NCBI RefSeq assembly: GCF_007860105.1
Contig: NZ_SJPU01000002.1
Span: 1,911,739 to 1,975,738 of the forward strand
Direction: 5' to 3'
Length of the DNA: 64,000 nt
From: Allorhodopirellula heiligendammensis
Lineage (GTDB): Bacteria; Planctomycetota; Planctomycetia; Pirellulales; Pirellulaceae
Shown one piece after another: positions 1 to 64,000 of this stretch. A program made the position numbers and the translations under genes. Numbering within the stretch: the stretch's first letter is position 1; every line of letters begins with the position of its first letter. The notes under the pieces were generated by a model that was not told the origin of the DNA, made no database searches, and saw only the letters and a list, made by a program, of their open reading frames with translations.

Positions 1-1509
1 TCGGACGGGCGGTGATCTCAACCGTCTCGCCATCAACCGGTTTTCCGGTCAATAGAACGCTGTCATCGTCGAGTGTCTGATGTTGAGTTCGTGCTGATGT
101 CTCGACTTGATTCACCTTCATTGGTACCCAGCCGTCGGGATATTGCGTGAGTAAATGCTCGATGTCGGTTTGCCAAGATGAGAATGGTTTTGATGTGAGT
201 GTCTCGTCTCCCACAGATGCGAGCAGTCCGGCGTCGCGTTCACGGGTCAACGCGTGGATCTCCGCTCGTAGCGATGCGGAAGGGAAACGCATCTCGGTGG
301 GGAACGGGTAATCGTTGTTGAATCCCAGCAGATCCTTGTTGGGAGTATAGGCATAGTTCGAGTAGACGCCCCACTGCCGAATGTCGTCAAAGAACGCCCC
401 CATGGAATAGAAGTCTTTGGCGGAGAAAGGATCGAATTTATGGTCATGGCATTCACAACATGCCATCGTTGAACCGAGCCACGCGGTCCCAATCATCCGC
501 ACCCGGTCCGCTTTGTATTTCGCCAGATACTCTCCGGGCTGCGCGCCTCCTTCCCGGGTCACCATGTTAAGTCGAAGCAGACCGGTGGCAATGAGATCCT
601 CAGTAGTGGGGTTGGGTTTCAGGTCACCCGCGATCTGTTGCCGCGTAAATTCATCGAATGGCTTGTTTTGGTTGAAAGCATCGATGACATAATCGCGGTA
701 AGCAAAGTCGCGCAGGTTCTGATCGCCGTGGAAGCCGACGGTATCTGCAAAGCGTACGATATCGAGCCAGGAACTCGCCATTCGCTCGCCGAAGTGAGGT
801 GACGCGAGCAATCGTTCCACTTGTTTTTGATAAGCATCATCGGTCGAGTCGGCGATGAAAGATTGTAGCTCGGCGGGGGTGGGCGGCAGCCCGATGAGAT
901 CGAGACTCAATCGTCGAAGTAAAGTAGATTTGCTCGCCAATGGTGCAGGTTCAAGGCCGGCTTGCTCCAGTCGCGACAATATGTAGGCATCGACCTCATT
1001 TGCGACCTGGGAACCATACCGTTTAAGCTGAGGGATTGCCGGACGCGTCACGGGTGCGTAGGCCCAATGTTGTTCGTACTGAGCACCCTGCTCAATCCAT
1101 TTCCCAAAGAGTGCTTTCTCATAGCTTGACAACTGATGACGAAACTCAGCGGGCGGCATCTGCTCCCCATACCCGGTCCCCATGATGCGTTGATAGACCT
1201 CTGAATTCTCAAGGTCACCCGGCACGATGCCGCGCAGTTCGTCGTCCGACGGTAGCGAGCCGGTGGCAGATTCGAATGAATCGATACGGAACTCGCTCTG
1301 GTTGTTCTCCACATCGGGTCCGTGGCAGGCGAAACAGGTGTTCGACATGATGGGTCGAATGTGAGCATTGAAGGTCACCTGCTCGGGAAGCTTGCTGGGC
1401 TTCGTCGTTGTCACCAATCGCGTCGCGGAGGAGGGGGCTGCCGGTTCGTCCGCTGGCAGAGCACTGGAGAGTGCCAATAGTGACGTGAGGATGAGATTGC
1501 GAAGCATGG
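1..1509 (-). CDS. PSCyt/DUF1549-DUF1553 planctomycete cytochrome protein, partial (3' end outside window)
   Basis: The minus strand is open from an ATG at 1509 to the window edge, giving 503 visible residues without a stop. A signal peptide (about residues 1-19) is followed by a cytochrome-c-like PSCyt1 segment with a CFACH haem motif at about residues 58-62 and an MPP motif near 115. The DUF1549 domain comes next, with the hallmark CECHDHKFDP near residue 350. The DUF1553 domain should lie beyond the edge. These proteins occur in large numbers in Planctomycetes and are thought to be periplasmic electron-transfer or polymer-degradation partners; their exact role is unknown. The gene is 226 bp downstream of a DUF1501 gene on the same strand, its usual partner, so the two are probably co-transcribed. 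Confidence 0.9.
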
Positions 1510-1735
1510 CGGTGGGGATCGGGTTGTCGAAGTATTGAGGAGATGACAGGTAACTATCGTCGCTAGACGGTAATGCTCACGTCTGGCTGAGCGTAGCTAC
1601 CGAGTTTGTTGTCGCTAACGAGCGGCTGTTCGAATCGACCTGGGGAACACGTTGGTGAGCCGCATATCCTACGGCACCGGATGATATCGCCCTGGCTCCC
1701 ACTGGCACGTCTCGGATCGCTCATTCTGCGGCTCG

Positions 1736-3199
1736 CTAAGCCACCACGTCGTTAATGACTCGGCACGGCTTGACACCCGTGAGCTTGAGATCGAGTCCCT
1801 GAAAGCGGGCCGTCAATCGTTCGTGATCGACGCCAAATAGGTGCAGCATGGTGGCATGCAAATCTCGCACGGGAACTTCATTTTCGACGACACCGTATCC
1901 AAGTTCGTCGCTGGTTCCGTAGGTCATCCCGCCTTTGATACCTCCGCCCGCCATCCACACGCTGAAGGCGTTGATATGGTGATCACGGCCCGAACCTTGC
2001 GCCATCGGAGTGCGTCCAAATTCACCACCCCACAACACCAGGGTATCCTCCAAGAGACCGCGATCCTTCAGGTCTTTCAGTAACGCTGCGGTTGGCCGAT
2101 CGGTGTCATTGGCCGACTGCGTGAATCCAGGGATGAGATTGCTGTGATGGTCCCAACCACGGTGATAAAGCTGCACGAACCGCACGCCACGTTCGAGCAG
2201 GCGACGAGCCAATAGACAGTTCGACGCATAGGTTCCATCGCCTGGTTGCTTGACGCCATAGTTCGCTAAGGTCTCTTTGGTCTCGGTGCTCATATCAGCG
2301 AGTTCTGGCACAGCGGCCTGCATCTTGAACGCCATCTCATACTGAGCGATGCGGGTCTCTATTTCTGGATCGATTACATCTCGGGCGAGCATGCCATTGA
2401 GTCGCTGAACCTCGTCAATGACCTGCCGCTGGGTTGACTGGCAAACACCATCGGGATTGCCAATGTAATGCACCGGCGCTCCCGATGATTGGAATGCTAC
2501 TCCCTGGAATTTGCTCGGCAGGACACCTGCACTCCACTGCCGCGCCGACACGGGTTGGGCCCCCGGACCGGATGAGGTCATGACGACGTAACCAGGCAGG
2601 TTTTCGGTTTCAGCGCCAAGGCCATACAACCACCATGAACCCATGCAGGGCCGCCCCTTGATGATCGACCCCGTGTTCATGAACGCATGTGCGGTATCAT
2701 GGTTGATCTGCTCTGTCGTCATGCTGCGGATGACACATAGGTCGTCAGCATGAGCGCCGGTCAGGGGAAACATCTCGGACATTTCAATTCCCGACTCCCC
2801 CCAATTTCGAAACTTCGTAAACGACTTGCGAGCGATCAGAGTCGCTCCTTGTAACTGGGCCAGTTGCTGACCGGCGGTGAAAGATTCGGGAAACGGTTTG
2901 CCGTCAAGCCGATCGAGTTTTGGTTTGGGGTCAAGCGACTCCACATGCGAGGGGCCGCCTGCCATACACAGGTGGACAATTCGTTTCGCTCTCGGGGCGA
3001 AGTGAGGCAGGCCCGGCAGAGTTGGCCAGGGATGGTCATCCGCCGAATTCGCAGTAGCGGGGCCAGCATTCGCGTGTGAGTGACTACCGAGCAAATTAGC
3101 CAACGCAAAGGTCCCAATGCCAGCAAATGACTTGGACAGAAAGGTGCGTCGGGCCCAGTCCGTTTGAACGCGCTCCAGGGGTGCGGTGAGATGATTCAT
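1736..3199 (-). CDS. DUF1501 family protein with twin-arginine signal
   Basis: This 487-residue protein has a Tat-type leader (ARRTFL at residues 16-21, then a hydrophobic stretch ending in alanines). The rest has the alkaline-phosphatase-fold features of DUF1501, such as HLCMAGGPSHVESLDPKP near residue 75 and VLWGGEFGRTPMAQGSGRDHH in the C-terminal third. DUF1501 proteins are exported folded and are encoded beside PSCyt cytochromes in Planctomycetes; the substrate is unknown. Here the DUF1501 gene comes first and the cytochrome gene second. The ATG at 3199 is taken because it places the RR motif at a normal distance from the N-terminus. Confidence 0.92.
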   Translation of the reverse strand: MNHLTAPLERVQTDWARRTFLSKSFAGIGTFALANLLGSHSHANAGPATANSADDHPWPTLPGLPHFAPRAKRIVHLCMAGGPSHVESLDPKPKLDRLDGKPFPESFTAGQQLAQLQGATLIARKSFTKFRNWGESGIEMSEMFPLTGAHADDLCVIRSMTTEQINHDTAHAFMNTGSIIKGRPCMGSWWLYGLGAETENLPGYVVMTSSGPGAQPVSARQWSAGVLPSKFQGVAFQSSGAPVHYIGNPDGVCQSTQRQVIDEVQRLNGMLARDVIDPEIETRIAQYEMAFKMQAAVPELADMSTETKETLANYGVKQPGDGTYASNCLLARRLLERGVRFVQLYHRGWDHHSNLIPGFTQSANDTDRPTAALLKDLKDRGLLEDTLVLWGGEFGRTPMAQGSGRDHHINAFSVWMAGGGIKGGMTYGTSDELGYGVVENEVPVRDLHATMLHLFGVDHERLTARFQGLDLKLTGVKPCRVINDVVA

Positions 3200-3322
3200 G
3201 TTGGATTTCGCATATAAGGTGGGTAGCCACTCATTGTAACGGATATATTAACCTGTTGAGCACGAAGTGAAACTATTCTGGTCTACCGGCCGAGTGACTT
3301 AGATCGATTGTTCCCGCCCTTG

Positions 3323-4447
3323 ATGAGCGATTCCTCCCGAAAACGACAGCACCAAGCATCTTCGACGCGGGGTGAGCTTGCGCCGACACGTCCGCGCTGG
3401 CCCGCGATGCTAGGGTCGCTGCTGGCACATGTGATTGTGCTCCTCGGCCTGTTGTGGCTGCTCGCTACCGGGTTGAGCACGGGCACGAACTCTCCACCGG
3501 TCGTACGCAGTGTGGGTTTGGCGATCGCCCACCGGATGCCCGACCACACTCGCTACGTCAGTGAACCGGTGCCGCATACCGGGGCCGCCACAGCCCCGGA
3601 GTCTGCCAGCCCGGCGGCACCAGACCCATTGGCTGACGAGACGGCCCGGTCGGATGGTGGGCGTCAGTCCGCTGCGTCCTCGATGAAATCGCTCGATATC
3701 AAATCGCCCGTCGACTTCGCAGCGGTGTTAGCGGAGATGAATGGCGGTGGCACGTCCACGACTGGGACGAGTACCTCGACTGCCTCATCGGACTCTCTCG
3801 TGCAGGGCAGAATCCGCTTGGCCGACGGACGCTCACCTGAGGAACTGGGTGACCGCGAATTGGTGCCTGGCGTGACACGCGCCGGGCAGGGAGCCGGGCA
3901 AACCACGACGGAGGTGTTCGGTGTCTCCGGCAGCGGCAGCACTTTTGTTTATGTTTTCGACCGGAGCGATAGCATGAGCGCGGCGGGGGCTGCGCCGCTG
4001 CGGGCGGCGAAAACGGAATTGATTCGCAGCCTCGAAACACTTACCGAGCGGCAACAGTTCCAGATCATTTTCTATAACGATGAACCCGATGTTTTCCACA
4101 GCGAAGGTGACGCCACTGGATTGGTGACTGGCTCGCCAGCGACTATTGCGAGAGCGAAAGATTATGTTCGACGAACGGTTGCGACAGGCGGTACCGAGCA
4201 CGAACGTGCGCTAAGGCTAGCGCTGCGGCTGGCGCCAGACGTCATCTTCTTTTTGACCGACGCGAAGATCCAAACGATGTCGCCAGCTCAGCTTGACGAC
4301 ATTTCGCGACGCGCGCAGGGTGCGGGAACAACAATTCATGCGATCCAGTTCGGTACTGGGCCGCCGCCGACGCGCACATTCTTAGAACAACTCGTCCGCC
4401 GCGGCGGAGGGGGCTACCGTTACGTCGATGTAACTCAGCTGAAATAG
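3323..4447 (+). CDS. von Willebrand factor A domain membrane protein
   Basis: The 374-residue protein has one N-terminal transmembrane helix (about residues 28-50), a Ser/Pro/Ala-rich linker to about residue 195, and a C-terminal VWA domain. The metal-ion-dependent adhesion site is visible: DRSDS (DxSxS) at about residue 213, a GGT near 280 and FFLTDA near 310. The ATG at 3323 is preferred to an in-frame TTG at 3308. VWA domains bind ligands or partner proteins through a divalent metal. The type-II-like topology suggests the domain sits in the periplasm. The gene is divergent from the DUF1501 gene and stands alone; its ligand cannot be told from sequence. Confidence 0.85.
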   Translation: MSDSSRKRQHQASSTRGELAPTRPRWPAMLGSLLAHVIVLLGLLWLLATGLSTGTNSPPVVRSVGLAIAHRMPDHTRYVSEPVPHTGAATAPESASPAAPDPLADETARSDGGRQSAASSMKSLDIKSPVDFAAVLAEMNGGGTSTTGTSTSTASSDSLVQGRIRLADGRSPEELGDRELVPGVTRAGQGAGQTTTEVFGVSGSGSTFVYVFDRSDSMSAAGAAPLRAAKTELIRSLETLTERQQFQIIFYNDEPDVFHSEGDATGLVTGSPATIARAKDYVRRTVATGGTEHERALRLALRLAPDVIFFLTDAKIQTMSPAQLDDISRRAQGAGTTIHAIQFGTGPPPTRTFLEQLVRRGGGGYRYVDVTQLK

Positions 4448-4490
4448 AGGCATCCGAACGCGTTGCTTCAACGGAAACCGCGTGGACAGC

Positions 4491-4518
4491 GACCCGCGCT
4501 TTTTTCAAAAACGCGGTC
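4491..4518. terminator. hairpin between convergent genes, possible bidirectional terminator
   Basis: The arms GACCCGCG and CGCGGTC (one bulged base) flank a T6 and an A5 run, so either strand reads a GC stem next to a T-rich stretch. It lies between the convergent VWA gene (stop 4447) and PRC-barrel gene (stop 4574). Confidence 0.4.
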
Positions 4519-4573
4519 CGCTCAGCACGCGGTTCAGCACATTCCTTTCAAGCTCAATCGGCACGCCTCGAAC

Positions 4574-5107
4574 CTACTGGTTCGTTCGCCGTGCGCGATT
4601 GTTGGCTGGCGTTTTACGCTCGACACCGTATCGCTTGTCGAGGTCCATCGCCCATTGGCGGTCGCCCATGTTCGGCCAGTTGTCTTGATCGAATCCCTGC
4701 TGTCCATCGAGCTGCTTTTGCGTCACGTCGAGCACCATTACATAGTCGTCGCGGTCCTCGGGATCGACCTGCACCTTGAAGGCCTCAAACGGGACGGCAA
4801 AGAGTTTGTCACCCATGCCTAGGAAGCCACCATAGGTAACAGCAGCGTAGCGAATTTTCCCGGTGGTGGCATTGATCACGAGATCGTTGATCTCACCTAA
4901 GCTTTCGCCCTGAGGATTTTGAATATTGAGGCCGAGCAGTTGGCTGGCCCGGATGTTCGAACCTCGCGTTTTGCTATCGAGTCTGCTGGCGTTCGCTGCA
5001 CCGGAGCGAACTCCATCCTGCGTGGCGGGTGGCTGGGCGGCCGCAGTGGTGCATGTCAGGCACAGAGCCGCTGCTGTAGTGGTCAAGAATTGGGTGGCAC
5101 GTTTCAT
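4574..5107 (-). CDS. exported PRC-barrel domain protein
   Basis: This 177-residue protein has a signal peptide (residues 1-24, ending AAAQ) and a PRC-barrel domain at about residues 50-130. The domain shows the typical ASQLLGLNIQNPQGESLGEI beta-rich start and a KIRYAAVTYGG strand. The C-terminal tail is basic and Asn/Arg-rich. PRC-barrels bind proteins or RNA in other systems, and exported versions cluster with stress genes. A good Shine-Dalgarno (GGAGA) lies 6 nt before the ATG. It is the last gene of a three-gene run with CsbD and DUF2383 proteins. Confidence 0.85.
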   Translation of the reverse strand: MKRATQFLTTTAAALCLTCTTAAAQPPATQDGVRSGAANASRLDSKTRGSNIRASQLLGLNIQNPQGESLGEINDLVINATTGKIRYAAVTYGGFLGMGDKLFAVPFEAFKVQVDPEDRDDYVMVLDVTQKQLDGQQGFDQDNWPNMGDRQWAMDLDKRYGVERKTPANNRARRTNQ

Positions 5108-5185
5108 GATTGTTCTCCAGTAAATGGAAAGGTGGGGAAGTCGTTCGTGGGGAAGGAGTCGATGTGCACGACTCCGTAGTCGCTG

Positions 5186-5389
5186 CTAGCAGTTGCAGGA
5201 GGTTTCAAACTCTTTGACTTGCTTCTCAGCTTCGTCTTTGGCAATCCCGTAGCGTTCTTGGACGCGGCCGACCAGTTCTTCTCGTTTGCCATCGACTTTG
5301 TCGAGATCATCGTCGGTGAGGTCGCCCCAACGCTGTTGGGCTTGGCCTTTAAATTGTTTCCACTTGCCTTGGATTTGATCCCAGTTCAT
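5186..5389 (-). CDS. CsbD-like stress protein
   Basis: This 67-residue hydrophilic protein begins MNWDQIQGKWKQFKGQ and continues with RWGDLTDDDLDKVDGKREEL, the signature of the CsbD family. Family members are small, highly charged helical proteins induced by general stress; no enzymatic activity is known. The protein ends in an unusual SCNC, giving two Cys that most family members lack. An AGAGAAG Shine-Dalgarno precedes the ATG. It sits 78 bp upstream of the PRC-barrel gene on the same strand. Confidence 0.9.
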   Translation of the reverse strand: MNWDQIQGKWKQFKGQAQQRWGDLTDDDLDKVDGKREELVGRVQERYGIAKDEAEKQVKEFETSCNC

Positions 5390-5657
5390 AGCACTTCTCT
5401 TTTAATTGGAGTTAAGTTTTGGTCGCCGAAAATCCCGTTGGATTCCGGCTTGATAAAGTTGATGAAGTAGCATTTCCTGCGCCAGGCTTAACCGCAGTTC
5501 CGAAAATTTTGACGGACACGAGCAGGAGAACTTCATCCGGCGTTGTTTGTTGAGTATTCTTGATTGCGACCAGCCGCGTGGTCATCCAACGCGACCAGTC
5601 GCTGCTCGGCGATCGTCCTGAGCGAACGTAATCGCGACAGCGCGGGGGCGAAGGAGC

Positions 5658-6128
5658 CTACTTGGCTTTGTAGGCATCACGCAGATCGCGAACTTTGTCG
5701 TGGCCAGCCTTCACTGCGCGATATTGGTCGGTGAGCACATCGTTCATTGCGCTGCCGGCGGTCTCCTGGAGCACGTCCTCGTAAGCGGCTTTGATGTGGT
5801 CTTCCCCGCGTTCCGCCTCAGCCAGCACTGCGTATGCGTCACCGCCGTTGAGTTTACTGCGGATATTCATCCAAATGCGGTGTGTGGCGGCAGCAACACT
5901 GCCGTCGTCTTCGGAATTCTCGCCGTTGAATTCAACGAACTTTTGTAGCTTGCTCGCCATCGCAGATCGCTGATCAGCGAGCTCAACAAACAATGCGGCG
6001 ATTTTCTTGTCGTCGACCTCATTGGCAGCCTCGCGAAAACCATCGAATGAGTCAATATTGGCACGAATCAACTTCTGCAGTTTTGCAATCGTTTGATCAC
6101 TAAGGTCGGTCTTGGTTTCAAGAGTCAT
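5658..6128 (-). CDS. PA2169/DUF2383 four-helix-bundle protein
   Basis: The 156-residue all-helical protein matches the DUF2383 (ferritin-like, PA2169-type) family. It has an N-terminal LQKLIRANIDSFDGFREAAN helix, an acidic HRIWMNIRSKLNGGD centre and a C-terminal EDHIKAAYEDVLQE helix. The family has a ferritin-like bundle but its function is not established. The ATG at 6128 is preceded by GGAGA. It is the first of three same-strand genes (DUF2383, CsbD, PRC-barrel) that look like an envelope or general stress group; 268 bp separate it from CsbD, so that gene may have its own promoter. Confidence 0.88.
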   Translation of the reverse strand: MTLETKTDLSDQTIAKLQKLIRANIDSFDGFREAANEVDDKKIAALFVELADQRSAMASKLQKFVEFNGENSEDDGSVAAATHRIWMNIRSKLNGGDAYAVLAEAERGEDHIKAAYEDVLQETAGSAMNDVLTDQYRAVKAGHDKVRDLRDAYKAK

Positions 6129-6331
6129 AATGGTGTCTCCACTTGTGTTGGCTCAGAGAGTGCACGACGTTGTGCCGTGCTCATACAAGTGGAGTCGCAA
6201 ACAGCGTACCGTGTTGCAGATAATACAGTTCGATTTAGTTTGCACATGCTCTCACACCGTCGGCACGATGTTCATGCGAGCATCTGGGCGGTCATGTTCT
6301 TAGTGGCGCTTAGCGGGACCGGCGCGTTGCC

Positions 6332-8893
6332 TCACTCGCGGCGCTGATTGCGACGACCACTTGGCAGCGATAGCTCCTCAGTGTGTGCCGCGGGATTCTC
6401 CAACATCTCATCGGTGCTCTGGGGATCGATACTTCGGCAGGTCTCGGTTAATCGATCGGCAAGATCGTCGAGCCAATCCTCCCACGTCTCCACAGTCGTG
6501 TTCTCTGGAGGGATATTGGCCAGTTCGTCGAGCAACAGGATCATCCGCAGGCAGTGACGGAATAGGATGCCCTCTTCCTTCTGCAGCTTTCGCGTGACGA
6601 CATACTTGTCGAAATCGCCACCGAATTGCAGTAGTTCACCGACAATCCATACGGGCTGTACGCGCACGTCGTCGACGCGTGGATAATCGTCGCGGAACAA
6701 TCGCAGTAGTTTCTCGCCGATGGTGAGGGGCCAGACTCGCGGTTCCTCGAACATGACTCGTCCAAAGCCCTTGTCGCGGACCTCTTCCTCCTCTTCGTCC
6801 CGAGCACCACCGAGTTCTTCGGGCGACGCCAAACCGCGTTGCAACAAGAGTGGATCGAGATAGGTCGTCGCCAACGTCCCCGGTGGCATATCTTCGAGCT
6901 TCGGCATTCGCGTATGCCGAGCGACCGTGCCGGGCACATCAAGCACGCTCTCGATAACGGCGATCCGCTCTTCGTCATCGGCCATCGCTAAATGATCGGC
7001 GACAAAGACGCCAAATAGCGGATTCATGCTTTTGAGCTGGACAATTCGCTCCAACCGATTACGGGGAGTCGCGGTGATGGGCCGGTAGTCTTCGAGTTCA
7101 TACCCGTGCTTGGTAATGTTCGCTTGCTCGTCCACGATCTTCGCGTCCAGTTCATTGTCTTCGCCGTTCTCGCTCCCATGTTGATCGCTTGGACGCATGT
7201 TATCGAGCAGTTCGCCAAACAGTCCCCGGGTGGCTGGCGGTGGTGCCGCTTCGGCTTCGAGTGCGCGGACGAGATCACCCGGTTTTTGTGGTCCTTTGTC
7301 GACCGGTGTTTTTACTTTCAACGCTCGCGGTGGCGGGTCGAGTATCACGGCATCGGAGTTATGCAGCGTGATCAGCATTCGATTAAGATCCTTCTGTGCG
7401 ACTTCGATGCCACCGGCATGCATGAGTCGCCGACCAACCAGATCACGAATCGGCGCGATTTGATTGTCCTTCAAAATCAGGTATGCGAGCAGTCGCCATG
7501 GCAATCGGCCGCGCGAAACCAAATCGGCAGACTTGGCGATTTGCAACTGCTCGAACTGAGTCTGGGTCCAGTACGTCTCGCCTGCACGCCGTTTGGGCAT
7601 CTTCTTTTTCAGCTGCTTCCGAGCCCGCATGAGACCTGGGTCTTTTGTGTCCTCTGGGATCTGATCGAATTTCTCTCGCCAGCGATGCAGTTTCACGTCG
7701 TCTTCGTGAGCCAGTGCGAACACGTACCCGCGATCATCGAACTGCGGCCGGCCCGCTCGGCCGAAGATTTGGTGTGCAGCAGCCGACTCGACCAGTTTCC
7801 GTTTGGTCTTGGGTCCCTTCAATAAACAGGGCAATACGACACTCCGGGCGGGCAAATTAATTCCTGCCGCGAGCGTTTCCGTGCAAACACAAATGCTTAG
7901 CAGTTTCTGCTGAAACAGCTCTTCGACAATGCGTCGATAGCGTGGTAGCACACCCGCGTGATGGACACCGACGCCGCGCATCAAAATCTGTTTTAGCTTT
8001 GGGCCGACACCGGTTGAAAAATCGGCTTCGTTGAGAATGTCCGCAAGTTCCTTTTGCCGAGATTTATCGATCAACGATTTGCCTTTAAGCATCTCGGCAG
8101 TTGTCCAGCACTGCGAGCGAGAGAAACAAAACATCAGCGCTGGTGTGCGCCGGCTGAGATCGTCTCCAGCAGCAATCTTCTCGGCGAAGTCATTCAGCAG
8201 ATCGTCTTCCACCCATTCGTATTGCAGCGGCACCTTCCGTTCGGTGCCCTGTACAAGCTGCAAATTTTTGCCGTGGGACCTCCGCAACCATGAGGTGAAC
8301 TCGAGCGAATTGCCCACCGTGGCACTGAGCAGCAGCAGTCGCACACTCTTGGGCAGTAACCCGAGAGTTAGTTCCCAAACGATTCCACGTTCATAATCGT
8401 TGAACGAGTGGAACTCATCCATCACGACGCAGGAAACATCGTCAAAGGAGAACTTTTCTGGATTAAGTAAACGATTGAGTAAAATTTCCGCCACCACGAC
8501 GAGCACGGGCGCGTCAGGGTTGACGGTGCGGTTGCCCGTGACCAGTCCGACTTGATCGGCGGAGAATCCCCACCGCACCGCCGATGCGCGAAGCTCGTCG
8601 AGTTTTTGATCGGTCAGGGCGATCAGTGGCGTGGTGTAGTACATCCGCGTGCCCGCCCGCAACGCCTCGTATACCGCCGCTTCGGCGATCAGTGTTTTGC
8701 CCGTGCCCGTCGGCGCGCACACCAGCACCCCATGTCCTCCGGTCTTGTCCGGATCGGCGGTGAAATAGGCCAGCAGAGCTTCTTCTTGAACGGCATACGG
8801 CTCGTAGGGCAGAGTCTCGAAATACTCGCCCGCAAGCGCATCACGGTCAGGGACGGGGGCGTGGTCAATCTGCGATTTTTGGGGTGCATTCAT
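6332..8893 (-). CDS. Ski2/Mtr4-like DEAD/DEAH-box helicase
   Basis: The 853-residue superfamily 2 helicase has Walker A APTGTGKT near residue 58, motif II DEFH near 161, motif III LLSATVGN, motif IV-V TETLAAGINLPARSVVLP and motif VI QIFGRAGRPQFDDRGY. These are the Ski2/Mtr4 subgroup features. The C-terminal half lacks a family I can name and ends in a charged tail. Bacterial Ski2-like proteins are ATP-dependent RNA or DNA unwinding enzymes. The ATG at 8893 is preferred over an upstream in-frame TTG at 8956. It is a single gene with no helicase partner next to it. Confidence 0.88.
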   Translation of the reverse strand: MNAPQKSQIDHAPVPDRDALAGEYFETLPYEPYAVQEEALLAYFTADPDKTGGHGVLVCAPTGTGKTLIAEAAVYEALRAGTRMYYTTPLIALTDQKLDELRASAVRWGFSADQVGLVTGNRTVNPDAPVLVVVAEILLNRLLNPEKFSFDDVSCVVMDEFHSFNDYERGIVWELTLGLLPKSVRLLLLSATVGNSLEFTSWLRRSHGKNLQLVQGTERKVPLQYEWVEDDLLNDFAEKIAAGDDLSRRTPALMFCFSRSQCWTTAEMLKGKSLIDKSRQKELADILNEADFSTGVGPKLKQILMRGVGVHHAGVLPRYRRIVEELFQQKLLSICVCTETLAAGINLPARSVVLPCLLKGPKTKRKLVESAAAHQIFGRAGRPQFDDRGYVFALAHEDDVKLHRWREKFDQIPEDTKDPGLMRARKQLKKKMPKRRAGETYWTQTQFEQLQIAKSADLVSRGRLPWRLLAYLILKDNQIAPIRDLVGRRLMHAGGIEVAQKDLNRMLITLHNSDAVILDPPPRALKVKTPVDKGPQKPGDLVRALEAEAAPPPATRGLFGELLDNMRPSDQHGSENGEDNELDAKIVDEQANITKHGYELEDYRPITATPRNRLERIVQLKSMNPLFGVFVADHLAMADDEERIAVIESVLDVPGTVARHTRMPKLEDMPPGTLATTYLDPLLLQRGLASPEELGGARDEEEEEVRDKGFGRVMFEEPRVWPLTIGEKLLRLFRDDYPRVDDVRVQPVWIVGELLQFGGDFDKYVVTRKLQKEEGILFRHCLRMILLLDELANIPPENTTVETWEDWLDDLADRLTETCRSIDPQSTDEMLENPAAHTEELSLPSGRRNQRRE

Positions 8894-8958
8894 GTCCGTC
8901 AGCTTAGCCGATCCGCCGCCAGGCCCGTAGACGGTGCCTGCAGTCGGCCAAGACAAAT

Positions 8959-8980
8959 GATCCCGAGAGCCATCGGGATC
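8959..8980. repeat. perfect hairpin in the divergent helicase/membrane-protein intergenic region
   Basis: GATCCCGA and TCGGGATC form an 8-bp perfect stem around a 6-nt loop. It lies 66 bp upstream of the helicase ATG. It could be an operator or a small dispersed hairpin; there is no T-tract to make it a terminator. Confidence 0.4.
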
Positions 8981-9138
8981 TGTCCTTCAGCGACCTACTC
9001 CGCAGGATCATCGTGGATGCTAAACTGATTCTGATCGACCAATGCCAGTGTCGCGATCGACGCAGATCAATTAATGAGCGCAGTAGCAGCCGGACACCGC
9101 ATCTCCGTTTTCCACATCACGCTGTTGTTGATCGGCCT

Positions 9139-9447
9139 ATGCCCATCGGTTTATTCGTCCTGTTGTTTTTGAGCGTGTTGATTTTTCGCCGTGCGCGACG
9201 TGTCGGTCGGTCTGGACTCGCTTGGATCGCTTGGCTTTGGCTGGCAACGTTTGGAGTAGCCATTGCGATCAATTTTGCTTGCATGATTGGAATTCTGCTG
9301 TGGCACGACTGGGCGATCTCAGCGGAAGAATTGCGGTCAGCTCTCCACCTGCCATCCGCCGTGGGCATGATTGCCGGTGCGGCGTTCGCGATGTCGCGAG
9401 CTGGCCGCACATGGACGTCGAGGTGGGAAACGAACTCCGACGCTTAA
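9139..9447 (+). CDS. small membrane protein of unknown function
   Basis: The 102-residue product has three hydrophobic stretches: about residues 1-16, 27-53 (WIAWLWLATFGVAIAINFA) and 68-84. They predict two or three membrane helices. No known family is recognised. The ATG at 9139 begins the first hydrophobic segment; a longer GTG form from 9013 would add a charged N-terminus without family support. Its stop codon overlaps that of the convergent helix-hairpin-helix gene through a shared TTAA. Confidence 0.55.
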   Translation: MPIGLFVLLFLSVLIFRRARRVGRSGLAWIAWLWLATFGVAIAINFACMIGILLWHDWAISAEELRSALHLPSAVGMIAGAAFAMSRAGRTWTSRWETNSDA

Positions 9448-10172
9448 GCGACTTGTTGTGTCATGTGGGGCGTCCCTGCCGAGGCGGATTCGACCATCTC
9501 GCGACAACTGGCGACCCAGGTCTTCACACGTCGCAGACTGGGGACGCTGCGGTGACCGATCAGTTTGCTGCCACGACTGCTCAGTGAAAAGCGTTCGAGA
9601 TCGCGATGCAGTTGAGCGGCGGATTCGCGGGCGAGACTGGCAACGCTGCGACGATGGATCGCCACGAGCAGGAGGGCGTCGCGGGGCATCATCGACTCGA
9701 TGCCCAGGGCTAGCTTGATCGCCGCCCGGTAACGCCGGATGGCGCGTTCGGCTCGTTGTGGGTTGCGAAAAGTCGCTGCGACCTTGCTGAGATCGCTGTA
9801 GATCAAATCGCCCGCGGTCTGGATGCCGACCGCTGCGAGCTGGCGACAACGTGGCGGTGGGCAAATATTCAGGTGCTCCAGTCGCATCGCTAATAGACGG
9901 GCGCGGTGGGATGCCAGGCTGGACTCGTGCGGAGTCAGGACCATGCTGCGACGACTTGGCTTGCGTCGCCGCTGCGGCCCTGGCATGGGATGATCCGCTG
10001 GAGCTGGATCGAGCTCGACGCTCGGCGCCACAGCGACGCAGGAATCGGCCGATCGCAAGGCGGTGAGTGTCGTGGGCGGGGCGGAGATTTCTGGCAGATT
10101 GACCAGGAAGACCACGTCTTCGCTGCCGCCGCGTTTGGTGGCAGACACCAAACGTTTGAAAAACTCGAACAT
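9444..10172 (-). CDS. DUF4332-like helix-hairpin-helix protein
   Basis: The 242-residue basic protein has a disordered Pro/Arg-rich middle (about residues 55-85) and a C-terminal half resembling DUF4332 helix-hairpin-helix repeats, with RQLAAVGIQTAGDLIYSD as the clearest unit. Such domains bind DNA or act as structural modules; a specific role is not known. The ATG at 10172 is chosen because AGGAG lies 9 nt upstream, whereas the longer form starting at 10310 would run into the pepT coding region. It is 77 bp downstream of pepT on the same strand. Confidence 0.7.
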   Translation of the reverse strand: MFEFFKRLVSATKRGGSEDVVFLVNLPEISAPPTTLTALRSADSCVAVAPSVELDPAPADHPMPGPQRRRKPSRRSMVLTPHESSLASHRARLLAMRLEHLNICPPPRCRQLAAVGIQTAGDLIYSDLSKVAATFRNPQRAERAIRRYRAAIKLALGIESMMPRDALLLVAIHRRSVASLARESAAQLHRDLERFSLSSRGSKLIGHRSVPSLRRVKTWVASCREMVESASAGTPHMTQQVA

Positions 10173-10249
10173 GTGAAAAGACTCCTGGGAGAAGAAGCAT
10201 CCGAGACATGTCCGCGATAGCAAGTCGGCGGGGGGCACGACTAGGCCAA

Positions 10250-11515
10250 TTAGGAGCGTTTTTCTCCCCACAATCTCAACAATTCGATCAAATGTTTCGT
10301 CGCATCGCACATTTCATTCAAGTTTGCGAACTCGAGGACGCTGTGAATATTGTGCTGCCCGCTGGATAAGTTCGGCGTCGGCAGCCCTTTCTCGGTCAAC
10401 TGGCTACCGTCGGTGCCGCCACGAACAATCTCGCGAGTACAACTGACGCCAATATTTGAGAAGGCCCTCTCGGCCAGCGACACGGCTTCGGGTAGCCGCT
10501 CGAGTCCCTCGCGAAGATTGCGGTACTGCTTTCGCACAGCACATTGCACCCGCGTCCCAGATATGTCTGCTGCTGCGGCTTCAGCGAGTTGTTGCACGCG
10601 GTGAGCGTATTGGGCGAGTTGCTCGGTATCAAAGGAACGCAATATTAACTCCACGCGAGTGGCTCCGACACCGCCGTGAATGTCGTGCACGTGAATGAAA
10701 CCGTCGCGGCCTTCGGTTGTTTCGGGGGTCTCGCTGGCAATGGGTAATGACTCCACGAATCTCGCCGCCGCGCGAGTGGAATTCACCATCCGGTCTTTCG
10801 CGATCGCGGGGTGGATATTGTGACCAGTGAACGTCACCGTGACCGCGTCGGCAGAGAACGTCTCCACGTCGATTTGTCCGCGCCCCCCACCATCGATGGT
10901 ATAAGCGACCGTGGCGGCGAGTTGCGTTAAATCAACCTTATCGGTGCCGTGGCCGATCTCCTCGTCGCAGGTCATCACCACGCGCAGCGGGCCGTGCGGG
11001 ATTTCGGGATGCTCCATCAACGTGTGGGCGGCTTCCATGATGATTGCGACCCCCGCTTTGTCGTCACCGCCGAGCAGGGTTGTACCGTCGGTCGTGATCA
11101 GAGTATCACCGACCATCTGTTCTAATTCGACGCAGTTGGCCACGGCGATTACGGCACCATTGGGCAGAGCAATATCACCGCCGGCATAGTTCTCGATGAC
11201 TTGCGGGTGAACGCTGTCGCTTGGAGCCTCGGGTGAGGTATCCAGATGGGCGACAGCAGCCACGACAGGCACATCGCCAGCAATGGTTGCGGGGACTGTC
11301 GCGATCACTAAACCGTCGCAAGTGAGCTCCACACCCTCAATGCCCATCGCGGTTAACTCGTCGGCGAGGAGTTTCCCCAATACGAGTTGCTTGGCGCTGC
11401 TCGGGTAGGTTTGCGACTGGGGATCCGCAGCAGTATCGAGTCGGACATACCGAAGAAATCGGTCGAGCAAGCGGTCGGAGCGGAGTCGAAGGTCAGTGAT
11501 GGACGTAGCCGGCAT
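10250..11515 (-). CDS. pepT: peptidase T (tripeptide aminopeptidase)
   Basis: This 421-residue M20-family metallopeptidase removes the N-terminal residue from tripeptides in the cytoplasm. Dinuclear zinc-site motifs are visible: AHLDTSPEAP near residue 88, LGGDDKAG near 149 and TCDEEIGHG near 182. It also has the PepT-specific TIDGGGRGQIDVETFSAD and the C-terminal GGTDGSQLTEKGLPTPNLSS followed by GQHNIHS. Length and motif order match the family. No Shine-Dalgarno is obvious before the ATG. Confidence 0.95.
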   Translation of the reverse strand: MPATSITDLRLRSDRLLDRFLRYVRLDTAADPQSQTYPSSAKQLVLGKLLADELTAMGIEGVELTCDGLVIATVPATIAGDVPVVAAVAHLDTSPEAPSDSVHPQVIENYAGGDIALPNGAVIAVANCVELEQMVGDTLITTDGTTLLGGDDKAGVAIIMEAAHTLMEHPEIPHGPLRVVMTCDEEIGHGTDKVDLTQLAATVAYTIDGGGRGQIDVETFSADAVTVTFTGHNIHPAIAKDRMVNSTRAAARFVESLPIASETPETTEGRDGFIHVHDIHGGVGATRVELILRSFDTEQLAQYAHRVQQLAEAAAADISGTRVQCAVRKQYRNLREGLERLPEAVSLAERAFSNIGVSCTREIVRGGTDGSQLTEKGLPTPNLSSGQHNIHSVLEFANLNEMCDATKHLIELLRLWGEKRS

Positions 11516-11621
11516 GGTCGGATTCGCGGTCGCGAGAACTAAGAATGGGGCGTGGTAATGCTCTCTTGCCAGACGCAGAGGTTATGTGACTTCCGGTCCG
11601 ATGAGCTAACCGTTTCGTTGT

Positions 11622-11653
11622 ACCGCTCCGCTCAGCAAAGCGGAGGGAGCGGT
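11622..11653. terminator. GC-rich imperfect hairpin downstream of sucB
   Basis: ACCGCT and CCGCT on the left pair with AGCGG and AGCGGT on the right, with a 4-nt bulge and a six-base loop. It lies about 40 bp past the sucB stop. No T-run follows, so termination is only a guess. Confidence 0.3.
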
Positions 11654-11691
11654 TAAGACACGATCGTATATCACTAGTCAACAGACGCCGC

Positions 11692-13071
11692 TCAAACCTC
11701 GAGGAACAACCGTGATGGGTCTTCGACCATATCTTTGATCGCGACTAAGAAACCGACTGCTTCGCGTCCGTCGACGATCCGGTGATCGTACGTCAACGCG
11801 ATGTACATCATCGGTCGGATCACGACTTGGCCATCCTCGGCAACCGGGCGCTCTTGGATCGAATGCAATCCGAGAATACCGCTCTGCGGCGGGTTGACGA
11901 TGGGGGTGCTCAGCAGCGACCCGTAGATGCCGCCATTGCTGATTGTGAATGTGCCGCCCATCAAATCGCTCGGCTGCAGTCGGTTCTCGCCCGCCAGGCG
12001 GGCATACTCCGCGATCGAGCCTTCAATTTGCGAGAATGACATCCGCTCGACATTTCGCAGCACGGGAACGACAAGTCCTTTGCCGCCGCCGATTGCGATG
12101 CCGATGTCCTGGTAGTTTTTGTAGACCATCGCATCGCCGCGAATTTCCGCATTGACGGCAGGGAAGCGTCGCAATGCCTCGACGGCCGCCTTGGCGAAAA
12201 ATGACATGAAGCCGAGCTTGACACCGTGCTTTTTGGCAAAGGCATCTTTGTACTTGCTGCGGATTTGCATCACCGGTTGCATATTGATTTCGTTGAACGT
12301 CGTCAACAATGCTGCGGTTTGCTGTGCCTGGACGAGACGTGATGCAATGGTCCGCCGCAGCATGCTCATCGGTTTGACTTCTTCGCTGCGATACGCACCT
12401 TCGGTGATTAACGAGTGCGACTCGTAGGAAGGTGTCGGGGCCGAGACGGCTGGCGGTGCCGGCTGGTTCGGGGCCGGAGCGGACTGCTGAGCAGGGGCAG
12501 CGGGTTGCTGCGACCGAGCGGACCCGCTGCGAACGTACGCGAGCACGTCCTCTTTGAGCAGACGACCGCCCGGTCCGGTCGCGGGCACGTCGGAAGCGTT
12601 GAGTTGGTGTTCATCGAGCAGCCGCTGGGCAGCTGGCATCACAAAACTGCTGCCCGAAGGTCGAGACGATTGTCCGGCCGCAGCACGCTGAGGGGAAGCC
12701 GAGCCGCTGCTGGGAGACGCTTGAGTAGGGGCAGGACTGGACGCTGAGGAACCTTGGTTCTGCTCGGATGGTTTCGATGCCGGTGCGGGCGACGACTTGG
12801 AGTCGTTGCCAGCGGAGTCTGGTCGCTCGCCGGTGCGGATACTCGCGATCTGCTCACCGACGGCGGAGAATTCTTCGGATTGTTTCAGGATGTCGGTGAG
12901 ATAGCCGCTAGCGGGGGCGGGGATTTGGACGGATGCCTTCTCGGTTTCGATTTCGACGAGATCTTCGCCGCTTTCGACCCAATCGCCATCATTTTTTAGC
13001 CAGGTCCCAATTTGGACTTCGCTGATCGACTCGCCGACGGTCGGGACTTCGACTGGGATGATTTCGCTCAC
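11692..13071 (-). CDS. sucB: 2-oxoglutarate dehydrogenase E2 (dihydrolipoyl succinyltransferase)
   Basis: The 459-residue E2 subunit transfers succinyl groups from lipoate to CoA in the TCA cycle. An N-terminal lipoyl domain has the lipoylated lysine in IETEKAS (K45). A long Ser/Pro/Ala/Gln linker leads to a peripheral-subunit-binding domain ([19 protein letters not shown], about 145-182). The catalytic acyltransferase domain ends with [11 protein letters not shown], which carries the HxxxDG catalytic His and Asp, and [18 protein letters not shown]. The start is GTG. The E1 and E3 genes are not in the window. Confidence 0.95.
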
Positions 13072-13274
13072 GGGAAACGTCTTCTACCAAAAAGGAAAAT
13101 GCGAGGGCTCGTTACGACGCCCCTAGGATAACGATCGTCCGCCTAGCTGTCAGTGTACCGGAGGGCAAAGAGTTTTTTTAGAGGAATTTGATTGCACGGA
13201 CTGGGCCGATTGAACCGATAAATAGGTGGAAACCGTTGAGTAACATTGTTCTCTCCACCTACCCACCCCATCTC

Positions 13275-14504
13275 ATGTCCAGTGAATCCAGTGGAGGCCA
13301 CCCGTTTCAGGCCGGGCTGATCGTGCTGTGCCTGGTCGGCGGCGGGTGGTATTTTTTTCGCAACTATGATGTCGACGGTCTCGACGGCATCTCGATCATG
13401 GCCAAGCAGTCTGGTCAGCAGAAGTCGCGGATCGAGGACATGGGCGAGCCGTTTACGTTCGCATCGTCGTCCACCGGCGACGCGAAGACCGCCGATGCTT
13501 CCAAAACACCTTCCACCGCCTCCACCAGCGGAGGCAATTGGTTCACGAGTAAAATTAAGTCGTTGGTCTCGACCGCGTACCCCGACTACGAAGTCGACCC
13601 CATCATCTCCAGCCCCAGTGATCAGCACCCCCAGCAATCCAGTCCCGGAGCATTGGGCGGATCGCGGCATACTCCTGAGCATCTTCGCATTGCGTCGTGG
13701 GCCCTCGATGGTTTCGGTCCCACGAAACTCGCCAGCGATCTGGCGCGGGCAAATTTGGTGCGTGTCGTCCGCCAATTCGATGTGATCGCGCTGCAGCAAG
13801 TCTCGTCGCGGCAGATGGATCTCGTTCCTCGGATGGTCGACGCCATCAACGAAAGTTCCCTTGGAGGAGGCGGCCCGCTCTACGATTACGTGATCGGCCC
13901 CCCCACCGGTCCACAAGCTCATAGCGAGCTGATGGTCATTCTGTTCAATCCCGCGCGGGTACGCGTCGATCGGACGCAAACCTATACGATCGCCGATCCA
14001 GATAACCAGCTTACCTACGATCCGTTGGTCGCGTGGTTTCGTGCCGCTGAGCCGAGTGTCGACGAAGCGTGGACGTTCAGCTTGGTAAACGTGCGCATCG
14101 AATTGTCTCACGCGCCACAGGAAGTTGCGTTGATGGCGCAGCTCTTCAAATCGGTTCGCGAGGATGGACGAGGGGAGGATGATGTGATCGTCGCCGGATT
14201 GCTCCAGGCAGACGACGCATATCTACTGCCCGTGATCGCCGGTGAAAAGATCCAAGCCGCGGTCACGAGCACGCCGACGGATATCTATGGCCGTCATCAA
14301 ACCAGCAATGTTCTCTACGATCGCAGCACGACGGCCGAAGCGATTGGTCGCGGCGGCGTCTATGACTTCCTGCGTGTCTACAATCTCAGCGTGGCCCAAG
14401 CCCAGGCAGTCTCGAGTTATCTGCCAGTCTACGCCGAGTTCACGCCTCGAGAAGGCTCGCCCCACATGCATCAGGCTGCTGCACCTTCGACCCTGCCGCG
14501 TTGA
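13275..14504 (+). CDS. endonuclease/exonuclease/phosphatase-fold protein with degenerate active site
   Basis: The 409-residue protein has an N-terminal membrane anchor or signal (about 12-30), a Ser/Thr/Pro-rich linker and a C-terminal DNase-I-like EEP fold (about 135-395). The fold is supported by LRIASWALDGFG, a DVIALQQVSSRQMD strand, DYVIGPP, SELMVILFNPARV, TSNVLYDRS and a final SYLPVYAEF. Residues that are catalytic in the EEP family appear replaced: Q in ALQQV where ALQEV is usual, GLLQAD where a GDFN-type Asp-Asn pair is expected, and SSY where SDH is expected. It is probably a non-catalytic fold member. The ATG at 13275 is preferred to a TTG at 13188. Confidence 0.75.
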   Translation: MSSESSGGHPFQAGLIVLCLVGGGWYFFRNYDVDGLDGISIMAKQSGQQKSRIEDMGEPFTFASSSTGDAKTADASKTPSTASTSGGNWFTSKIKSLVSTAYPDYEVDPIISSPSDQHPQQSSPGALGGSRHTPEHLRIASWALDGFGPTKLASDLARANLVRVVRQFDVIALQQVSSRQMDLVPRMVDAINESSLGGGGPLYDYVIGPPTGPQAHSELMVILFNPARVRVDRTQTYTIADPDNQLTYDPLVAWFRAAEPSVDEAWTFSLVNVRIELSHAPQEVALMAQLFKSVREDGRGEDDVIVAGLLQADDAYLLPVIAGEKIQAAVTSTPTDIYGRHQTSNVLYDRSTTAEAIGRGGVYDFLRVYNLSVAQAQAVSSYLPVYAEFTPREGSPHMHQAAAPSTLPR

Positions 14505-14550
14505 CCGTGCGTCATGATGCTCGTAAGACGTTATCAGCGCCAGCGACGCT

Positions 14551-15720
14551 TTAATTCGGCAATTCCCAGGAGGCTAAACGCAATTGCGCATTGGCGTTCC
14601 CTGCCAATCGCTCGTACCACACCGTGACCAGTTTGCCAGGGGATACTTCGGCGGTGGAGGGATACCCAACGTCACCCGATGTGGCGTCGCCAGAGACTAT
14701 CATGGGAGCAGACCACGTTCGGCCATGGTCGTCGCTAATGCGGGCTTGATTACCCAGCGGCGCGCGGCGATGACCGTAAGTCATGAGCAATCGATCGTCG
14801 GACAAGCGTAGTAGATGGGAGGGCAGCCCCCACACACCGATGGAATACGGTGTCGCCCAGGTCTTGCCGTGGTCAGTGCTGTGGGTTTGTAGCGTCTCGT
14901 TTTGGTTGGCCGCATTGTGGTTTCGAATATGCACAATGAGTCGACCATCAGCAGCTTCGACCGCGTGGAGTTCGTGATACTGTGATGGATCGTCACCTGG
15001 ACGTGTGGGAAGTTCCTCCAGCGGTGTCCAGGTGCGTCCATCATCGCTGGAGCGACATGTGCCGACGCTCCGTGGAGAGTCCCACAGGGCGACACCGGCA
15101 TAGAACAATGTCCCATCGCTTAGCTGAATAGGCCCATGGGGGCTGTTCAGCGGCACGCGATAGGCTGGTGACCAATTCAATCCGCCATCCTCGGAACGCA
15201 GCATCCAACAGCCTCGATGTTTCTCATGCTCGCCTGCCGGTAGACGGCGTTGAACGGCCTGCCACTTGGCGAGCTGTTGCGCCGGCATCGACGGCTTGTC
15301 GCTTGCCGCAGTGGCGAGCGCTGTTTGCAGTCGGGGCTCATATGCCAACGACGAAAATGTGCTGACTAACAATGTGCCTTGATCGGTTTCGACGATCCCT
15401 GCATCACGGTCGTCTATCGGTCCGTCGAGAATTGTCCGTTCATAACTCCAGGATTCCCCGGTATCTCGAGACCGCATCAAGTCCACCCGGCCAAACGGGC
15501 AGACATGGGATTCACGTCCGCCCGAACAAACGACAACGAGATCCCCGTTCGCACACCGGCAGAGTGTTGGCCAGCCATGGTATCGATCCGATTCCAAACT
15601 GATGGTGGTGATGTTGCCAACCTGGTGTCGGGATGAGTCATCACTGGCCCGTGTGATGGAGGATGCCAATAGGGTTGATGCGGATGCGGCCACGAACTGC
15701 CGGCGGGAGAGGTCGGACAT
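14551..15720 (-). CDS. sialidase-like BNR/Asp-box repeat protein
   Basis: The 389-residue exported protein has a Tat-type leader (SRRQFVAASASTLL, residues 5-18) and a six-bladed-propeller signature with at least five Asp boxes: SRDTGESW, SEDGGLNW, SSDDGRTW, STDHGKTW and SDDHGRTW. It belongs to the exo-alpha-sialidase/BNR group. Planctomycete members are presumed to act on exogenous glycans, but the sialidase catalytic Arg triad cannot be assigned by eye. The C-terminus SAEVSPGKLVTVWYER resembles other planctomycete members. No adjacent glycan-uptake genes are present. Confidence 0.85.
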   Translation of the reverse strand: MSDLSRRQFVAASASTLLASSITRASDDSSRHQVGNITTISLESDRYHGWPTLCRCANGDLVVVCSGGRESHVCPFGRVDLMRSRDTGESWSYERTILDGPIDDRDAGIVETDQGTLLVSTFSSLAYEPRLQTALATAASDKPSMPAQQLAKWQAVQRRLPAGEHEKHRGCWMLRSEDGGLNWSPAYRVPLNSPHGPIQLSDGTLFYAGVALWDSPRSVGTCRSSDDGRTWTPLEELPTRPGDDPSQYHELHAVEAADGRLIVHIRNHNAANQNETLQTHSTDHGKTWATPYSIGVWGLPSHLLRLSDDRLLMTYGHRRAPLGNQARISDDHGRTWSAPMIVSGDATSGDVGYPSTAEVSPGKLVTVWYERLAGNANAQLRLASWELPN

Positions 15721-15919
15721 TGAATTGCCAGGGGGGAGGGAATACGGTGGTGTCGCGTACCCGATGGGCCGCGTTTTTCAGGTGGGTGAGGATCCGAGAA
15801 CCGGCGGGCGAACCTTTGAGTGGCTCAGGGTAAAACGCCGTTTCAGAAATCGACGTTCTATGAGCCGAGTGACTCGCTCGTCCTATAATTAAGGGTAGGT
15901 TCTCGATAAACTCGTGGGT

Positions 15920-16747
15920 ATGAATCGTACCATCATTCTTCTCGTTGGGTTGCTCACCGCGGTACCGCTCCTGTTGTACCTGCTGGCGACCACCGATCCG
16001 CCGCGCCGCGACGCTCAGGCGGATGCGATCGTGAGCAAGACGTCCCCACGCACACCGATTACGGTTTACTGCGCCGCCAGCAACCAGGCTGTAATGGAAG
16101 CGATCGTGGCAGATTATCGACGCGAGTTTGGTGGCGAGGTCTATGTCAATTATGGGCCGTCGCAGGGCTTGTTATCGCAGATCGAAATCACCCATACGGG
16201 TGATCTTTTTTTGCCCGCCGATGACAGCTACCTCACCGCAGCCCGTAACAAGTTTCTGGTGTCCGAGACGTTTTCCATCGCGACGATGCATGCGGTCATT
16301 CTCGTCAAACGAGGCAACCCGAAAGCGATCCACCGATTTGACGACTTGTTACGCGAAGATGTGAGGTTTGTGCAGGCCAATCCTGACGCGGCGGCAATTG
16401 GTAAAATCACGAAGATTGCCCTTGAACGAGTGAATCGATGGGAGGCTGCCGACGCGGCGACAACGGCCTACCGCGGCAACGTGACCGAAGCGGCTGCTGA
16501 TGTGGCGGTCGGCTCGGCAGATGCCGCCATCGTCTACGACTGCGTGCTCCACAATTACCCCAATCTCGAGTTCGTCGAGATAGCAGAATTGCAGACCGCA
16601 GTATCGAAGTTCGGAATAGGCTTGATTGCGAATTCGGAGAACATCCCCGCTGCGCGGCAGTTTGTCGACTTCGTGATTTCGCCAGCTCACGGTCTCGCTC
16701 GATACCGTGAGTATGGGTTCAGCGTGTCGCCGTCAACGCGCCCTTGA
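15920..16747 (+). CDS. ModA-like extracellular solute-binding protein, no adjacent permease
   Basis: The 275-residue protein has an N-terminal signal or anchor (about 3-24) and a periplasmic binding fold of the molybdate/sulfate ModA type. Characteristic stretches are ITVYCAASNQAVMEAIVADY, GDLFLPADDSYL, AVILVKRGNPKAIHRFDDLL and AADVAVGSADAAIVYDCVL. Family members bind oxyanions for ABC import. No permease or ATPase gene follows; the next gene is convergent. The ATG at 15920 is preferred over a GTG two codons earlier. The ligand is unproven. Confidence 0.75.
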   Translation: MNRTIILLVGLLTAVPLLLYLLATTDPPRRDAQADAIVSKTSPRTPITVYCAASNQAVMEAIVADYRREFGGEVYVNYGPSQGLLSQIEITHTGDLFLPADDSYLTAARNKFLVSETFSIATMHAVILVKRGNPKAIHRFDDLLREDVRFVQANPDAAAIGKITKIALERVNRWEAADAATTAYRGNVTEAAADVAVGSADAAIVYDCVLHNYPNLEFVEIAELQTAVSKFGIGLIANSENIPAARQFVDFVISPAHGLARYREYGFSVSPSTRP

Positions 16748-16797
16748 GATTCAGCGGACAACTCCGCGGACCGTATGATTCTCGGTTCAACGATATG

Positions 16798-17958
16798 TTA
16801 CCGTTGAGCGTCGGTCTTGTGAGGTCCGATCGCACTTCGCAGGATGGGTTCGAATACGTTCGCTTGTCGCATAAAACCAAGATCGCTGGCGTGCGATCCA
16901 TCGGTTGCCCCCTCGGCGTCGTCGCCATAAAGATGGTCGCCCGGAATGTAATGCAAATTTGCGACCCCTTTATCGACCAAGGTAGCATAGGCTGCCCGCA
17001 AGGCAGCATGATTGCGGGTGTGGTGTTCGTGGCGACTGGGCAGGATCCAGTCATTCGTGTTACGCCGGTCTTCCACCAGCACGATCGGGGTCGATGGGTG
17101 GGCTGCACGCAATTGTTCGACAAGCGGGACGCACTTTGCCGCAACGTCAGCAGGCCCCATGTTGGGCAAGCAATCGATGACGAATGCGGTGGCCTCCAGT
17201 TGCTTCAGGTAGTCACCTACCTCTTTGTCCATCCGACCATTGCCGGAAAAACCCAGGTTCACGACGGGCATGTCGAAACGACGCCCCAAAATCGCCGTGT
17301 GAACCATTCCGGGCCGACTGGCGCAGGCTCCATGCGTGATGCTGGTTCCATAAAACACAATCGGATTCGGCCGAGGGGCGAGTCCCTCGAATTCGCTCCC
17401 CGGTTCAACACCAATACTCATGAATTCGACGCCGTTGTAAAGCGGCAGATATGCGGCGTACTCTCGGTCTCCAGCGGCCAAGCCACTGACGATCTTAGTC
17501 TTGACCTCTTGCGAGTTGGGGCGTGTCACTTCGACCCACCTCCATTGGCCCTTTCCGTCGCGAGCGTACAAGTCCACGCCGCTGACCCCAGTCGCTGGCA
17601 TGTGGGCCATCGCCAAGTTTTTCTTCTTGAGTTTGTAGTGCACGTGAATGGACGGTGAGTTCGTTTTGAACCGCACCATCATCCCGGCACTGTCACGACT
17701 GAGATTCCAAACGTTCTTTGTCACCGATTGCTGAGCAGAGGCGGGCAAGCGATCAAACCATTGCTGGCGTTCTTGCTCGGGAAGAATGCGTCCCTCCAGA
17801 CCCCACTGGGTGACGTCGTACCAATCGAGCCCGTCGGCCGTCTCTTTCCTTACCTCCATCTCTGGATCAAGTTCCGAGATCGCGACGTCTTGTGCGAATG
17901 AAGATGATGCCAACAGCATGAGCAAGCTAGAGAACAAGTTTCGACAGAATGGACGCAT
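16798..17958 (-). CDS. SGNH/GDSL hydrolase with GxDLY N-terminal domain
   Basis: The 386-residue exported protein has a signal peptide (about 1-22), an N-terminal beta domain with the GVDLYARDGKGQWRWV signature, and a C-terminal SGNH esterase domain. The catalytic Ser is in FYGTSITHG, followed by the GFSGNGRMD block, an IDCLPNM block and the DGSHASDLGF Asp-His pair. All SGNH catalytic blocks appear intact. Relatives deacylate polysaccharides or glycosides. The ATG at 17958 is used because the longer form starts at a TTG. Confidence 0.88.
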   Translation of the reverse strand: MRPFCRNLFSSLLMLLASSSFAQDVAISELDPEMEVRKETADGLDWYDVTQWGLEGRILPEQERQQWFDRLPASAQQSVTKNVWNLSRDSAGMMVRFKTNSPSIHVHYKLKKKNLAMAHMPATGVSGVDLYARDGKGQWRWVEVTRPNSQEVKTKIVSGLAAGDREYAAYLPLYNGVEFMSIGVEPGSEFEGLAPRPNPIVFYGTSITHGACASRPGMVHTAILGRRFDMPVVNLGFSGNGRMDKEVGDYLKQLEATAFVIDCLPNMGPADVAAKCVPLVEQLRAAHPSTPIVLVEDRRNTNDWILPSRHEHHTRNHAALRAAYATLVDKGVANLHYIPGDHLYGDDAEGATDGSHASDLGFMRQANVFEPILRSAIGPHKTDAQR

Positions 17959-18578
17959 GGAGATTTCCGAGTTGATTGACAAAGATGCAACGGCGGGCGA
18001 CTGCCCTGCTCGGCTATGCTACTTGGGTTCGCCATGCGCGTGTTAGCCAGGGCTGCAAAATCTTCCGTCAGACCAGACAGAAAAAGCCAACCTCACAGAA
18101 GAAGCCGTCCAACGCTCGACCTGCGTTCAGGCAGACGAACCGAGTACTGTGGCTGTCCACTAATACGTTGGACGTTTACGCTACTCAGCTGCGCAAACAC
18201 GGACCCCACGCACTAGCGTGTTGAGAAAGACTATCTCGCTGGCGCCTCAGGTTCATGAATCCACAGGTTGTGAATGCCGGTACCACCAATGGGCTAATAC
18301 CACCAATGGAATCGGAAGGTACATCATTGGACTCATCCGACGGAGGCGTGCGCCGCAGGTTTTAGAGCACTCAGATTGCGCACCAGCTAGTTTCTAGGCT
18401 AACTTGGGGACATACCAGGCATGCCTCGAGGATCCAATGATTTGTACGCCGGGGACTCTTTTTTGAAATCATGCTAGATATTGGAGCCGCGCCTAGAAAA
18501 ACCTTCCCCTGTACTACGGAGCATGCTTCGGTCGGATACGCCATTGTTGGCGCATTGACGACGCATTACCGCGTTGCC
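17959..18578. other. 620-bp stretch without a supported gene
   Basis: No ORF with family features or a good start is visible. TACCACCAATGG occurs twice in direct orientation (18281-18292 and 18298-18309). The region is bounded upstream by the GDSL gene start and downstream by the di-haem protein stop, both on the minus strand. It should contain the GDSL promoter, but none stands out. Confidence 0.5.
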
Positions 18579-20210
18579 TTAGGGCGCGACGAGCGAATCC
18601 AGGAACGCCAGCACGTTTTGTCGATCCTCATAGGACAACTGCAGGAATCGGTCGCGGGTGCCTGCTGATTCCCCGTCGTGCATGGCAATCGCTTCGAGGA
18701 TCGTTTCAGCGCGGCCGTCGTGCCAGTACGGAGCGGAGTCACGCAGACCCCATAGCGGTGCGGTCCGCCATTCTTGATTGAAGTTTGTCGGCTGCAGATG
18801 CATCTGTTCGCGGAGCTCGATTCTGGTAGGGATTACCTGCTTGTCTGTAATATCCCCTTGCGAAGCAGCTAAGGTCGAGGCAAGCGCGAATTTGTTAATC
18901 TGCGTGTCTGGATTTTTCCGTGAAGCAATTACTCGCGTAGGCTTCAGGTCGACAGGACCATCGGGAACGCGGAACGTGAATGCGGGGTAGTCGGAGTGCG
19001 CGCCGCCGGGGCTACTCAGCACGGGGCCATTGGTCTTGATGGGCACCATCGTCGCAGGGCCGTAGTATGGAACTTGAAAAGTGAATCCTGGAGGGGCATC
19101 TTCGACTTCTTCGGTAAACCTCTCGCGGCGCACGATGTAAGGCTCGGCGTGACTGAGATCGATCGAATCGGATCCCATATCATGTAGCAGTAGATCGCTG
19201 TAAATCCCGTTGGCCGGCGGCATGTTGCGGACATGGCATACACCACAGCCAACCTGATTGAAGATTGCTTCGCCTCGACTTATTGACGCATTGGACAGCG
19301 AATCGTTTGAGAACGATTGTCGCGGTGCTGGTAGCGCAGCGACGAAGTGCGTCAGCATCTGAATCTGTTCGTCGCTAATGTCAGTGGATTTGTTTTGATA
19401 GGTTGGGTTGGTTGCATCGCTCGACTGCGTCCTGCGACTGGTTTGTAGCCCCATCTCATTCGCACAGGCTTGCTCATTAAAGTCTTGCAGCGAGGCCACG
19501 TTAGCGCGCCACCCAAACTTGCCATAGCGTCCGTCGGCCAGTGTCGATGGACGACCACTGATCTCAGCATGCTGCTTCTGTAGACGCATCTGCTGATCGA
19601 GTTGCTTGTCAGAGACCTTGTCAATCAAACCGCTGCCGAACAATGCCGTCGTGTTACGACTGTAAACACGCGCCGAAATCCGAACTCGATAGCCATCGAT
19701 AAACTGGTCGAAGTAAAGGGGCGATCCGTTGGCGATGCGAACTTCAGCCGCTGAGGTCGCTCCACCGGCATCGTCATACTCGGCACCTGTGCTCTGAGTC
19801 AGCGTCTCATGAAGCTGCCGGAGCATCGAGGTGCCGCCATGGTGCGGCAGCGGCAAGACATTCAACACGCTGTTGTTCGACTGAATAAATCCAGGGTGAA
19901 ATTGCGAGACCAGGTTTGCGAGTACCTCGGCGGTGACGCGAGTGCCGTAAACCTCAATCGAGTCGATGCCCACTGAATTGGCGTTGAATGCCGCTTCACC
20001 ACCACCACCGATGCCGCCCTGCTGATGGCACTCCGCGCAAGACGCAGCATTGAAGAGTGGTCCCAAACCGTCCCCTCCGAGGGCGGGATTGTGTGGCTGC
20101 CATTGCTGCGTGAACAGCTGGGCGCCCCTGGCAATCGTTTGGGGAGACACCGCCCAGCTGGTTGCCGGAACGAGGGCAAGAACGACGCCCGCCAAGACAC
20201 TAACTTTCAT
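18579..20210 (-). CDS. di-haem oxidoreductase (DUF1111 / thiol oxidoreductase-like)
   Basis: The 543-residue exported protein has a signal peptide (1-20) and two c-type haem motifs: CAECH near residue 57 and CGVCH near residue 332. The C-terminal block SAPYWHDGRAETILEAIAMHDGE is typical of the di-haem oxidoreductase (DHOR, PF06537) family. These periplasmic cytochromes resemble di-haem peroxidases, but the substrate is not established. The ATG overlaps the stop of the preceding 449-residue gene (ATGA), so the two are translationally coupled. Confidence 0.9.
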   Translation of the reverse strand: MKVSVLAGVVLALVPATSWAVSPQTIARGAQLFTQQWQPHNPALGGDGLGPLFNAASCAECHQQGGIGGGGEAAFNANSVGIDSIEVYGTRVTAEVLANLVSQFHPGFIQSNNSVLNVLPLPHHGGTSMLRQLHETLTQSTGAEYDDAGGATSAAEVRIANGSPLYFDQFIDGYRVRISARVYSRNTTALFGSGLIDKVSDKQLDQQMRLQKQHAEISGRPSTLADGRYGKFGWRANVASLQDFNEQACANEMGLQTSRRTQSSDATNPTYQNKSTDISDEQIQMLTHFVAALPAPRQSFSNDSLSNASISRGEAIFNQVGCGVCHVRNMPPANGIYSDLLLHDMGSDSIDLSHAEPYIVRRERFTEEVEDAPPGFTFQVPYYGPATMVPIKTNGPVLSSPGGAHSDYPAFTFRVPDGPVDLKPTRVIASRKNPDTQINKFALASTLAASQGDITDKQVIPTRIELREQMHLQPTNFNQEWRTAPLWGLRDSAPYWHDGRAETILEAIAMHDGESAGTRDRFLQLSYEDRQNVLAFLDSLVAP

Positions 20211-21556
20211 TTTTGCACCTGTCGAATCATCGTGATTGCGCGGCCCGGAGGGCTGCCCTCACGAATCGGGTAAGGGGAATCTTTGGACGATCGGAAAAAC
20301 AAAAAACGCACGCGGGTGGGATGCTCGAGGTCCAGCGGCTTGCCCTGCGTTTGAGACAGCCAAGCGGCGAGTTCGCCCGGCGTGACCTGGCGGATGGGGC
20401 CGGCATTGATCGCATCATCGAGATCCTGCCACCCTAAACCGCGGCGGCGGGCAACGTCCGCCACCTCGAATCGTTGCGAGGGATCACGCTGACTCATCAG
20501 TGGTGTGCTAATTCGAAACGCAAACGAATCGTTATCGCCACGCTGCAATACCCAATCGGCGAGCGTCGTGGCCGAGGTGGCGTCCTGGTCAGACCGCTCG
20601 ATTGGCATCACCGACCGATGCCATACGATTTCAGCGATGTCCGTGTAGAGCAAACGCAAATCTGCACCCACGATGAACGGTAACAAGGTCGTCGCCCACG
20701 CTGCTCGTGTATCAGAATGCTGCTCGAGGATAACCAGACGCTTGAGATCGCTTGCGTCGGTTAAGCCAAACCGCATCTGCACGTCCTTTAAGTACACACC
20801 TTGCAATTGGGAGGCGATGGGAACGAGCTGCAACGTCACTTTCGATGTTAAGAGCTCCGTCTGAACCAATAGATCCGTGACCGGGTCCACATCCGTTTCG
20901 CCGAGTGCTGCGAGTCGTTCATCGAGCTCAATCTGCCACATCCGCGTTAATCGCCCGCGCGTGCGATCGGCGAGTTGTTGGGTCATCTCATTACGCTCGG
21001 TGCTGTACCTCCGCATCAGCAGTCGCGTATCCTCGGCGTCCTCAATCAGACGCGTTAGGTCATCACCATCAGGAACGCCAACGGACAACGCCAAGACGCG
21101 GTATTGCCCATCGGTGACGATACTGATTGCACGCTCGATATCCTGCCCGCCTCCACCGGTAACGATCGGCGGTAATCCAATTGCCCAATGTTGGAACTGA
21201 ATGGGTGCAGCGGGATTGAAGTAACCTGCCGGAATCCTCGCGACCGAGCGCCGGAACGAACGCTCACACCAGCACAGTTCACGTTTCGCACTGAGTCCCT
21301 TCCATGGTGCGTCGCCAGCCACATCGTTGGTGATCAAGACAACGATCAACGCATCATCGGCGGTCGTCTCGGCGACCGCCCCCAGCGGCGGTGACCACGA
21401 AAAATCATCGGCGGCATAGACCGGCAGCGATGTGAGAATCACCGTTGCTGAGGCGGCGATGCAAACCAGCGTCATGACAAGTCGAGGGCCAAATGAACGC
21501 ACAGGCTGATCTTCACGAGCGGCTAGAAAAAGTGTGGAAGCACACAATGTCTCCAT
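20207..21556 (-). CDS. unknown exported protein coupled to di-haem oxidoreductase
   Basis: I do not recognise the family of this 449-residue protein. A hydrophobic leader ending SLPVYAADDFSW indicates export; translation could begin at 21556 or at an internal ATG at 21475, which would give a cleaner signal peptide. The mature part is acidic with few Cys and contains ALIVVLITNDV, YRVLALSVGVPDGDD and FIVGADLRLLYTDIAEI. The gene overlaps the downstream di-haem gene by 4 nt. A role in the assembly or function of that cytochrome is only an inference from coupling. Confidence 0.7.
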   Translation of the reverse strand: METLCASTLFLAAREDQPVRSFGPRLVMTLVCIAASATVILTSLPVYAADDFSWSPPLGAVAETTADDALIVVLITNDVAGDAPWKGLSAKRELCWCERSFRRSVARIPAGYFNPAAPIQFQHWAIGLPPIVTGGGGQDIERAISIVTDGQYRVLALSVGVPDGDDLTRLIEDAEDTRLLMRRYSTERNEMTQQLADRTRGRLTRMWQIELDERLAALGETDVDPVTDLLVQTELLTSKVTLQLVPIASQLQGVYLKDVQMRFGLTDASDLKRLVILEQHSDTRAAWATTLLPFIVGADLRLLYTDIAEIVWHRSVMPIERSDQDATSATTLADWVLQRGDNDSFAFRISTPLMSQRDPSQRFEVADVARRRGLGWQDLDDAINAGPIRQVTPGELAAWLSQTQGKPLDLEHPTRVRFLFFRSSKDSPYPIREGSPPGRAITMIRQVQK

Positions 21557-21988
21557 AAGCTAGATATATCGGATCGCAGGCTCTGAGGCAAGCAAAATTC
21601 CCTTGCTTGGGGATAGCGGATTTCTAGGAATCCTCGGGCGGGCCTGGTGGAGCGACCCGTCTACCGACGGATAGCCATGCGCGAACGTTGTGCCAAAGCC
21701 GCTACGCTGCCGTTGGGTTTGCTAGAATTGATGCCGTTGACCTAGTTTCTCTCTCGCGTGCAGGCGTTAGGGGTTCCCTCACTCTTGCCGATTTCAGGAC
21801 TTTCAGACTCTTTTGGAATGACGTCTTGGTTGCATTGGAGAGCGATGTGGCAGGCAGCGAGCAAGATGCCCGAGCCACGAGCCTACCAACACCAACGCCA
21901 GAGTTGGCCAGCATCAACGCCAGAGCCGGAACGTCGCTGGGCTCGCGCTCGGCGCAATCGCACCGCCCCCCCTTGCCGGATTTTGCGG
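21557..21988. other. 432-bp divergent intergenic region
   Basis: The region lies between the minus-strand 449-residue gene and the plus-strand 762-residue gene. An in-frame extension of the plus gene runs back to 21758 but has a composition unlike a signal or known domain, so it is probably untranslated. No promoter element is convincing. Confidence 0.4.
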
Positions 21989-24277
21989 ATGTTTTTCAAA
22001 CTCGTTCACTCATGTTTCGTCACCCTGCTGGCAGCAGCCACCGCCGTTGCTCAGCCGACCGCAGGGGAAATTCAGGCGGGTTTGCCGCCATCATTGCAGT
22101 TCGCACCCGATAGCGCTTCCTTCTTTTACGCCTTAACGAACAATCGCTTGAAATGGGATGCGGTGGCCGATAATGCCGCCATCGAGCGGTTAATGGCGAT
22201 GCCTGTCGTTCAGCGGGCGGTCGCCGAGGCTCGTACGCAAATTGCCGCTGATATCGAGCAGGATTTGCAAGAGAACGAGGTGCCATCGTGGCTACTCTCG
22301 GCCTATGAGTTTTGGGTTGGAAAGGAGGGGCAATCTTATTTACCCACGCTGGCGAATCTCGCTTCGCGAGAACTGTTTATCTTTGCCGACCAAGACTTTG
22401 CTGAGCAGTTGGCGGCCTACAACGCGGAGGTGGTCACCCAGCTCTCGAAACTGCGGCTTGATCCATCGCCAGACGGGGAGGGAGTTGCCACGGAAAATGA
22501 CGCGCCGGCGCCCGTCTGGAGCGAAAGGTTTATACGTGACCTGAACGTTCCAAGAATCGTCGCGGGTGCAAAATTGTCAGGGGCTCAGGATCAAGCTCGC
22601 GTGCGTGAGATGTTGAGCATGTTTGCGACGAAGTTCCGCAACGAGTTGCTGGATCTTTCCGAAGCTGAAAACAGATACATCAGCGACTCGCTGCAACTTC
22701 AAGACCTGGGAGAGAATGATCAACGGTGGGTGCTGCATCTGCGCGGCGACGAGTATCCTTGGGACGCCGCCATCCAACGCCACCAAGCCGCCAGTGATCC
22801 TGACGAAGCTGCTGAAATACAGCGGCAGTACACCGTTTTTCGTGACCTAGTCGCGGGTAAATCGCTCGTCGTTAGCGTTGGCTTTACCGACGGATATCTA
22901 TTTGCATCGATCGGGCATGATCCCGATGACGTCGCCCCCACCAAGGCCGACCAGCCGCTGTACCGACGCGGCGTCTTCAAACCGTTGCTGGAGAATCGCA
23001 GTAAGACCTTTTCAGCAATTGCCTATCAAAATAGTTTGCTGAAGCAGCAGACGTCGTGGGTCACTCGGCTGTCGGTGTATATCCGTTTGCTTCCGGGGCT
23101 CGCCAAGTTGGCATTTGTCGGTACCGAGCTGGAGCCCACGTCCTACCAACCGTTGATGGATGATGTCGAGCAAGACGCTGAGATGTTGCTCGCCGATTTA
23201 AACCGGCTCTACAATCCCGCTGGCGACCAACTCGCGTTCTCATTCTTCTTCAATGGGGGTATCGCCGGATATAACTACCATCGGCATACCAATCCAATGA
23301 GCGTGTCGGCTCAACCGCTGGTTTCATTGCAACACGTCGGCGAACATCCTGCTCTGTTCAACGCTGTCGCGGACTGGGAGGATGACGGTACGCTGGATAA
23401 GTGGCTCAATCGCATTGAGCAGCGGGCCGAGCAAGTCATGGATCTGTACGTGGAGTCATCGGGCGCCTCAGCGTCGGGCCCTGCCCAAGCCATGACGACG
23501 GGGCTCGCCGAGCTTTTCCGGGCGACCAAAGATGATCTACTGCCCTCCCTTGGAAACGAGTCCGCATTCGTGCTCGATTTTCAGCACCGCAGCCACCAGT
23601 GGCATCCCGCCATGCCGGCCGCTGAGCAAGCCTTGCCGATGCCCGCCGTGGCACTCGTCTATGATCTCGCCAATGCCGAGCAGCATCGGCGTGCGTGGCA
23701 GCGTTTCTATGAAACGATCAATCCGCTGCTTGCCCCCTTTGGCCCTTTGATGGGTTTGCCTCCCGGGCAGGGGTTACCCCCAGCGTCGGAGACATCGATA
23801 CCTGACGGCGTTTTTCTGCGATTGCCCGGTGTTGCTGTCCTGGGCATCGACCCCAGTTTCGCACCGGGATTGGCCATTACCGATCAGTGGGCCATCTACA
23901 CCCTGTTTCCCTCCCAGGGTGTCGACTTAGCTGAGCCGCATGCACCCCAACTGCCACCGCCGCTGGGCGATGTCGGGCGTCCGCTGATTGCGGCCAGCCA
24001 CGTCGATGTCCTGCAATTCGCCGACGCGCTGCAGGCGTGGCTGGATTATGCTGTGCCGCTGATTAAACAGTCCGATCGCTATCAAAACCAACCCCCAGAG
24101 GATGCGGAGGCCAGCAAGGCCCCCAATATTGATGAGACGATCGATCTGCTCGGAAATGTGATCGAAGTGATGCGACAGATTCCGTCCTACACCCAGGCGA
24201 CCTATGTGCAAGACAACTCGGTTGTGACGCAATCGGTGATCCAGGTGCCATCTCTTCGGCTGTCACCAGCTAAGTGA
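21989..24277 (+). CDS. large unknown exported protein
   Basis: The 762-residue protein begins with a clear signal peptide (MFFKLVHSCFVTLLAAATAVA) at the ATG at 21989. I do not recognise a family. It is rich in acidic and hydrophobic residues and contains VVSVGFTDGYLFASIGHDPDD, a YNYHRHTNPMSVS segment and a C-terminal PSYTQATYVQDNSVVTQSVI. No Cys clusters or catalytic motifs are evident. In-frame sequence extends upstream to 21758 but lacks a plausible start. It may be a planctomycete-specific periplasmic or surface protein. Confidence 0.75.
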   Translation: MFFKLVHSCFVTLLAAATAVAQPTAGEIQAGLPPSLQFAPDSASFFYALTNNRLKWDAVADNAAIERLMAMPVVQRAVAEARTQIAADIEQDLQENEVPSWLLSAYEFWVGKEGQSYLPTLANLASRELFIFADQDFAEQLAAYNAEVVTQLSKLRLDPSPDGEGVATENDAPAPVWSERFIRDLNVPRIVAGAKLSGAQDQARVREMLSMFATKFRNELLDLSEAENRYISDSLQLQDLGENDQRWVLHLRGDEYPWDAAIQRHQAASDPDEAAEIQRQYTVFRDLVAGKSLVVSVGFTDGYLFASIGHDPDDVAPTKADQPLYRRGVFKPLLENRSKTFSAIAYQNSLLKQQTSWVTRLSVYIRLLPGLAKLAFVGTELEPTSYQPLMDDVEQDAEMLLADLNRLYNPAGDQLAFSFFFNGGIAGYNYHRHTNPMSVSAQPLVSLQHVGEHPALFNAVADWEDDGTLDKWLNRIEQRAEQVMDLYVESSGASASGPAQAMTTGLAELFRATKDDLLPSLGNESAFVLDFQHRSHQWHPAMPAAEQALPMPAVALVYDLANAEQHRRAWQRFYETINPLLAPFGPLMGLPPGQGLPPASETSIPDGVFLRLPGVAVLGIDPSFAPGLAITDQWAIYTLFPSQGVDLAEPHAPQLPPPLGDVGRPLIAASHVDVLQFADALQAWLDYAVPLIKQSDRYQNQPPEDAEASKAPNIDETIDLLGNVIEVMRQIPSYTQATYVQDNSVVTQSVIQVPSLRLSPAK

Positions 24278-24474
24278 GGTCAGCCCGATGACTCCCTGCA
24301 TTGGATGATTCCCGCATTGATCGCCCACGCGAATTTGAATCCAGTTATGATGAGCCTGTCCCGCCGGACGCGTTGAAATCGTACGCCGAAGCGTCGTCGC
24401 TGTGGGCGGCGCCGGTCAGACCAGTCGCTCTCAATCTCCCCCCCCCGTCCCTTCCCACTCATCGGAAACCTTCC

Positions 24475-25263
24475 ATGTTGCGAACGTTGCTTTTCTCCTT
24501 CAGCCCTCTGGTCCTTATGAGCGCCGCCGTGCTCAATCTCGCCGACGACCACCGCGTCAGTGCAGCGGAAATCGATCCCGCCCAGGCCGCTTGGTACGCA
24601 AAATACAAAGGCCAAGAGAACGCGCCGCAGCCCGATGAGATGATGCTCAACACGGACCCTGAGCCGGATGTGAGCGAAGGTTTCACTCCGTTATTTAATG
24701 GCAAAGACTTGACGGGTTGGACGCCGCGCGGTGGCACCTGCACCTTTACCGCCCAGGGTGATCTCGTGATCGGTGAATGTGTTCCAGGTTCCGATAGCAC
24801 CTACCTGTCGACAGAAAAGTCGGACTACACCGATTTCATTTTCTCTTGCGACATGAAGTGGGAGGTCGACGGGAATTCTGGCGTCATGTTCCACGCCCAA
24901 GTCAAAACTGGCGACAAGAAAAACAAGGAAATCGTATTCGGCCCGCAAGCCGAGATGGAAGGCATCTCCGGAGATCGATACTGGAATGGTGGGATCTACG
25001 GGCAGAGTTGTGGAGGATACTTTTACCCCCTGTGGCTGACCGATCACAAAGAGGCGCGAGCAGCCCTGGATCGTGCGGGTTGGAATCGACTGACGATCCA
25101 GGCCAAGGGAAATAACGTGAAGACATGGGTCAATGGCGTTCCCGTCGCGAATTGGAACGACGACGGCACGTATGCCAAGGGCTTCTTCGGGCTGCAAATC
25201 CACAAGGGAACTGCCGGAAAAGTGCTGTGGAAGAACGTCCGTGTGAAAGAGTTGGCAGACTGA
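24475..25263 (+). CDS. DUF1080 (3-keto-disaccharide hydrolase-like) protein
   Basis: The 262-residue exported protein has a signal peptide followed by a DUF1080 domain with a concanavalin-like fold: FTPLFNGKDLTGWTPRGGT near residue 70, a NSGVMFHAQVK block and the C-terminal AKGFFGLQIHKGTAGKVLWK block. The family includes glucosidases that act on 3-keto sugars and many planctomycete members of unknown substrate. The ATG at 24475 starts the signal peptide. It is followed after about 50 bp by pcrA on the same strand but is functionally unrelated. Confidence 0.88.
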   Translation: MLRTLLFSFSPLVLMSAAVLNLADDHRVSAAEIDPAQAAWYAKYKGQENAPQPDEMMLNTDPEPDVSEGFTPLFNGKDLTGWTPRGGTCTFTAQGDLVIGECVPGSDSTYLSTEKSDYTDFIFSCDMKWEVDGNSGVMFHAQVKTGDKKNKEIVFGPQAEMEGISGDRYWNGGIYGQSCGGYFYPLWLTDHKEARAALDRAGWNRLTIQAKGNNVKTWVNGVPVANWNDDGTYAKGFFGLQIHKGTAGKVLWKNVRVKELAD

Positions 25264-25315
25264 TTCGGACTTGCCAAGTTGCCGATCACGCGTCGGGTCG
25301 GGTATCCTGGGTGGG

Positions 25316-27664
25316 ATGGATGCCATCACAAAAAATCTGACCGCGGCGCAGGCCGAGGCGGTCACTCATATCGACGGACCGCTGCTCATTATCGCTGGCC
25401 CGGGCAGCGGGAAAACCCGGGTGGTCACGCACCGGGTTGCCCACATGCTCAGCCAGGGTGTGCGGCCCTGGCAGATCGCGGCGCTCACGTTTACCAACAA
25501 AGCCGCTGAGGAAATGCGGACGCGGTTGGATCTGCTCGCCCCCGGCCAACCGGTGTGGATGGGTACGTTCCACCGGTTCTGCGCCCAACAGTTGCGTCGC
25601 TACGCGTCCTACGTGGGTCTTGCCGAAAATTACTCGATTTACGACATGTCCGATTCAAAATCGGCCATGAAACGAGCGATCCAGGCTGCTGGGGTCTCGA
25701 CCAGCCACGCCACGCCGGAACAAATCGCCTCGGCAATATCCAATGCCAAAAATCGATTGATCACCCCCGAGATCATGCAGCAACAATCTGGGCGGGCGAG
25801 CGACAGTGTGGCGGCGCGAGTCTATCCGGTTTACCAGCAGCAACTTTTGCTCGCCAACGCGGTCGATTTCGATGACTTGCTCTATCACTTCGCATGCTTG
25901 CTGCGCGAGAACCCCGAGGTTCGCAGCGAACTTGACGCGAAGCTGAAGTACATCATGGTCGATGAGTACCAGGACACGAACTTGGCTCAGTACGCGATCG
26001 TGCGAGCGATGTCTGTCGATCATCCCAACCTAGCGGTGACGGGGGATCCGGACCAATCGATCTACGGCTGGCGGGGGGCCGACCTGAACAACATTCTGGA
26101 CTTCGAGAAGGACTATCCGAGCGTCAAAACGGTTCGCCTGGAACAGAATTATCGCAGCACGCCGAATATTCTTGCAGTTGCCGACCAGTTGATCCGGCAT
26201 AACCGACGCCGCAAAGCCAAAGAACTCTACACGGAGAACGCGGACGGCGACAACGTGATCCTGCGGCAGTATGAGGATGGCTATCAGGAGGCCGATGCGA
26301 TTGCCGATGAGATCGCTGCTCAGATGATCGCGGGCCAAGCCGAGCCACGTGACTTTGCCATCTTCTGCCGCATGAACGCACTGACTCGTTCGCTCGAACA
26401 CGCGCTGCGAAACCGCGGGTTGCCCTATCAGATCATCAACGGTGTCGAGTTCTACCAGCGCAAGGAGGTCAAGGACCTGCTGGCATATCTGCATTTGATC
26501 AACAATCCCAGCCACGACGTGGCGTTGCAGCGGGTGATCAATACGCCAACGCGGAGCATCGGGGCAACGACGGTTGGACGGCTGCAGGCATTTGCCGACG
26601 CCGAGCGGATCCCGATGCTCGAGGCGGCTCGCCGGGCGTCGGAGATCGACACCATGTCCAAACGCGCGCAAACGATGCTGAAGTCGTTCGTCACCCTTTA
26701 TGATCGTTTGCGTAAGAAAGCGACTGCCTCGCTCGAGGATTTATTGCGGTTTCTCGTGGAAGAAACGAAGTATATCGAGTTTCTCGAGCGTACCGGTGTC
26801 GAGAAAGAAGACTCAAATCCAATCGCGAACGTCGACGAACTGGTCTCGGCCGCGGTCGAGTTTGATCGCATGCATCCCGACGACGGATCCCTCGAAGCGT
26901 TCTTGGAACAGGTCGCGTTGGTATCCGACACGGACAAGTTCGAAGATTCCGGCAACCGGGTCACCCTGATGACGCTGCATGCAGCCAAGGGACTTGAATT
27001 CCCGCGCGTGTTCGTGATCGCAGTCGAAGATGATCTGTTGCCGCATTACCGCAGCAAGCAGGACGACCAACAACTCGAAGAAGAACGCCGGCTACTGTTT
27101 GTGGGGATCACCCGGGCACAACAGTGGCTGCAACTCAGCTATGCCAAGCGACGCAGCATGCGAGGTGACATCCGCGTGGTCATTCCGAGCATGTTCTTAA
27201 GTGAGCTGCCACGTGCAGACATGAATGTGATCGAATCGCAAACCGATCGAGACTTCTTTGACGATGGAGCGGACGAGTCCTACCCGGATTCTTGGGATCT
27301 CGTTCAAGAGCCCTCACCGCCGGAGCAAGCTGAGCAGGAATACAAGGGCGACGACACTTCGGTGATCCCTGAAATTTATCGTGATCCATTCGTTAGTAAA
27401 CCGAAGCCCAAACGCACTAAGCCTACCATCACCACGGCACTGCAAACGGCGAGTGACCTGTTGTCGTCCGACCGCGTGCCGTTGGGAGCTTACCGCGAGG
27501 GCAGCGTTGTGCGTCATCCCGAATACGGCGATGGCACGATCACTGAGGTTACTGGCCGGGGACCCAAGCGAACTGCGAAGATCCGATTTTCCGAGGATCA
27601 GAGCGAGCAAACATTTCGGCTCGCTTTCGCAAAGCTGGAGTTGCTCGATACCGGCGGCGACTAG
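25316..27664 (+). CDS. pcrA: UvrD/PcrA-type superfamily 1 DNA helicase
   Basis: The 782-residue 3'-5' helicase used in repair and replication has motif I AGPGSGKT, motif II DEYQDTN, motif III GDPDQSIYGWRGA, motif IV EQNYRST, motif V TLHAAKGLEFPRVFV and motif VI EEERRLLFVGITRA. The C-terminus carries a Tudor-like module (SVVRHPEYGDGTITEV to RLAFAKLELL) that in PcrA binds RNA polymerase. The ATG at 25316 precedes the typical LTAAQAEAV. A uvrD symbol would be equally acceptable. Confidence 0.95.
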   Translation: MDAITKNLTAAQAEAVTHIDGPLLIIAGPGSGKTRVVTHRVAHMLSQGVRPWQIAALTFTNKAAEEMRTRLDLLAPGQPVWMGTFHRFCAQQLRRYASYVGLAENYSIYDMSDSKSAMKRAIQAAGVSTSHATPEQIASAISNAKNRLITPEIMQQQSGRASDSVAARVYPVYQQQLLLANAVDFDDLLYHFACLLRENPEVRSELDAKLKYIMVDEYQDTNLAQYAIVRAMSVDHPNLAVTGDPDQSIYGWRGADLNNILDFEKDYPSVKTVRLEQNYRSTPNILAVADQLIRHNRRRKAKELYTENADGDNVILRQYEDGYQEADAIADEIAAQMIAGQAEPRDFAIFCRMNALTRSLEHALRNRGLPYQIINGVEFYQRKEVKDLLAYLHLINNPSHDVALQRVINTPTRSIGATTVGRLQAFADAERIPMLEAARRASEIDTMSKRAQTMLKSFVTLYDRLRKKATASLEDLLRFLVEETKYIEFLERTGVEKEDSNPIANVDELVSAAVEFDRMHPDDGSLEAFLEQVALVSDTDKFEDSGNRVTLMTLHAAKGLEFPRVFVIAVEDDLLPHYRSKQDDQQLEEERRLLFVGITRAQQWLQLSYAKRRSMRGDIRVVIPSMFLSELPRADMNVIESQTDRDFFDDGADESYPDSWDLVQEPSPPEQAEQEYKGDDTSVIPEIYRDPFVSKPKPKRTKPTITTALQTASDLLSSDRVPLGAYREGSVVRHPEYGDGTITEVTGRGPKRTAKIRFSEDQSEQTFRLAFAKLELLDTGGD

Positions 27665-27810
27665 CCTCTTGGCTCAGTCAAACAACACGACGTTGAGTTC
27701 GCAAACCGGTAGTGCATCGACAGAATATCGCGTAATCTACTGGCGTTGACCACACTTTGACGCGCACCTATGTGTCTATCGCAGCATCACCCTTCCCATC
27801 GGAAAACTCC

Positions 27811-30033
27811 ATGGCAAAAATTGTATACACGATTACCGATGAAGCCCCGGCCCTGGCAACGCATTCGCTGCTGCCGATTTTGCGTGCCTTCACTGCGGCA
27901 TCGGGGCTGGAATTCGAGGCCTCTGACATTTCATTGGCGGCCCGGGTGTTGGCAAGTTTCCCAGAGCGATTGACCGAAGAACAACGCGTCCCTGACGCGC
28001 TCGCTCAGCTTGGCAAGCTCGTCAAAGAGCCCACTGCGAACATCATCAAGCTGCCCAACATCAGCGCGTCGATCCCGCAGCTCACCGCAACGATTAAGGA
28101 ATTGCAAGCCAAGGGATACGACATTCCCGACTTCCCTTCGGACCCGCAGACGGACGAGGAAAAGGCGATTCGGGCCGCTTACGCGAAGGTCCTCGGCAGC
28201 GCCGTCAATCCGGTCTTGCGGGAAGGCAATTCGGATCGCCGTGTGGCCGCTCCAGTCAAGAAATACGCTCAAAAGAACCCGCACTCGATGGGCGATTGGT
28301 CAGCGCAATCCAAGACCCGCGTGGCGCACATGCGCGAGGGCGATTTCTATGGCAGCGAAAAGTCCGTCGTGTTGCCGTCGGCCGACACGTTGCGAATTGA
28401 GCACGTGGGCGAATCCGGTGACGTGACCGTTCTGAAAGAGGAGATCGCTGTTGAGAAGGACGAGGTCTTCGATGCTGCCGTGCTCAGTCGTAAACAGTTG
28501 CGTGCCTATATTGCCGAATCCGCTGCAGCCGCGAAGTCCGAAGGCGTGCTGCTGTCGCTGCACCTCAAAGCGACCATGATGAAAGTCTCCGATCCGATCC
28601 TCTTCGGTCACGCCGTCAGTGTGCTGTACGGGGAATTGTTCGAAAAATATGGGGACCTGCTGCGGCGTGCGGGCGCCGATCCGAACCAAGGGCTTGGTCA
28701 GGTGCTCGGTGTCATCGGGGCCCTGCCCGCGGATGACCGCGCCCCAATCGAAGCGATGATGGCGCGGATTGAGTCCGAATTGCCCAGTCTCGCGATGGTG
28801 AACTCAGATCGTGGTATCACCAATCTGCACGTCCCGAGCGACGTGATCATTGACGCGTCGATGCCAGCTGCGATCCGCGCCGGCGGCAAGATGTGGGATC
28901 AGAACGGCGAGCTCCAGGACACCGTCGCCATGATTCCCGACCGCAGTTACGCGAGCGTCTATCAGGCCGTGATCGACGACTGCAAAACCAATGGCACGTT
29001 CGATGTGTCGACAATGGGCAGCGTGGCGAATGTCGGTTTGATGGCGAAGAAGGCTGAAGAATACGGATCCCACGACAAGACATTTGAGATCGCCGAACCC
29101 GGCGAAGTCCGCGTCGTCAATGCGTCCGGCAAGACCTTGCTGAGTCATCGGGTCGCTCAGGGTGACCTTTGGCGAGCGTGTCAAACCAAGGACGTCGCGA
29201 TCGTCGATTGGGTGCGATTGGCCGTCGCGCGGGCCCGCGCCACCGGTGCCGCCACCGTGTTTTGGCTCGATGCTCATCGCGCCCACGATCGCAATTTGAT
29301 CACCAAGGTCGAGACGTACCTGAAACAGCATGATACCAAGGGGCTCGATATTCAGATTTTGGCACCGGTGGAGGCAACCCTACACGCTTGTGCCCGCTGC
29401 CGCCAAGGACTCGATTCGATCTCGGTGACCGGCAATGTGCTTCGGGATTACCTCACCGATCTATTCCCAATTCTAGAGCTCGGCACCAGCGCGAAGATGC
29501 TCTCGATCGTTCCGCTGCTCGCTGGCGGCGGGATGTTCGAAACCGGTGCCGGCGGCTCGGCGCCCAAGCACGTGCAACAGTTCGAAGCCGAGAATCACTT
29601 GCGTTGGGACTCGCTCGGCGAGTTTCTGGCCATCGCGGTGTCGCTCGAAGATCTCGCTCAGAAAAGCGGCGACTGTGAGTTCGCCGTGTTGGCACAGACG
29701 CTCGATACGGCGACCGATCGCTTTTTGGAAGAGGACAAATCGCCGTCTCGGAAGGTGCATGAACTCGACAACCGCGGCAGCCATTTCTACCTCGCTTTGT
29801 ACTGGGCCGAAGCGCTCGCCGCCCAAGACGAGAACGCCGTACTGAAAGAGCGTTTTACTCCGATTGCTCGCCAGATGGCGGAAAACGAATCGAAGATTGT
29901 CAGCGAATTGAACGAAGCGCAGGGCGTTGCGATCGACGTCGGTGGTTATTATTTCCCCGATTCCGCGGCGGCAACGCAAGCGATGCGGCCGAGTGCCACG
30001 CTCAACAGCATCATTGATGGGCTTGCTTCGTAG
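27811..30033 (+). CDS. icd: NADP-dependent isocitrate dehydrogenase, monomeric type
   Basis: This 740-residue enzyme belongs to the monomeric IDH (type II) family and decarboxylates isocitrate to 2-oxoglutarate with reduction of NADP in the TCA cycle. Diagnostic blocks are [59 protein letters not shown] and [16 protein letters not shown]. The length agrees with the family (about 740). The ATG at 27811 is favoured over an upstream non-ATG form. It lies 146 bp downstream of pcrA. Confidence 0.96.
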
Positions 30034-30102
30034 TAGCCCGACGGTCGTTGACGAGGCTGGTGATTTACCAACTCGACATGCCTGTGTGGAAAACGGATGG
30101 CG

Positions 30103-30158
30103 CTCCTCGCCAGCGAATCGAGTTCGTATTCGGGAATTCGATTCGCAAACGCGAGGAG
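30103..30158. terminator. long inverted repeat between convergent icd and imuB
   Basis: The left arm (30103-30121) contains CTCCTCGC and GCGAATCGA; the right arm (30138-30158) contains TCGATTCGC and GCGAGGAG. Together they give 17 paired bases with a small internal loop and a 16-nt hairpin loop. There is no T-tract, so it may be a Rho-dependent end, an RNA-stabilising stem or a mobile-element remnant. Confidence 0.4.
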
Positions 30159-30215
30159 ATCAATAGGCCGGAGGTGCCGAGCTGGCTGATAGAGAAGTGT
30201 TCCCGGATAACCCTG

Positions 30216-32123
30216 TTAGGCAAATCGACCGTGCAGGAACCAGCGTTTCTCCATGTCCGCTTCGGCTGGCGTGCCATCGCCGAGGTGGTAATAGATCCAC
30301 AATCGGGAACCGTTTTCGAGTTCGATGCGGAAGTAATCTCGGCGGATCAGTGGTCCGCTCCACCAGCGGGTTTCAATCCGTTCGGGGCCCCAGTGCTGGC
30401 GCACGGGCTCGACTCGACCTCGGATGCGAAAGCGATCGGGGAATCCACTGCCGGGCCCAGAATCACCATCGCCGATCGGTGTGATGGGTTGGGGATCGGG
30501 CAGCAGTTCAATCGGACGTCGACCCAGATCGGTTGTCTTCGGCCCCTGGCCGAAACCGCGTTGGACGGATGGGGGTGGAGCGTCGATTTGTTCCGCGGCG
30601 GCTGCGGATCGCTGACGAGCGGTTGGGCCACGTCCGCTTCGCTTGACAGCTCTATTGATGCGGTGTGCTGTCATGGGGAACTCGATGATGGCGTTTTCTG
30701 GCAAGGCATCGTTGCTGGCGCGAACACCGCGGACGGCATCTTCGCCGAGCCTGCCTGAAAGAGCGTCGATTAATCGAGCTGCTTCGGTTTGTCCGGTCCA
30801 GTCGTCATGCGAGGATGCGGCGAAATCAGGACCAAAGATCGATGGCTGACGACTCGATAAAGCGGCGTGCTGAGTCACGCCTACCGTGATTCGAATCACC
30901 AGGGACTCCAATCGATGGCCCTGCAAAGCGCCTAACATCAACGTGGTCAGGTGCGATTGGTCGAGCGTGGGCGCAAACAATCCGGTCTCGAATACCAAGG
31001 TAGGATGCTGCGTCAATTCGAGTTGGCACCTCATTCGTAAAACACCCCGGTGCAACGGATGGAGTGACGTGGTGGCTTGCCCGATCAAACGTGAGATTCG
31101 ATCGGCGATCAAGTCGGTCGCATCGGTGGGGTATTCAAGTTCGAGCGTAGCAGAGTGTTCGCACTGCGGAGCAATCGCGATCAGGGGTTCATCAACCTCA
31201 CCGAGAGCCTCGGCAATCCGGCCACACAGCGCGGGACCGAGACGGGTGGCCAGTCCGGCGCGGGGCAGTCGCATCAGATTGCCGATCGTCCCGATGCCGA
31301 GTCGATCGAGGGTGGCAACAATCTCGCCCTGCAGGCGTAACGCTCGGCAGGGCAGGGTCTCCAGTGCTGTTTCCGTCCTGCCGGGAGGGGCGATGAAAAA
31401 TTGGTGAGCTGGCCGTCCGGGTGAGGTCGCTCTGGTGGATTCCGAGACCGCGTGATTGGCCAATGCCCAGGCTGCACCAAGCGTATCGGCAATCGCGATG
31501 CGACCGCAGAGGTTTTGACGATTAAGGATTTTTGCAGCGGCGGCGAGCAAGCCCAGTTCGCCGGCTCGTTCAGGGTCGGTGGTGCGCTGGTGCGGCGTCG
31601 ACTCCACTTCACACGGCTCGCTGAATAGATGGGTGACACCTTGAATCTCCGACAGGATCGCTTCGGGATCGTGGCGAAATCGACCCGCCCATTTGAATCG
31701 CTGGAGCGTTTCGACGGCGGTCTGAGGGCTGAGTTCTGTTTGTAACTCGATCGCGAGAGACTGCAGAGCCCGGCGATCGGCATCGCGATCATAGGGCTCG
31801 ATCACGGCACCGGACATGGTTGCCAGATCGGTGGCCTGGGCGATCGGCATTCCTAACCGGACGCCGACCTGGGCGGCCAGCGGACAAAGTGCTGCGACGA
31901 TTCGTCCCCGCTGCGGATCGGTGTGCCAGAGGATCACAGGTTGTTCGAGGTGGATGGGCTGTTCGAGGTGAACCGGTTGCTCAAGTCGAACCGGTCCCGC
32001 GGTATCAACCCGCTCGGCTGGCCCCGCCGCTTCGCCGGGTCGCGGGGCCGTGGGTGCCAACGCGGGAATGCGTCGACGCTGGATCGGCCAGTCGGGCAGC
32101 CAGAGGCATAGCAACCGCTTCAT
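30216..32123 (-). CDS. imuB: ImuB, Y-family polymerase-like mutagenesis protein
   Basis: The 635-residue protein begins MKRLLCLWLPDWPIQRRR, the ImuB pattern in which the catalytic Asp residues of DinB-type polymerases are missing. The centre shows IADTLGAAWALANHAV and VATLDRLGIGTIGNLMRLP helix-hairpin-helix features. ImuB acts with ImuA and DnaE2 in damage-induced mutagenesis, probably as a scaffold. The N-terminal third carries an in-frame 18-bp repeat (hexapeptide close to LEQPVH). The ATG at 32123 is chosen over 32183 because it starts the conserved region; it overlaps the end of imuA by 119 nt. No dnaE2 is in the window. Confidence 0.85.
   Translation of the reverse strand: MKRLLCLWLPDWPIQRRRIPALAPTAPRPGEAAGPAERVDTAGPVRLEQPVHLEQPIHLEQPVILWHTDPQRGRIVAALCPLAAQVGVRLGMPIAQATDLATMSGAVIEPYDRDADRRALQSLAIELQTELSPQTAVETLQRFKWAGRFRHDPEAILSEIQGVTHLFSEPCEVESTPHQRTTDPERAGELGLLAAAAKILNRQNLCGRIAIADTLGAAWALANHAVSESTRATSPGRPAHQFFIAPPGRTETALETLPCRALRLQGEIVATLDRLGIGTIGNLMRLPRAGLATRLGPALCGRIAEALGEVDEPLIAIAPQCEHSATLELEYPTDATDLIADRISRLIGQATTSLHPLHRGVLRMRCQLELTQHPTLVFETGLFAPTLDQSHLTTLMLGALQGHRLESLVIRITVGVTQHAALSSRQPSIFGPDFAASSHDDWTGQTEAARLIDALSGRLGEDAVRGVRASNDALPENAIIEFPMTAHRINRAVKRSGRGPTARQRSAAAAEQIDAPPPSVQRGFGQGPKTTDLGRRPIELLPDPQPITPIGDGDSGPGSGFPDRFRIRGRVEPVRQHWGPERIETRWWSGPLIRRDYFRIELENGSRLWIYYHLGDGTPAEADMEKRWFLHGRFA
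31943..31996 (-). repeat. in-frame 18-bp tandem repeat inside imuB
   Basis: Three imperfect 18-bp units are visible (31943-31960, 31961-31978, 31979-31996). They encode near-copies of the hexapeptide LEQPVH on the minus strand, so length variation would not shift the frame. Confidence 0.6.
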
Positions 32124-33279
32124 TTCGATTCTCCGCGGGAGCGTGAATGGTCGGGAGTTCGGGGCGCCGCTGCAGTTTCGCAACGATTGCCGGGGTCAGT
32201 GGGTGTAGGCGGGCGTCAGGGGTGACCGCCAGGAACGTTTTGACGCGGTTGTGGGTTGGACTTTGACCGGCCGCATGCGTTTTTTGTCGGCTGCTGGCGT
32301 GATCAAAGTTCCGGGCTCGATCGAGGCTGACGCAGAGAATCCGCAGATCCAGCGGCGGGCGGAGCGGCAAACCGGCGGCCACACGTTGATCGGTGGATAA
32401 CCGTGACGCGTCAACGGGGACAGCGGCGACGTGCCAGCGGACTGCGGCGAAGGAAGGCCGAGTTCGGGCCGACGATGGCAATACAAACAAGCCCGGGGTG
32501 CGCCCTTCCTCGGCGGCTAATTGCAATCGCCGGGCATCGCGGTCGTCAAAATGCCATGGCAAGGCGGACCATACCGCAGCGACAGATGAACATCGCAGAG
32601 CTTGATCGATCGCCCACACGCTATCACGCCGGCTGGTCGGCCGGCATACCACGATCCGTTGGGGCGAGATCCCACAGGCAATTGCGGCGGCGGCATGAAA
32701 AGTACCACTGGGGTCGACCACGAGGAGCGGGCCACGATGCGGCGGCGCAGCCCGCTTTCCAGCTGAATCATCGGCTCCACCAGCGCCAGTTCGGCCGCTG
32801 CGGTCGGTCATCGTCGAGGCGGCCGCTAACATGGCGAGCGTCGACGCACCGCTGGCGTCATGGCCGGCTACCCATTCACAGAGCCAACCGCGTTTCAAGC
32901 CCCCGCCAGGTAAACAAACGTCTAACGCCTGTGACCCCGTGGAGAATCGGGCGGCGGAATCCATGGCGGGATTAGCCGCGATCGCTGCGGCGCGACCCCG
33001 TAGTTCTGTCATCAGGGCCCGGCGGTCGACGGGCAACGAGGAAGGTTGAAATTGGGAAACGCTCGAAATTCCACTGTCGCACCGCCGTGGGGCTTCCTGG
33101 GGGGGTGTGGCCGGCGGTCGCCAGCCTGTTACTCTAGCAGCGGGCTTGCTCGCGGTGCTGGCAGCAGTCGCACCGGCGACTTTCGCCCCAGCTGTATCCT
33201 CAGTGGTTTGCCAGAACGCAAACGTTTGCTGGGCAGGTGATTCTCGTGAGGGGCGTGAAAGCGTCTTCGATACTGCCAT
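32005..33279 (-). CDS. imuA: ImuA-like RecA-fold protein
   Basis: The 424-residue protein has a disordered N-terminus (to about 95) and a RecA-like core with RFSTGSQALDVCLPGGGLKRG and a modified P-loop, GHDASGAST, where the invariant Lys of GKT/GKS is Ala. LLVVDPSGTFHAAAA and RIVVCRPTSRRDSVWAI correspond to downstream RecA-fold strands. ImuA (SulA/RecA-like) works with ImuB in SOS mutagenesis. The last 39 residues share DNA with the imuB start in another frame. The altered P-loop suggests little ATPase activity, as in other ImuA proteins. Confidence 0.75.
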   Translation of the reverse strand: MAVSKTLSRPSRESPAQQTFAFWQTTEDTAGAKVAGATAASTASKPAARVTGWRPPATPPQEAPRRCDSGISSVSQFQPSSLPVDRRALMTELRGRAAAIAANPAMDSAARFSTGSQALDVCLPGGGLKRGWLCEWVAGHDASGASTLAMLAAASTMTDRSGRTGAGGADDSAGKRAAPPHRGPLLVVDPSGTFHAAAAIACGISPQRIVVCRPTSRRDSVWAIDQALRCSSVAAVWSALPWHFDDRDARRLQLAAEEGRTPGLFVLPSSARTRPSFAAVRWHVAAVPVDASRLSTDQRVAAGLPLRPPLDLRILCVSLDRARNFDHASSRQKTHAAGQSPTHNRVKTFLAVTPDARLHPLTPAIVAKLQRRPELPTIHAPAENRNEAVAMPLAARLADPASTHSRVGTHGPATRRSGGASRAG

Positions 33280-33355
33280 GGTGTGTGCGTCCCAGCTACC
33301 TTAGGTGAAGGGTCCGGTTTGCCGGATGAGTCCCTGTCATTATGCTGGCAAAGTC

Positions 33356-33369
33356 ATTTGCTAGCAAAT
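33356..33369. promoter_or_regulatory. 14-bp perfect palindrome between imuA and lapA-like gene
   Basis: ATTTGCTAGCAAAT is a perfect palindrome lying 77 bp upstream of the imuA start and 28 bp upstream of the LapA-domain gene. imuA cassettes are commonly LexA-controlled, so an operator is plausible, but I know no planctomycete LexA consensus to compare it with. Confidence 0.35.
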
Positions 33370-33396
33370 CTTTTTTGAATCCAATTCTATTCTGTC

Positions 33397-33717
33397 ATGC
33401 TACAAAAAATTCGCTATTTTCTGTTTTTGCTCGCGGTGTTGGCCATGATCGTGGTGGCGTTCCAGAACCAGGACCGAGTCGACTTCAAGATTCTGTTTTT
33501 CCAGGGGCGGTACCCGCTGACGCTGTTATTGTTGGCGACATCGGGCCTCAGTTTCGTCTTGGGGGCGGTTTGCACGATGTGGCGAGGTCATCGGCGTGGT
33601 AAGGAGAAAATACGCGTCAAAACAGGATCAAAAAAACTCTCCCCCCAAGATTCGCCACGTCAAAAATCGTTTGGGACCCGTCACCAGGATGATGTCGTCG
33701 ACGAATTGACGAAGTAA
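33397..33717 (+). CDS. LapA domain (DUF1049) membrane protein
   Basis: The 106-residue protein has two membrane helices: YFLFLLAVLAMIVVAFQNQD (about 7-26), carrying the LapA-family AFQNQ motif, and LLLLATSGLSFVLGAVC (about 43-60). A basic, Lys/Arg-rich cytoplasmic tail follows. LapA/YciS-type proteins help LPS assembly regulation in Proteobacteria; the planctomycete role is unknown. It is divergent from imuA. Confidence 0.85.
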   Translation: MLQKIRYFLFLLAVLAMIVVAFQNQDRVDFKILFFQGRYPLTLLLLATSGLSFVLGAVCTMWRGHRRGKEKIRVKTGSKKLSPQDSPRQKSFGTRHQDDVVDELTK

Positions 33718-33782
33718 GCAGGACCCTCCGCTGCTCTCTTTCATCGGCGATTTTCAGCCAAATCCTGACTCTTGCTGAGTGG

Positions 33783-33803
33783 GCGTGTCCCTCCGAGACA
33801 CGC
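33783..33803. terminator. hairpin downstream of LapA-domain gene
   Basis: GCGTGTC and GACACGC form a perfect 7-bp stem around a 7-nt loop. It lies between the convergent LapA gene and the 108-residue minus gene. No T-run is present. Confidence 0.35.
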
Positions 33804-33832
33804 ATCGGCTACAAAAACGCGGCGACTGGTGC

Positions 33833-34159
33833 CTAGCTGGCAACCTGGACGGATGCGGGAACGTGCTCCACCGCGACCACAGGCAAGCGTGTGACAGTGG
33901 GCTGGGAAACGGCTACGACAGCCGCTGGACTTGCCGCAGCGGCGCGGCGGCGAGCCACGAGGTCGTGACGCAATAAGACCGATTGGGCGAGGTCGCCGAT
34001 GGACTGAATCGGCCGGCTGCGACGTTGCGATTGAGCCTTCATTTGAGCCTGTCCGTCTCGAACCAAGGTGGCGAGTCTCGACAAAGTGTCCAACTCAGGT
34101 TTGCTCACGCCGCTGGGGTGGGAAGCAGTTAAGTCAGAAAACAGGGTCAATTGAGTCAT
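33833..34159 (-). CDS. small protein of unknown function
   Basis: I do not recognise this 108-residue protein. It starts MTQLTLFSDL, has a helical basic middle (KAQSQRRSRPIQSIGDLAQ to RHDLVARRRAAAA) and an Ala/Val/Pro-rich C-terminus, with no Cys and no signal. A good AAAGGA Shine-Dalgarno lies before the ATG at 34159, which supports real translation. The longer form starting at 34201 lacks that. Confidence 0.6.
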   Translation of the reverse strand: MTQLTLFSDLTASHPSGVSKPELDTLSRLATLVRDGQAQMKAQSQRRSRPIQSIGDLAQSVLLRHDLVARRRAAAASPAAVVAVSQPTVTRLPVVAVEHVPASVQVAS

Positions 34160-34505
34160 CGAAAAATCCTTTGCGGTCGGGGAATGGGCGATGCCCTTCA
34201 ACGACAGACATTCTTCGCTAGGCCGGTGACACGTTTGGTCACCCTGCGACCAGCGAGTTTTTGACGCGCAACATCCCCCCCCGCAGCAGGCACTGGCCGC
34301 CCGTACCGGTCATGCCGGATCGAAGGGGGCATTCCGCGATCGTTTGCGCATATTTGCTGCGGGGTGGCGTCTGTGGCATAGGCCCGGAGCTAAGCTGAGA
34401 TAGTTCATCCCCGGACGCATGTATCCACTACCTCGCTCGCTTCTGACCGTTTGCCATGGGTGTCTCGTGCACTGGAACCTCATCTCAACGCGATCATTTA
34501 ATCCC
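34160..34505. other. 346-bp divergent intergenic region with a small hairpin
   Basis: GGTGAC and GTCACC form a 6-bp stem with a 7-nt loop at 34225-34243. A run of eight C lies near 34274. The region separates two divergent unknown genes; no promoter is convincing. Confidence 0.4.
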
Positions 34506-35234
34506 ATGACCCCGGCTGACACTGCGGTTGTGTGGCAGGGTGGTCAGGCGACGATCGACCGCCTAGCTCAGCATCGAGCAGGCAACCCATTGCTGCGGGC
34601 AGGGCGTGTGCTGGGCGTCCGGCTGCGGCGTCGACTACCCCGATGCCTTCGCCGGCGAAATCAGCCCGATTGTCTCGCCGAGCAGATCCGGAGGCTGCGA
34701 ATATGGCTTGTCATTTTGGCCATTCTGCCGGTCGCCGTGTGGGGACTAAGGTTCAGCTTGATGCCGGTGAGCCGCAATGATTTCATGGCCTCCCTCTCGA
34801 ACCGACTGCTCGCCATTTCGTTGCTCTGCTTCGCCCTTGGAGCCTGCGTCGGATTGATGGCAATACCCATTTATCGGGCTGCCCACCGCCGCCGTCTGCG
34901 GAACAGCCTGCGATATCACCATCGCGGCGTGTCGCTACGCAGTTTCATTTCCAAGTGGGACGATCCCACCCAAGCGATCTATCGTTCGTGTCGGCTCAGC
35001 GCCCGTTTGGCCAGAGTCCATGATCAGCACTTTTTAATCATGAGCAGTTGCTTTGCCGCTGCGGGCTGTCTAGCCGCAGTGGTTCAAACCGACTTACTTC
35101 TCGGTGAATTGCTGTGCATGCTGACGGTGCTCGCCATTGCAGGGAAATGGCCGACCACCGGTCGGCTCGTGCGGTGGTGCGGTCGCGTGATCGATCCGCT
35201 CTATCAACGCCGCGACGAATACACTGAGTATTGA
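34506..35234 (+). CDS. multi-helix membrane protein of unknown function
   Basis: The 242-residue protein has a basic N-terminal region (about 25-55) and four likely membrane helices: near 66-82 (IWLVILAILPVAVWG), 98-120, 180-195 and 200-220. The last part is Arg-rich. No family is recognised. The ATG at 34506 is preferred to a start at 34419, whose extra residues look like translated leader. No operon partner. Confidence 0.55.
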   Translation: MTPADTAVVWQGGQATIDRLAQHRAGNPLLRAGRVLGVRLRRRLPRCLRRRNQPDCLAEQIRRLRIWLVILAILPVAVWGLRFSLMPVSRNDFMASLSNRLLAISLLCFALGACVGLMAIPIYRAAHRRRLRNSLRYHHRGVSLRSFISKWDDPTQAIYRSCRLSARLARVHDQHFLIMSSCFAAAGCLAAVVQTDLLLGELLCMLTVLAIAGKWPTTGRLVRWCGRVIDPLYQRRDEYTEY

Positions 35235-35428
35235 GCGGAGAGGGCGTCTGAGTGATTGTCCAGTATCGTCGCAGTGAAACCGCTCGATCCTAGCTGCGCG
35301 GACAGGAACCGCACTGGGCGGCAGGCGATAGGGCGAAGACTCTCCCTGATGTAGATATGTAGCTACTCAACTAAAACGCGAGTGCAGCGGGCGGTAATAT
35401 GGTTTGGCAGCGTGCTAGCGTAGCAGCC

Positions 35429-36553
35429 CTAAAATGGAAGTAAGTAATACATCCATGCTTGGATACGCACCGTCACCTTGCTGATGACGTGAAACGGTCT
35501 GCCGGAACCGGTGTAAATGGTGGCCATCCCAGTGGTGCCCATGGCCATCGCAGTCGTTGCGGATTCGTCGTCAAGTTTCAATTTGACTGCAAACTGACCG
35601 CTTGAGTGGATGGTAGATGCATCGATGAGTTGGCCTGAAGTGGTGAATTGCCCATCACCACTGGCCTGGATCACAGCGACGACTTTGGCAGCAAACACTT
35701 CACCTGGACGCGACTTGAAGACAACCTCAGCCTGATCTCCCGCTTTCACGTTCTTAACAACGTTCTGTCCATAGGTTGCTACGACATTCGCTTCCGTTGT
35801 ATCAATAAACGTTCCCATTGGCGCAAATGGAAACGAGACTGCCATCGACCCTTCGCGGACCTGCCAGTTAGTGACGAAGCCGTCTGCGGGTGCGTAGACC
35901 GTGCATTGCTCCAGGTTGAACTCCGCGTTATCCAGATTCGCTCGGGTGGATTCCACCGTACTCTTTGCCGCGGCGAGCGCGGCGATCGCTGATAGCTTGG
36001 AAGCCTTGGCCTCGTCGATGCTTGAATTTGACGCGAGCAGTTCTTGCTTGTACTGTTCCAATTGCACCGCCCCAATCGTGCCCGCGAGTGAGTTTTCCGC
36101 ATCTTTCGCGGATTGATACTGCGCCTCCGCAGCGGCTTCATTGGCGATGGCGATTTGAATAGCAGCATCCGCAACTGTCACGCTAGCACTGAGCTGCTCG
36201 ACCGTCTGTTGAGCGGCCTCGAGTGACGCACGGAGCTGGTTGACGGTGAATTGGTAGGGGGTCTTTTGAATCTCGAAGAGTTTATCCTTGCCCTTTTTTA
36301 GCGGCTCATTGGGTTCAGCATAAATCTTTTCAATGGGGCCTTTGACTTGCGGCACAATCTGAACGGTATATCGATTCACCACCAAGTTGCGTGAGATTGG
36401 TGACGAAAATTGCCATAGCACGGTAATCAATCCGACCGTCAGGAAGCCGATCGAAGCCGCGATGGCCACATTGGTCGGCGTCGGCTTGATCCGCATCTTG
36501 ATGTAGAACAGCCAGATACCGAGGACGTAGATAATTGTAAAGAGTGCAATCAC
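35429..36553 (-). CDS. HlyD-family membrane fusion protein (YiaV-like)
   Basis: The 374-residue adaptor has two N-terminal membrane segments (about 1-17 and 29-48), a biotinyl-lipoyl-like strand VPQVKGPIEKIYAEPNEPLKKG, a long alpha-helical coiled coil (about 105-210, Ala/Glu/Gln-rich), a second lipoyl half (APADGFVTNWQVREGS) and a C-terminal beta-barrel. It overlaps the DUF3302 gene by 4 nt. This pairing matches E. coli YiaW (DUF3302) and YiaV. The partner pump and outer-membrane channel are not adjacent. Confidence 0.88.
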   Translation of the reverse strand: MIALFTIIYVLGIWLFYIKMRIKPTPTNVAIAASIGFLTVGLITVLWQFSSPISRNLVVNRYTVQIVPQVKGPIEKIYAEPNEPLKKGKDKLFEIQKTPYQFTVNQLRASLEAAQQTVEQLSASVTVADAAIQIAIANEAAAEAQYQSAKDAENSLAGTIGAVQLEQYKQELLASNSSIDEAKASKLSAIAALAAAKSTVESTRANLDNAEFNLEQCTVYAPADGFVTNWQVREGSMAVSFPFAPMGTFIDTTEANVVATYGQNVVKNVKAGDQAEVVFKSRPGEVFAAKVVAVIQASGDGQFTTSGQLIDASTIHSSGQFAVKLKLDDESATTAMAMGTTGMATIYTGSGRPFHVISKVTVRIQAWMYYLLPF

Positions 36554-36804
36554 GCATCGTTCTCCGGTGTGTTGTATCCCGCGTTACCCGATTTCAAGAA
36601 TGCCCACACAAACGCGATCGGCCAGCCAATCCCACCGCATGCCAGTCCAATCCAGCTCGCCGCATTGATGGCGTCGACCTGGGGATGATTTCGTTTCATC
36701 GCAATCTTCTTGGGGAGTGACCCCAACGCCACGATGATGGCCACGAACACGCAGAACAACAGCGCGATGACAAACCACGCGAAGAATGTGGCAAAATCAA
36801 ACAT
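36550..36804 (-). CDS. DUF3302 inner-membrane protein (YiaW-like)
   Basis: The 84-residue protein has two membrane helices (AWFVIALLFCVFVAIIVAL and ASWIGLACGGIGWPIAFVW) joined by a basic loop (KKIAMKRNHPQVDAI), the DUF3302 layout. Its stop overlaps the HlyD start as ATGA. DUF3302 proteins accompany YiaV-type adaptors; their role is unknown. Confidence 0.85.
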   Translation of the reverse strand: MFDFATFFAWFVIALLFCVFVAIIVALGSLPKKIAMKRNHPQVDAINAASWIGLACGGIGWPIAFVWAFLKSGNAGYNTPENDA

Positions 36805-37079
36805 GTCCTGTGATCCCCGGGCGTAATTTCGATCTTTTGACTGGATTCGTGCTTAATCCTAGCCCGTCCCTGTGGCCCGGTAAACGGCAGCGACATTCGC
36901 GATGCCCCCGGGAAACTCGGTGGGCTTGTCTGACAGTGATTCGGCATCGGACCGGAAATCAGCTTGAATTCACGTCTGTTTTGACCTGACGCTGATCTGC
37001 TGGCTTTTGCTAATCATTCCATCCTAGCGGTACCGCTCTACCGCCATTTCGCCGTCCACACGCTCAAAGAGTTTCACCG

Positions 37080-38405
37080 ATGGGTACACCATTTTCCGCC
37101 AAAACGCAGCTCGCTTCGATCACCGAAGTTTTACGCACGATCGCCGGGCCGCTGGACCTGAACGTCTCTGTTAGGCTGTGGGATGGCAGCGTGGTACCTT
37201 TGGGCCCCAATGCAGACGGGCGTCTGATCCTCTCGCTCTCTGGCCCTGGCGTGATCGGCTCGATGCTGCGGCGTCCGACCCTCGAAACTCTCGTACGCCT
37301 GTACGCGACCGGGCATATCGAATTCGAAGGTGGTGATCTGATCGAATTCACCAAAGCTCTTCGCACTGAGAGATCTAACCGGGCCGAACTGAAGAAGATT
37401 AGCAAGGCGATGGTGGTGCGGAAAACAATCCCCTTCCTATTCGCCAAAACCAAGACTGGCGATCTCGATCACGGGTATCGCGATGATATGGTCGGACGCA
37501 AGGAGTCGGCGCGAAACAACACCGACTACATTCAGTTCCATTATGACGTCGGTAATGATTTCTATAAACTGTTCTTGGGCGAAGAGATGCAGTACACCTG
37601 CGGCTACTTCACCGATTGGTCAAACTCGCTCGACCAAGCCCAACATGACAAGCTGAATATGATCTGCCGCAAACTACGGCTCGAGCCAGGCGAGCGGATG
37701 CTCGACATCGGCTGCGGTTGGGGCGGGTTGATCTGTCACGCCGCCAAGCACTTCGGCGTGACCGCCCACGGCGTGACGCTCTCGCAAGAACAACATGACT
37801 TTGCCAAAGCCAAGATCGAACGCCTTGGGTTGCAGGATCAGGTCACGGTCGAAATCTGCGACTACGCTGACCACCAGGGAACCTACGACAAGATCAGCAG
37901 CATCGGGATGTCCGAGCACATCGGCGCAGCTAACTACCCTCGCTATTTTGGGAAAATCAATTCCATGCTCCGAGATCGCGGCGTGATGCTCAATCACGCG
38001 ATCGCACGCCGAGCCAAGACAAGCAAAAAAGCTGCCCAACGAATTCGTCCCGAACGCCAGTTTATCCTGAAGTACATCTTCCCTGGTTCGGAACTGACTC
38101 CGGTCGGTGAAACAACCGAGAGCCTCGAGCTGAACGGCTTTGAAGTCCATGATGTGGAATCATGGCGTGAACACTATGCCCACACCACGCGGTTCTGGTG
38201 TCAGAATCTATCGGCCAATCGCGAGCAAGCGATTGAGTTGGTGGGTCGTGAGAAATACAACTTATGGGTCGCTTACCTGGCCGGAGCCTCAGCTGGTTTT
38301 ACCGCGGGATCGATCAAGCTCTATCAGGTTGTCGCTACAAAGCGGGCCAAGAAAGGTTTGTCAGGCATGCCTCCCACACGCGAGCACCTCTATCGGGCCG
38401 CCTAA
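37080..38405 (+). CDS. cfa: cyclopropane-fatty-acyl-phospholipid synthase-like methyltransferase
   Basis: The 441-residue enzyme belongs to the CFA/mycolic acid methyltransferase family, which transfers a methylene from S-adenosylmethionine to unsaturated acyl chains of membrane lipids. The SAM site is RMLDIGCGWGGLICHAAK (about 200), followed by HGVTLSQEQHDFA and a SIGMSEHIG segment. QYTCGYFTDWSNSLDQAQ near 180 is family-typical. The N-terminal domain (1-140) includes the sterol-carrier-like part that many CFA enzymes carry. It stands alone, divergent from the DUF3302 gene. Confidence 0.92.
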   Translation: MGTPFSAKTQLASITEVLRTIAGPLDLNVSVRLWDGSVVPLGPNADGRLILSLSGPGVIGSMLRRPTLETLVRLYATGHIEFEGGDLIEFTKALRTERSNRAELKKISKAMVVRKTIPFLFAKTKTGDLDHGYRDDMVGRKESARNNTDYIQFHYDVGNDFYKLFLGEEMQYTCGYFTDWSNSLDQAQHDKLNMICRKLRLEPGERMLDIGCGWGGLICHAAKHFGVTAHGVTLSQEQHDFAKAKIERLGLQDQVTVEICDYADHQGTYDKISSIGMSEHIGAANYPRYFGKINSMLRDRGVMLNHAIARRAKTSKKAAQRIRPERQFILKYIFPGSELTPVGETTESLELNGFEVHDVESWREHYAHTTRFWCQNLSANREQAIELVGREKYNLWVAYLAGASAGFTAGSIKLYQVVATKRAKKGLSGMPPTREHLYRAA

Positions 38406-38988
38406 GTCGCCAGACGGCAGCGTTTTTTACTGGCTGAGCCAGATGTCGCACAGGCATCCGCTCGCCTCTTGAGGAACCAACGTTCTAGAAAGGTTGGTGC
38501 TGGTGGGGCTGGGAGCGTCCGATGTGGCTGGCACCCATTGAGCTAGTCCCCAATTCCCGTACCACCGACGGCGCGATTTAAGATGCTGCCGTGTGGATGC
38601 CCTGGTCGGGGGCTGAGAAAGGGGCCACCCATGAGTGAGAAAGGGGCCACCCATGGCTGAGAAGTGACACCGAGAAAGGGGCGAGAAAGGGGCCACCCAC
38701 ATAAAAGTGAGAAAGGGGCCACCCACAGAGCGAGAAAGGGGCCACCCATCATGAGAAAGGGGCCACCCATGAGAAAGGGGCCACCCATCATGACATGAGA
38801 AAGGGGCCACCCATAAATTGGACAGTATCCGTGCATACGGCGCGCGACCGACAGAATAAAACCAAGTGCATCGCTGGCAAAATCGGCGATTGGATGCGGA
38901 CGACGCCAGCAAAAATTGCTGACCAGCGACTGACCGCGCAGCGGTCACTGCGAAGGCTGACTTCGAAATCAAAAGAATGGGTATCGGT
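38406..38988. other. 583-bp gene-free region carrying the 18-bp repeat array
   Basis: The region between cfa and the transposase stop contains no supported gene. The open minus-strand frame across it exists only because the repeat units lack stop codons. The repeat array is listed separately. Confidence 0.6.
38611..38817. repeat. array of eight 18-bp repeats, variable spacing
   Basis: Eight copies of GAGAAAGGGGCCACCCAT (two end in C) begin at 38615, 38637, 38683, 38709, 38732, 38753, 38771 and 38797; an 11-base partial copy begins at 38672. Spacers are 4, 28 (including the partial copy), 8, 5, 3, 0 and 8 nt and several contain CAT or ATGA. Within each unit GGG and CCC can pair around GCCA, giving a mini-hairpin. 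All copies point the same way. The next gene is an HUH transposase. Very short irregular spacers rule out a CRISPR array. Confidence 0.85.
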
Positions 38989-40065
38989 TCAGACCGAAGA
39001 GAGGCCCAGCGGGTTTTCGCGGGCACACAACCAGCCTTGACCGCGACGGCACGCTTCACCCGCGAGACTCTCCGGCGTGCCTGCCGCTCGCTTGAAGATG
39101 CGACCAAACTTTCGCACCACGTCGCACCAACCGTGGGTGTCCAAGCCGATCCGCTGCAAGATCGGGGTCAGGTGATCTGGAATGCGACCGATCTTATCGG
39201 CACGCAACTGGCGGCCTGTCCAATCGAGCAATTCCAAATACCTCGCCATCGGTACCGGTAAAAATCCCTTATTGCTCGCCCGACGTCCAGATGGCTCCAC
39301 TGCGGGACCGACGTCATCGAATCGCTCATCAATCTCGATGGGACTCATCCAACCGCTACGCCGTCGACGACGACTCCGCTCCCAGTCGTGAGTGCTCGGC
39401 CGACTCCGATCTTCTCGTTCGCTAAGATCATCGATCCGATCCTTCGCTCCGGTGTAATCACTGGTCTCCGGAGTTTCCGCCAGCGCCGCACGAATCGGAT
39501 TCAGATCAACGTACGCCGCACACACGAGCAAACTGGATTCATCGAGCAAAATTTGTGCTCGATAACGACCTTCCCAAAAATGGCCGGTAACTTTTTCTTC
39601 GGCGTTGCTACGCCGAGCAATGTTTTCAGCCGTGCAGCGCATCCACCAACTGATATCTGACAATCGCGAGCGTCTTTCAGCGAGCACTTCAGGCTGATTG
39701 AGAATCATGTCCAGTTCCGGCTTGCTGGGGGCGGCGGGCGAACCATCTTCATTTCGCCGCCGAGGAAACAACCGCAACCAACGCCTCGCCACCTCCTCGT
39801 CGGACCAGGCCGCCACAACGTCCGCCCGACTGCGCAGGACAAGGTGAATGTGGTTATGCATCACCGAAAAAGTCAAGCAATCCACCGCGAAGACCGAAGC
39901 TAGGAACTCCAGTCGATCACGAATCCAACCTCGCCGGTGCTCGTAGGAATTGCCCGTCAACGGATCGTCTCCACAGAGAAACGCACGACGCACGCACCTC
40001 TGAATGCAATGCACCACCTGCACTTCGGATGGATCGAGAACTTCACCACGAGCTTGACGAGGCAT
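38989..40065 (-). CDS. REP-associated / IS200-like HUH tyrosine transposase (RAYT)
   Basis: The 358-residue protein has the Y1 transposase signature: MPRQARGE start, the HUH motif HNHIHL (H72 and H74), the GHFWEGRYRAQILLDE block (about 161-176) and AYVDLNPIRAAL, where Y185 is the likely catalytic tyrosine. HUH transposases cut one DNA strand with a covalent 5'-phosphotyrosine. The C-terminal third (about 220-358) is extra compared with IS200. No insertion-sequence terminal repeats or target duplications are seen. The repeat array lies 172 bp past the stop, which fits a transposase-repeat pair. The ATG at 40065 is preferred over 40092. Confidence 0.85.
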   Translation of the reverse strand: MPRQARGEVLDPSEVQVVHCIQRCVRRAFLCGDDPLTGNSYEHRRGWIRDRLEFLASVFAVDCLTFSVMHNHIHLVLRSRADVVAAWSDEEVARRWLRLFPRRRNEDGSPAAPSKPELDMILNQPEVLAERRSRLSDISWWMRCTAENIARRSNAEEKVTGHFWEGRYRAQILLDESSLLVCAAYVDLNPIRAALAETPETSDYTGAKDRIDDLSEREDRSRPSTHDWERSRRRRRSGWMSPIEIDERFDDVGPAVEPSGRRASNKGFLPVPMARYLELLDWTGRQLRADKIGRIPDHLTPILQRIGLDTHGWCDVVRKFGRIFKRAAGTPESLAGEACRRGQGWLCARENPLGLSSV

Positions 40066-40199
40066 CACATCGACTCCGGAGCAGAGGACCATCAGGGCCG
40101 CACAACCGGTACGACCATTGCCATCTTACGCTCTTGAGCAGGACGGTCAAGCAGAAATTGCCTGTCCCTTTCTACCCCGTGAAGAGAACCCACGCCTGG

Positions 40200-40265
40200 G
40201 CGGCTTCGTGCCGCAAAGATGGCGGACTTCGTGTCCGCCAACAAGAAAAGCCACCTTGCGGTGGC
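40200..40265. repeat. cluster of three hairpins, last one a possible terminator
   Basis: GCGGC-TTCGT-GCCGC (40200-40214), GGCGGAC-TTCGT-GTCCGCC (40221-40239) and GCCACC-TTGC-GGTGGC (40250-40265) follow each other. On the minus strand the last stem has a GCAA loop and is followed by TTTTCTTG, so it can end transcription of the gene whose stop is at 40311. Confidence 0.5.
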
Positions 40266-40310
40266 CTTTAAAAGCGTCGTTTTTCTCCGGTTCACTGTGT
40301 GGGTTATCGC

Positions 40311-40886
40311 CTAATCGGTACCGGACACCTTACTTTTCTCCGACACCTTTGATCTCTCCCATTGATCGGTCTTGAGAGCATTTCCAATGCGTCTGTGGTA
40401 CCAAAAAACAACTAGGGCTGCGGCCAAAACTAGATTCGACACCGTTAGAATCGCGAGGGTCTTTATGAAACAATTTTCACCAAAGCTACGAAGGCCAACT
40501 ACACGCAAATCATAATCTTGTTTGAGCAACCCTGGTGGAACTCGCATATTGACAAGGACATCGCAGCTGTGTGGCCGATCACTTGGGTATTCACTGTGGC
40601 TTATAGTCAAGCATTGATGACCTACAACGCGAGCGTCAACGCGGATATCCTCTCCCTCGAGAATAGCAATCAATACCTTATGCCTGTATTTAAGTCGATT
40701 TGCACCGACACTCGCTTCGAAATCTGAGCCAATCACCTCGAGTTTTGCCTGTCTGTAACTATCGCGGTGGACTAAAAAGCGAACTCGCCCTATTTGCTCA
40801 TGAACGTTTAACCCAGATAGAATTATCCCCACTATTAGTAACGGAAATCGCACTCGGCCTAAAATTAAATACGTTCGCCGAAGCAT
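40311..40886 (-). CDS. small membrane protein, possible immunity protein of the RHS tip
   Basis: The 191-residue protein has an N-terminal membrane helix (about residues 11-28, FPLLIVGIILSG), a soluble middle and a C-terminal helix near 150-165 (LTVSNLVLAAALVVFWY). No family is recognised. It starts 28 bp after the RHS-tip stop on the same strand, the position normally held by an immunity gene. The extreme C-terminus is encoded by a short direct repeat (units from 40321 and 40340) and may be variable. The ATG at 40886 is used; longer forms lack a good start. Confidence 0.5.
   Translation of the reverse strand: MLRRTYLILGRVRFPLLIVGIILSGLNVHEQIGRVRFLVHRDSYRQAKLEVIGSDFEASVGANRLKYRHKVLIAILEGEDIRVDARVVGHQCLTISHSEYPSDRPHSCDVLVNMRVPPGLLKQDYDLRVVGLRSFGENCFIKTLAILTVSNLVLAAALVVFWYHRRIGNALKTDQWERSKVSEKSKVSGTD
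40321..40350. repeat. short direct repeat at the 3' end of the membrane-protein gene
   Basis: CCGGACACCTTACTTTTCT is followed by a second shorter unit CCGACACCTTT. The repeat encodes KVSEKSKVSGT on the minus strand. It is a second small repeat type beside the HUH transposase. Confidence 0.4.
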
Positions 40887-40914
40887 GCTCTCTTGGCTCG
40901 GCGATCGCAACGCC

Positions 40915-42048
40915 TTAGTTTGCTTCACAGCACCGACCACCACCAATTTTTTTCGCAAGTGAGCCCGAGATTGAACCGCCAACGTCGATCGAAGCGCCTA
41001 CGGTCCCCGAGAAGCCCATTCCAACGCTGCCTTCAATATCGTCTGGAAACTCGGTCTCGGTACTCACCGGAAGGTTGGCTGATCCGTGAATTCCAATGAA
41101 GATACCAGCCTGCGCTCTGACGAAAATTGTGCCGGTAATCTCGGCACCCTCAGTCGGGCAGGGACCGCTCGAATTTTCGCCTTTTACTCCACCGCCCTTA
41201 TTCGGGCCTGGGCACAGTCGTTCCTTTTCTCTGAGATAGTTCTTTCGTTTGATTTTCACCCCAGGAAAGCACGGACGATCAATTCGATCATTTCTTCCCC
41301 CGGTTCCCTTTTTTGGTGGTTTTTGAGCAGCTACAGACACACCCAATTGATAGTACACTTCCACGGACACACTTACTATTGCGTAGATCTCTTCTATCCC
41401 GTTGCTGCAGCAAGTGCTTATTTTCGCATCCGCTGCAATCTCGAAATTCACTGTCCCTGGGCCGAGTGGAACAGACCAGTTGAGTGTTCCGCCAAGCGAC
41501 ACTGAATTGAGAAGACCTTGTCCTGAAAGCAATCCCGACGGATCGACAAAACTAAGAGACATATAGTTGGAGTATAGAGCAAATCCATCCTCGTACCCGA
41601 TCGGATCTCTGGAGCAGAATCTACCAGCCACCGAGTCGTACATGCGGGCACGGTAGTGGTACAGCGTCAGGGCCTCGTCGAACTCACGACCCGTGTACGT
41701 ATACCGGTTGTTGTCAACACTGACGGTGCGTGCTGTGCCCGAAGCATCGGTGATCGTAGGCGTACCATACGCATCGTAGGCGTACCTTTCGGTGATCGCA
41801 CCACCGCCGTTGGTCAGGGCGATGACGCTGTACTGTTGGCCGCGGTGGCAGTGGGACAGGTTGCTGCTGATTGTTCTTACAGTTGGGGCGTCATTGTTAA
41901 AGTGGGTGATCGCATCGGGGCCGCAAAATCTCATGGTGCCTTGGATCCGCTTGCGAGGTGATGCATCGGGAGATCGAGTTGGATACCGCCAATGCTCGCC
42001 CGTGAGGCAATTGTACCTCTTCACCGTTCCAAAGGTGCTGCGGTGCAC
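40915..42048 (-). CDS. truncated RHS tip with C-terminal variable region
   Basis: The reading frame holds only the last part of an RHS core (about residues 66-172): QQYSVIALTNGGGAITERYA, DAYGTPTITDASGT, YTYTGREFDEALTLYHYRAR and the end motif SRDPIGYEDG to FVDPSG. A 205-residue variable C-terminus follows, Gly/Lys/Cys-rich and ending GGGRCCEAN, which I cannot assign to a toxin family. YD-repeats and any secretion signal are missing upstream, so it is a displaced RHS tip or a degraded gene. The GTG at 42048 is doubtful. Confidence 0.6.
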   Translation of the reverse strand: MHRSTFGTVKRYNCLTGEHWRYPTRSPDASPRKRIQGTMRFCGPDAITHFNNDAPTVRTISSNLSHCHRGQQYSVIALTNGGGAITERYAYDAYGTPTITDASGTARTVSVDNNRYTYTGREFDEALTLYHYRARMYDSVAGRFCSRDPIGYEDGFALYSNYMSLSFVDPSGLLSGQGLLNSVSLGGTLNWSVPLGPGTVNFEIAADAKISTCCSNGIEEIYAIVSVSVEVYYQLGVSVAAQKPPKKGTGGRNDRIDRPCFPGVKIKRKNYLREKERLCPGPNKGGGVKGENSSGPCPTEGAEITGTIFVRAQAGIFIGIHGSANLPVSTETEFPDDIEGSVGMGFSGTVGASIDVGGSISGSLAKKIGGGRCCEAN

Positions 42049-42054
42049 GCCCTT

Positions 42055-42102
42055 GCCGGTTGAATAGCGTGCGGGTTGAATGGCGTGCCGGTTGAGGCGA
42101 AC
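42055..42102. repeat. three imperfect 16-bp tandem repeats
   Basis: GCCGGTTGAATAGCGT, GCGGGTTGAATGGCGT and GCCGGTTGAGGCGAAC follow without gaps between the RHS fragment and the FAD dehydrogenase gene. Confidence 0.6.
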
Positions 42103-42237
42103 GGGGTTGAGTCAGTGATGATCCAGGCAGGCTGTCGCCGATGGGTGACTGCGCTACAATGGGGCCACCATCTCTGGACGGACGTCCAGGGGCTGAATAC
42201 GACTGTCTCTCCGTCGCCCACCAAAGCATGACTGTTC

Positions 42238-45180
42238 ATGAGAATGACCGCCACCGCCAAACCCAATGCTGCCGAATGGGAGCAACTTGCTCGCTCCATG
42301 GACGGCGATCTGCATACCGGCGATCTGATGCGGCGAATCTATGCCACCGACGCTTCGGCCTATCAAGAGATGCCAGCGGCAGTGGCAATTCCGAAGTCGG
42401 AAAATGATATCTGCGGTTTGATCCGGTTCGCGCGCCAGCACCACATCGGCTTGATTCCACGCACCGCCGGCACGTCGCTGGCCGGTCAAGTCGTGGGCAG
42501 CGGCATTGTCGTCGACGTCTCCCGCCATTTTACAGAGATCCTCGAGGTCAACGCCGCTGAAGGGTGGGTGCGGGTGCAGCCTGGCGTGATTCGCAATGAA
42601 CTCAATCGCCATTTGGCGCCCTTGGGTTATTGGTTTGCTCCGGAAACCTCGACACAGAATCGGGCTATGATCGGCGGGATGGTGGGGAACAATTCCTGTG
42701 GGAGCAACAGCCTGAAATTCGGCAGTACCCGGGATCATCTGCTCGAGCTTCGCGGGTTTCTGTCTGATGGCAGCGCGACGACGTTTACTGCATTGACGGT
42801 TGATCAGGTTTCGGAAAAGTGCAGCGGTCCCGATTCACTCGAAACGCGAATCTATCAGCACACACGCGATCGACTCAGCGATCCCTCGGTGCGGGCGGAG
42901 ATTACTCGCGAGTTTCCGAAACCAACCATCCACCGGCGAAACACCGGTTACGCACTGGACATGTTGATGAACTCTGATGAGCCATTCAACTTCTGCAAAT
43001 TGGTCGCTGGGAGCGAGGGGACTCTGTTTTTCACAACCGAGATCAAGCTGCGGATCTTGCCGTTGCCACCGCCGCGGAGCGGATTGCTGTGCGCACATTT
43101 TGACAACGTGAAAGACGCTCTCACGGCTACCTTGGTCGCAGTCAAGTTTGATATTAACGCATGCGAGCTGATCGACGATGTCATCCTCGGCTGTACTCAG
43201 CGAAGTTCCGAACACCGCCAGAACCGGTTTTTTATCGAAGGTGATCCGGCTGCGATTCTCGTTACCGAAGTGCGTGGTGACAGCGATGAGGAAGTGCAAC
43301 GTGCGGCCGAACGGATTGCGGCGGCGATGTCTGCTGCCGGCTTGGGATATCACTTTCCGATCCTGCTGGGCAGCGACTGCGAGCGGGTTTGGGATCTGCG
43401 AAAAGCAGGCTTGGGCTTGCTCGGCAATATTCCGGGTGACGACAAAACCGTACCGGTCATCGAAGACACGGCTGTCGACGTCCAAGACCTTCCCGCGTAC
43501 ATCGCTGAAATCGGCGACACACTCGAAGCAAACTTCGGCCTGAAGTGCGTCCACTACGCACACGCTGGCTCGGGCGAAATACATTTGCGGCCGATCATCA
43601 ATCTCAAGACGGAAGATGGCAAGCGGTTGTTCCGCGATGTGGCCTCGACTGTTGCGACAATCGTTAAAAAATATCGTGGCTCGCTGTCGGGCGAGCATGG
43701 TGACGGTCGCCTCCGTGGAGAGTTCTTGCAGCAGATGATTGGTCCTGCTAACTATGAGCTGGTCCGTGAATATAAAAGCGTGTGGGACCCTGACGGCGTG
43801 TTCAATCCGAACAAAATTGTCGACACACCTCAGATGAACGAGTCGCTGAGGTACCGGCCGGGTCAGACATCGGGTGAGAACATTGCGACGATCTTCGATT
43901 TCTCGGCGAATCAAGGCATACTCCGCGCCGCTGAGATGTGCAACGGGTCGGGCGATTGTCGCAAAACGCAGCTCGCCGGAGGGGTGATGTGTCCGAGCTA
44001 CATGGCGACACGCAACGAGCGAGATACGACGCGAGCGCGTGCGAATACCCTACGGCAAATACTCACCTCATCGACGAAAACAAACCCGTTTGATAACGAG
44101 GAGATTCGAGAGGTGATGGATTTATGCCTGTCCTGTAAGGGGTGTAAGTCGGAATGCCCCTCGACCGTGGACGTCGCTAAGTTGAAGGCTGAATTTCTCC
44201 AGCACTACTATGATGCCAATGGTGTGCCGCTACGCAGTCGCATGATTGCTGGCTACACTCGGGCGCAACGAATGGTCAGCATCGCCCCTTTCCTGTTCAA
44301 TGCGTGCGTACGCACACCGGTGATTCGCCGGTTGCTGAATCGTATCATTGGCTTTCACCCGCAGCGATCGATTCCCACCACCGCGAGGCGAACTTTCAGG
44401 CGATGGTTTCACCAGCGAACACAGCGTTTTGTCGGATTGCCGGCCAACGGACGCAAAGTTCTGCTGTTTGCCGACGAGTTTACCGACTATTCCGAACCTG
44501 AAATTGGGATCGCAGTCGTTGAACTTCTTGAACGTCTGGGGTACGAGGTTGAGATCCCTGACCATCTTGAAAGCGGGCGCAGCTCGATATCGAAGGGGAT
44601 GTTACGCCAAGCTCGGGATATCGCGAGGCAGAACGTTGATTTGCTCAGCGGAGTGGTCAGCGCGGAGGTGCCATTGATCGGCATTGAGCCCTCCGCCATC
44701 CTCTCATTTCGTGATGAGTACCCCGAACTGGTCGGTGACGACAAGAATCTGGATGCGGTGAAACTAGCTGGAAATTGTCTGCTGCTGGATGAATGGTTTG
44801 CTCGCGAGGTTGACGAGGGACGTATCCGCGCGGATGCGTTTGTTGATGACGAGCGCAGCGTGATTGTCCACGGCCATTGTCATCAGAAAGCTCTCGGTAA
44901 CATGCTTTCGTCGCTACAGATGCTGACGCTCCCCACCAATTTTCGCGTCTCGTTAATCCCCAGTGGGTGTTGCGGTATGGCCGGGTCGTTCGGTTACGAG
45001 CGTGAGCACTACGACGTCTCGATGAAGATTGGTGAGCTCGTTCTATTGCCCGCAGTTCGGAAGGCGAGCGAGGACACGATCATTGCCGCAGCGGGTACGT
45101 CCTGCCGCCACCAAATCCGAGACGCCACCCCACGCCGCGCACTGCATCCCGCCGAGATCCTGCGAGACGCGCTGCGCTGA
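42238..45180 (+). CDS. FAD-linked oxidase/Fe-S dehydrogenase, YdiJ-like (D-lactate or D-2-hydroxyglutarate)
   Basis: This 980-residue fusion protein has a PCMH-type FAD domain (about 40-270; GLIPRTAGTSLAGQVVGSG and STQNRAMIGGMVGNNSCGSN), an FAD-oxidase C-domain (to about 530), two [4Fe-4S] segments (CNGSGDCRK...CPS near 567 and CLSCKGCKSECPSTVD near 630) and a CCG domain with HGHCHQKALG and SGCCGMAGSFGYE (about 900). The architecture matches GlcD-GlpC fusions such as E. coli YdiJ, which oxidise D-2-hydroxy acids and pass electrons to the respiratory chain. The substrate is not certain. It may start at the ATG at 42238 or two codons later. Confidence 0.9.
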   Translation: MRMTATAKPNAAEWEQLARSMDGDLHTGDLMRRIYATDASAYQEMPAAVAIPKSENDICGLIRFARQHHIGLIPRTAGTSLAGQVVGSGIVVDVSRHFTEILEVNAAEGWVRVQPGVIRNELNRHLAPLGYWFAPETSTQNRAMIGGMVGNNSCGSNSLKFGSTRDHLLELRGFLSDGSATTFTALTVDQVSEKCSGPDSLETRIYQHTRDRLSDPSVRAEITREFPKPTIHRRNTGYALDMLMNSDEPFNFCKLVAGSEGTLFFTTEIKLRILPLPPPRSGLLCAHFDNVKDALTATLVAVKFDINACELIDDVILGCTQRSSEHRQNRFFIEGDPAAILVTEVRGDSDEEVQRAAERIAAAMSAAGLGYHFPILLGSDCERVWDLRKAGLGLLGNIPGDDKTVPVIEDTAVDVQDLPAYIAEIGDTLEANFGLKCVHYAHAGSGEIHLRPIINLKTEDGKRLFRDVASTVATIVKKYRGSLSGEHGDGRLRGEFLQQMIGPANYELVREYKSVWDPDGVFNPNKIVDTPQMNESLRYRPGQTSGENIATIFDFSANQGILRAAEMCNGSGDCRKTQLAGGVMCPSYMATRNERDTTRARANTLRQILTSSTKTNPFDNEEIREVMDLCLSCKGCKSECPSTVDVAKLKAEFLQHYYDANGVPLRSRMIAGYTRAQRMVSIAPFLFNACVRTPVIRRLLNRIIGFHPQRSIPTTARRTFRRWFHQRTQRFVGLPANGRKVLLFADEFTDYSEPEIGIAVVELLERLGYEVEIPDHLESGRSSISKGMLRQARDIARQNVDLLSGVVSAEVPLIGIEPSAILSFRDEYPELVGDDKNLDAVKLAGNCLLLDEWFAREVDEGRIRADAFVDDERSVIVHGHCHQKALGNMLSSLQMLTLPTNFRVSLIPSGCCGMAGSFGYEREHYDVSMKIGELVLLPAVRKASEDTIIAAAGTSCRHQIRDATPRRALHPAEILRDALR

Positions 45181-45186
45181 AGTCGC

Positions 45187-45296
45187 GGATCGCTCCGTCG
45201 ATCGAGAATAAAACAAGACTGGCGGGAGCGATTGCGCTAAACGCTTCGGGAGACTACGAAAGTGTGAAAGGGAGGTGTGGATCGGCGGAGCGATCC
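45187..45296. repeat. long-range inverted repeat between convergent genes
   Basis: GGATCGCTCCGTCGATC at 45187-45203 matches the complement of GATCGGCGGAGCGATCC at 45280-45296 in 16 of 17 positions, with a 76-nt loop. It lies between the FAD dehydrogenase stop (45180) and the cytochrome-WD40 stop (45301) and could end both transcripts. Confidence 0.5.
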
Positions 45297-45300
45297 ACGA

Positions 45301-47316
45301 CTATTGCACAGCTGCGGCGAGGGCTTGTTTCTTGCGGTCTTGCTCGGTCATTTCTGCCGCGACAGCGTCGTGAGCCTGCTGAGCTTGCTCGTAGGCTGTT
45401 GTAGCGGCGCCGACTTCGCTTCGCCGTTGCTGGACCAACTCTTCAGCAGGTTTGATCTTGGCAGCCAGTTCGGTTGCCGCAGTCTTTTCTGCATCGGCTT
45501 TGTTGACAGCATCGATTGCCTCGCGGCGGGTATTGGCGATCTCCGTCATCAATGTCGCGAGTTTGGTTTCGGCTACCGCGACCGACTCAATCTTGGCTGG
45601 GTCGACAGCGTCACCGAGTCCGATGCGAGCAGCGATCACGGCGTCATGTTGATCGCGAGAGCTCAAAATCATGGTGGGTAGTTTTTCGCCGAGCTGTTGG
45701 GACTGCTGCCGGAGGGCGGCTTCCTTAGCTTGGCTTTGTTGCACTGCAGCGACAGCGGCGGCCTGCGCAGCCTCGGCGTCCTTCAGCTGCTGCTGGGCGG
45801 TATCCAAACTCGCCTTGGCAGCTTGCTGTGCGGCTGCCAGCGGTTCGAGCTTCGTACGGATTGACGCCAGCGTCGCTTCGACCGCTTCGAGTCGCTTGGC
45901 GGCTGGCGGTGGGTTGGCCGCCAAGGGCGTCGCGACGGGCGGATCGGCAACCGTGGTCAACTGTACGGTGCCTGTCCAGTCGCCATATACCACGCGGCTG
46001 GAGTCGTGAGTAATGGCGGCTTCCAATGCTGCTTCTGCCATTGGGGGAAACTCTTTGGTCTTATTTCCAGACGCATCAAACAAGCGAACACGATGATCGT
46101 TGGACGCGGTTACTAATTGTCCCTTGTGGTCGAATCGCACCGCGGTCACAGGCCCGCCGCCAACGTTAATGGATTTAATCGCTTTGCCTTGGACCATGTC
46201 CCACAGTTTCACCGTGCCATCATCGCTGGCACTGGCGAGTACGTTGGAGTCATCACGCCACGAGATGGAGTTAACCGCACCTTTGTGGTCAGTTAAGTCC
46301 AGGAACTGACGTCCCGTCGAGGCTTCCCAGACAACCAAGCCGCCTGCCCGGTCGGCCGATGCGACGAGCACACCATCCGGGCTGAAGGCCACGGCGTAGA
46401 TCCAATCGGTGTGCTTTTTCAGGTCGAACAGCAAGGTCCCGTCGGTGGCGTCGAAGATCCGCAGCATTTTCTGAGGACCGCCCAGAGCGATTCGAGACAT
46501 GTCGTCATTGCAATCAGCGTCAAATACAATATCGAGTTCATCACCGACGGAGGCGACGCGATTGCCCGTCTCAATTTCGTAGACCGCAGCGATCCCAAGC
46601 ACGCTGTGTGCACCGCCGCCTGCGATCAGAAACCGACCGTCACGACTGAAACGCAACGACTGGGCCACACCTTCCTCAAAAGGCAGGATCCCGAGCAGTT
46701 CCGCGGTTTCGCCATGATACAGCGCGATTTGCTTCTGTCCGGCAACCGCGATCAGTGGTGCCCACGGGCTCGCGCCAATGGCCGTAATTGCGGCAGCTCG
46801 CTCGGTCACCACGGGCACTTTCTGTGGCAGCGTAGCCGGCATCGGCGGTGGTCCTTCTGGTTTGCCGCTCGAGGGCGCGACGAAAGCCAGTGAATTCTTT
46901 TTCTTTGCCTTGGCCGTGCTGCCGGAATTCTCCAGGATGCCGCCTTCGATCCAGGCTTTCAAAGTCGCCAGCTGTTCCGCCGCGATCTTTGGTTGCTCCG
47001 GTGGCATGACGGGTGTGTCGTCATGATTCACGAGTTGCCACAATCGGCTGGCTTCAGGATCACCATCGTCATAGACCACTTCACCACTGCCGCCACCCTC
47101 CAGGAGCGCGCCGTACGAATCGATCGCGAGACCGCCGCGTTTATCGCTTTGGTTGTGGCACGTCAGACAGTGCTGCCGAAAAATCGGCTTGATGTCATCG
47201 TCGTACGTCACTTTCTTAGCCGCAGCAGCGTCGTCGGCAGGAGCCGCCAACACCAGGGGCGCGGACATTAATGTCAGGCCGAACGAACCGACCACTAGCA
47301 ATCGAGATAAATTCAT
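45301..47316 (-). CDS. cytochrome c / WD40 / coiled-coil protein
   Basis: The 671-residue exported protein has a signal peptide (about 1-24), a PSCyt cytochrome segment with CLTCHN near residue 50 and an MPPEQ motif near 105, then a WD40-type propeller (about 165-465; VWEASTGR, KLWDMVQGK and others) and a C-terminal coiled coil rich in Ala/Gln/Glu (about 475-671). A haem, propeller and coiled coil in one chain suggests electron transfer combined with complex formation. It is last in a four-gene operon, 9 nt after its neighbour. Confidence 0.88.
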   Translation of the reverse strand: MNLSRLLVVGSFGLTLMSAPLVLAAPADDAAAAKKVTYDDDIKPIFRQHCLTCHNQSDKRGGLAIDSYGALLEGGGSGEVVYDDGDPEASRLWQLVNHDDTPVMPPEQPKIAAEQLATLKAWIEGGILENSGSTAKAKKKNSLAFVAPSSGKPEGPPPMPATLPQKVPVVTERAAAITAIGASPWAPLIAVAGQKQIALYHGETAELLGILPFEEGVAQSLRFSRDGRFLIAGGGAHSVLGIAAVYEIETGNRVASVGDELDIVFDADCNDDMSRIALGGPQKMLRIFDATDGTLLFDLKKHTDWIYAVAFSPDGVLVASADRAGGLVVWEASTGRQFLDLTDHKGAVNSISWRDDSNVLASASDDGTVKLWDMVQGKAIKSINVGGGPVTAVRFDHKGQLVTASNDHRVRLFDASGNKTKEFPPMAEAALEAAITHDSSRVVYGDWTGTVQLTTVADPPVATPLAANPPPAAKRLEAVEATLASIRTKLEPLAAAQQAAKASLDTAQQQLKDAEAAQAAAVAAVQQSQAKEAALRQQSQQLGEKLPTMILSSRDQHDAVIAARIGLGDAVDPAKIESVAVAETKLATLMTEIANTRREAIDAVNKADAEKTAATELAAKIKPAEELVQQRRSEVGAATTAYEQAQQAHDAVAAEMTEQDRKKQALAAAVQ

Positions 47317-47325
47317 GATGGTTAT

Positions 47326-49893
47326 TTAGTGATTGAAAACAAACTCACGACCGTTCAGCACCGCCCAGAAAACGTCTTCCAGCACTTGATTCGCGTTGGC
47401 GCCTTCGGCGGCGAGCATCTCGTGTGTCGCGGTACGCTCGGTGTCGTCAGGCATTCTCGCCAGTGAGCGTATGTAGATTCGATCGAGGACTTGGTCAGGG
47501 GTAAGCTTCTCTTCGCCAAGCCATTTGGAGATTACCTTGCTGCGCACAATCTTGTTATGCACCGATTCACCATTGAGCAGATGCAGTGCCTGCGAGAGTG
47601 ACGGCGACGTCGTGGCCTCACAGTCGCAGACGGTCAGTCGGGGCGATCGTCCGAAGGTGTTCAGGAAGTAATTCGATACCGCACCATCGGCGATTTGCAC
47701 CGCGCGACTGCCCAGCGGCAACCCACTGAATTTATCGGGTGAATTGGTGACTTGGCACAGGCAGTCGAGCAGGCTCTCTGCAGGAATCCGCCGGATCACT
47801 GCGTGGGCGTAATTTCGCGTATCGTGAGCGTTGGACTCATTAGCGAGACTGCTGCGACTGTACGCTCGACTGACGCAGATATCACGCACCAGTTTACGGA
47901 AATCGTAGTCGTACTCGATAAGTTTTTCGCCAAGTTTAGCAAGCAGTTCCGGATTGGTAGGCGGGTTGCTGACGCGAATATCATCCACTTGGTCAATGAT
48001 GCCGACACCCATGTAGTGAGCCCAAACACGGTTGGCGATGCTGGGCGCGAAGAACGGATTCTCCGGTGACACCAACCAGTCTGCCAGCACCTCACGACGG
48101 TCCTTGCCCTTGGTATCGGGTTCGATCCCACCGAGGAATTTCGGTGCCACCGTTTTGCCTGTAACAGGATGCTTGGTCTCTCCGCTGAATTGGTTGAAGA
48201 CAATCTTCTCGCGGTAGTCCTCTGCCTGTTTGCGGCCGACCTGGGCAAAGAACGCTGCCAGTCCGTAGTAATCGTTCATCGTCCAGCGATCGAACGGATG
48301 GTTATGGCATTGGGTGCATTGGGTGCGAATCCCCATGAAGACCTGCGCCACGTTTTCGGATGTCTTCAGCGTGTCACGTTCAATTTCATAAAAATTGGTC
48401 GCTGGCTCGCCAAAGGTACCACCCGTACTCGTGAGCAGATCGTGCACCATTTCATTGATCGGGACATTGCGAGCGAACTGATCGGTCAACCAGCTTGCGT
48501 AAAGCAACGCTGATTTCTTGCTGACCACATTGCTGCTCTTGATCATCAAGAGCTGGGCAAACTTCAACGCCCAAATCTCGCTGAACTCTTTTCGTTCGAG
48601 CAGTTGATCCACCAGCGCTTCACGTTTATCAGGAGCGGGATCAGCGGTAAAACGAAGTACTTCCTCTTCGGTTGGCAGCAGGCCGGTGATATCGATGGTC
48701 AGCCGGCGGATGAACTCCGCGTCCGTACACGGACCACTCGGGACGAGTCGCAGCTGTTGTAGTTTCTTGTCGACGAGTTGATCGACATAGTTGCCGGGTT
48801 CGGGGGCCGGCGGGGTGTATTTCAAATCAGCGGGTAAGGTCAGGATTTGACTACCCACCGTGTGAGTATCAAACCGGGCCATCACGAAGGCTTCGCCGCG
48901 TGAACCGGCGGTGACGACACCGTCCTGCTCAATCGAGGCCACCGGAGAGTTGTTGGTAGAGAATGCCGCCAGTCGACTGAGGTCGCGTGTCGTTCCGTCG
49001 GCGTAGGTCGCCACAGCAACCATCCGCTGCATCGCTGCTTCGCCTTCCAGCACAGCTTGGGGAGGGTAGATGGCTACGGAGGTGACAGCGGGGGGCGGTG
49101 AGTCGGCGGGGTCGTTGACGGCGCCAGCCTCCAACCAACGCAGCAGTGTGGCGTAGTAGTCACTTTCAACGTCAAAGAGTTTTCCGCCGGTATGCGGAAC
49201 TGCTCCGGTGGCTTTCTTTAAAAACAGGCTCTCACTGGGCACAGCAAGATTAATTCGCCGGACACCGATCTCACGTGTGACTCGTTGGTAATCGCCTTGA
49301 GGATCAAATCCGAACAGGCTCAATCGAAATCCATCTTTACCGCGAGCCGCCCCGTGGCACGAGCCCGTATTGCATCCTGACCGCGTGAGGACAGGCATGA
49401 CGTCTTTGGCGAAACTCACCGGTGGATTGGTCGCTGCGTTCTCCACACTGACTTTGACCTGGACAAGTGCATCCTCAAAGTGCCCTGCCAGGACGGTGGT
49501 CCCATCGGCCACAGGCCGCACGACATGTCCATCGATCTTTGCGAGTGACTCGTCTTCCAGTGACCATCGAACGCGATCGGTCACATCGAGCGTCACGCCA
49601 TCTTCTCGCCGCAGGACGGCGACGATGGACTGGAAGTCTTCACCTGAGTTAAGCGAGATCGATTGTGGGTAAACGTCCAGCTCGATTGTTTTACGCGGAT
49701 CCGACTGAGCAACCGGTGCATCGGGTGAGGCGGCATGAGCAGCCCCTGAAAGGAGCAGGCAGGCAGCAGCGGCCGCGAAATACATCACGAGCCATCCGTG
49801 GGACAAGCAGGTCGATTCCACGGTGGCGATCGCAGGCGACGGCGATGCAGCTGTCTGCGCCGTCGTGGCGGAAACAGGACGAAATCGGATCAT
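47326..49893 (-). CDS. Big-2-like Ig domain plus DUF1549/DUF1553 cytochrome protein
   Basis: The 855-residue exported protein has a hydrophobic leader (about 33-53), an Ig-like Big_2 domain (VYPQSISLNSGEDFQ), a haem-like motif CNTGSCHG with CX4CH spacing, a second Ig-like domain (VAIYPPQAVLEGEAA), DUF1549 with CTQCHNHPFD and DUF1553 (FFAPSIANRVWAHYMGVG to VRDICVSRAYSRSS). The start ATG overlaps the preceding stop (ATGA). The function is unknown beyond electron transfer or cell-surface polymer processing suggested for the family. Confidence 0.9.
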   Translation of the reverse strand: MIRFRPVSATTAQTAASPSPAIATVESTCLSHGWLVMYFAAAAACLLLSGAAHAASPDAPVAQSDPRKTIELDVYPQSISLNSGEDFQSIVAVLRREDGVTLDVTDRVRWSLEDESLAKIDGHVVRPVADGTTVLAGHFEDALVQVKVSVENAATNPPVSFAKDVMPVLTRSGCNTGSCHGAARGKDGFRLSLFGFDPQGDYQRVTREIGVRRINLAVPSESLFLKKATGAVPHTGGKLFDVESDYYATLLRWLEAGAVNDPADSPPPAVTSVAIYPPQAVLEGEAAMQRMVAVATYADGTTRDLSRLAAFSTNNSPVASIEQDGVVTAGSRGEAFVMARFDTHTVGSQILTLPADLKYTPPAPEPGNYVDQLVDKKLQQLRLVPSGPCTDAEFIRRLTIDITGLLPTEEEVLRFTADPAPDKREALVDQLLERKEFSEIWALKFAQLLMIKSSNVVSKKSALLYASWLTDQFARNVPINEMVHDLLTSTGGTFGEPATNFYEIERDTLKTSENVAQVFMGIRTQCTQCHNHPFDRWTMNDYYGLAAFFAQVGRKQAEDYREKIVFNQFSGETKHPVTGKTVAPKFLGGIEPDTKGKDRREVLADWLVSPENPFFAPSIANRVWAHYMGVGIIDQVDDIRVSNPPTNPELLAKLGEKLIEYDYDFRKLVRDICVSRAYSRSSLANESNAHDTRNYAHAVIRRIPAESLLDCLCQVTNSPDKFSGLPLGSRAVQIADGAVSNYFLNTFGRSPRLTVCDCEATTSPSLSQALHLLNGESVHNKIVRSKVISKWLGEEKLTPDQVLDRIYIRSLARMPDDTERTATHEMLAAEGANANQVLEDVFWAVLNGREFVFNH

Positions 49894-52379
49894 GAGGATT
49901 CCTTTTCAAGGCGAAGCTGTTCGAGCCGGCTGAGCGGCTTGGCAGGTGCATCGGTTTTTGGAGGAGCGGGTTCAGGCTTCTTTTCCGGCTCAGCGGCAGG
50001 TTCTTTTTTCACGATCGGTTTGTCGATGCGGATTTCACCCGTGCCATCCGTTTGGATCATCGTTTCACCGTCGCGATGGATAAGCGTTTGCACATTGAGA
50101 GTTTTGTGCATGCCGGTCTTGGCATCCGCTGCGATCGTCAATGGGAAGGTAACCGTTGTGCTTTCGAGGTTGACCTTCTGCAACGGGGCGCTGCAGGTCA
50201 CGCCGTTCGGCAACCCGACCAGTTGAACTTCGATATCGCCTTCGAGATCCCGGATTTTCGCCATCGTGATCGACAGATTCGTTTCTTGCCCTGTCTCAGC
50301 AGCCGCACGGGGGAAGGTGTAATTGAACACAGCGTCTTCGACATCAATCGTGATCGGAGCTGTGGCCACGGTTTGAGTACCGAGTTTGGTGCCATAGCTG
50401 ACCTGCATGATCATCGGCCATGCTCCCATGGCAGCGTTACTATTGGCTGTGATTGGGATGCTTGCTTCGGTTTGGCCTTTGTCAATTTTTCGGCTGTTGT
50501 TAACGCCCACACCGGGCGGGTTGTAGAGGGTTTTAAAATAGACGGGGCCGTCAAATCCCTCATCACGCTTGACACGCACCGTGAGATCTTTCGAGCCACG
50601 CCGCAGCAGAGGCGTTTTGGGCTGAACGAGTTCCACTGAGAATGGCATCGCTTCGCAGACCGCCATCGCGGCTCGCGATGTGCGGTAGTCAAGCATCGCC
50701 CGACGATTTTGCCCCAGCACGATTTTGTGGTATTGCTCAAGGCGGGAGGTGAGCTCGCCATCCCCGAGTTTTCCCTTGCCGCGGACATCAAACAGAGCAC
50801 CGGTAAGTTCCGCGTCAGGGGCGGCGCTGAGTACCACGGGGATTTCGACGCGGCCAGCCGGCATGGGGAATGTCTTTGCTGTCACGCCAGGGGGCAAGCC
50901 CTCAATCTCCACGTCAAATGATTCGTTGTATTGGTCCCGTTTGGCGACCACGACCATGGCTCCATGGCCGTTGATGGGAACCGGAACCACCATGGCTTCA
51001 TCGCGACGCAACTCTTTCAGATCGATCTGGTAGCTCGGTTCGAGATGGCTGACCTCGATCAGGTAGTTGTGTAGCGGGCTGCCTCCACGCAAGTGATCGT
51101 AGATGCGGATCGTGTGTTGCGAATCGCTTGCGGCAGTGAAGTCAAAGAACCCATCTGGCTTGCCGCCACTGTCGTCACTGCTCTTGACGGCCTTTCCGTC
51201 TGCATCGAAAACATTCATCACACCATCGAGCGGTGATCGCAGCGTTTCGCGAGCGAACAGCCGGACGCGGAATTTCTCACCTTTCTTGCACTCAAATGCA
51301 AAGCAGTCATAGTCACCGGGTTCTTCGATGACACCGCATAGCAGTGCCGGCACAGAGCACAGAGGGGCCTTGCGATGGTCATTGTTGGGTTCAGTTTCGG
51401 TCACGATAGGCAGGTCGCCAACGCGAATCCAATTCGGCGAAGGTGTGATGCCTGACGCATCCTTGGTGATCACGGGATAGGGCTGCGTCGGCGGAGCCGA
51501 ACCATTCGCTGGATCGATCAAGTCGGTGGGCAATTGCAAGGATGCCTCGGTGATATTGCCGTCAATGTCAATTAGTTTGGCCTGCAGCACGTCACCTTGC
51601 ACACCACCGGCGGGGATCACGGTGGTGGGGCGTGGATAAGAACCGATGTGTACACGGTAGCGACAAACGTCACGCTGACCGAGAAATGAACTGTCCCGGA
51701 TTAATACCGTGTACTGGCCATCTTCTTCGGGCGTGAACGAGCATACCCCGTCCTGTTGGAAAAGCATCGAATCATCGGAGACCGCAACTTCGAACCGTTT
51801 GTCGTCGAGAATCGCGATGTAGGGATCGAGGATGTCACGGTTCTGAAGGTCCCATCGTTGACGAATGCCTTCAATCTCAACTGTCAGTTTTTCGCCTGCT
51901 TTGAGCGAGACACGAAAGCAATCCACATCTTCACGATCGACATTGCCTTCGACCGTGCGGTTCATCTCAATGTCCTGCGGCGCGGTGAAGTCGTTATTGG
52001 GTTCGACCTCTTCGACCATCGGCATCGCACCGACGCTAAGGAATCGGAGATTCGTGACACCACTGGCGGTGATCAAGCGGAACGAGTACTGCCCCGGTGC
52101 GAGTTCCGAACTCGTCTTGACTTTCAGTTCCACCGACTTGTCATCAATCGGTTTGACTTCGAGAACTTCGACGCCTAGTTGATCAAATAAGATTTGGCGG
52201 GCATCGGAGAGTCGTTCTCCCTTCAAGACGACAGTAGCCTCACCTCCGCGTGTCACGCCGAGCGGTTGGTGGTACCTCACGACGGGGAACGCGGCACTGG
52301 CCGGGACGGCAGCAGCCAGCAGCGAAGCCAAAGCGACCGCGACGATCCGGCACTTCAAATGGCGGGGGTATCGTTGCAT
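49890..52379 (-). CDS. large exported protein with pre-peptidase-like beta domains
   Basis: The 829-residue exported protein has a signal peptide (about 8-31) and repeated beta-sandwich segments, including pre-peptidase C-terminal-like blocks (VEEVEPNNDFTAPQDIEMN and VTETEPNNDHRKAPLC) each followed by DCFRVSLKAGEKL- or DCFAFECKKGEKF-type strands. The C-terminus is Pro/Lys/Glu-rich. It belongs to the planctomycete cytochrome operon and overlaps the next gene by 4 nt. It is probably a surface or periplasmic binding protein. The ATG at 52379 is used, as the longer frame starts at a TTG. Confidence 0.85.
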   Translation of the reverse strand: MQRYPRHLKCRIVAVALASLLAAAVPASAAFPVVRYHQPLGVTRGGEATVVLKGERLSDARQILFDQLGVEVLEVKPIDDKSVELKVKTSSELAPGQYSFRLITASGVTNLRFLSVGAMPMVEEVEPNNDFTAPQDIEMNRTVEGNVDREDVDCFRVSLKAGEKLTVEIEGIRQRWDLQNRDILDPYIAILDDKRFEVAVSDDSMLFQQDGVCSFTPEEDGQYTVLIRDSSFLGQRDVCRYRVHIGSYPRPTTVIPAGGVQGDVLQAKLIDIDGNITEASLQLPTDLIDPANGSAPPTQPYPVITKDASGITPSPNWIRVGDLPIVTETEPNNDHRKAPLCSVPALLCGVIEEPGDYDCFAFECKKGEKFRVRLFARETLRSPLDGVMNVFDADGKAVKSSDDSGGKPDGFFDFTAASDSQHTIRIYDHLRGGSPLHNYLIEVSHLEPSYQIDLKELRRDEAMVVPVPINGHGAMVVVAKRDQYNESFDVEIEGLPPGVTAKTFPMPAGRVEIPVVLSAAPDAELTGALFDVRGKGKLGDGELTSRLEQYHKIVLGQNRRAMLDYRTSRAAMAVCEAMPFSVELVQPKTPLLRRGSKDLTVRVKRDEGFDGPVYFKTLYNPPGVGVNNSRKIDKGQTEASIPITANSNAAMGAWPMIMQVSYGTKLGTQTVATAPITIDVEDAVFNYTFPRAAAETGQETNLSITMAKIRDLEGDIEVQLVGLPNGVTCSAPLQKVNLESTTVTFPLTIAADAKTGMHKTLNVQTLIHRDGETMIQTDGTGEIRIDKPIVKKEPAAEPEKKPEPAPPKTDAPAKPLSRLEQLRLEKESS

Positions 52380-52429
52380 TGGGAACAATCTCTGGGGAGG
52401 GAGTAGCAGGTGATCAGACCAAGCGGCGT

Positions 52430-53749
52430 CTAGCTGATGATTTTTTGAATTACCTTGCCACCATCGACGATCTCGATGGGACGGCCACCCGGGGCCATCA
52501 ATTCCTTGTCCGAGACAATGCCGAGCAAGTGATACATCGTCGACGCTAGATCGGCGGGTGAAACCGGATCGAGCTCCGGTTCGGTCGCCGTGGCGTCGGA
52601 GGCACCATGGATCATGCCGCCCTTGATCCCGCCACCAGCCAGCATCACGCTGAACACTTTTGGCCAGTGATCACGACCGGCATCGCTATTGATTTTCGGG
52701 GTCCGTCCAAACTCACTGGTGACCATCACCAGGGTTTCGTCGAGCATGCCGCGTTCACTGAGGTCTTCCAGCAGCACCGAGAGGCCCTGATCAAGCGCTG
52801 GCATCAGACGCTGCATACCTCCCGTGAGATCGGTATGCATGTCCCATCCACCGTAGGTCAACGTCACTAAACGTGAGCCAGCCTCCACCAAACGCCGCGC
52901 CATCAGCATCCGTGCGCCAGCTTGATTGCGACCATATCGATCGCGCATCTTCGGGTCTTCTTTCGACAGATCGAAGGCTTCCTTCGCAGCGGGTGTATCG
53001 AGCAAGTCATAAGCCCGCTCGTAGAAGGTATTCATCGCACCGACGTTGTCAGCGCTGGTAGTCGAGACGAAGCGTTGATTAATCTGTTCCAGTGCCGCCT
53101 TGCGACGGACAAATCGCTCCGCGTCGACACCGCCAGCGAGGTTGAGATCTCGGACCTGAAAGTCATCGCGTGCCGGATCCGCACCGAGCGCGAAGCCACC
53201 GTAACTGCTCGGCAGATAGCCTGTGCCGGCGAACTCATTCGGGATGTTGGGAATGCAGATATAAGCGGGCATATTGTCACGCGGCCCGTATTCGTGGCTA
53301 ACCACCGCACCAAAGCTCGGGTACTGCAGAGCTGGGCTCGGCTTGTAACCGGTGAACATGTTGTGCGTGCCACGTTCGTGAGCCGCTTCGCCGTGCGTCA
53401 TGCTGCGGATCACGCAGTACTTGTCGGCCTGCTGGGCTAGCTTCGGTATTGAATTGCAGACCACTTCGCCCGTGTTGGTCTTGGTAGTGCCGAGTTCTCC
53501 TCGGTATTCCAGCGGGCTGTAAGGTTTAGGGTCAAACGACTCTTGCTGCGCCAAACCACCGGGAAGAAAAACGTGAATCACGCTCTTGGCACGGGCTTTG
53601 ATAAAGTCATATTGCTTCATCTCGGCTGCCGCTTGCCGCATCAACAAGTCGGGTAGCGACAACCCGAGGCCGCCGGCAGCACCGGCCATTAAAAAGCCGC
53701 GACGCCCGAACAGACCCGAACGGGTCAATGGATTTCCGTGACACAACAT
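52430..53749 (-). CDS. DUF1501 family protein, first gene of cytochrome operon
   Basis: The 439-residue protein shows DUF1501 motifs (VIHVFLPGGLAQQESFDPKP, YGPRDNMPAYICIPN and LVMVTSEFGRTPKINSDAGRDHW). A short N-terminal leader with RRGFLMAGAAGGLGLSLPD has a Tat-like RR. GAGGAG lies 9 nt upstream of the ATG. It heads the operon DUF1501, Ig/pre-peptidase, Big-DUF1549-DUF1553 and cytochrome-WD40, whose genes are separated by 50, -4 and 9 nt. Confidence 0.92.
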   Translation of the reverse strand: MLCHGNPLTRSGLFGRRGFLMAGAAGGLGLSLPDLLMRQAAAEMKQYDFIKARAKSVIHVFLPGGLAQQESFDPKPYSPLEYRGELGTTKTNTGEVVCNSIPKLAQQADKYCVIRSMTHGEAAHERGTHNMFTGYKPSPALQYPSFGAVVSHEYGPRDNMPAYICIPNIPNEFAGTGYLPSSYGGFALGADPARDDFQVRDLNLAGGVDAERFVRRKAALEQINQRFVSTTSADNVGAMNTFYERAYDLLDTPAAKEAFDLSKEDPKMRDRYGRNQAGARMLMARRLVEAGSRLVTLTYGGWDMHTDLTGGMQRLMPALDQGLSVLLEDLSERGMLDETLVMVTSEFGRTPKINSDAGRDHWPKVFSVMLAGGGIKGGMIHGASDATATEPELDPVSPADLASTMYHLLGIVSDKELMAPGGRPIEIVDGGKVIQKIIS

Positions 53750-54098
53750 CGTTGTCGGCTCCTCAAAAAGAGCGGGGGAGTGAAGTTTCTACCAAATTTC
53801 CACGCAGTAAAAATGGATTTTCACTGTGCAGGAGGCTTCAGATGAAACGCGAGGTGGGAATTTGTTCGAGCGCATCGCCATTGTTGGCGAACTGCTCGTT
53901 GCGTAAGCGAATAACAAATTGGCGGGAGGTGGGACGGACTAAGCTAGCGAAATCGCAGGCTTGGACCGAAAAACGGGTGGGAGCGGTATGTCGTCGCAGC
54001 CACTACAATCGCTGCATTATACCGCTATAGACTTAAAGTAGCAGATTTGCCGACCTTGTCAAACATTTGTTTGCAAATTTAATACTGAGGGTTCCGGT
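53750..54098. other. 349-bp intergenic region upstream of the cytochrome operon
   Basis: The region should hold the operon promoter. ATTTGTTTGCAAAT at 54065-54078 has ATTTG and CAAAT arms 4 nt apart, like the palindrome near imuA, but it lies 316 bp before the operon start and next to the transporter stop. No promoter is assigned. Confidence 0.4.
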
Positions 54099-56321
54099 TC
54101 ACTTCACCCAGTGCAACACATCGCGAATGATGGACCAGCGGGGCTGGTGCCTTGCAGGTGCCTTGCCGAGAACCCAATGGTCGTAGAATTCTTCGGCCGT
54201 GCCGTCACGTTGTCGTAGCGAAATCCAGTGTTCCAGTAGGTCGCAAAACTCGGCGTCACGATGACCAATGCCGTAAATCAACGGGAGCTGGACGTGCAGG
54301 CCCTCAGGGATCACAACTTCATAATGAGGGTACATCAGGGTGAATGCGGAGCCACTCTCGGCACTGATCAGCAGCGCATCGATGTCGTCGTGCTTCCCGG
54401 TGAAAAAATCGCGATAACGTTTGACTTCGACCAGTTCAGCATTGGGGATCGCAGTGCGCAGTCGATCGGTGAATCCTCGACTCAAATCAACCACTCCGAT
54501 CGTGAAGCTGTGTTGTGCGCGAATGGATTGCAGTGATCGGAAATCTTGGACCCGAAAATCGGGAGCAGCCAGCGCTAGATTTACATCCAAATAGCTTGAT
54601 GAATGCTGCATGCTTTGCGCGCGTTTGAGCGTTCCAACTAAGCCCGACATGACAACGTCGAAGTGGTCAGCATCGAGTTGGTCAGCCAACGTGGAGCGGT
54701 CGAAATGAACGAACTCCAGCGTCACTCCGAGATCACGCGCCAGTACATGGGCCATGTTAATGTCGTAGCCAACGAGCTGTCGTTGTGCATTGAAAAACGC
54801 GAATGGCACTTTGTCTTCGTTATAGCCAACTCGCAAAATGCCCCGTCGTTCAATGCGTTGCAGCAATGTCTCATCGGGCAGTAGCGGATCCGGGTTTGGG
54901 GCCGGAACCTCTATCACCACATTTTGAACTGGCTGCTCGAGGAGGTGAATTTTGTCAATGAGCTCGGTCCGGTCCGAAGCAGTGGTGACAAAATGATTGA
55001 GTGTCACGCTGATGAGAAGCAGAATAGCGATACCCGTGGTGCCCGTGACCATGGCGTATTTCAACAGTGGCCAGGGATGGAATTGGAGTGCTCGATTCAA
55101 ACCAAAAATTGAGATCAGCGTGAGCGTGCACAAGTGCATGGCACCCACGGCATCTCCCAATCGCTCTCCGTATACTCCCGACATCAGAAAGAGCTGAAAC
55201 ATGTCATGCGGCAGATGCATTTGGTCCAGCAGGTAGGGGATCGCGATGATGGGACCACCGAAGTAGGCAAACAGTCCACTGCCGAGAAGACCGGGGTAAA
55301 CGCTGGTCTTCACCGGTGTCCCGACAAACCACGCCGCGAAGAGAATGAACAGCATGCTCAGCAATTTGCCCACATGCGGGAAGGCGTAGGCGACCCCATA
55401 TAACGCACTGGCGGGAGGTGAACGGTCGTCGCCATTATTGATGGGATGTTGACGCAGGAGCTGCTCGGTATTGTGAATGAGCATCGGTAGGACAATGATT
55501 AGCTTGCCTGTCGCGAAAGCTGTTAGCATCGGCTCCTTCACGACTCGCATGACTTCGCGGTACGACAGCGTGGTGAGTGTCGTGACCAGGAGCGGTAGCA
55601 CAATGAACGCCAAGAAAATCGCGCCACCCGAGTAGGCGACCAGGTAGACCTGCAAGCGGCTGACCTCGGCCAGTGACACAGTTCCCGCTGTGCTGGCGGC
55701 GATCGCAAATATGCCGATGGGCGCCAGACGAGTGACGAGGCCGCTAATTCGAATTAACGCCGCGGCACAGATGTCGAGCTGGTCGAGGAGTTTTTCGCGC
55801 TGCGGGATTTTTGATAACGCCAGCCCCATGCACAGGCTAAAGAGCACGATTGCGGGAACGTGGTTGGCCGCTAGCGCGGAGAAGATGTTCGCGGGAATGA
55901 AGTACGAGACTAGGTCAACCTCCGCGGGTGACTCAATCATGGCCGTGCTGAAAAAGGAGCCCGATCTCCAGTCGGGAAAGGCCATCGGCAGTATAGCGAC
56001 AATGCCCAAGGTGAAGGCCCAGAGCACCAGTAGTACCGTTCCCCCAATCTTGACCAACCGTTTACTGTTTCCCAAGGAGAGTCGGCCTAGGCTGGCGACC
56101 AGCGACACCATGATGTATGGCAACACGGTCATCTGCAGTAGGCCGACGAAGGCATCGCCCAAAATCGAAAGTGGCGCGCACATCTCGCCGAAGAACAGTC
56201 CAGTGATTAGTCCACATAGAAGCCCCAGCAAAATCTGCGTCGATAGGCCCCACCGCATCCACCGGCGTACCCCGGTCGACGCCGTGCGGTCGATTCCGCG
56301 CGCAGATTTCTCATTTTGCAT
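54099..56321 (-). CDS. dicarboxylate-symporter-like protein fused to periplasmic binding protein
   Basis: The 740-residue protein joins a sodium:dicarboxylate symporter (SDF) membrane domain (about 25-455, many helices such as ILLGLLCGLITGLFFGEM) to a C-terminal type-3 solute-binding domain (about 475-720; RRGILRVGYNEDKVPFAFF, QLVGYDINMAHVLARDLGV and HFDVVMSGLVGTLKRA). The SDF serine-rich loop and the NMDGT motif of glutamate carriers are not visible, so substrate handling differs. The ATG at 56321 has a GGGAGG Shine-Dalgarno 4 nt upstream. The Cys-rich gene and porin lie upstream on the same strand. Confidence 0.85.
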   Translation of the reverse strand: MQNEKSARGIDRTASTGVRRWMRWGLSTQILLGLLCGLITGLFFGEMCAPLSILGDAFVGLLQMTVLPYIMVSLVASLGRLSLGNSKRLVKIGGTVLLVLWAFTLGIVAILPMAFPDWRSGSFFSTAMIESPAEVDLVSYFIPANIFSALAANHVPAIVLFSLCMGLALSKIPQREKLLDQLDICAAALIRISGLVTRLAPIGIFAIAASTAGTVSLAEVSRLQVYLVAYSGGAIFLAFIVLPLLVTTLTTLSYREVMRVVKEPMLTAFATGKLIIVLPMLIHNTEQLLRQHPINNGDDRSPPASALYGVAYAFPHVGKLLSMLFILFAAWFVGTPVKTSVYPGLLGSGLFAYFGGPIIAIPYLLDQMHLPHDMFQLFLMSGVYGERLGDAVGAMHLCTLTLISIFGLNRALQFHPWPLLKYAMVTGTTGIAILLLISVTLNHFVTTASDRTELIDKIHLLEQPVQNVVIEVPAPNPDPLLPDETLLQRIERRGILRVGYNEDKVPFAFFNAQRQLVGYDINMAHVLARDLGVTLEFVHFDRSTLADQLDADHFDVVMSGLVGTLKRAQSMQHSSSYLDVNLALAAPDFRVQDFRSLQSIRAQHSFTIGVVDLSRGFTDRLRTAIPNAELVEVKRYRDFFTGKHDDIDALLISAESGSAFTLMYPHYEVVIPEGLHVQLPLIYGIGHRDAEFCDLLEHWISLRQRDGTAEEFYDHWVLGKAPARHQPRWSIIRDVLHWVK

Positions 56322-56347
56322 AGTGCCTCCCGTCAATCAGACAACCT

Positions 56348-56935
56348 CTATCGTTGTGAATACTGCTTGGACGGTAGATAGTAGTCGGTCAGTCCAGGTT
56401 GTGCGTCCGCAGTACGAATTGTTTCATCTTGCAGCATAGGTTGGGGTACGGATGGAGAAACGGTGATGCCCTGACCCGCGTCACAAGGGCCTTGGCAGTT
56501 GCAGTTCAAGCCTCCGTGGCAGCCGCAGTCGCCCTGCTTCTTCTCTTCCGCCGACCATGAGTACTTGCACGCTGGGCACTTGTACTTTTCTGTTTTTAGG
56601 ACGCAGACCTTTCGGATTCGCGCACCATTGTGAACACAAGAGATGCATCCCTGGCCGCCGCAGGAATCGCACGAGGCGCAAGCCGCTCGGCGTTCCTTTT
56701 GCCAAGGAAAGACGACTCGTGGAATGCAAATCGCTTTGGATTCCACTTGAAAGCCCTCCCTTTCTTCCTCCACCTTTTTAGCATCGAGTTTGCAAACATG
56801 GTCACAAACCGGGCAGCAAATGCAGCCCGTTTGATCGAGTACTTTGCCATGTCCGGCGAGTGCGGAGCCGGGGGCCAGTAGGCACATCAGACCAGCAACC
56901 ATTAGGCCCGTGTGAAGCTTCGTATGAATGAACAT
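56348..56935 (-). CDS. Cys-rich exported protein of unknown function
   Basis: The 195-residue protein has a signal peptide (about 1-27) and about 19 mature Cys, arranged as CICCPVCDHVC, CASCDSCGGQGCISC, CPAC and a CGCHGGLNCNC tail. It has several CxxC pairs that could bind metal or form disulfides. The middle is basic and charged (KKVEEEREGFQVESK). No family is recognised. GGAAGGAAGA precedes the ATG. It lies 26 bp upstream of the transporter fusion and 97 bp downstream of the porin stop. Confidence 0.75.
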   Translation of the reverse strand: MFIHTKLHTGLMVAGLMCLLAPGSALAGHGKVLDQTGCICCPVCDHVCKLDAKKVEEEREGFQVESKAICIPRVVFPWQKERRAACASCDSCGGQGCISCVHNGARIRKVCVLKTEKYKCPACKYSWSAEEKKQGDCGCHGGLNCNCQGPCDAGQGITVSPSVPQPMLQDETIRTADAQPGLTDYYLPSKQYSQR

Positions 56936-57032
56936 TGTCTTCCTTCCGTTTCAAAAATGCTGGGTACGGTTCGTGGTGGGGTGGGACGGGATATGGTTTC
57001 CCCCCACTGTGATGAGCGGTTACCGCGATGCG

Positions 57033-58661
57033 TTAAAAATCGATCATGTAACGGGCGCCGACGATTCCGAAGTCTCCCGATACGCCGGCTAGCAACGGTC
57101 CGGTGGCACGGCCTTGGCCTGCATCTTTTATCGATCCGGCGATGTAGTTCACCTGTACCTTCGAATATGCCGTCCAATACCAATTCATCCCCGCAGTCAC
57201 GGTATAGCCTTGGCCACCGCGAATATCCGAGTCCGAAAGGTCGAGATAGTCGCCACGAACTCCCATGGATAGAGCTCCCCACCCTGATCCACGGCCACCG
57301 GCGAGTCGGTCGACTAGAAAGAAGTTTTCCATCGGTTTGACGCGATCGATCGTGCCGGACAAGCGATCCAGCGGAACGTGTTCGCCTGTCAGGAAGTAGT
57401 TGGCGAAGAGGTAGCCGCCTTGGAAGTGCAGTCCACTGCCGTTGAATCCGCCTAGTGCATCACGCTGGACCCAAGTGTTGAAGTACTCCCCCGTCAATTG
57501 GAACGCTCCAATGTTGAGCATCGACTCGAATGCTAGTTCCTGATAACCCTCCGCACCAAGGATGCGACCGGTATCCCACCACCGGGAATCACTCCGAGCT
57601 TCGGGACGCGTACGGAATCTTGCTTCGTTACTGTTAGTGTCGGTGTCGAGCGTGCCATCACCGTCGGTTCGATTGACCGAACCCGCGACGGCACAGTGCC
57701 AGTAACCACGTCCTCCACTGATTTCGTCGTACCAAGGGCTGGCGGCCAGTCGACCATACATCCCCGCTTGCTCAGAGTCGCCGATATACCGTCCGTCGTT
57801 GCTGATGTTCTCCAGCAGGAAGCCACCGTAACGCCAATTGAATACTTCGTCGTCACTGTAGCCATACATGCAGAGCCCCAGGCGGCGGGCATCTTCGTTA
57901 AATGCTTCTACCGCCAGAGGCCGCTCGATGAACAGGTTGTGGCGACTACTATTGAGGTGATCTAAGCCAATCGGTCGCTTCTGATTGCCTAGGAGCAATG
58001 TCTGGTTGTGTGGTAAATTATGCCATCCCAAATACGCGTCTTTCAGCTCTGGAAGATTGGGATTATTGAAGTCGACTTGGATCCGATACAACATGTTGTG
58101 CGGTACGTCGCCACTGAACGTCAAGCGGAGTCGACGGAATACCCAGCGGTCCTGTGGATCGATGCTAGGATCACCGGATTCCAAATAGTTGATCCCCGGA
58201 TCGCTTTCGGGAAAACTCCAGTTGTCCAGGTGGACCCGGCCATTGATCTTCAGCGAGGGCTTCTGCTTTTTGGCGGCGGATTCTTCACTCTGCTCGTCTT
58301 GGTACTTTTTCCATGACGATTCCAGGTCCCCAACTCGCTCGAGAAGCTTCTCATAGTCTTCCGCAGGGACGGTTTTTTGGGACGTTGCCTCCGCATCTGA
58401 TTCGAGCAACTCCGAAACGATGTCGCTGGATTCGTCCGGTTCCGATAGCCCAACGGGGGTTATCGCGAGGGGGGTTATCGCGAGCGGATCGAGCAGCGAC
58501 GTTTCAGCGCTGGGTTGGAACAGGCCTAGGTCAATGCCCAAAGCTTCATTTTCCTCTCCGTGGACACTATTGCTGCCCCAGCACGCCAGTAGGGCAATGG
58601 CTAGTGTTGTGCGCCGACTGCGCCACTTCAATACGGTAATCACGTTCTCGAAATCCTCCAT
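57033..58661 (-). CDS. phosphate-type porin (OprO/OprP-like)
   Basis: The 542-residue outer-membrane protein has a signal peptide, a short coiled coil (about 105-122, KLLERVGDLESSWKKYQ), a beta-barrel with alternating polar/hydrophobic strands and a final aromatic strand (GIVGARYMIDF). Motifs of the phosphate-selective porin O/P family include DNWSFPESDPGINYLESGD, LLGNQKRPIGLDHLNSSR and GGYLFANYFLTGEH. The start may be the ATG at 58661 or a GTG at 58643, which leaves a cleaner leader. A short in-frame repeat gives PLAITPLAITP near residue 60. Confidence 0.88.
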   Translation of the reverse strand: MEDFENVITVLKWRSRRTTLAIALLACWGSNSVHGEENEALGIDLGLFQPSAETSLLDPLAITPLAITPVGLSEPDESSDIVSELLESDAEATSQKTVPAEDYEKLLERVGDLESSWKKYQDEQSEESAAKKQKPSLKINGRVHLDNWSFPESDPGINYLESGDPSIDPQDRWVFRRLRLTFSGDVPHNMLYRIQVDFNNPNLPELKDAYLGWHNLPHNQTLLLGNQKRPIGLDHLNSSRHNLFIERPLAVEAFNEDARRLGLCMYGYSDDEVFNWRYGGFLLENISNDGRYIGDSEQAGMYGRLAASPWYDEISGGRGYWHCAVAGSVNRTDGDGTLDTDTNSNEARFRTRPEARSDSRWWDTGRILGAEGYQELAFESMLNIGAFQLTGEYFNTWVQRDALGGFNGSGLHFQGGYLFANYFLTGEHVPLDRLSGTIDRVKPMENFFLVDRLAGGRGSGWGALSMGVRGDYLDLSDSDIRGGQGYTVTAGMNWYWTAYSKVQVNYIAGSIKDAGQGRATGPLLAGVSGDFGIVGARYMIDF

Positions 58662-58994
58662 GAACGGCTGAATAGCTTCCGCGTCGTATCAATCCTTCGA
58701 TACGGCAGTCAGAGACTCGAGATATTTACACAATCGGGTGTGTTTGAGGCTCGTGTCACAGCAGGAAGAATCGGCGTGCCTTCCAGTTCAATGTCGCGCC
58801 GAATCGCGATTTAAACGTTTATTAAGATTGTACTAGCATAATGTTTGTGACCACCCGAATATTCGGCACAGCAGGCATGGACGGGATAATCGGCAAGGTT
58901 TAACGACACGTGCTTGTTAAGCCATGCCGCTGTGTGGATCCGATTACGAACTTCGCTATCTGGTGAGGCTCATTGTGGTTGGTTGAAGCCAATA
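58662..58994. other. 333-bp region upstream of the porin
   Basis: The region holds an A/T-rich stretch (58806-58845) and the 12-bp palindrome listed separately. It should contain the porin promoter, but no Pho-box-like repeat is clear. No ORF is supported. Confidence 0.45.
58855..58866. promoter_or_regulatory. 12-bp perfect palindrome upstream of the porin
   Basis: CCGAATATTCGG is perfectly self-complementary and lies 194 bp upstream of the porin start, next to an A/T-rich stretch. It could be a regulator site. Confidence 0.3.
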
Positions 58995-60077
58995 TCAGCC
59001 AATGCTGCCTCGGTCGCCGGTGATGGCGAGGGAGAGATCGGCGGCGTAGCAGTCGACCAAGGCATTCAAGTTCGCACTGCGGTCGATTTCCCGGAAGACG
59101 CGAAGAGTTCGGTCGAGCCGCCGAGCGTCGGCACCGTTGTATCGACCTTGGCGGGCTGCTTCTCGCAGTTCACCTCGATAGTACTGGACCGCAATCGAGC
59201 ACAAATCGCGTAGGCCGGCGCGGCGCAATGGAGCCTCCTTCTTGCTGATTTCATCGAGATGTGAATTGATGCATCGCGCGATAATCATCGGATCGGGAAC
59301 GGATGCGCTGAGCTGAGTCAGTAGCTTTCCCCGAATTTCATTGCTCTGACCGCTCGCCAAACGCGTCGCAACCTGCAGGTCGCCCGCCGCCAGTTCGATC
59401 GCTTCGTCGAGCTCCGCGTCAGCGAGTGAAGGAGGTGACTGACCTGCTTCGGTAAGCCGTTGGATGTGTTGCCGCAGGAGTTCCCGCCCCTCCACTCCCG
59501 TAGGACTGGTGAATCGCATCGTCTGACAGCGAGAACGGATGGTGGGCAGTTGGCGCTGTTCGCTGGTGCCGATCAGAATGATGACCGCGTTGGCGGGTGG
59601 TTCTTCAAGCGTTTTGAGCAGGCAGTTGGCACCTTCTTCGTTGAGAAAGTCGGCGTCGTGCAGGATCGCAACCTTGCGTTCACCCTGCATCGGACGCAGA
59701 TGCACATCATGGCAAAAGCCTTCCTGCAATCGGGCTTCGACAGGACCGATGAGTAGTTCGAGCGGAATGAGGGACTTGTCCTGTGGCTTGGACACTTGAA
59801 TCAAGTCCGGGTGGGTCGCCGCGCGGACCTGGGCACAGTCAGGGCATTGGCCACATGGGTTCATTTCCGCCGCGGATTGACGGCGGCACAGCACCGTTTG
59901 TGCGAGCAAGAGTGCGGCAGCTGTCTTGCCGACACCGGGGGGGCCGACGAACAGTAGGCTGCCGCCGAGTCGCCGCTTCGCGATCGCGCTGCTCAGGGTG
60001 GAGCGGATCCGTTCGTGGCCGATCAAATCCTTCCACGAGCGGGGAAAAGCATGCGATTCAATGCGAGGAGTTGCCAA
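58995..60077 (-). CDS. holB: DNA polymerase III delta' subunit
   Basis: The 360-residue clamp-loader subunit has a P-loop VGPPGVGKT (about residue 42), zinc-module cysteines (LCRRQSAAEMNPCGQCPDC, four Cys), a sensor-like LLKTLEEPPANAVIILIG and STIRSRCQ-like TIRSRCQTMRF. Length and order match HolB/DnaX-type AAA+ clamp-loader subunits. The start is a TTG at 60077, 9 nt after the rpiB stop; a later start cannot be excluded. It closes the five-gene operon. Confidence 0.85.
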   Translation of the reverse strand: MATPRIESHAFPRSWKDLIGHERIRSTLSSAIAKRRLGGSLLFVGPPGVGKTAAALLLAQTVLCRRQSAAEMNPCGQCPDCAQVRAATHPDLIQVSKPQDKSLIPLELLIGPVEARLQEGFCHDVHLRPMQGERKVAILHDADFLNEEGANCLLKTLEEPPANAVIILIGTSEQRQLPTIRSRCQTMRFTSPTGVEGRELLRQHIQRLTEAGQSPPSLADAELDEAIELAAGDLQVATRLASGQSNEIRGKLLTQLSASVPDPMIIARCINSHLDEISKKEAPLRRAGLRDLCSIAVQYYRGELREAARQGRYNGADARRLDRTLRVFREIDRSANLNALVDCYAADLSLAITGDRGSIG

Positions 60078-60086
60078 TCGAAATGC

Positions 60087-60602
60087 TCAGCTGGCACGTG
60101 AGGGAGCAGGTGTGGCGACGCTTGTCGGCAGTGCCTTACCGCTCTGGGGCCGGCCCGCATGCGCGGTGCTTTCCAAATCGCAAATTTTATCGACACGCGT
60201 CCCATGGCGACCGCACTCGAAATCCGTGCTCAGCCACATCAATACAAGGTCGTCGACCGGCCGCTCGCCGATCAAATCTCCTGGAAGGCACAGAACATTG
60301 ACGTCATTGTGACGCCGCGACATCTCCACCATGACCTCGTCATAACACGGCGCGGCGCGAACGCCTGGGAATTTGTTGGCAGCAATGGACATGCCGATAC
60401 CGGTACCGCAGATTAGAACGCCCCGATCAAGTTCGCCGGTCGCAATTCTTCCGGCAATCTCTTTCGCGTAATCGGGATAATCGACCGGATCCGAGGAATC
60501 GGTGCCTGCATCGAAAACCTCGTACCCCTCATGCGTCAAACACTGCACCAGCCGCGCCTTAATATGCACCCCGCGGTGATCGCTTGCTAAACCAACTTTC
60601 AA
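60087..60602 (-). CDS. rpiB: ribose 5-phosphate isomerase B (TTG start)
   Basis: The 171-residue enzyme interconverts ribose 5-phosphate and ribulose 5-phosphate in the pentose phosphate pathway. It has GLASDHRGVHIK, GTDSSDPVDYPDYA, the catalytic ICGTGIGMSIAANKFPGVRAA (Cys near 64) and the CLPGD block. A TTG start at 60602 is preferred: GAGGAG lies 7 nt upstream, formed by the last codons of the preceding gene, and it leaves only 4 nt after that stop. A longer ATG form from 60650 would overlap it. The C-terminus is about 20 residues longer than the family norm. Confidence 0.9.
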   Translation of the reverse strand: MKVGLASDHRGVHIKARLVQCLTHEGYEVFDAGTDSSDPVDYPDYAKEIAGRIATGELDRGVLICGTGIGMSIAANKFPGVRAAPCYDEVMVEMSRRHNDVNVLCLPGDLIGERPVDDLVLMWLSTDFECGRHGTRVDKICDLESTAHAGRPQSGKALPTSVATPAPSRAS

Positions 60603-60606
60603 TAGA

Positions 60607-61974
60607 TTACTCCTCAGGGATTGCTCGGGCGTCCGCGTCTTCGTTTCCATTATGGCCCTTGTGAGGCTCTTTGTCAGGCGCTATTGGGAAAAAATCATCA
60701 TCCAAGGCATCGATCCATTTTTCGAGCTCCTCACGAATCTGGTCAGCGCATTGTTCGTAGACGTCCACGTGCATGCCGACGGGATCGCTGACGTCCCCCC
60801 CATCTCGGCGGAGGGTGAATACTCGACCCTTGCGGTTTGGCCACGCCGCCAGGATGGCGTCGCGGTGTTGACGCGTCAGGGTCAGTACGAGGTCCGCCAT
60901 CGACATCATGGGATCGTCCAGCGGCTGGCTGGCATGCCCGGTTAAATCCAGCCCGCGGCGCCCCATTACCTCTACCGATTGCGGGCTGGCGCCGTGGCCA
61001 CGCTGGGCAGCGACTCCCGCCGATAGAACACGAGCTACGTCTTCCCGGCCAAATCGGCGGTCCAACAGATCCCGCAGCAACGCTTCCGCCATCGGGCTTC
61101 GGCACGTGTTGCCCGTGCAGACGATTACAATCACAGGTTTGACAAACTGGTTCATGGCGGCTCGCTGAATCACTCCTTCGCGTAGGATTTGCCAGGAATT
61201 TCCCGACAATTGCACGATCGTACCCGCTCCACCATAGCGGCTGACGCCATCATCTAGCAGGACGGGGAGTGGATTGTCGCCCGTCTTTTGAGATAAATAG
61301 GTGTCCAGCTTCGCTGCGGTCGTAATCGCAGATCCATCGTCGAGCGAGAATTCTCCCCACACCAATGGCGCCGTCAGGTAACGGTGGATATGACTGAGCA
61401 AGCGATGGTTCGATACTCGGAAGGCTACCCGGTCACTTGCCTGGGCACGATCAACCCTTGGCCCGTCGTTTGGGCCGGCAAAGTGATGCAGGACAGCCCG
61501 CACGCTGGGCGGAAGCATGCCGACGGCCGATTGCTGTCGATCGCAATCCGCAATCAGAGTCAGTGGTCCGGGAAAACAGCGTTCACTCAAGCGACGGGCG
61601 AGTTTCGAGCGGGGAACTAGAAAGTCGCCAGCGGCCTCGCTGCTGCGGGCACACAGGGCTACCTGTCCGGGCACGGTGACTTGGCCTAGTACAGCGACCT
61701 GGCCTGGTACAGCGACCTGGCCTGGCGTGGCTTGGCGCGCTGGTACCGCAGTCTGCGTCTGCGGAACGACTTGAGGTGCGCCTGGAATTCCAGTTGGTGA
61801 CGAACTGCCGACGAGTTCAGCCAGACGGGTTACTGCGGCAGGGCATAGCGCGCTGGCGACGACACCATAGACGGTCTCGCTCGGTAATCCGATGACATCG
61901 CCCTCGGCCAATGCTTGCACACTGCGATGGATGATGTCACGCGGGTCGTCGGTTTGCTGCAGGTCGTAGATCAT
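60607..61974 (-). CDS. YrdC-like domain fused to low-molecular-weight phosphotyrosine phosphatase
   Basis: The 455-residue protein starts as a Sua5/YciO/YrdC domain (ALAEGDVIGLPSETVYGVV, residues 21-39), is interrupted by a hexapeptide repeat (AVPGQV type, about 80-105), continues with RCFPGPLTLIADC and GGAGTIVQLSGNSW, and ends in an LMW-PTP domain (about 283-430) with CTGNTCRSP (CX5RS) and DPVGM. The YrdC SxN motif, usually SANLSG, appears as GEFSLDD and the KxR motif is not clear, so TsaC activity is doubtful. The phosphatase catalytic loop is intact. It overlaps the sigma gene by 4 nt. Confidence 0.85.
   Translation of the reverse strand: MIYDLQQTDDPRDIIHRSVQALAEGDVIGLPSETVYGVVASALCPAAVTRLAELVGSSSPTGIPGAPQVVPQTQTAVPARQATPGQVAVPGQVAVLGQVTVPGQVALCARSSEAAGDFLVPRSKLARRLSERCFPGPLTLIADCDRQQSAVGMLPPSVRAVLHHFAGPNDGPRVDRAQASDRVAFRVSNHRLLSHIHRYLTAPLVWGEFSLDDGSAITTAAKLDTYLSQKTGDNPLPVLLDDGVSRYGGAGTIVQLSGNSWQILREGVIQRAAMNQFVKPVIVIVCTGNTCRSPMAEALLRDLLDRRFGREDVARVLSAGVAAQRGHGASPQSVEVMGRRGLDLTGHASQPLDDPMMSMADLVLTLTRQHRDAILAAWPNRKGRVFTLRRDGGDVSDPVGMHVDVYEQCADQIREELEKWIDALDDDFFPIAPDKEPHKGHNGNEDADARAIPEE
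61660..61731 (-). repeat. in-frame 18-bp tandem repeat inside the YrdC-phosphatase gene
   Basis: Four 18-bp units (61660-61677, 61678-61695, 61696-61713, 61714-61731) encode near-copies of a Gln-Val-x-x-Pro-Gly type hexapeptide. The two central units differ at two bases, so duplication is recent. Confidence 0.7.
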
Positions 61975-62615
61975 CCGATTTCCATATCGTCGTCTTGTTC
62001 GAGCACGGCGCGGAGTCGGCGCAGGGCGCGGAGATATCGCATGCTGGCGGCGGGAGGTTGCAGACCCAGCACCTCAGCTATTTCCAGGTTTGATAGATGC
62101 TCATAGTGACGCATCAGAATGACTTCCCGGTCGGCTTCATCGAGTTTCTCGATGGCAGCTTCGACGCGACGTGCAATCTCGTGCTGGGTCGCTACAGCGG
62201 CAGGCCCTAGACCCGGATCACTGAGCTGGATCGCGAGATTCATCGTTGACTCGTCGACGCTGCCGCGGTGCATGGGTTGCTCGCGATCCATGCTCCGTTT
62301 GGCGCTGCCGCGATGCCGGCGGTAGGTGTCAATGATGCGGTCCCAAGCAATCTGCCGCAACCACAAATGAAACGCCATACCGGGATCATTTAGATACTGT
62401 TGGAGCCGCCCACTGGCATCAACCAAGACATCTTGAACGACATCGCTGACATCGACTCGCTGTTGGACTTTTCGATCCAGTCGCAGTTCGACCAGCCGAT
62501 GGATGGCTGCGCGATGCCGGTCGAGCAACTGATTGACTGCATCGGCGTCACCCGCGCGCGCTGACTGGATCAGCACGTCGGTCTTGTCTCCCTGCGGCCA
62601 AATCGATTTGCTCAT
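61971..62615 (-). CDS. ECF-type sigma-70 family RNA polymerase sigma factor
   Basis: The 214-residue sigma factor has region 2 (about 25-100; RVDVSDVVQDVLVDASGRLQ and FHLWLRQIAWDRIIDTYRRHRG) and region 4 (about 155-205; EADREVILMRHYEHLSNLEIA and YLRALRRLRAVL). It directs RNA polymerase to special promoters. No anti-sigma gene is recognisable; the YrdC-phosphatase is translationally coupled (ATGA). The DUF1080 gene ends 7 nt before its start. Confidence 0.92.
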   Translation of the reverse strand: MSKSIWPQGDKTDVLIQSARAGDADAVNQLLDRHRAAIHRLVELRLDRKVQQRVDVSDVVQDVLVDASGRLQQYLNDPGMAFHLWLRQIAWDRIIDTYRRHRGSAKRSMDREQPMHRGSVDESTMNLAIQLSDPGLGPAAVATQHEIARRVEAAIEKLDEADREVILMRHYEHLSNLEIAEVLGLQPPAASMRYLRALRRLRAVLEQDDDMEIG

Positions 62616-62622
62616 GGGCGTG

Positions 62623-63372
62623 CTATTTCCACTGCCGTAGAGTGATGTTTTTGAAGCGAACCGTCATCGCGGGGCCCTGGTGCAGTTGAAGTGCCAAGAC
62701 ACCGGAGTCTCGAGATTTCTCGCTTTGGTTGTCAGTCACCTTGATCGTCTGGGCTCCATTGATGAAGTGTTCGAGTTGACTGCCACGGACCACAATGCGG
62801 TAGTCGTTCCACTGGCCAGGGTGGATGCCCTTACCCAGCTCGGTGGCATCGGCAAATTTCTCGACTTGTTTTTTTCCGTCCTCACCGATGATGACGTTTT
62901 GACCGCGGAGAGCGAGGATTCCTCGACCCTTCTCCTCATACAGAATGCCAGCATAGTGATTCGCAGCGTCGATGTCGGCTTGGTATCCCGAAACCACGAA
63001 TTCATCTTCATTGACCACGCGACTGTGATACTGAATTCCCGAATTTCCGCCATCGATTTTGAATTGCAGGGTGAGTTCGAAATCACCTTCGATCTCATCA
63101 TCCAAAATCAAGAAAGTATTTTGCTTGATCGGCTCTTTGTCGGTCGTCCTTCCCACAATCGCTCCGTCTTCAGCAGCCCACAGGTCATCGCGGCCACGCC
63201 AGCCCTCAAGAGTCATGCCGTTGAATAAAACGGTATCTTCGCCGCCTTGTAGGGAGCGGAGGACTGCCGGAGCGGTTTCCGGGATCGCGCTGTCTTGGGC
63301 GCTGGTCGGGATCGAAGTTGAGAGTGTCGCCGCGAGTCCGAGGGCGACGGTGAGGATGTGGCGGTAGAGCAT
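62623..63372 (-). CDS. DUF1080 protein, first gene of sigma factor operon
   Basis: The 249-residue exported protein has a signal peptide (about 1-24, TLSTSIPTSAQ) and a DUF1080 domain: VLFNGMTLEGWRGRDDLW, FELTLQFKIDGGNSGIQYHS and LQLHQGPAMTVRFKNITLRQW. The start ATG is preceded by an octamer repeat array rather than a Shine-Dalgarno. It is likely co-transcribed with the ECF sigma gene, 7 nt downstream. Confidence 0.88.
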   Translation of the reverse strand: MLYRHILTVALGLAATLSTSIPTSAQDSAIPETAPAVLRSLQGGEDTVLFNGMTLEGWRGRDDLWAAEDGAIVGRTTDKEPIKQNTFLILDDEIEGDFELTLQFKIDGGNSGIQYHSRVVNEDEFVVSGYQADIDAANHYAGILYEEKGRGILALRGQNVIIGEDGKKQVEKFADATELGKGIHPGQWNDYRIVVRGSQLEHFINGAQTIKVTDNQSEKSRDSGVLALQLHQGPAMTVRFKNITLRQWK

Positions 63373-63376
63373 TTTC

Positions 63377-63440
63377 AGAGTGGGAGAGTGGGAGAGTGGG
63401 AGAGTGGGAGAGTGGGAGAGTGGGAGAGTGGGAGAGAGAG
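63377..63440. repeat. seven octamer repeats directly upstream of a start codon
   Basis: AGAGTGGG is repeated seven times (63377-63432), then AGAGAGAG. The first unit begins 4 bp upstream of the DUF1080 ATG; the array is pyrimidine-rich on the coding strand and lacks a Shine-Dalgarno. Octamer arrays of this sort change length by slippage, so expression could vary. Confidence 0.85.
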
Positions 63441-63634
63441 TAGCGGCGTTGATCCTGGATCATCAGCGTCAGGGCGATGAGAGAACTGGTTGGAATCCCT
63501 AATGGATGGGGCCAGGATCCCGTCGGCGGTCTCATCGTGAATCAATGTCATCAATTTACTCGCTGGGAACGATGGTCCCAAGCAGCGAATTGAGTTGACA
63601 ATATACCTGAAACTTCCGCTGACCTGTAAAAACG

Positions 63635-64000
63635 CTACAGATCATCCCCGAGATTGAAAAGGTGGCGGAGGGCTTCGAGTAATCCCCGGGAATGACCGGC
63701 TGCCGCATCGTCACGCAGCGATGCCATCGGCGGGTGGAGCAGCTTATTAGTGAGGCGGTCGAATGATTTCTCAATTTCTTTCGTCATCGAGGCGTCCGTG
63801 CAGCCATTGAGTTTGTCGAGTAATCGCTGCAGTTCAGCCGATTTTACTTGATCGGCTCGCTGCCGCAGACGCTGAATGACTGGCCCGGTTGCCCGCTGCT
63901 GGAGCGACTCAAAGAATCGATTGACTTCCTCGTCAAGGATCGCTTTGGCTCTGGGCCACTGTTTCTCGCGTTCGCGTCGATTGCGGTTGCAGGCCGCTTG
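63635..64000 (-). CDS. hemA: glutamyl-tRNA reductase, C-terminal part (5' end outside window)
   Basis: The last 121 codons of a gene that runs off the window are visible. They match the C-terminal dimerisation domain of GluTR: AILDEEVNRFFESLQQR, PVIQRLRQRADQVKSAEL, a KEIEKSFDRLTNKLLHPP helix and the GLLEALRHLFNL end. GluTR reduces glutamyl-tRNA to glutamate-1-semialdehyde, the first step of haem synthesis in bacteria using the C5 pathway. The TAG stop is at 63635-63637. Confidence 0.85.
   Translation of the reverse strand, partial: QAACNRNRREREKQWPRAKAILDEEVNRFFESLQQRATGPVIQRLRQRADQVKSAELQRLLDKLNGCTDASMTKEIEKSFDRLTNKLLHPPMASLRDDAAAGHSRGLLEALRHLFNLGDDL

Follow-up and report, generated by a model that had tools for sequence, protein, structure and literature searches.

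A tandem array of 18-bp units in Allorhodopirellula heiligendammensis as the probable reiterated right end of a TIRYT-like HUH/Y1 element

A cluster of short direct repeats in the genome of Allorhodopirellula heiligendammensis is almost certainly the reiterated right end of an element of about 1.56 kb (about 38615–40173 of the window, the whole 64,000-nucleotide stretch of DNA analysed here), which encodes an HUH/Y1 transposase and is TIRYT-like in character. Arrays of this kind are common among related elements and occur at both ends, usually with about 7 nt of private outer flank. A wider reading, in which the end arrays form a general pattern indicative of a cut site and the TIRYT-like element with its reiterated right end is one case of it, is favoured here with somewhat less assurance.

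The array and the element that carries it

The 18-mer GAGAAAGGGGCCACCCAT is matched eight times between 38615 and 38814, every time on the plus strand, against 0.03 matches expected by chance from shuffled sequence; six of the eight units are exact and two carry C in place of the final T. The initial annotation had described these near-identical units of single orientation, their irregular spacers of 0–28 nt, and the distance of 172 bp from array to stop codon, all of which are borne out; it overlooked a truncated ninth unit, GAGAAAGGGGC, which lies within the 28-nt spacer and retains the outer part only. Across the array junctions, the outer extent is held at 7–8 nt and the inner limit is nearly constant (10–11 nt in seven of eight), with spacers of 2–17 nt at six of the eight. 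The GGG-GCCA-CCC hairpin proposed for each unit can form and is weak: it folds at −2.2 kcal/mol (z −1.24), and 22 of 200 shuffles fold equally well. The features of the element are as follows.

38615..40173, minus strand: whole element, comprising left end, transposase gene, 3′ untranslated stretch, and reiterated right end (DNA similarity among copies, end motifs)
40158..40173, minus strand: left end (LE), AGAAAGGGACAGGCAA in minus-strand reading (end motif)
38989..40092, minus strand: RAYT/TIRYT-type HUH/Y1 transposase of 367 aa (HIH, WE, and YVDLNP; family matches below cutoff)
38815..38988, minus strand: 3′ untranslated stretch, common to copies L040 and L059 as far as about 38825 (DNA similarity)
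38797..38814, minus strand: innermost unit, assumed to be the parental right end (RE) (position downstream of the gene agrees with that of the RE in other copies)
38615..38796, minus strand: seven more full RE units and one truncated unit, 38672–38682 (unit matches)

The transposase carries HIH at residues 81–83, WE at 173–174, and YVDLNP at 194–199, and both HIH and YVDLNP are conserved across a 17-row protein alignment from which protein L150, which contains stops, was left out. Matches to Pfam Y1_Tnp (18.8 bits; curated cutoff 23) and NCBIfam REP_Tyr_transpos (33 bits; curated cutoff 80) fall below their cutoffs, and therefore the assignment, which agrees with the HUH Y1 transposase recognised in the initial annotation, rests on motifs and relatives. 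The predicted structure is poor (mean pLDDT 49.7), and a profile search with the transposase matched none of the solved structures at E up to 1. At least 34 matches to the protein are present in its own genome at E≤1e-10, and at least nine, the window protein included, are at ≥91% identity. Ten family-A genes, nine from the window genome and one from G006, a genome of the same genus, give a median dN/dS of 0.056 (0.036–0.155) and a median dS of 0.90 over 45 pairs; these copies are mostly old and under strong purifying selection.

DNA similarity to the other copies starts near 40173 and continues to near 38825. Twelve family-A loci were examined in the window genome (the window and L040–L050), among which L048 and L049 are 76–77% identical and L049 and L050 are without the 5′ part of the gene. 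The unit core in gene orientation, GGG[T/C]GGCCC, follows the gene within 700 nt at all 12 loci, in keeping with the partnership between repeat and transposase that had been proposed from the window; it first appears 168–191 nt past the gene in 11 of them, and L041, which has additional truncated copies between gene and motif, shows it at 522 nt. On the other side of the gene, the LE motif GGGACAGG is present at 10 of the 12 loci, lying 84–139 nt from the aligned start in other copies and 76 nt in the window copy. As a control, the RE motif was sought upstream of the gene and occurs there in L049 only, as three copies from another end array. Genome-wide, a strict RE pattern has 13 matches, namely eight in the window array, three in the L047 end array, a solo match at L057, and one near a contig start (L100), whose surroundings resemble the 3′ stretch by eye and yield no BLAST match. 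The strict LE pattern has 14 matches, with 12 at transposase copies and two (L098 and L099) showing no similarity to the element; reversed-pattern controls have none in the window genome.

L049 and L057, the latter without a transposase match, share 26 nt, ATGACTGTGCCATTCGTGGGTGGCCC, ending in the RE core. Just beyond the window array, GTGGCTGGCACC (38524–38535) equals the RE core of family F in genome G002; it has three genome copies, as has its reversed control, and possibly reflects chance.

On a REP-like reading, which takes up the RAYT–repeat partnership raised in the initial annotation, the units would belong to a repeat family on which a RAYT acts in trans; the adjoining RAYT-like protein and the possible, weak GGG-CCC stem lend it some colour. 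The 17-base core, however, occurs eight times in the 7.18-Mb genome, always within the window array; allowing one mismatch adds a single site (C3:899423), and the exact core is absent from 59 other genomes, 12 of them of the same genus. The strict RE pattern likewise places 11 of its 13 matches in two end arrays, and the stem is no better than that of many shuffles, which also applies to the ends of other families. A dispersed REP-like repeat is thus very improbable, and no dispersed palindromic REPs flank the gene, the core being at one locus and its stem weak. Absence of the unit elsewhere had been named in advance as evidence against a link with the transposase; the exact unit is indeed absent elsewhere, because each copy has its own end variant and its own outer flank, and the link itself nevertheless stands.

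Inverted ends and relation to known systems

The window RE GGGGCCAC and LE AGGGACAG are each one base off the motif GGGGWSAS, which relatives fit, G018 with GGGGACAC among them. Read from outside, the window ends are GGGACAGGCA and GGGCCACCCA, alike at 7 of 10 positions; the best inverted match in the window scores 8, which 26 of 30 shuffles also reach. Nor do the other family-A copies give an inverted-end signal beyond chance. Inversion is evident in other families: GGGGCCACCCAC is paired with GTGGGTGGCCCC in G002, GGTGCCAGCCACCTT with its complement at the other end in a second G002 family, and GGGACAGAGC with GCTCTGTCCC in G025, among others. In 35 of the 62 full-length copies the core lies within the best inverted flank match, which beats all 30 shuffles in 21 of them; among the remaining 27 copies, the inverted match does so in two. 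The putative TIRs of the window element are accordingly argued from relatives, in many of which the ends are inverted repeats. L043 and L045 also prompted the idea that the outer flank of one end repeats that of the other in inverted form; this was rejected, as inverted-flank matches show no excess (innermost ends 208 against 206.8 expected; outermost 242 against 240.2; n = 49).

The portions of PMC3733652 consulted name TIRYT and TIRtrons, give the GGGGWSAS motif as common to only some TIRs, note TIR dimers and clusters, mention REP clusters with flanking DNA, and describe R. baltica as having many tyrosine transposase genes with flanking repeats. Like these, the window element has a RAYT-like HUH/Y1 gene flanked by end motifs of GGGG-CA type, which in relatives are inverted; it differs in that its own ends deviate by one base from the motif and form no significant inverted repeat, and in that end arrays of limited outer extent are not described in those portions. 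The excerpts of PMC6006769 place TIRYT mainly in TnpA-Y1 subclass 2.1 and characterise subclass 2.3 by NHYH, WE, and YVDLNP, a median length of 325 aa, and domain insertions in the core; as far as these excerpts go, subclass 2.3 has no REP-like structures and TIRs are not mentioned for it. By its motifs, the window protein appears to resemble subclass 2.3 most, sharing WE and YVDLNP, a long protein, and several copies per genome, but it has NHIH where the described subclass motif is NHYH, and 367 aa against the median of 325.

With REPtrons and REP clusters the element shares a Y1 transposase with reiterated flanking units, but it has no dispersed palindromic family and its ends are motifs, inverted in relatives, rather than foot-tagged hairpins. 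IS200/IS605 elements also use HUH/Y1 chemistry. The likeness extends to the lack of a clear target duplication at one empty site, whereas the window protein is longer and has a Y---NP motif in place of Y---Q; no convincing end hairpins of IS200/IS605 type were found in eight end sequences (z −1.24 to 1.54 against shuffles). Within a mostly open-access literature, no further work on TIRYT or TIRtrons was found beyond PMC3733652 and PMC6006769, and the texts consulted contain no demonstration of the mode of action of Y1 transposases that have inverted ends.

Relatives at 35–41% identity are encoded on 13 plasmid or chromid records, of which seven are from Pseudoalteromonas. By eye, several (L179, L183, L184, and L185) have ends such as AGACACCCAC and GTGGGTGTCT with repeated units; Pseudoalteromonas elements being of similar design, the partnership is not specific to planctomycetes, contrary to what had been suggested. 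In P. shioyasakiensis A316 and SDCH90 the element sits between the icd and ilv genes, and Pseudoalteromonas sp. CF6-2 is without it; the insertion immediately follows the T-run of what is probably the icd terminator (TTTTTTAT^GGCTA; L183 and L187 compared with L186). No clear target duplication is seen at this one empty site, and in A316 the breakpoints are separated from the end motifs by 15 and 22 nt that are missing from the empty site, the compared sequences being just 85–89% identical and base-exact claims correspondingly unsafe. Copies of the left-end motif number two in A316 and six in SDCH90, counted by eye. Within the genus, no empty site was obtained at two other insertions: upstream of uvrB, none of 12 relatives yielded the left flank, and downstream of a cyclopropane-synthase gene, similarity did not extend past the gene. 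The plasmid records yielded no second empty site.

Among the plasmid records, 31 from Vibrio match a stretch of 34–40 bp in L184 (about 3914–3953); some of these matches lie beside cassette-like small genes, and the stretch is possibly an integron attachment site.

Arrays at the ends of related elements

The frequency of end arrays was examined in 62 full-length copies chosen from among the matches listed, so that the frequencies are valid for this sample only. Thirteen copies had no LE or RE by the patterns used and were dropped (at least L041 and L054 have an RE missed by the 480-nt limit or the pattern), leaving 49 elements with 98 ends. Each end was searched for an outward copy, at one mismatch or fewer, of its own junction 10-mer, which joins 7 nt of the private flank to 3 nt of the core. 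Such copies are present at 32 of the 98 ends, against a mean of 1.7 (maximum 7) when motifs are swapped between loci and 0.84 (maximum 4) when flanks are shuffled; inward copies are present at one end. Exact outward copies occur at 19 of the 98 ends (control mean 0.1). Both LE (19 of 49) and RE (13 of 49) are affected, as expected if the ends are equivalent. The suggestion that the locus is a spot of repeat expansion is supported. The repeated units range from a few bases (L070 and L085) up to pieces of the gene: L040 has 3′ gene pieces downstream, and in L075 a 5′ gene piece sits between two full copies, the left ends of both being preceded by TTGACGTGA.

Among the 77 junctions that 37 arrays provide, 50 share 5–9 nt on the outer side and one shares more than 12 nt, and the inner extent ranges from 0 to 93 nt. 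Where an array has two or more junctions (n = 20), the inner extent is the more variable in 17, the less variable in two, and equal in one, by hand count. Because the search motif requires part of the outer flank, it is biased towards a constant outer limit; hence, the analysis was rerun on cores alone, whereupon 31 of 50 neighbouring copies have at least 5 nt of their outer flank in common (most often 7 and never more than 12), compared with 52 of 404 pairs (12.9%) drawn from different elements of one family and end. Neighbouring cores share just 0–1 nt outward in 13 of the 50 cases, nine in family E of G025 and four in family F of G002. In the literature covered (titles and the starts of abstracts, with few subscription journals or preprints), no end arrays with limited outer extent were found.

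L087–L090 (G025) and L092–L093 (G002) are end-motif clusters sharing 0–1 nt of outer flank, unlike the other arrays.

A candidate route to end reiteration, and other features

HUH/Y1 enzymes become linked through a tyrosine to the single-stranded DNA that they nick. Most likely, the transposase would recognise the end motif, GGG[A/C]CA.. as read from outside, and it may nick about 7 nt outside that motif with the 3′ end facing outward. The free 3′ end could then anneal back into the element end, or be rejoined there, and the end would be copied again up to the nick; each round would add a copy of the end together with the same flank of about 7 nt, the inner limit of each added copy would vary, and inverted ends would let one enzyme act at both sides. 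A limited outer extent combined with a variable inner one is consistent with nicking at a fixed distance beyond the end followed by copy-back. Nicking by the transposase with a copy-back step is, on the sequence pattern, an evenly balanced proposition; taken together with TIRYT-like identity, the mechanism is judged reasonably probable. Two fuller statements are put forward tentatively: that a Y1 HUH transposase treats inverted ends alike, nicks about 7 nt outside them, and reiterates them by nick-primed copy-back, and, equally tentatively, that the reiterated end copies carry a piece of host flank and range in size from 11-nt crumbs to partial genes. Against copy-back stand the near-constant inner limit of the window array, its spacers at six of eight junctions, for which simple copy-back does not account, and the neighbouring cores (13 of 50) that share next to no outer flank.

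Passive expansion, in which a chance duplication of the end is followed by replication slippage or unequal crossing-over independently of the transposase, would suit units that are direct tandem repeats, some of whose junctions show microhomology or no filler. Plain slippage, however, does not predict a common outer limit, and the limit of 5–9 nt recurs among unrelated flanks, in 50 of 77 junctions and 27 of 50 core pairs; nor does it sit well with arrays that extend outward from the ends at 32 of 98 and inward at one of 98. Passive expansion is therefore unlikely as the whole explanation; slippage, insufficient alone for the common outer limit, may have enlarged arrays. Less likely still is serial insertion, whereby the transposase would move a short end of about 18 nt that lands repeatedly beside an existing end, leaving target DNA as spacers. 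The constant 18-nt units and odd spacers of the window array agree with such insertion, as do the clusters of families E and F without shared flank, but most arrays share the private flank of the same element, and the truncated window unit keeps the outer part alone. Serial insertion of a short end may nonetheless be the source of the window spacers and of families E and F.

Under nick-primed copy-back, the arrays would document recurrent events at the ends of elements and lead to the prediction of a cut some 7 nt beyond the GGG core, and they offer a concrete possible origin for short irregular tandem repeats in bacterial intergenic DNA. If this is true, new minisatellites would arise from end arrays, which might also mark a stage on the way from a self-moving element to REP-like clusters.

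Elsewhere in the window, GGTGTCCGGTACC (minus strand, 40317–40329) lies beside the related GGTGTCGGAGAAAAG and has six genome copies against one for the reversed control; the two may be ends of another transposase family. The reading frame at 40915–42048 (minus strand) contains a stretch that we take to resemble the RHS-repeat core, and a perfect tandem repeat of AGAGTGGG, in 7.5 copies, occupies 63377–63436.
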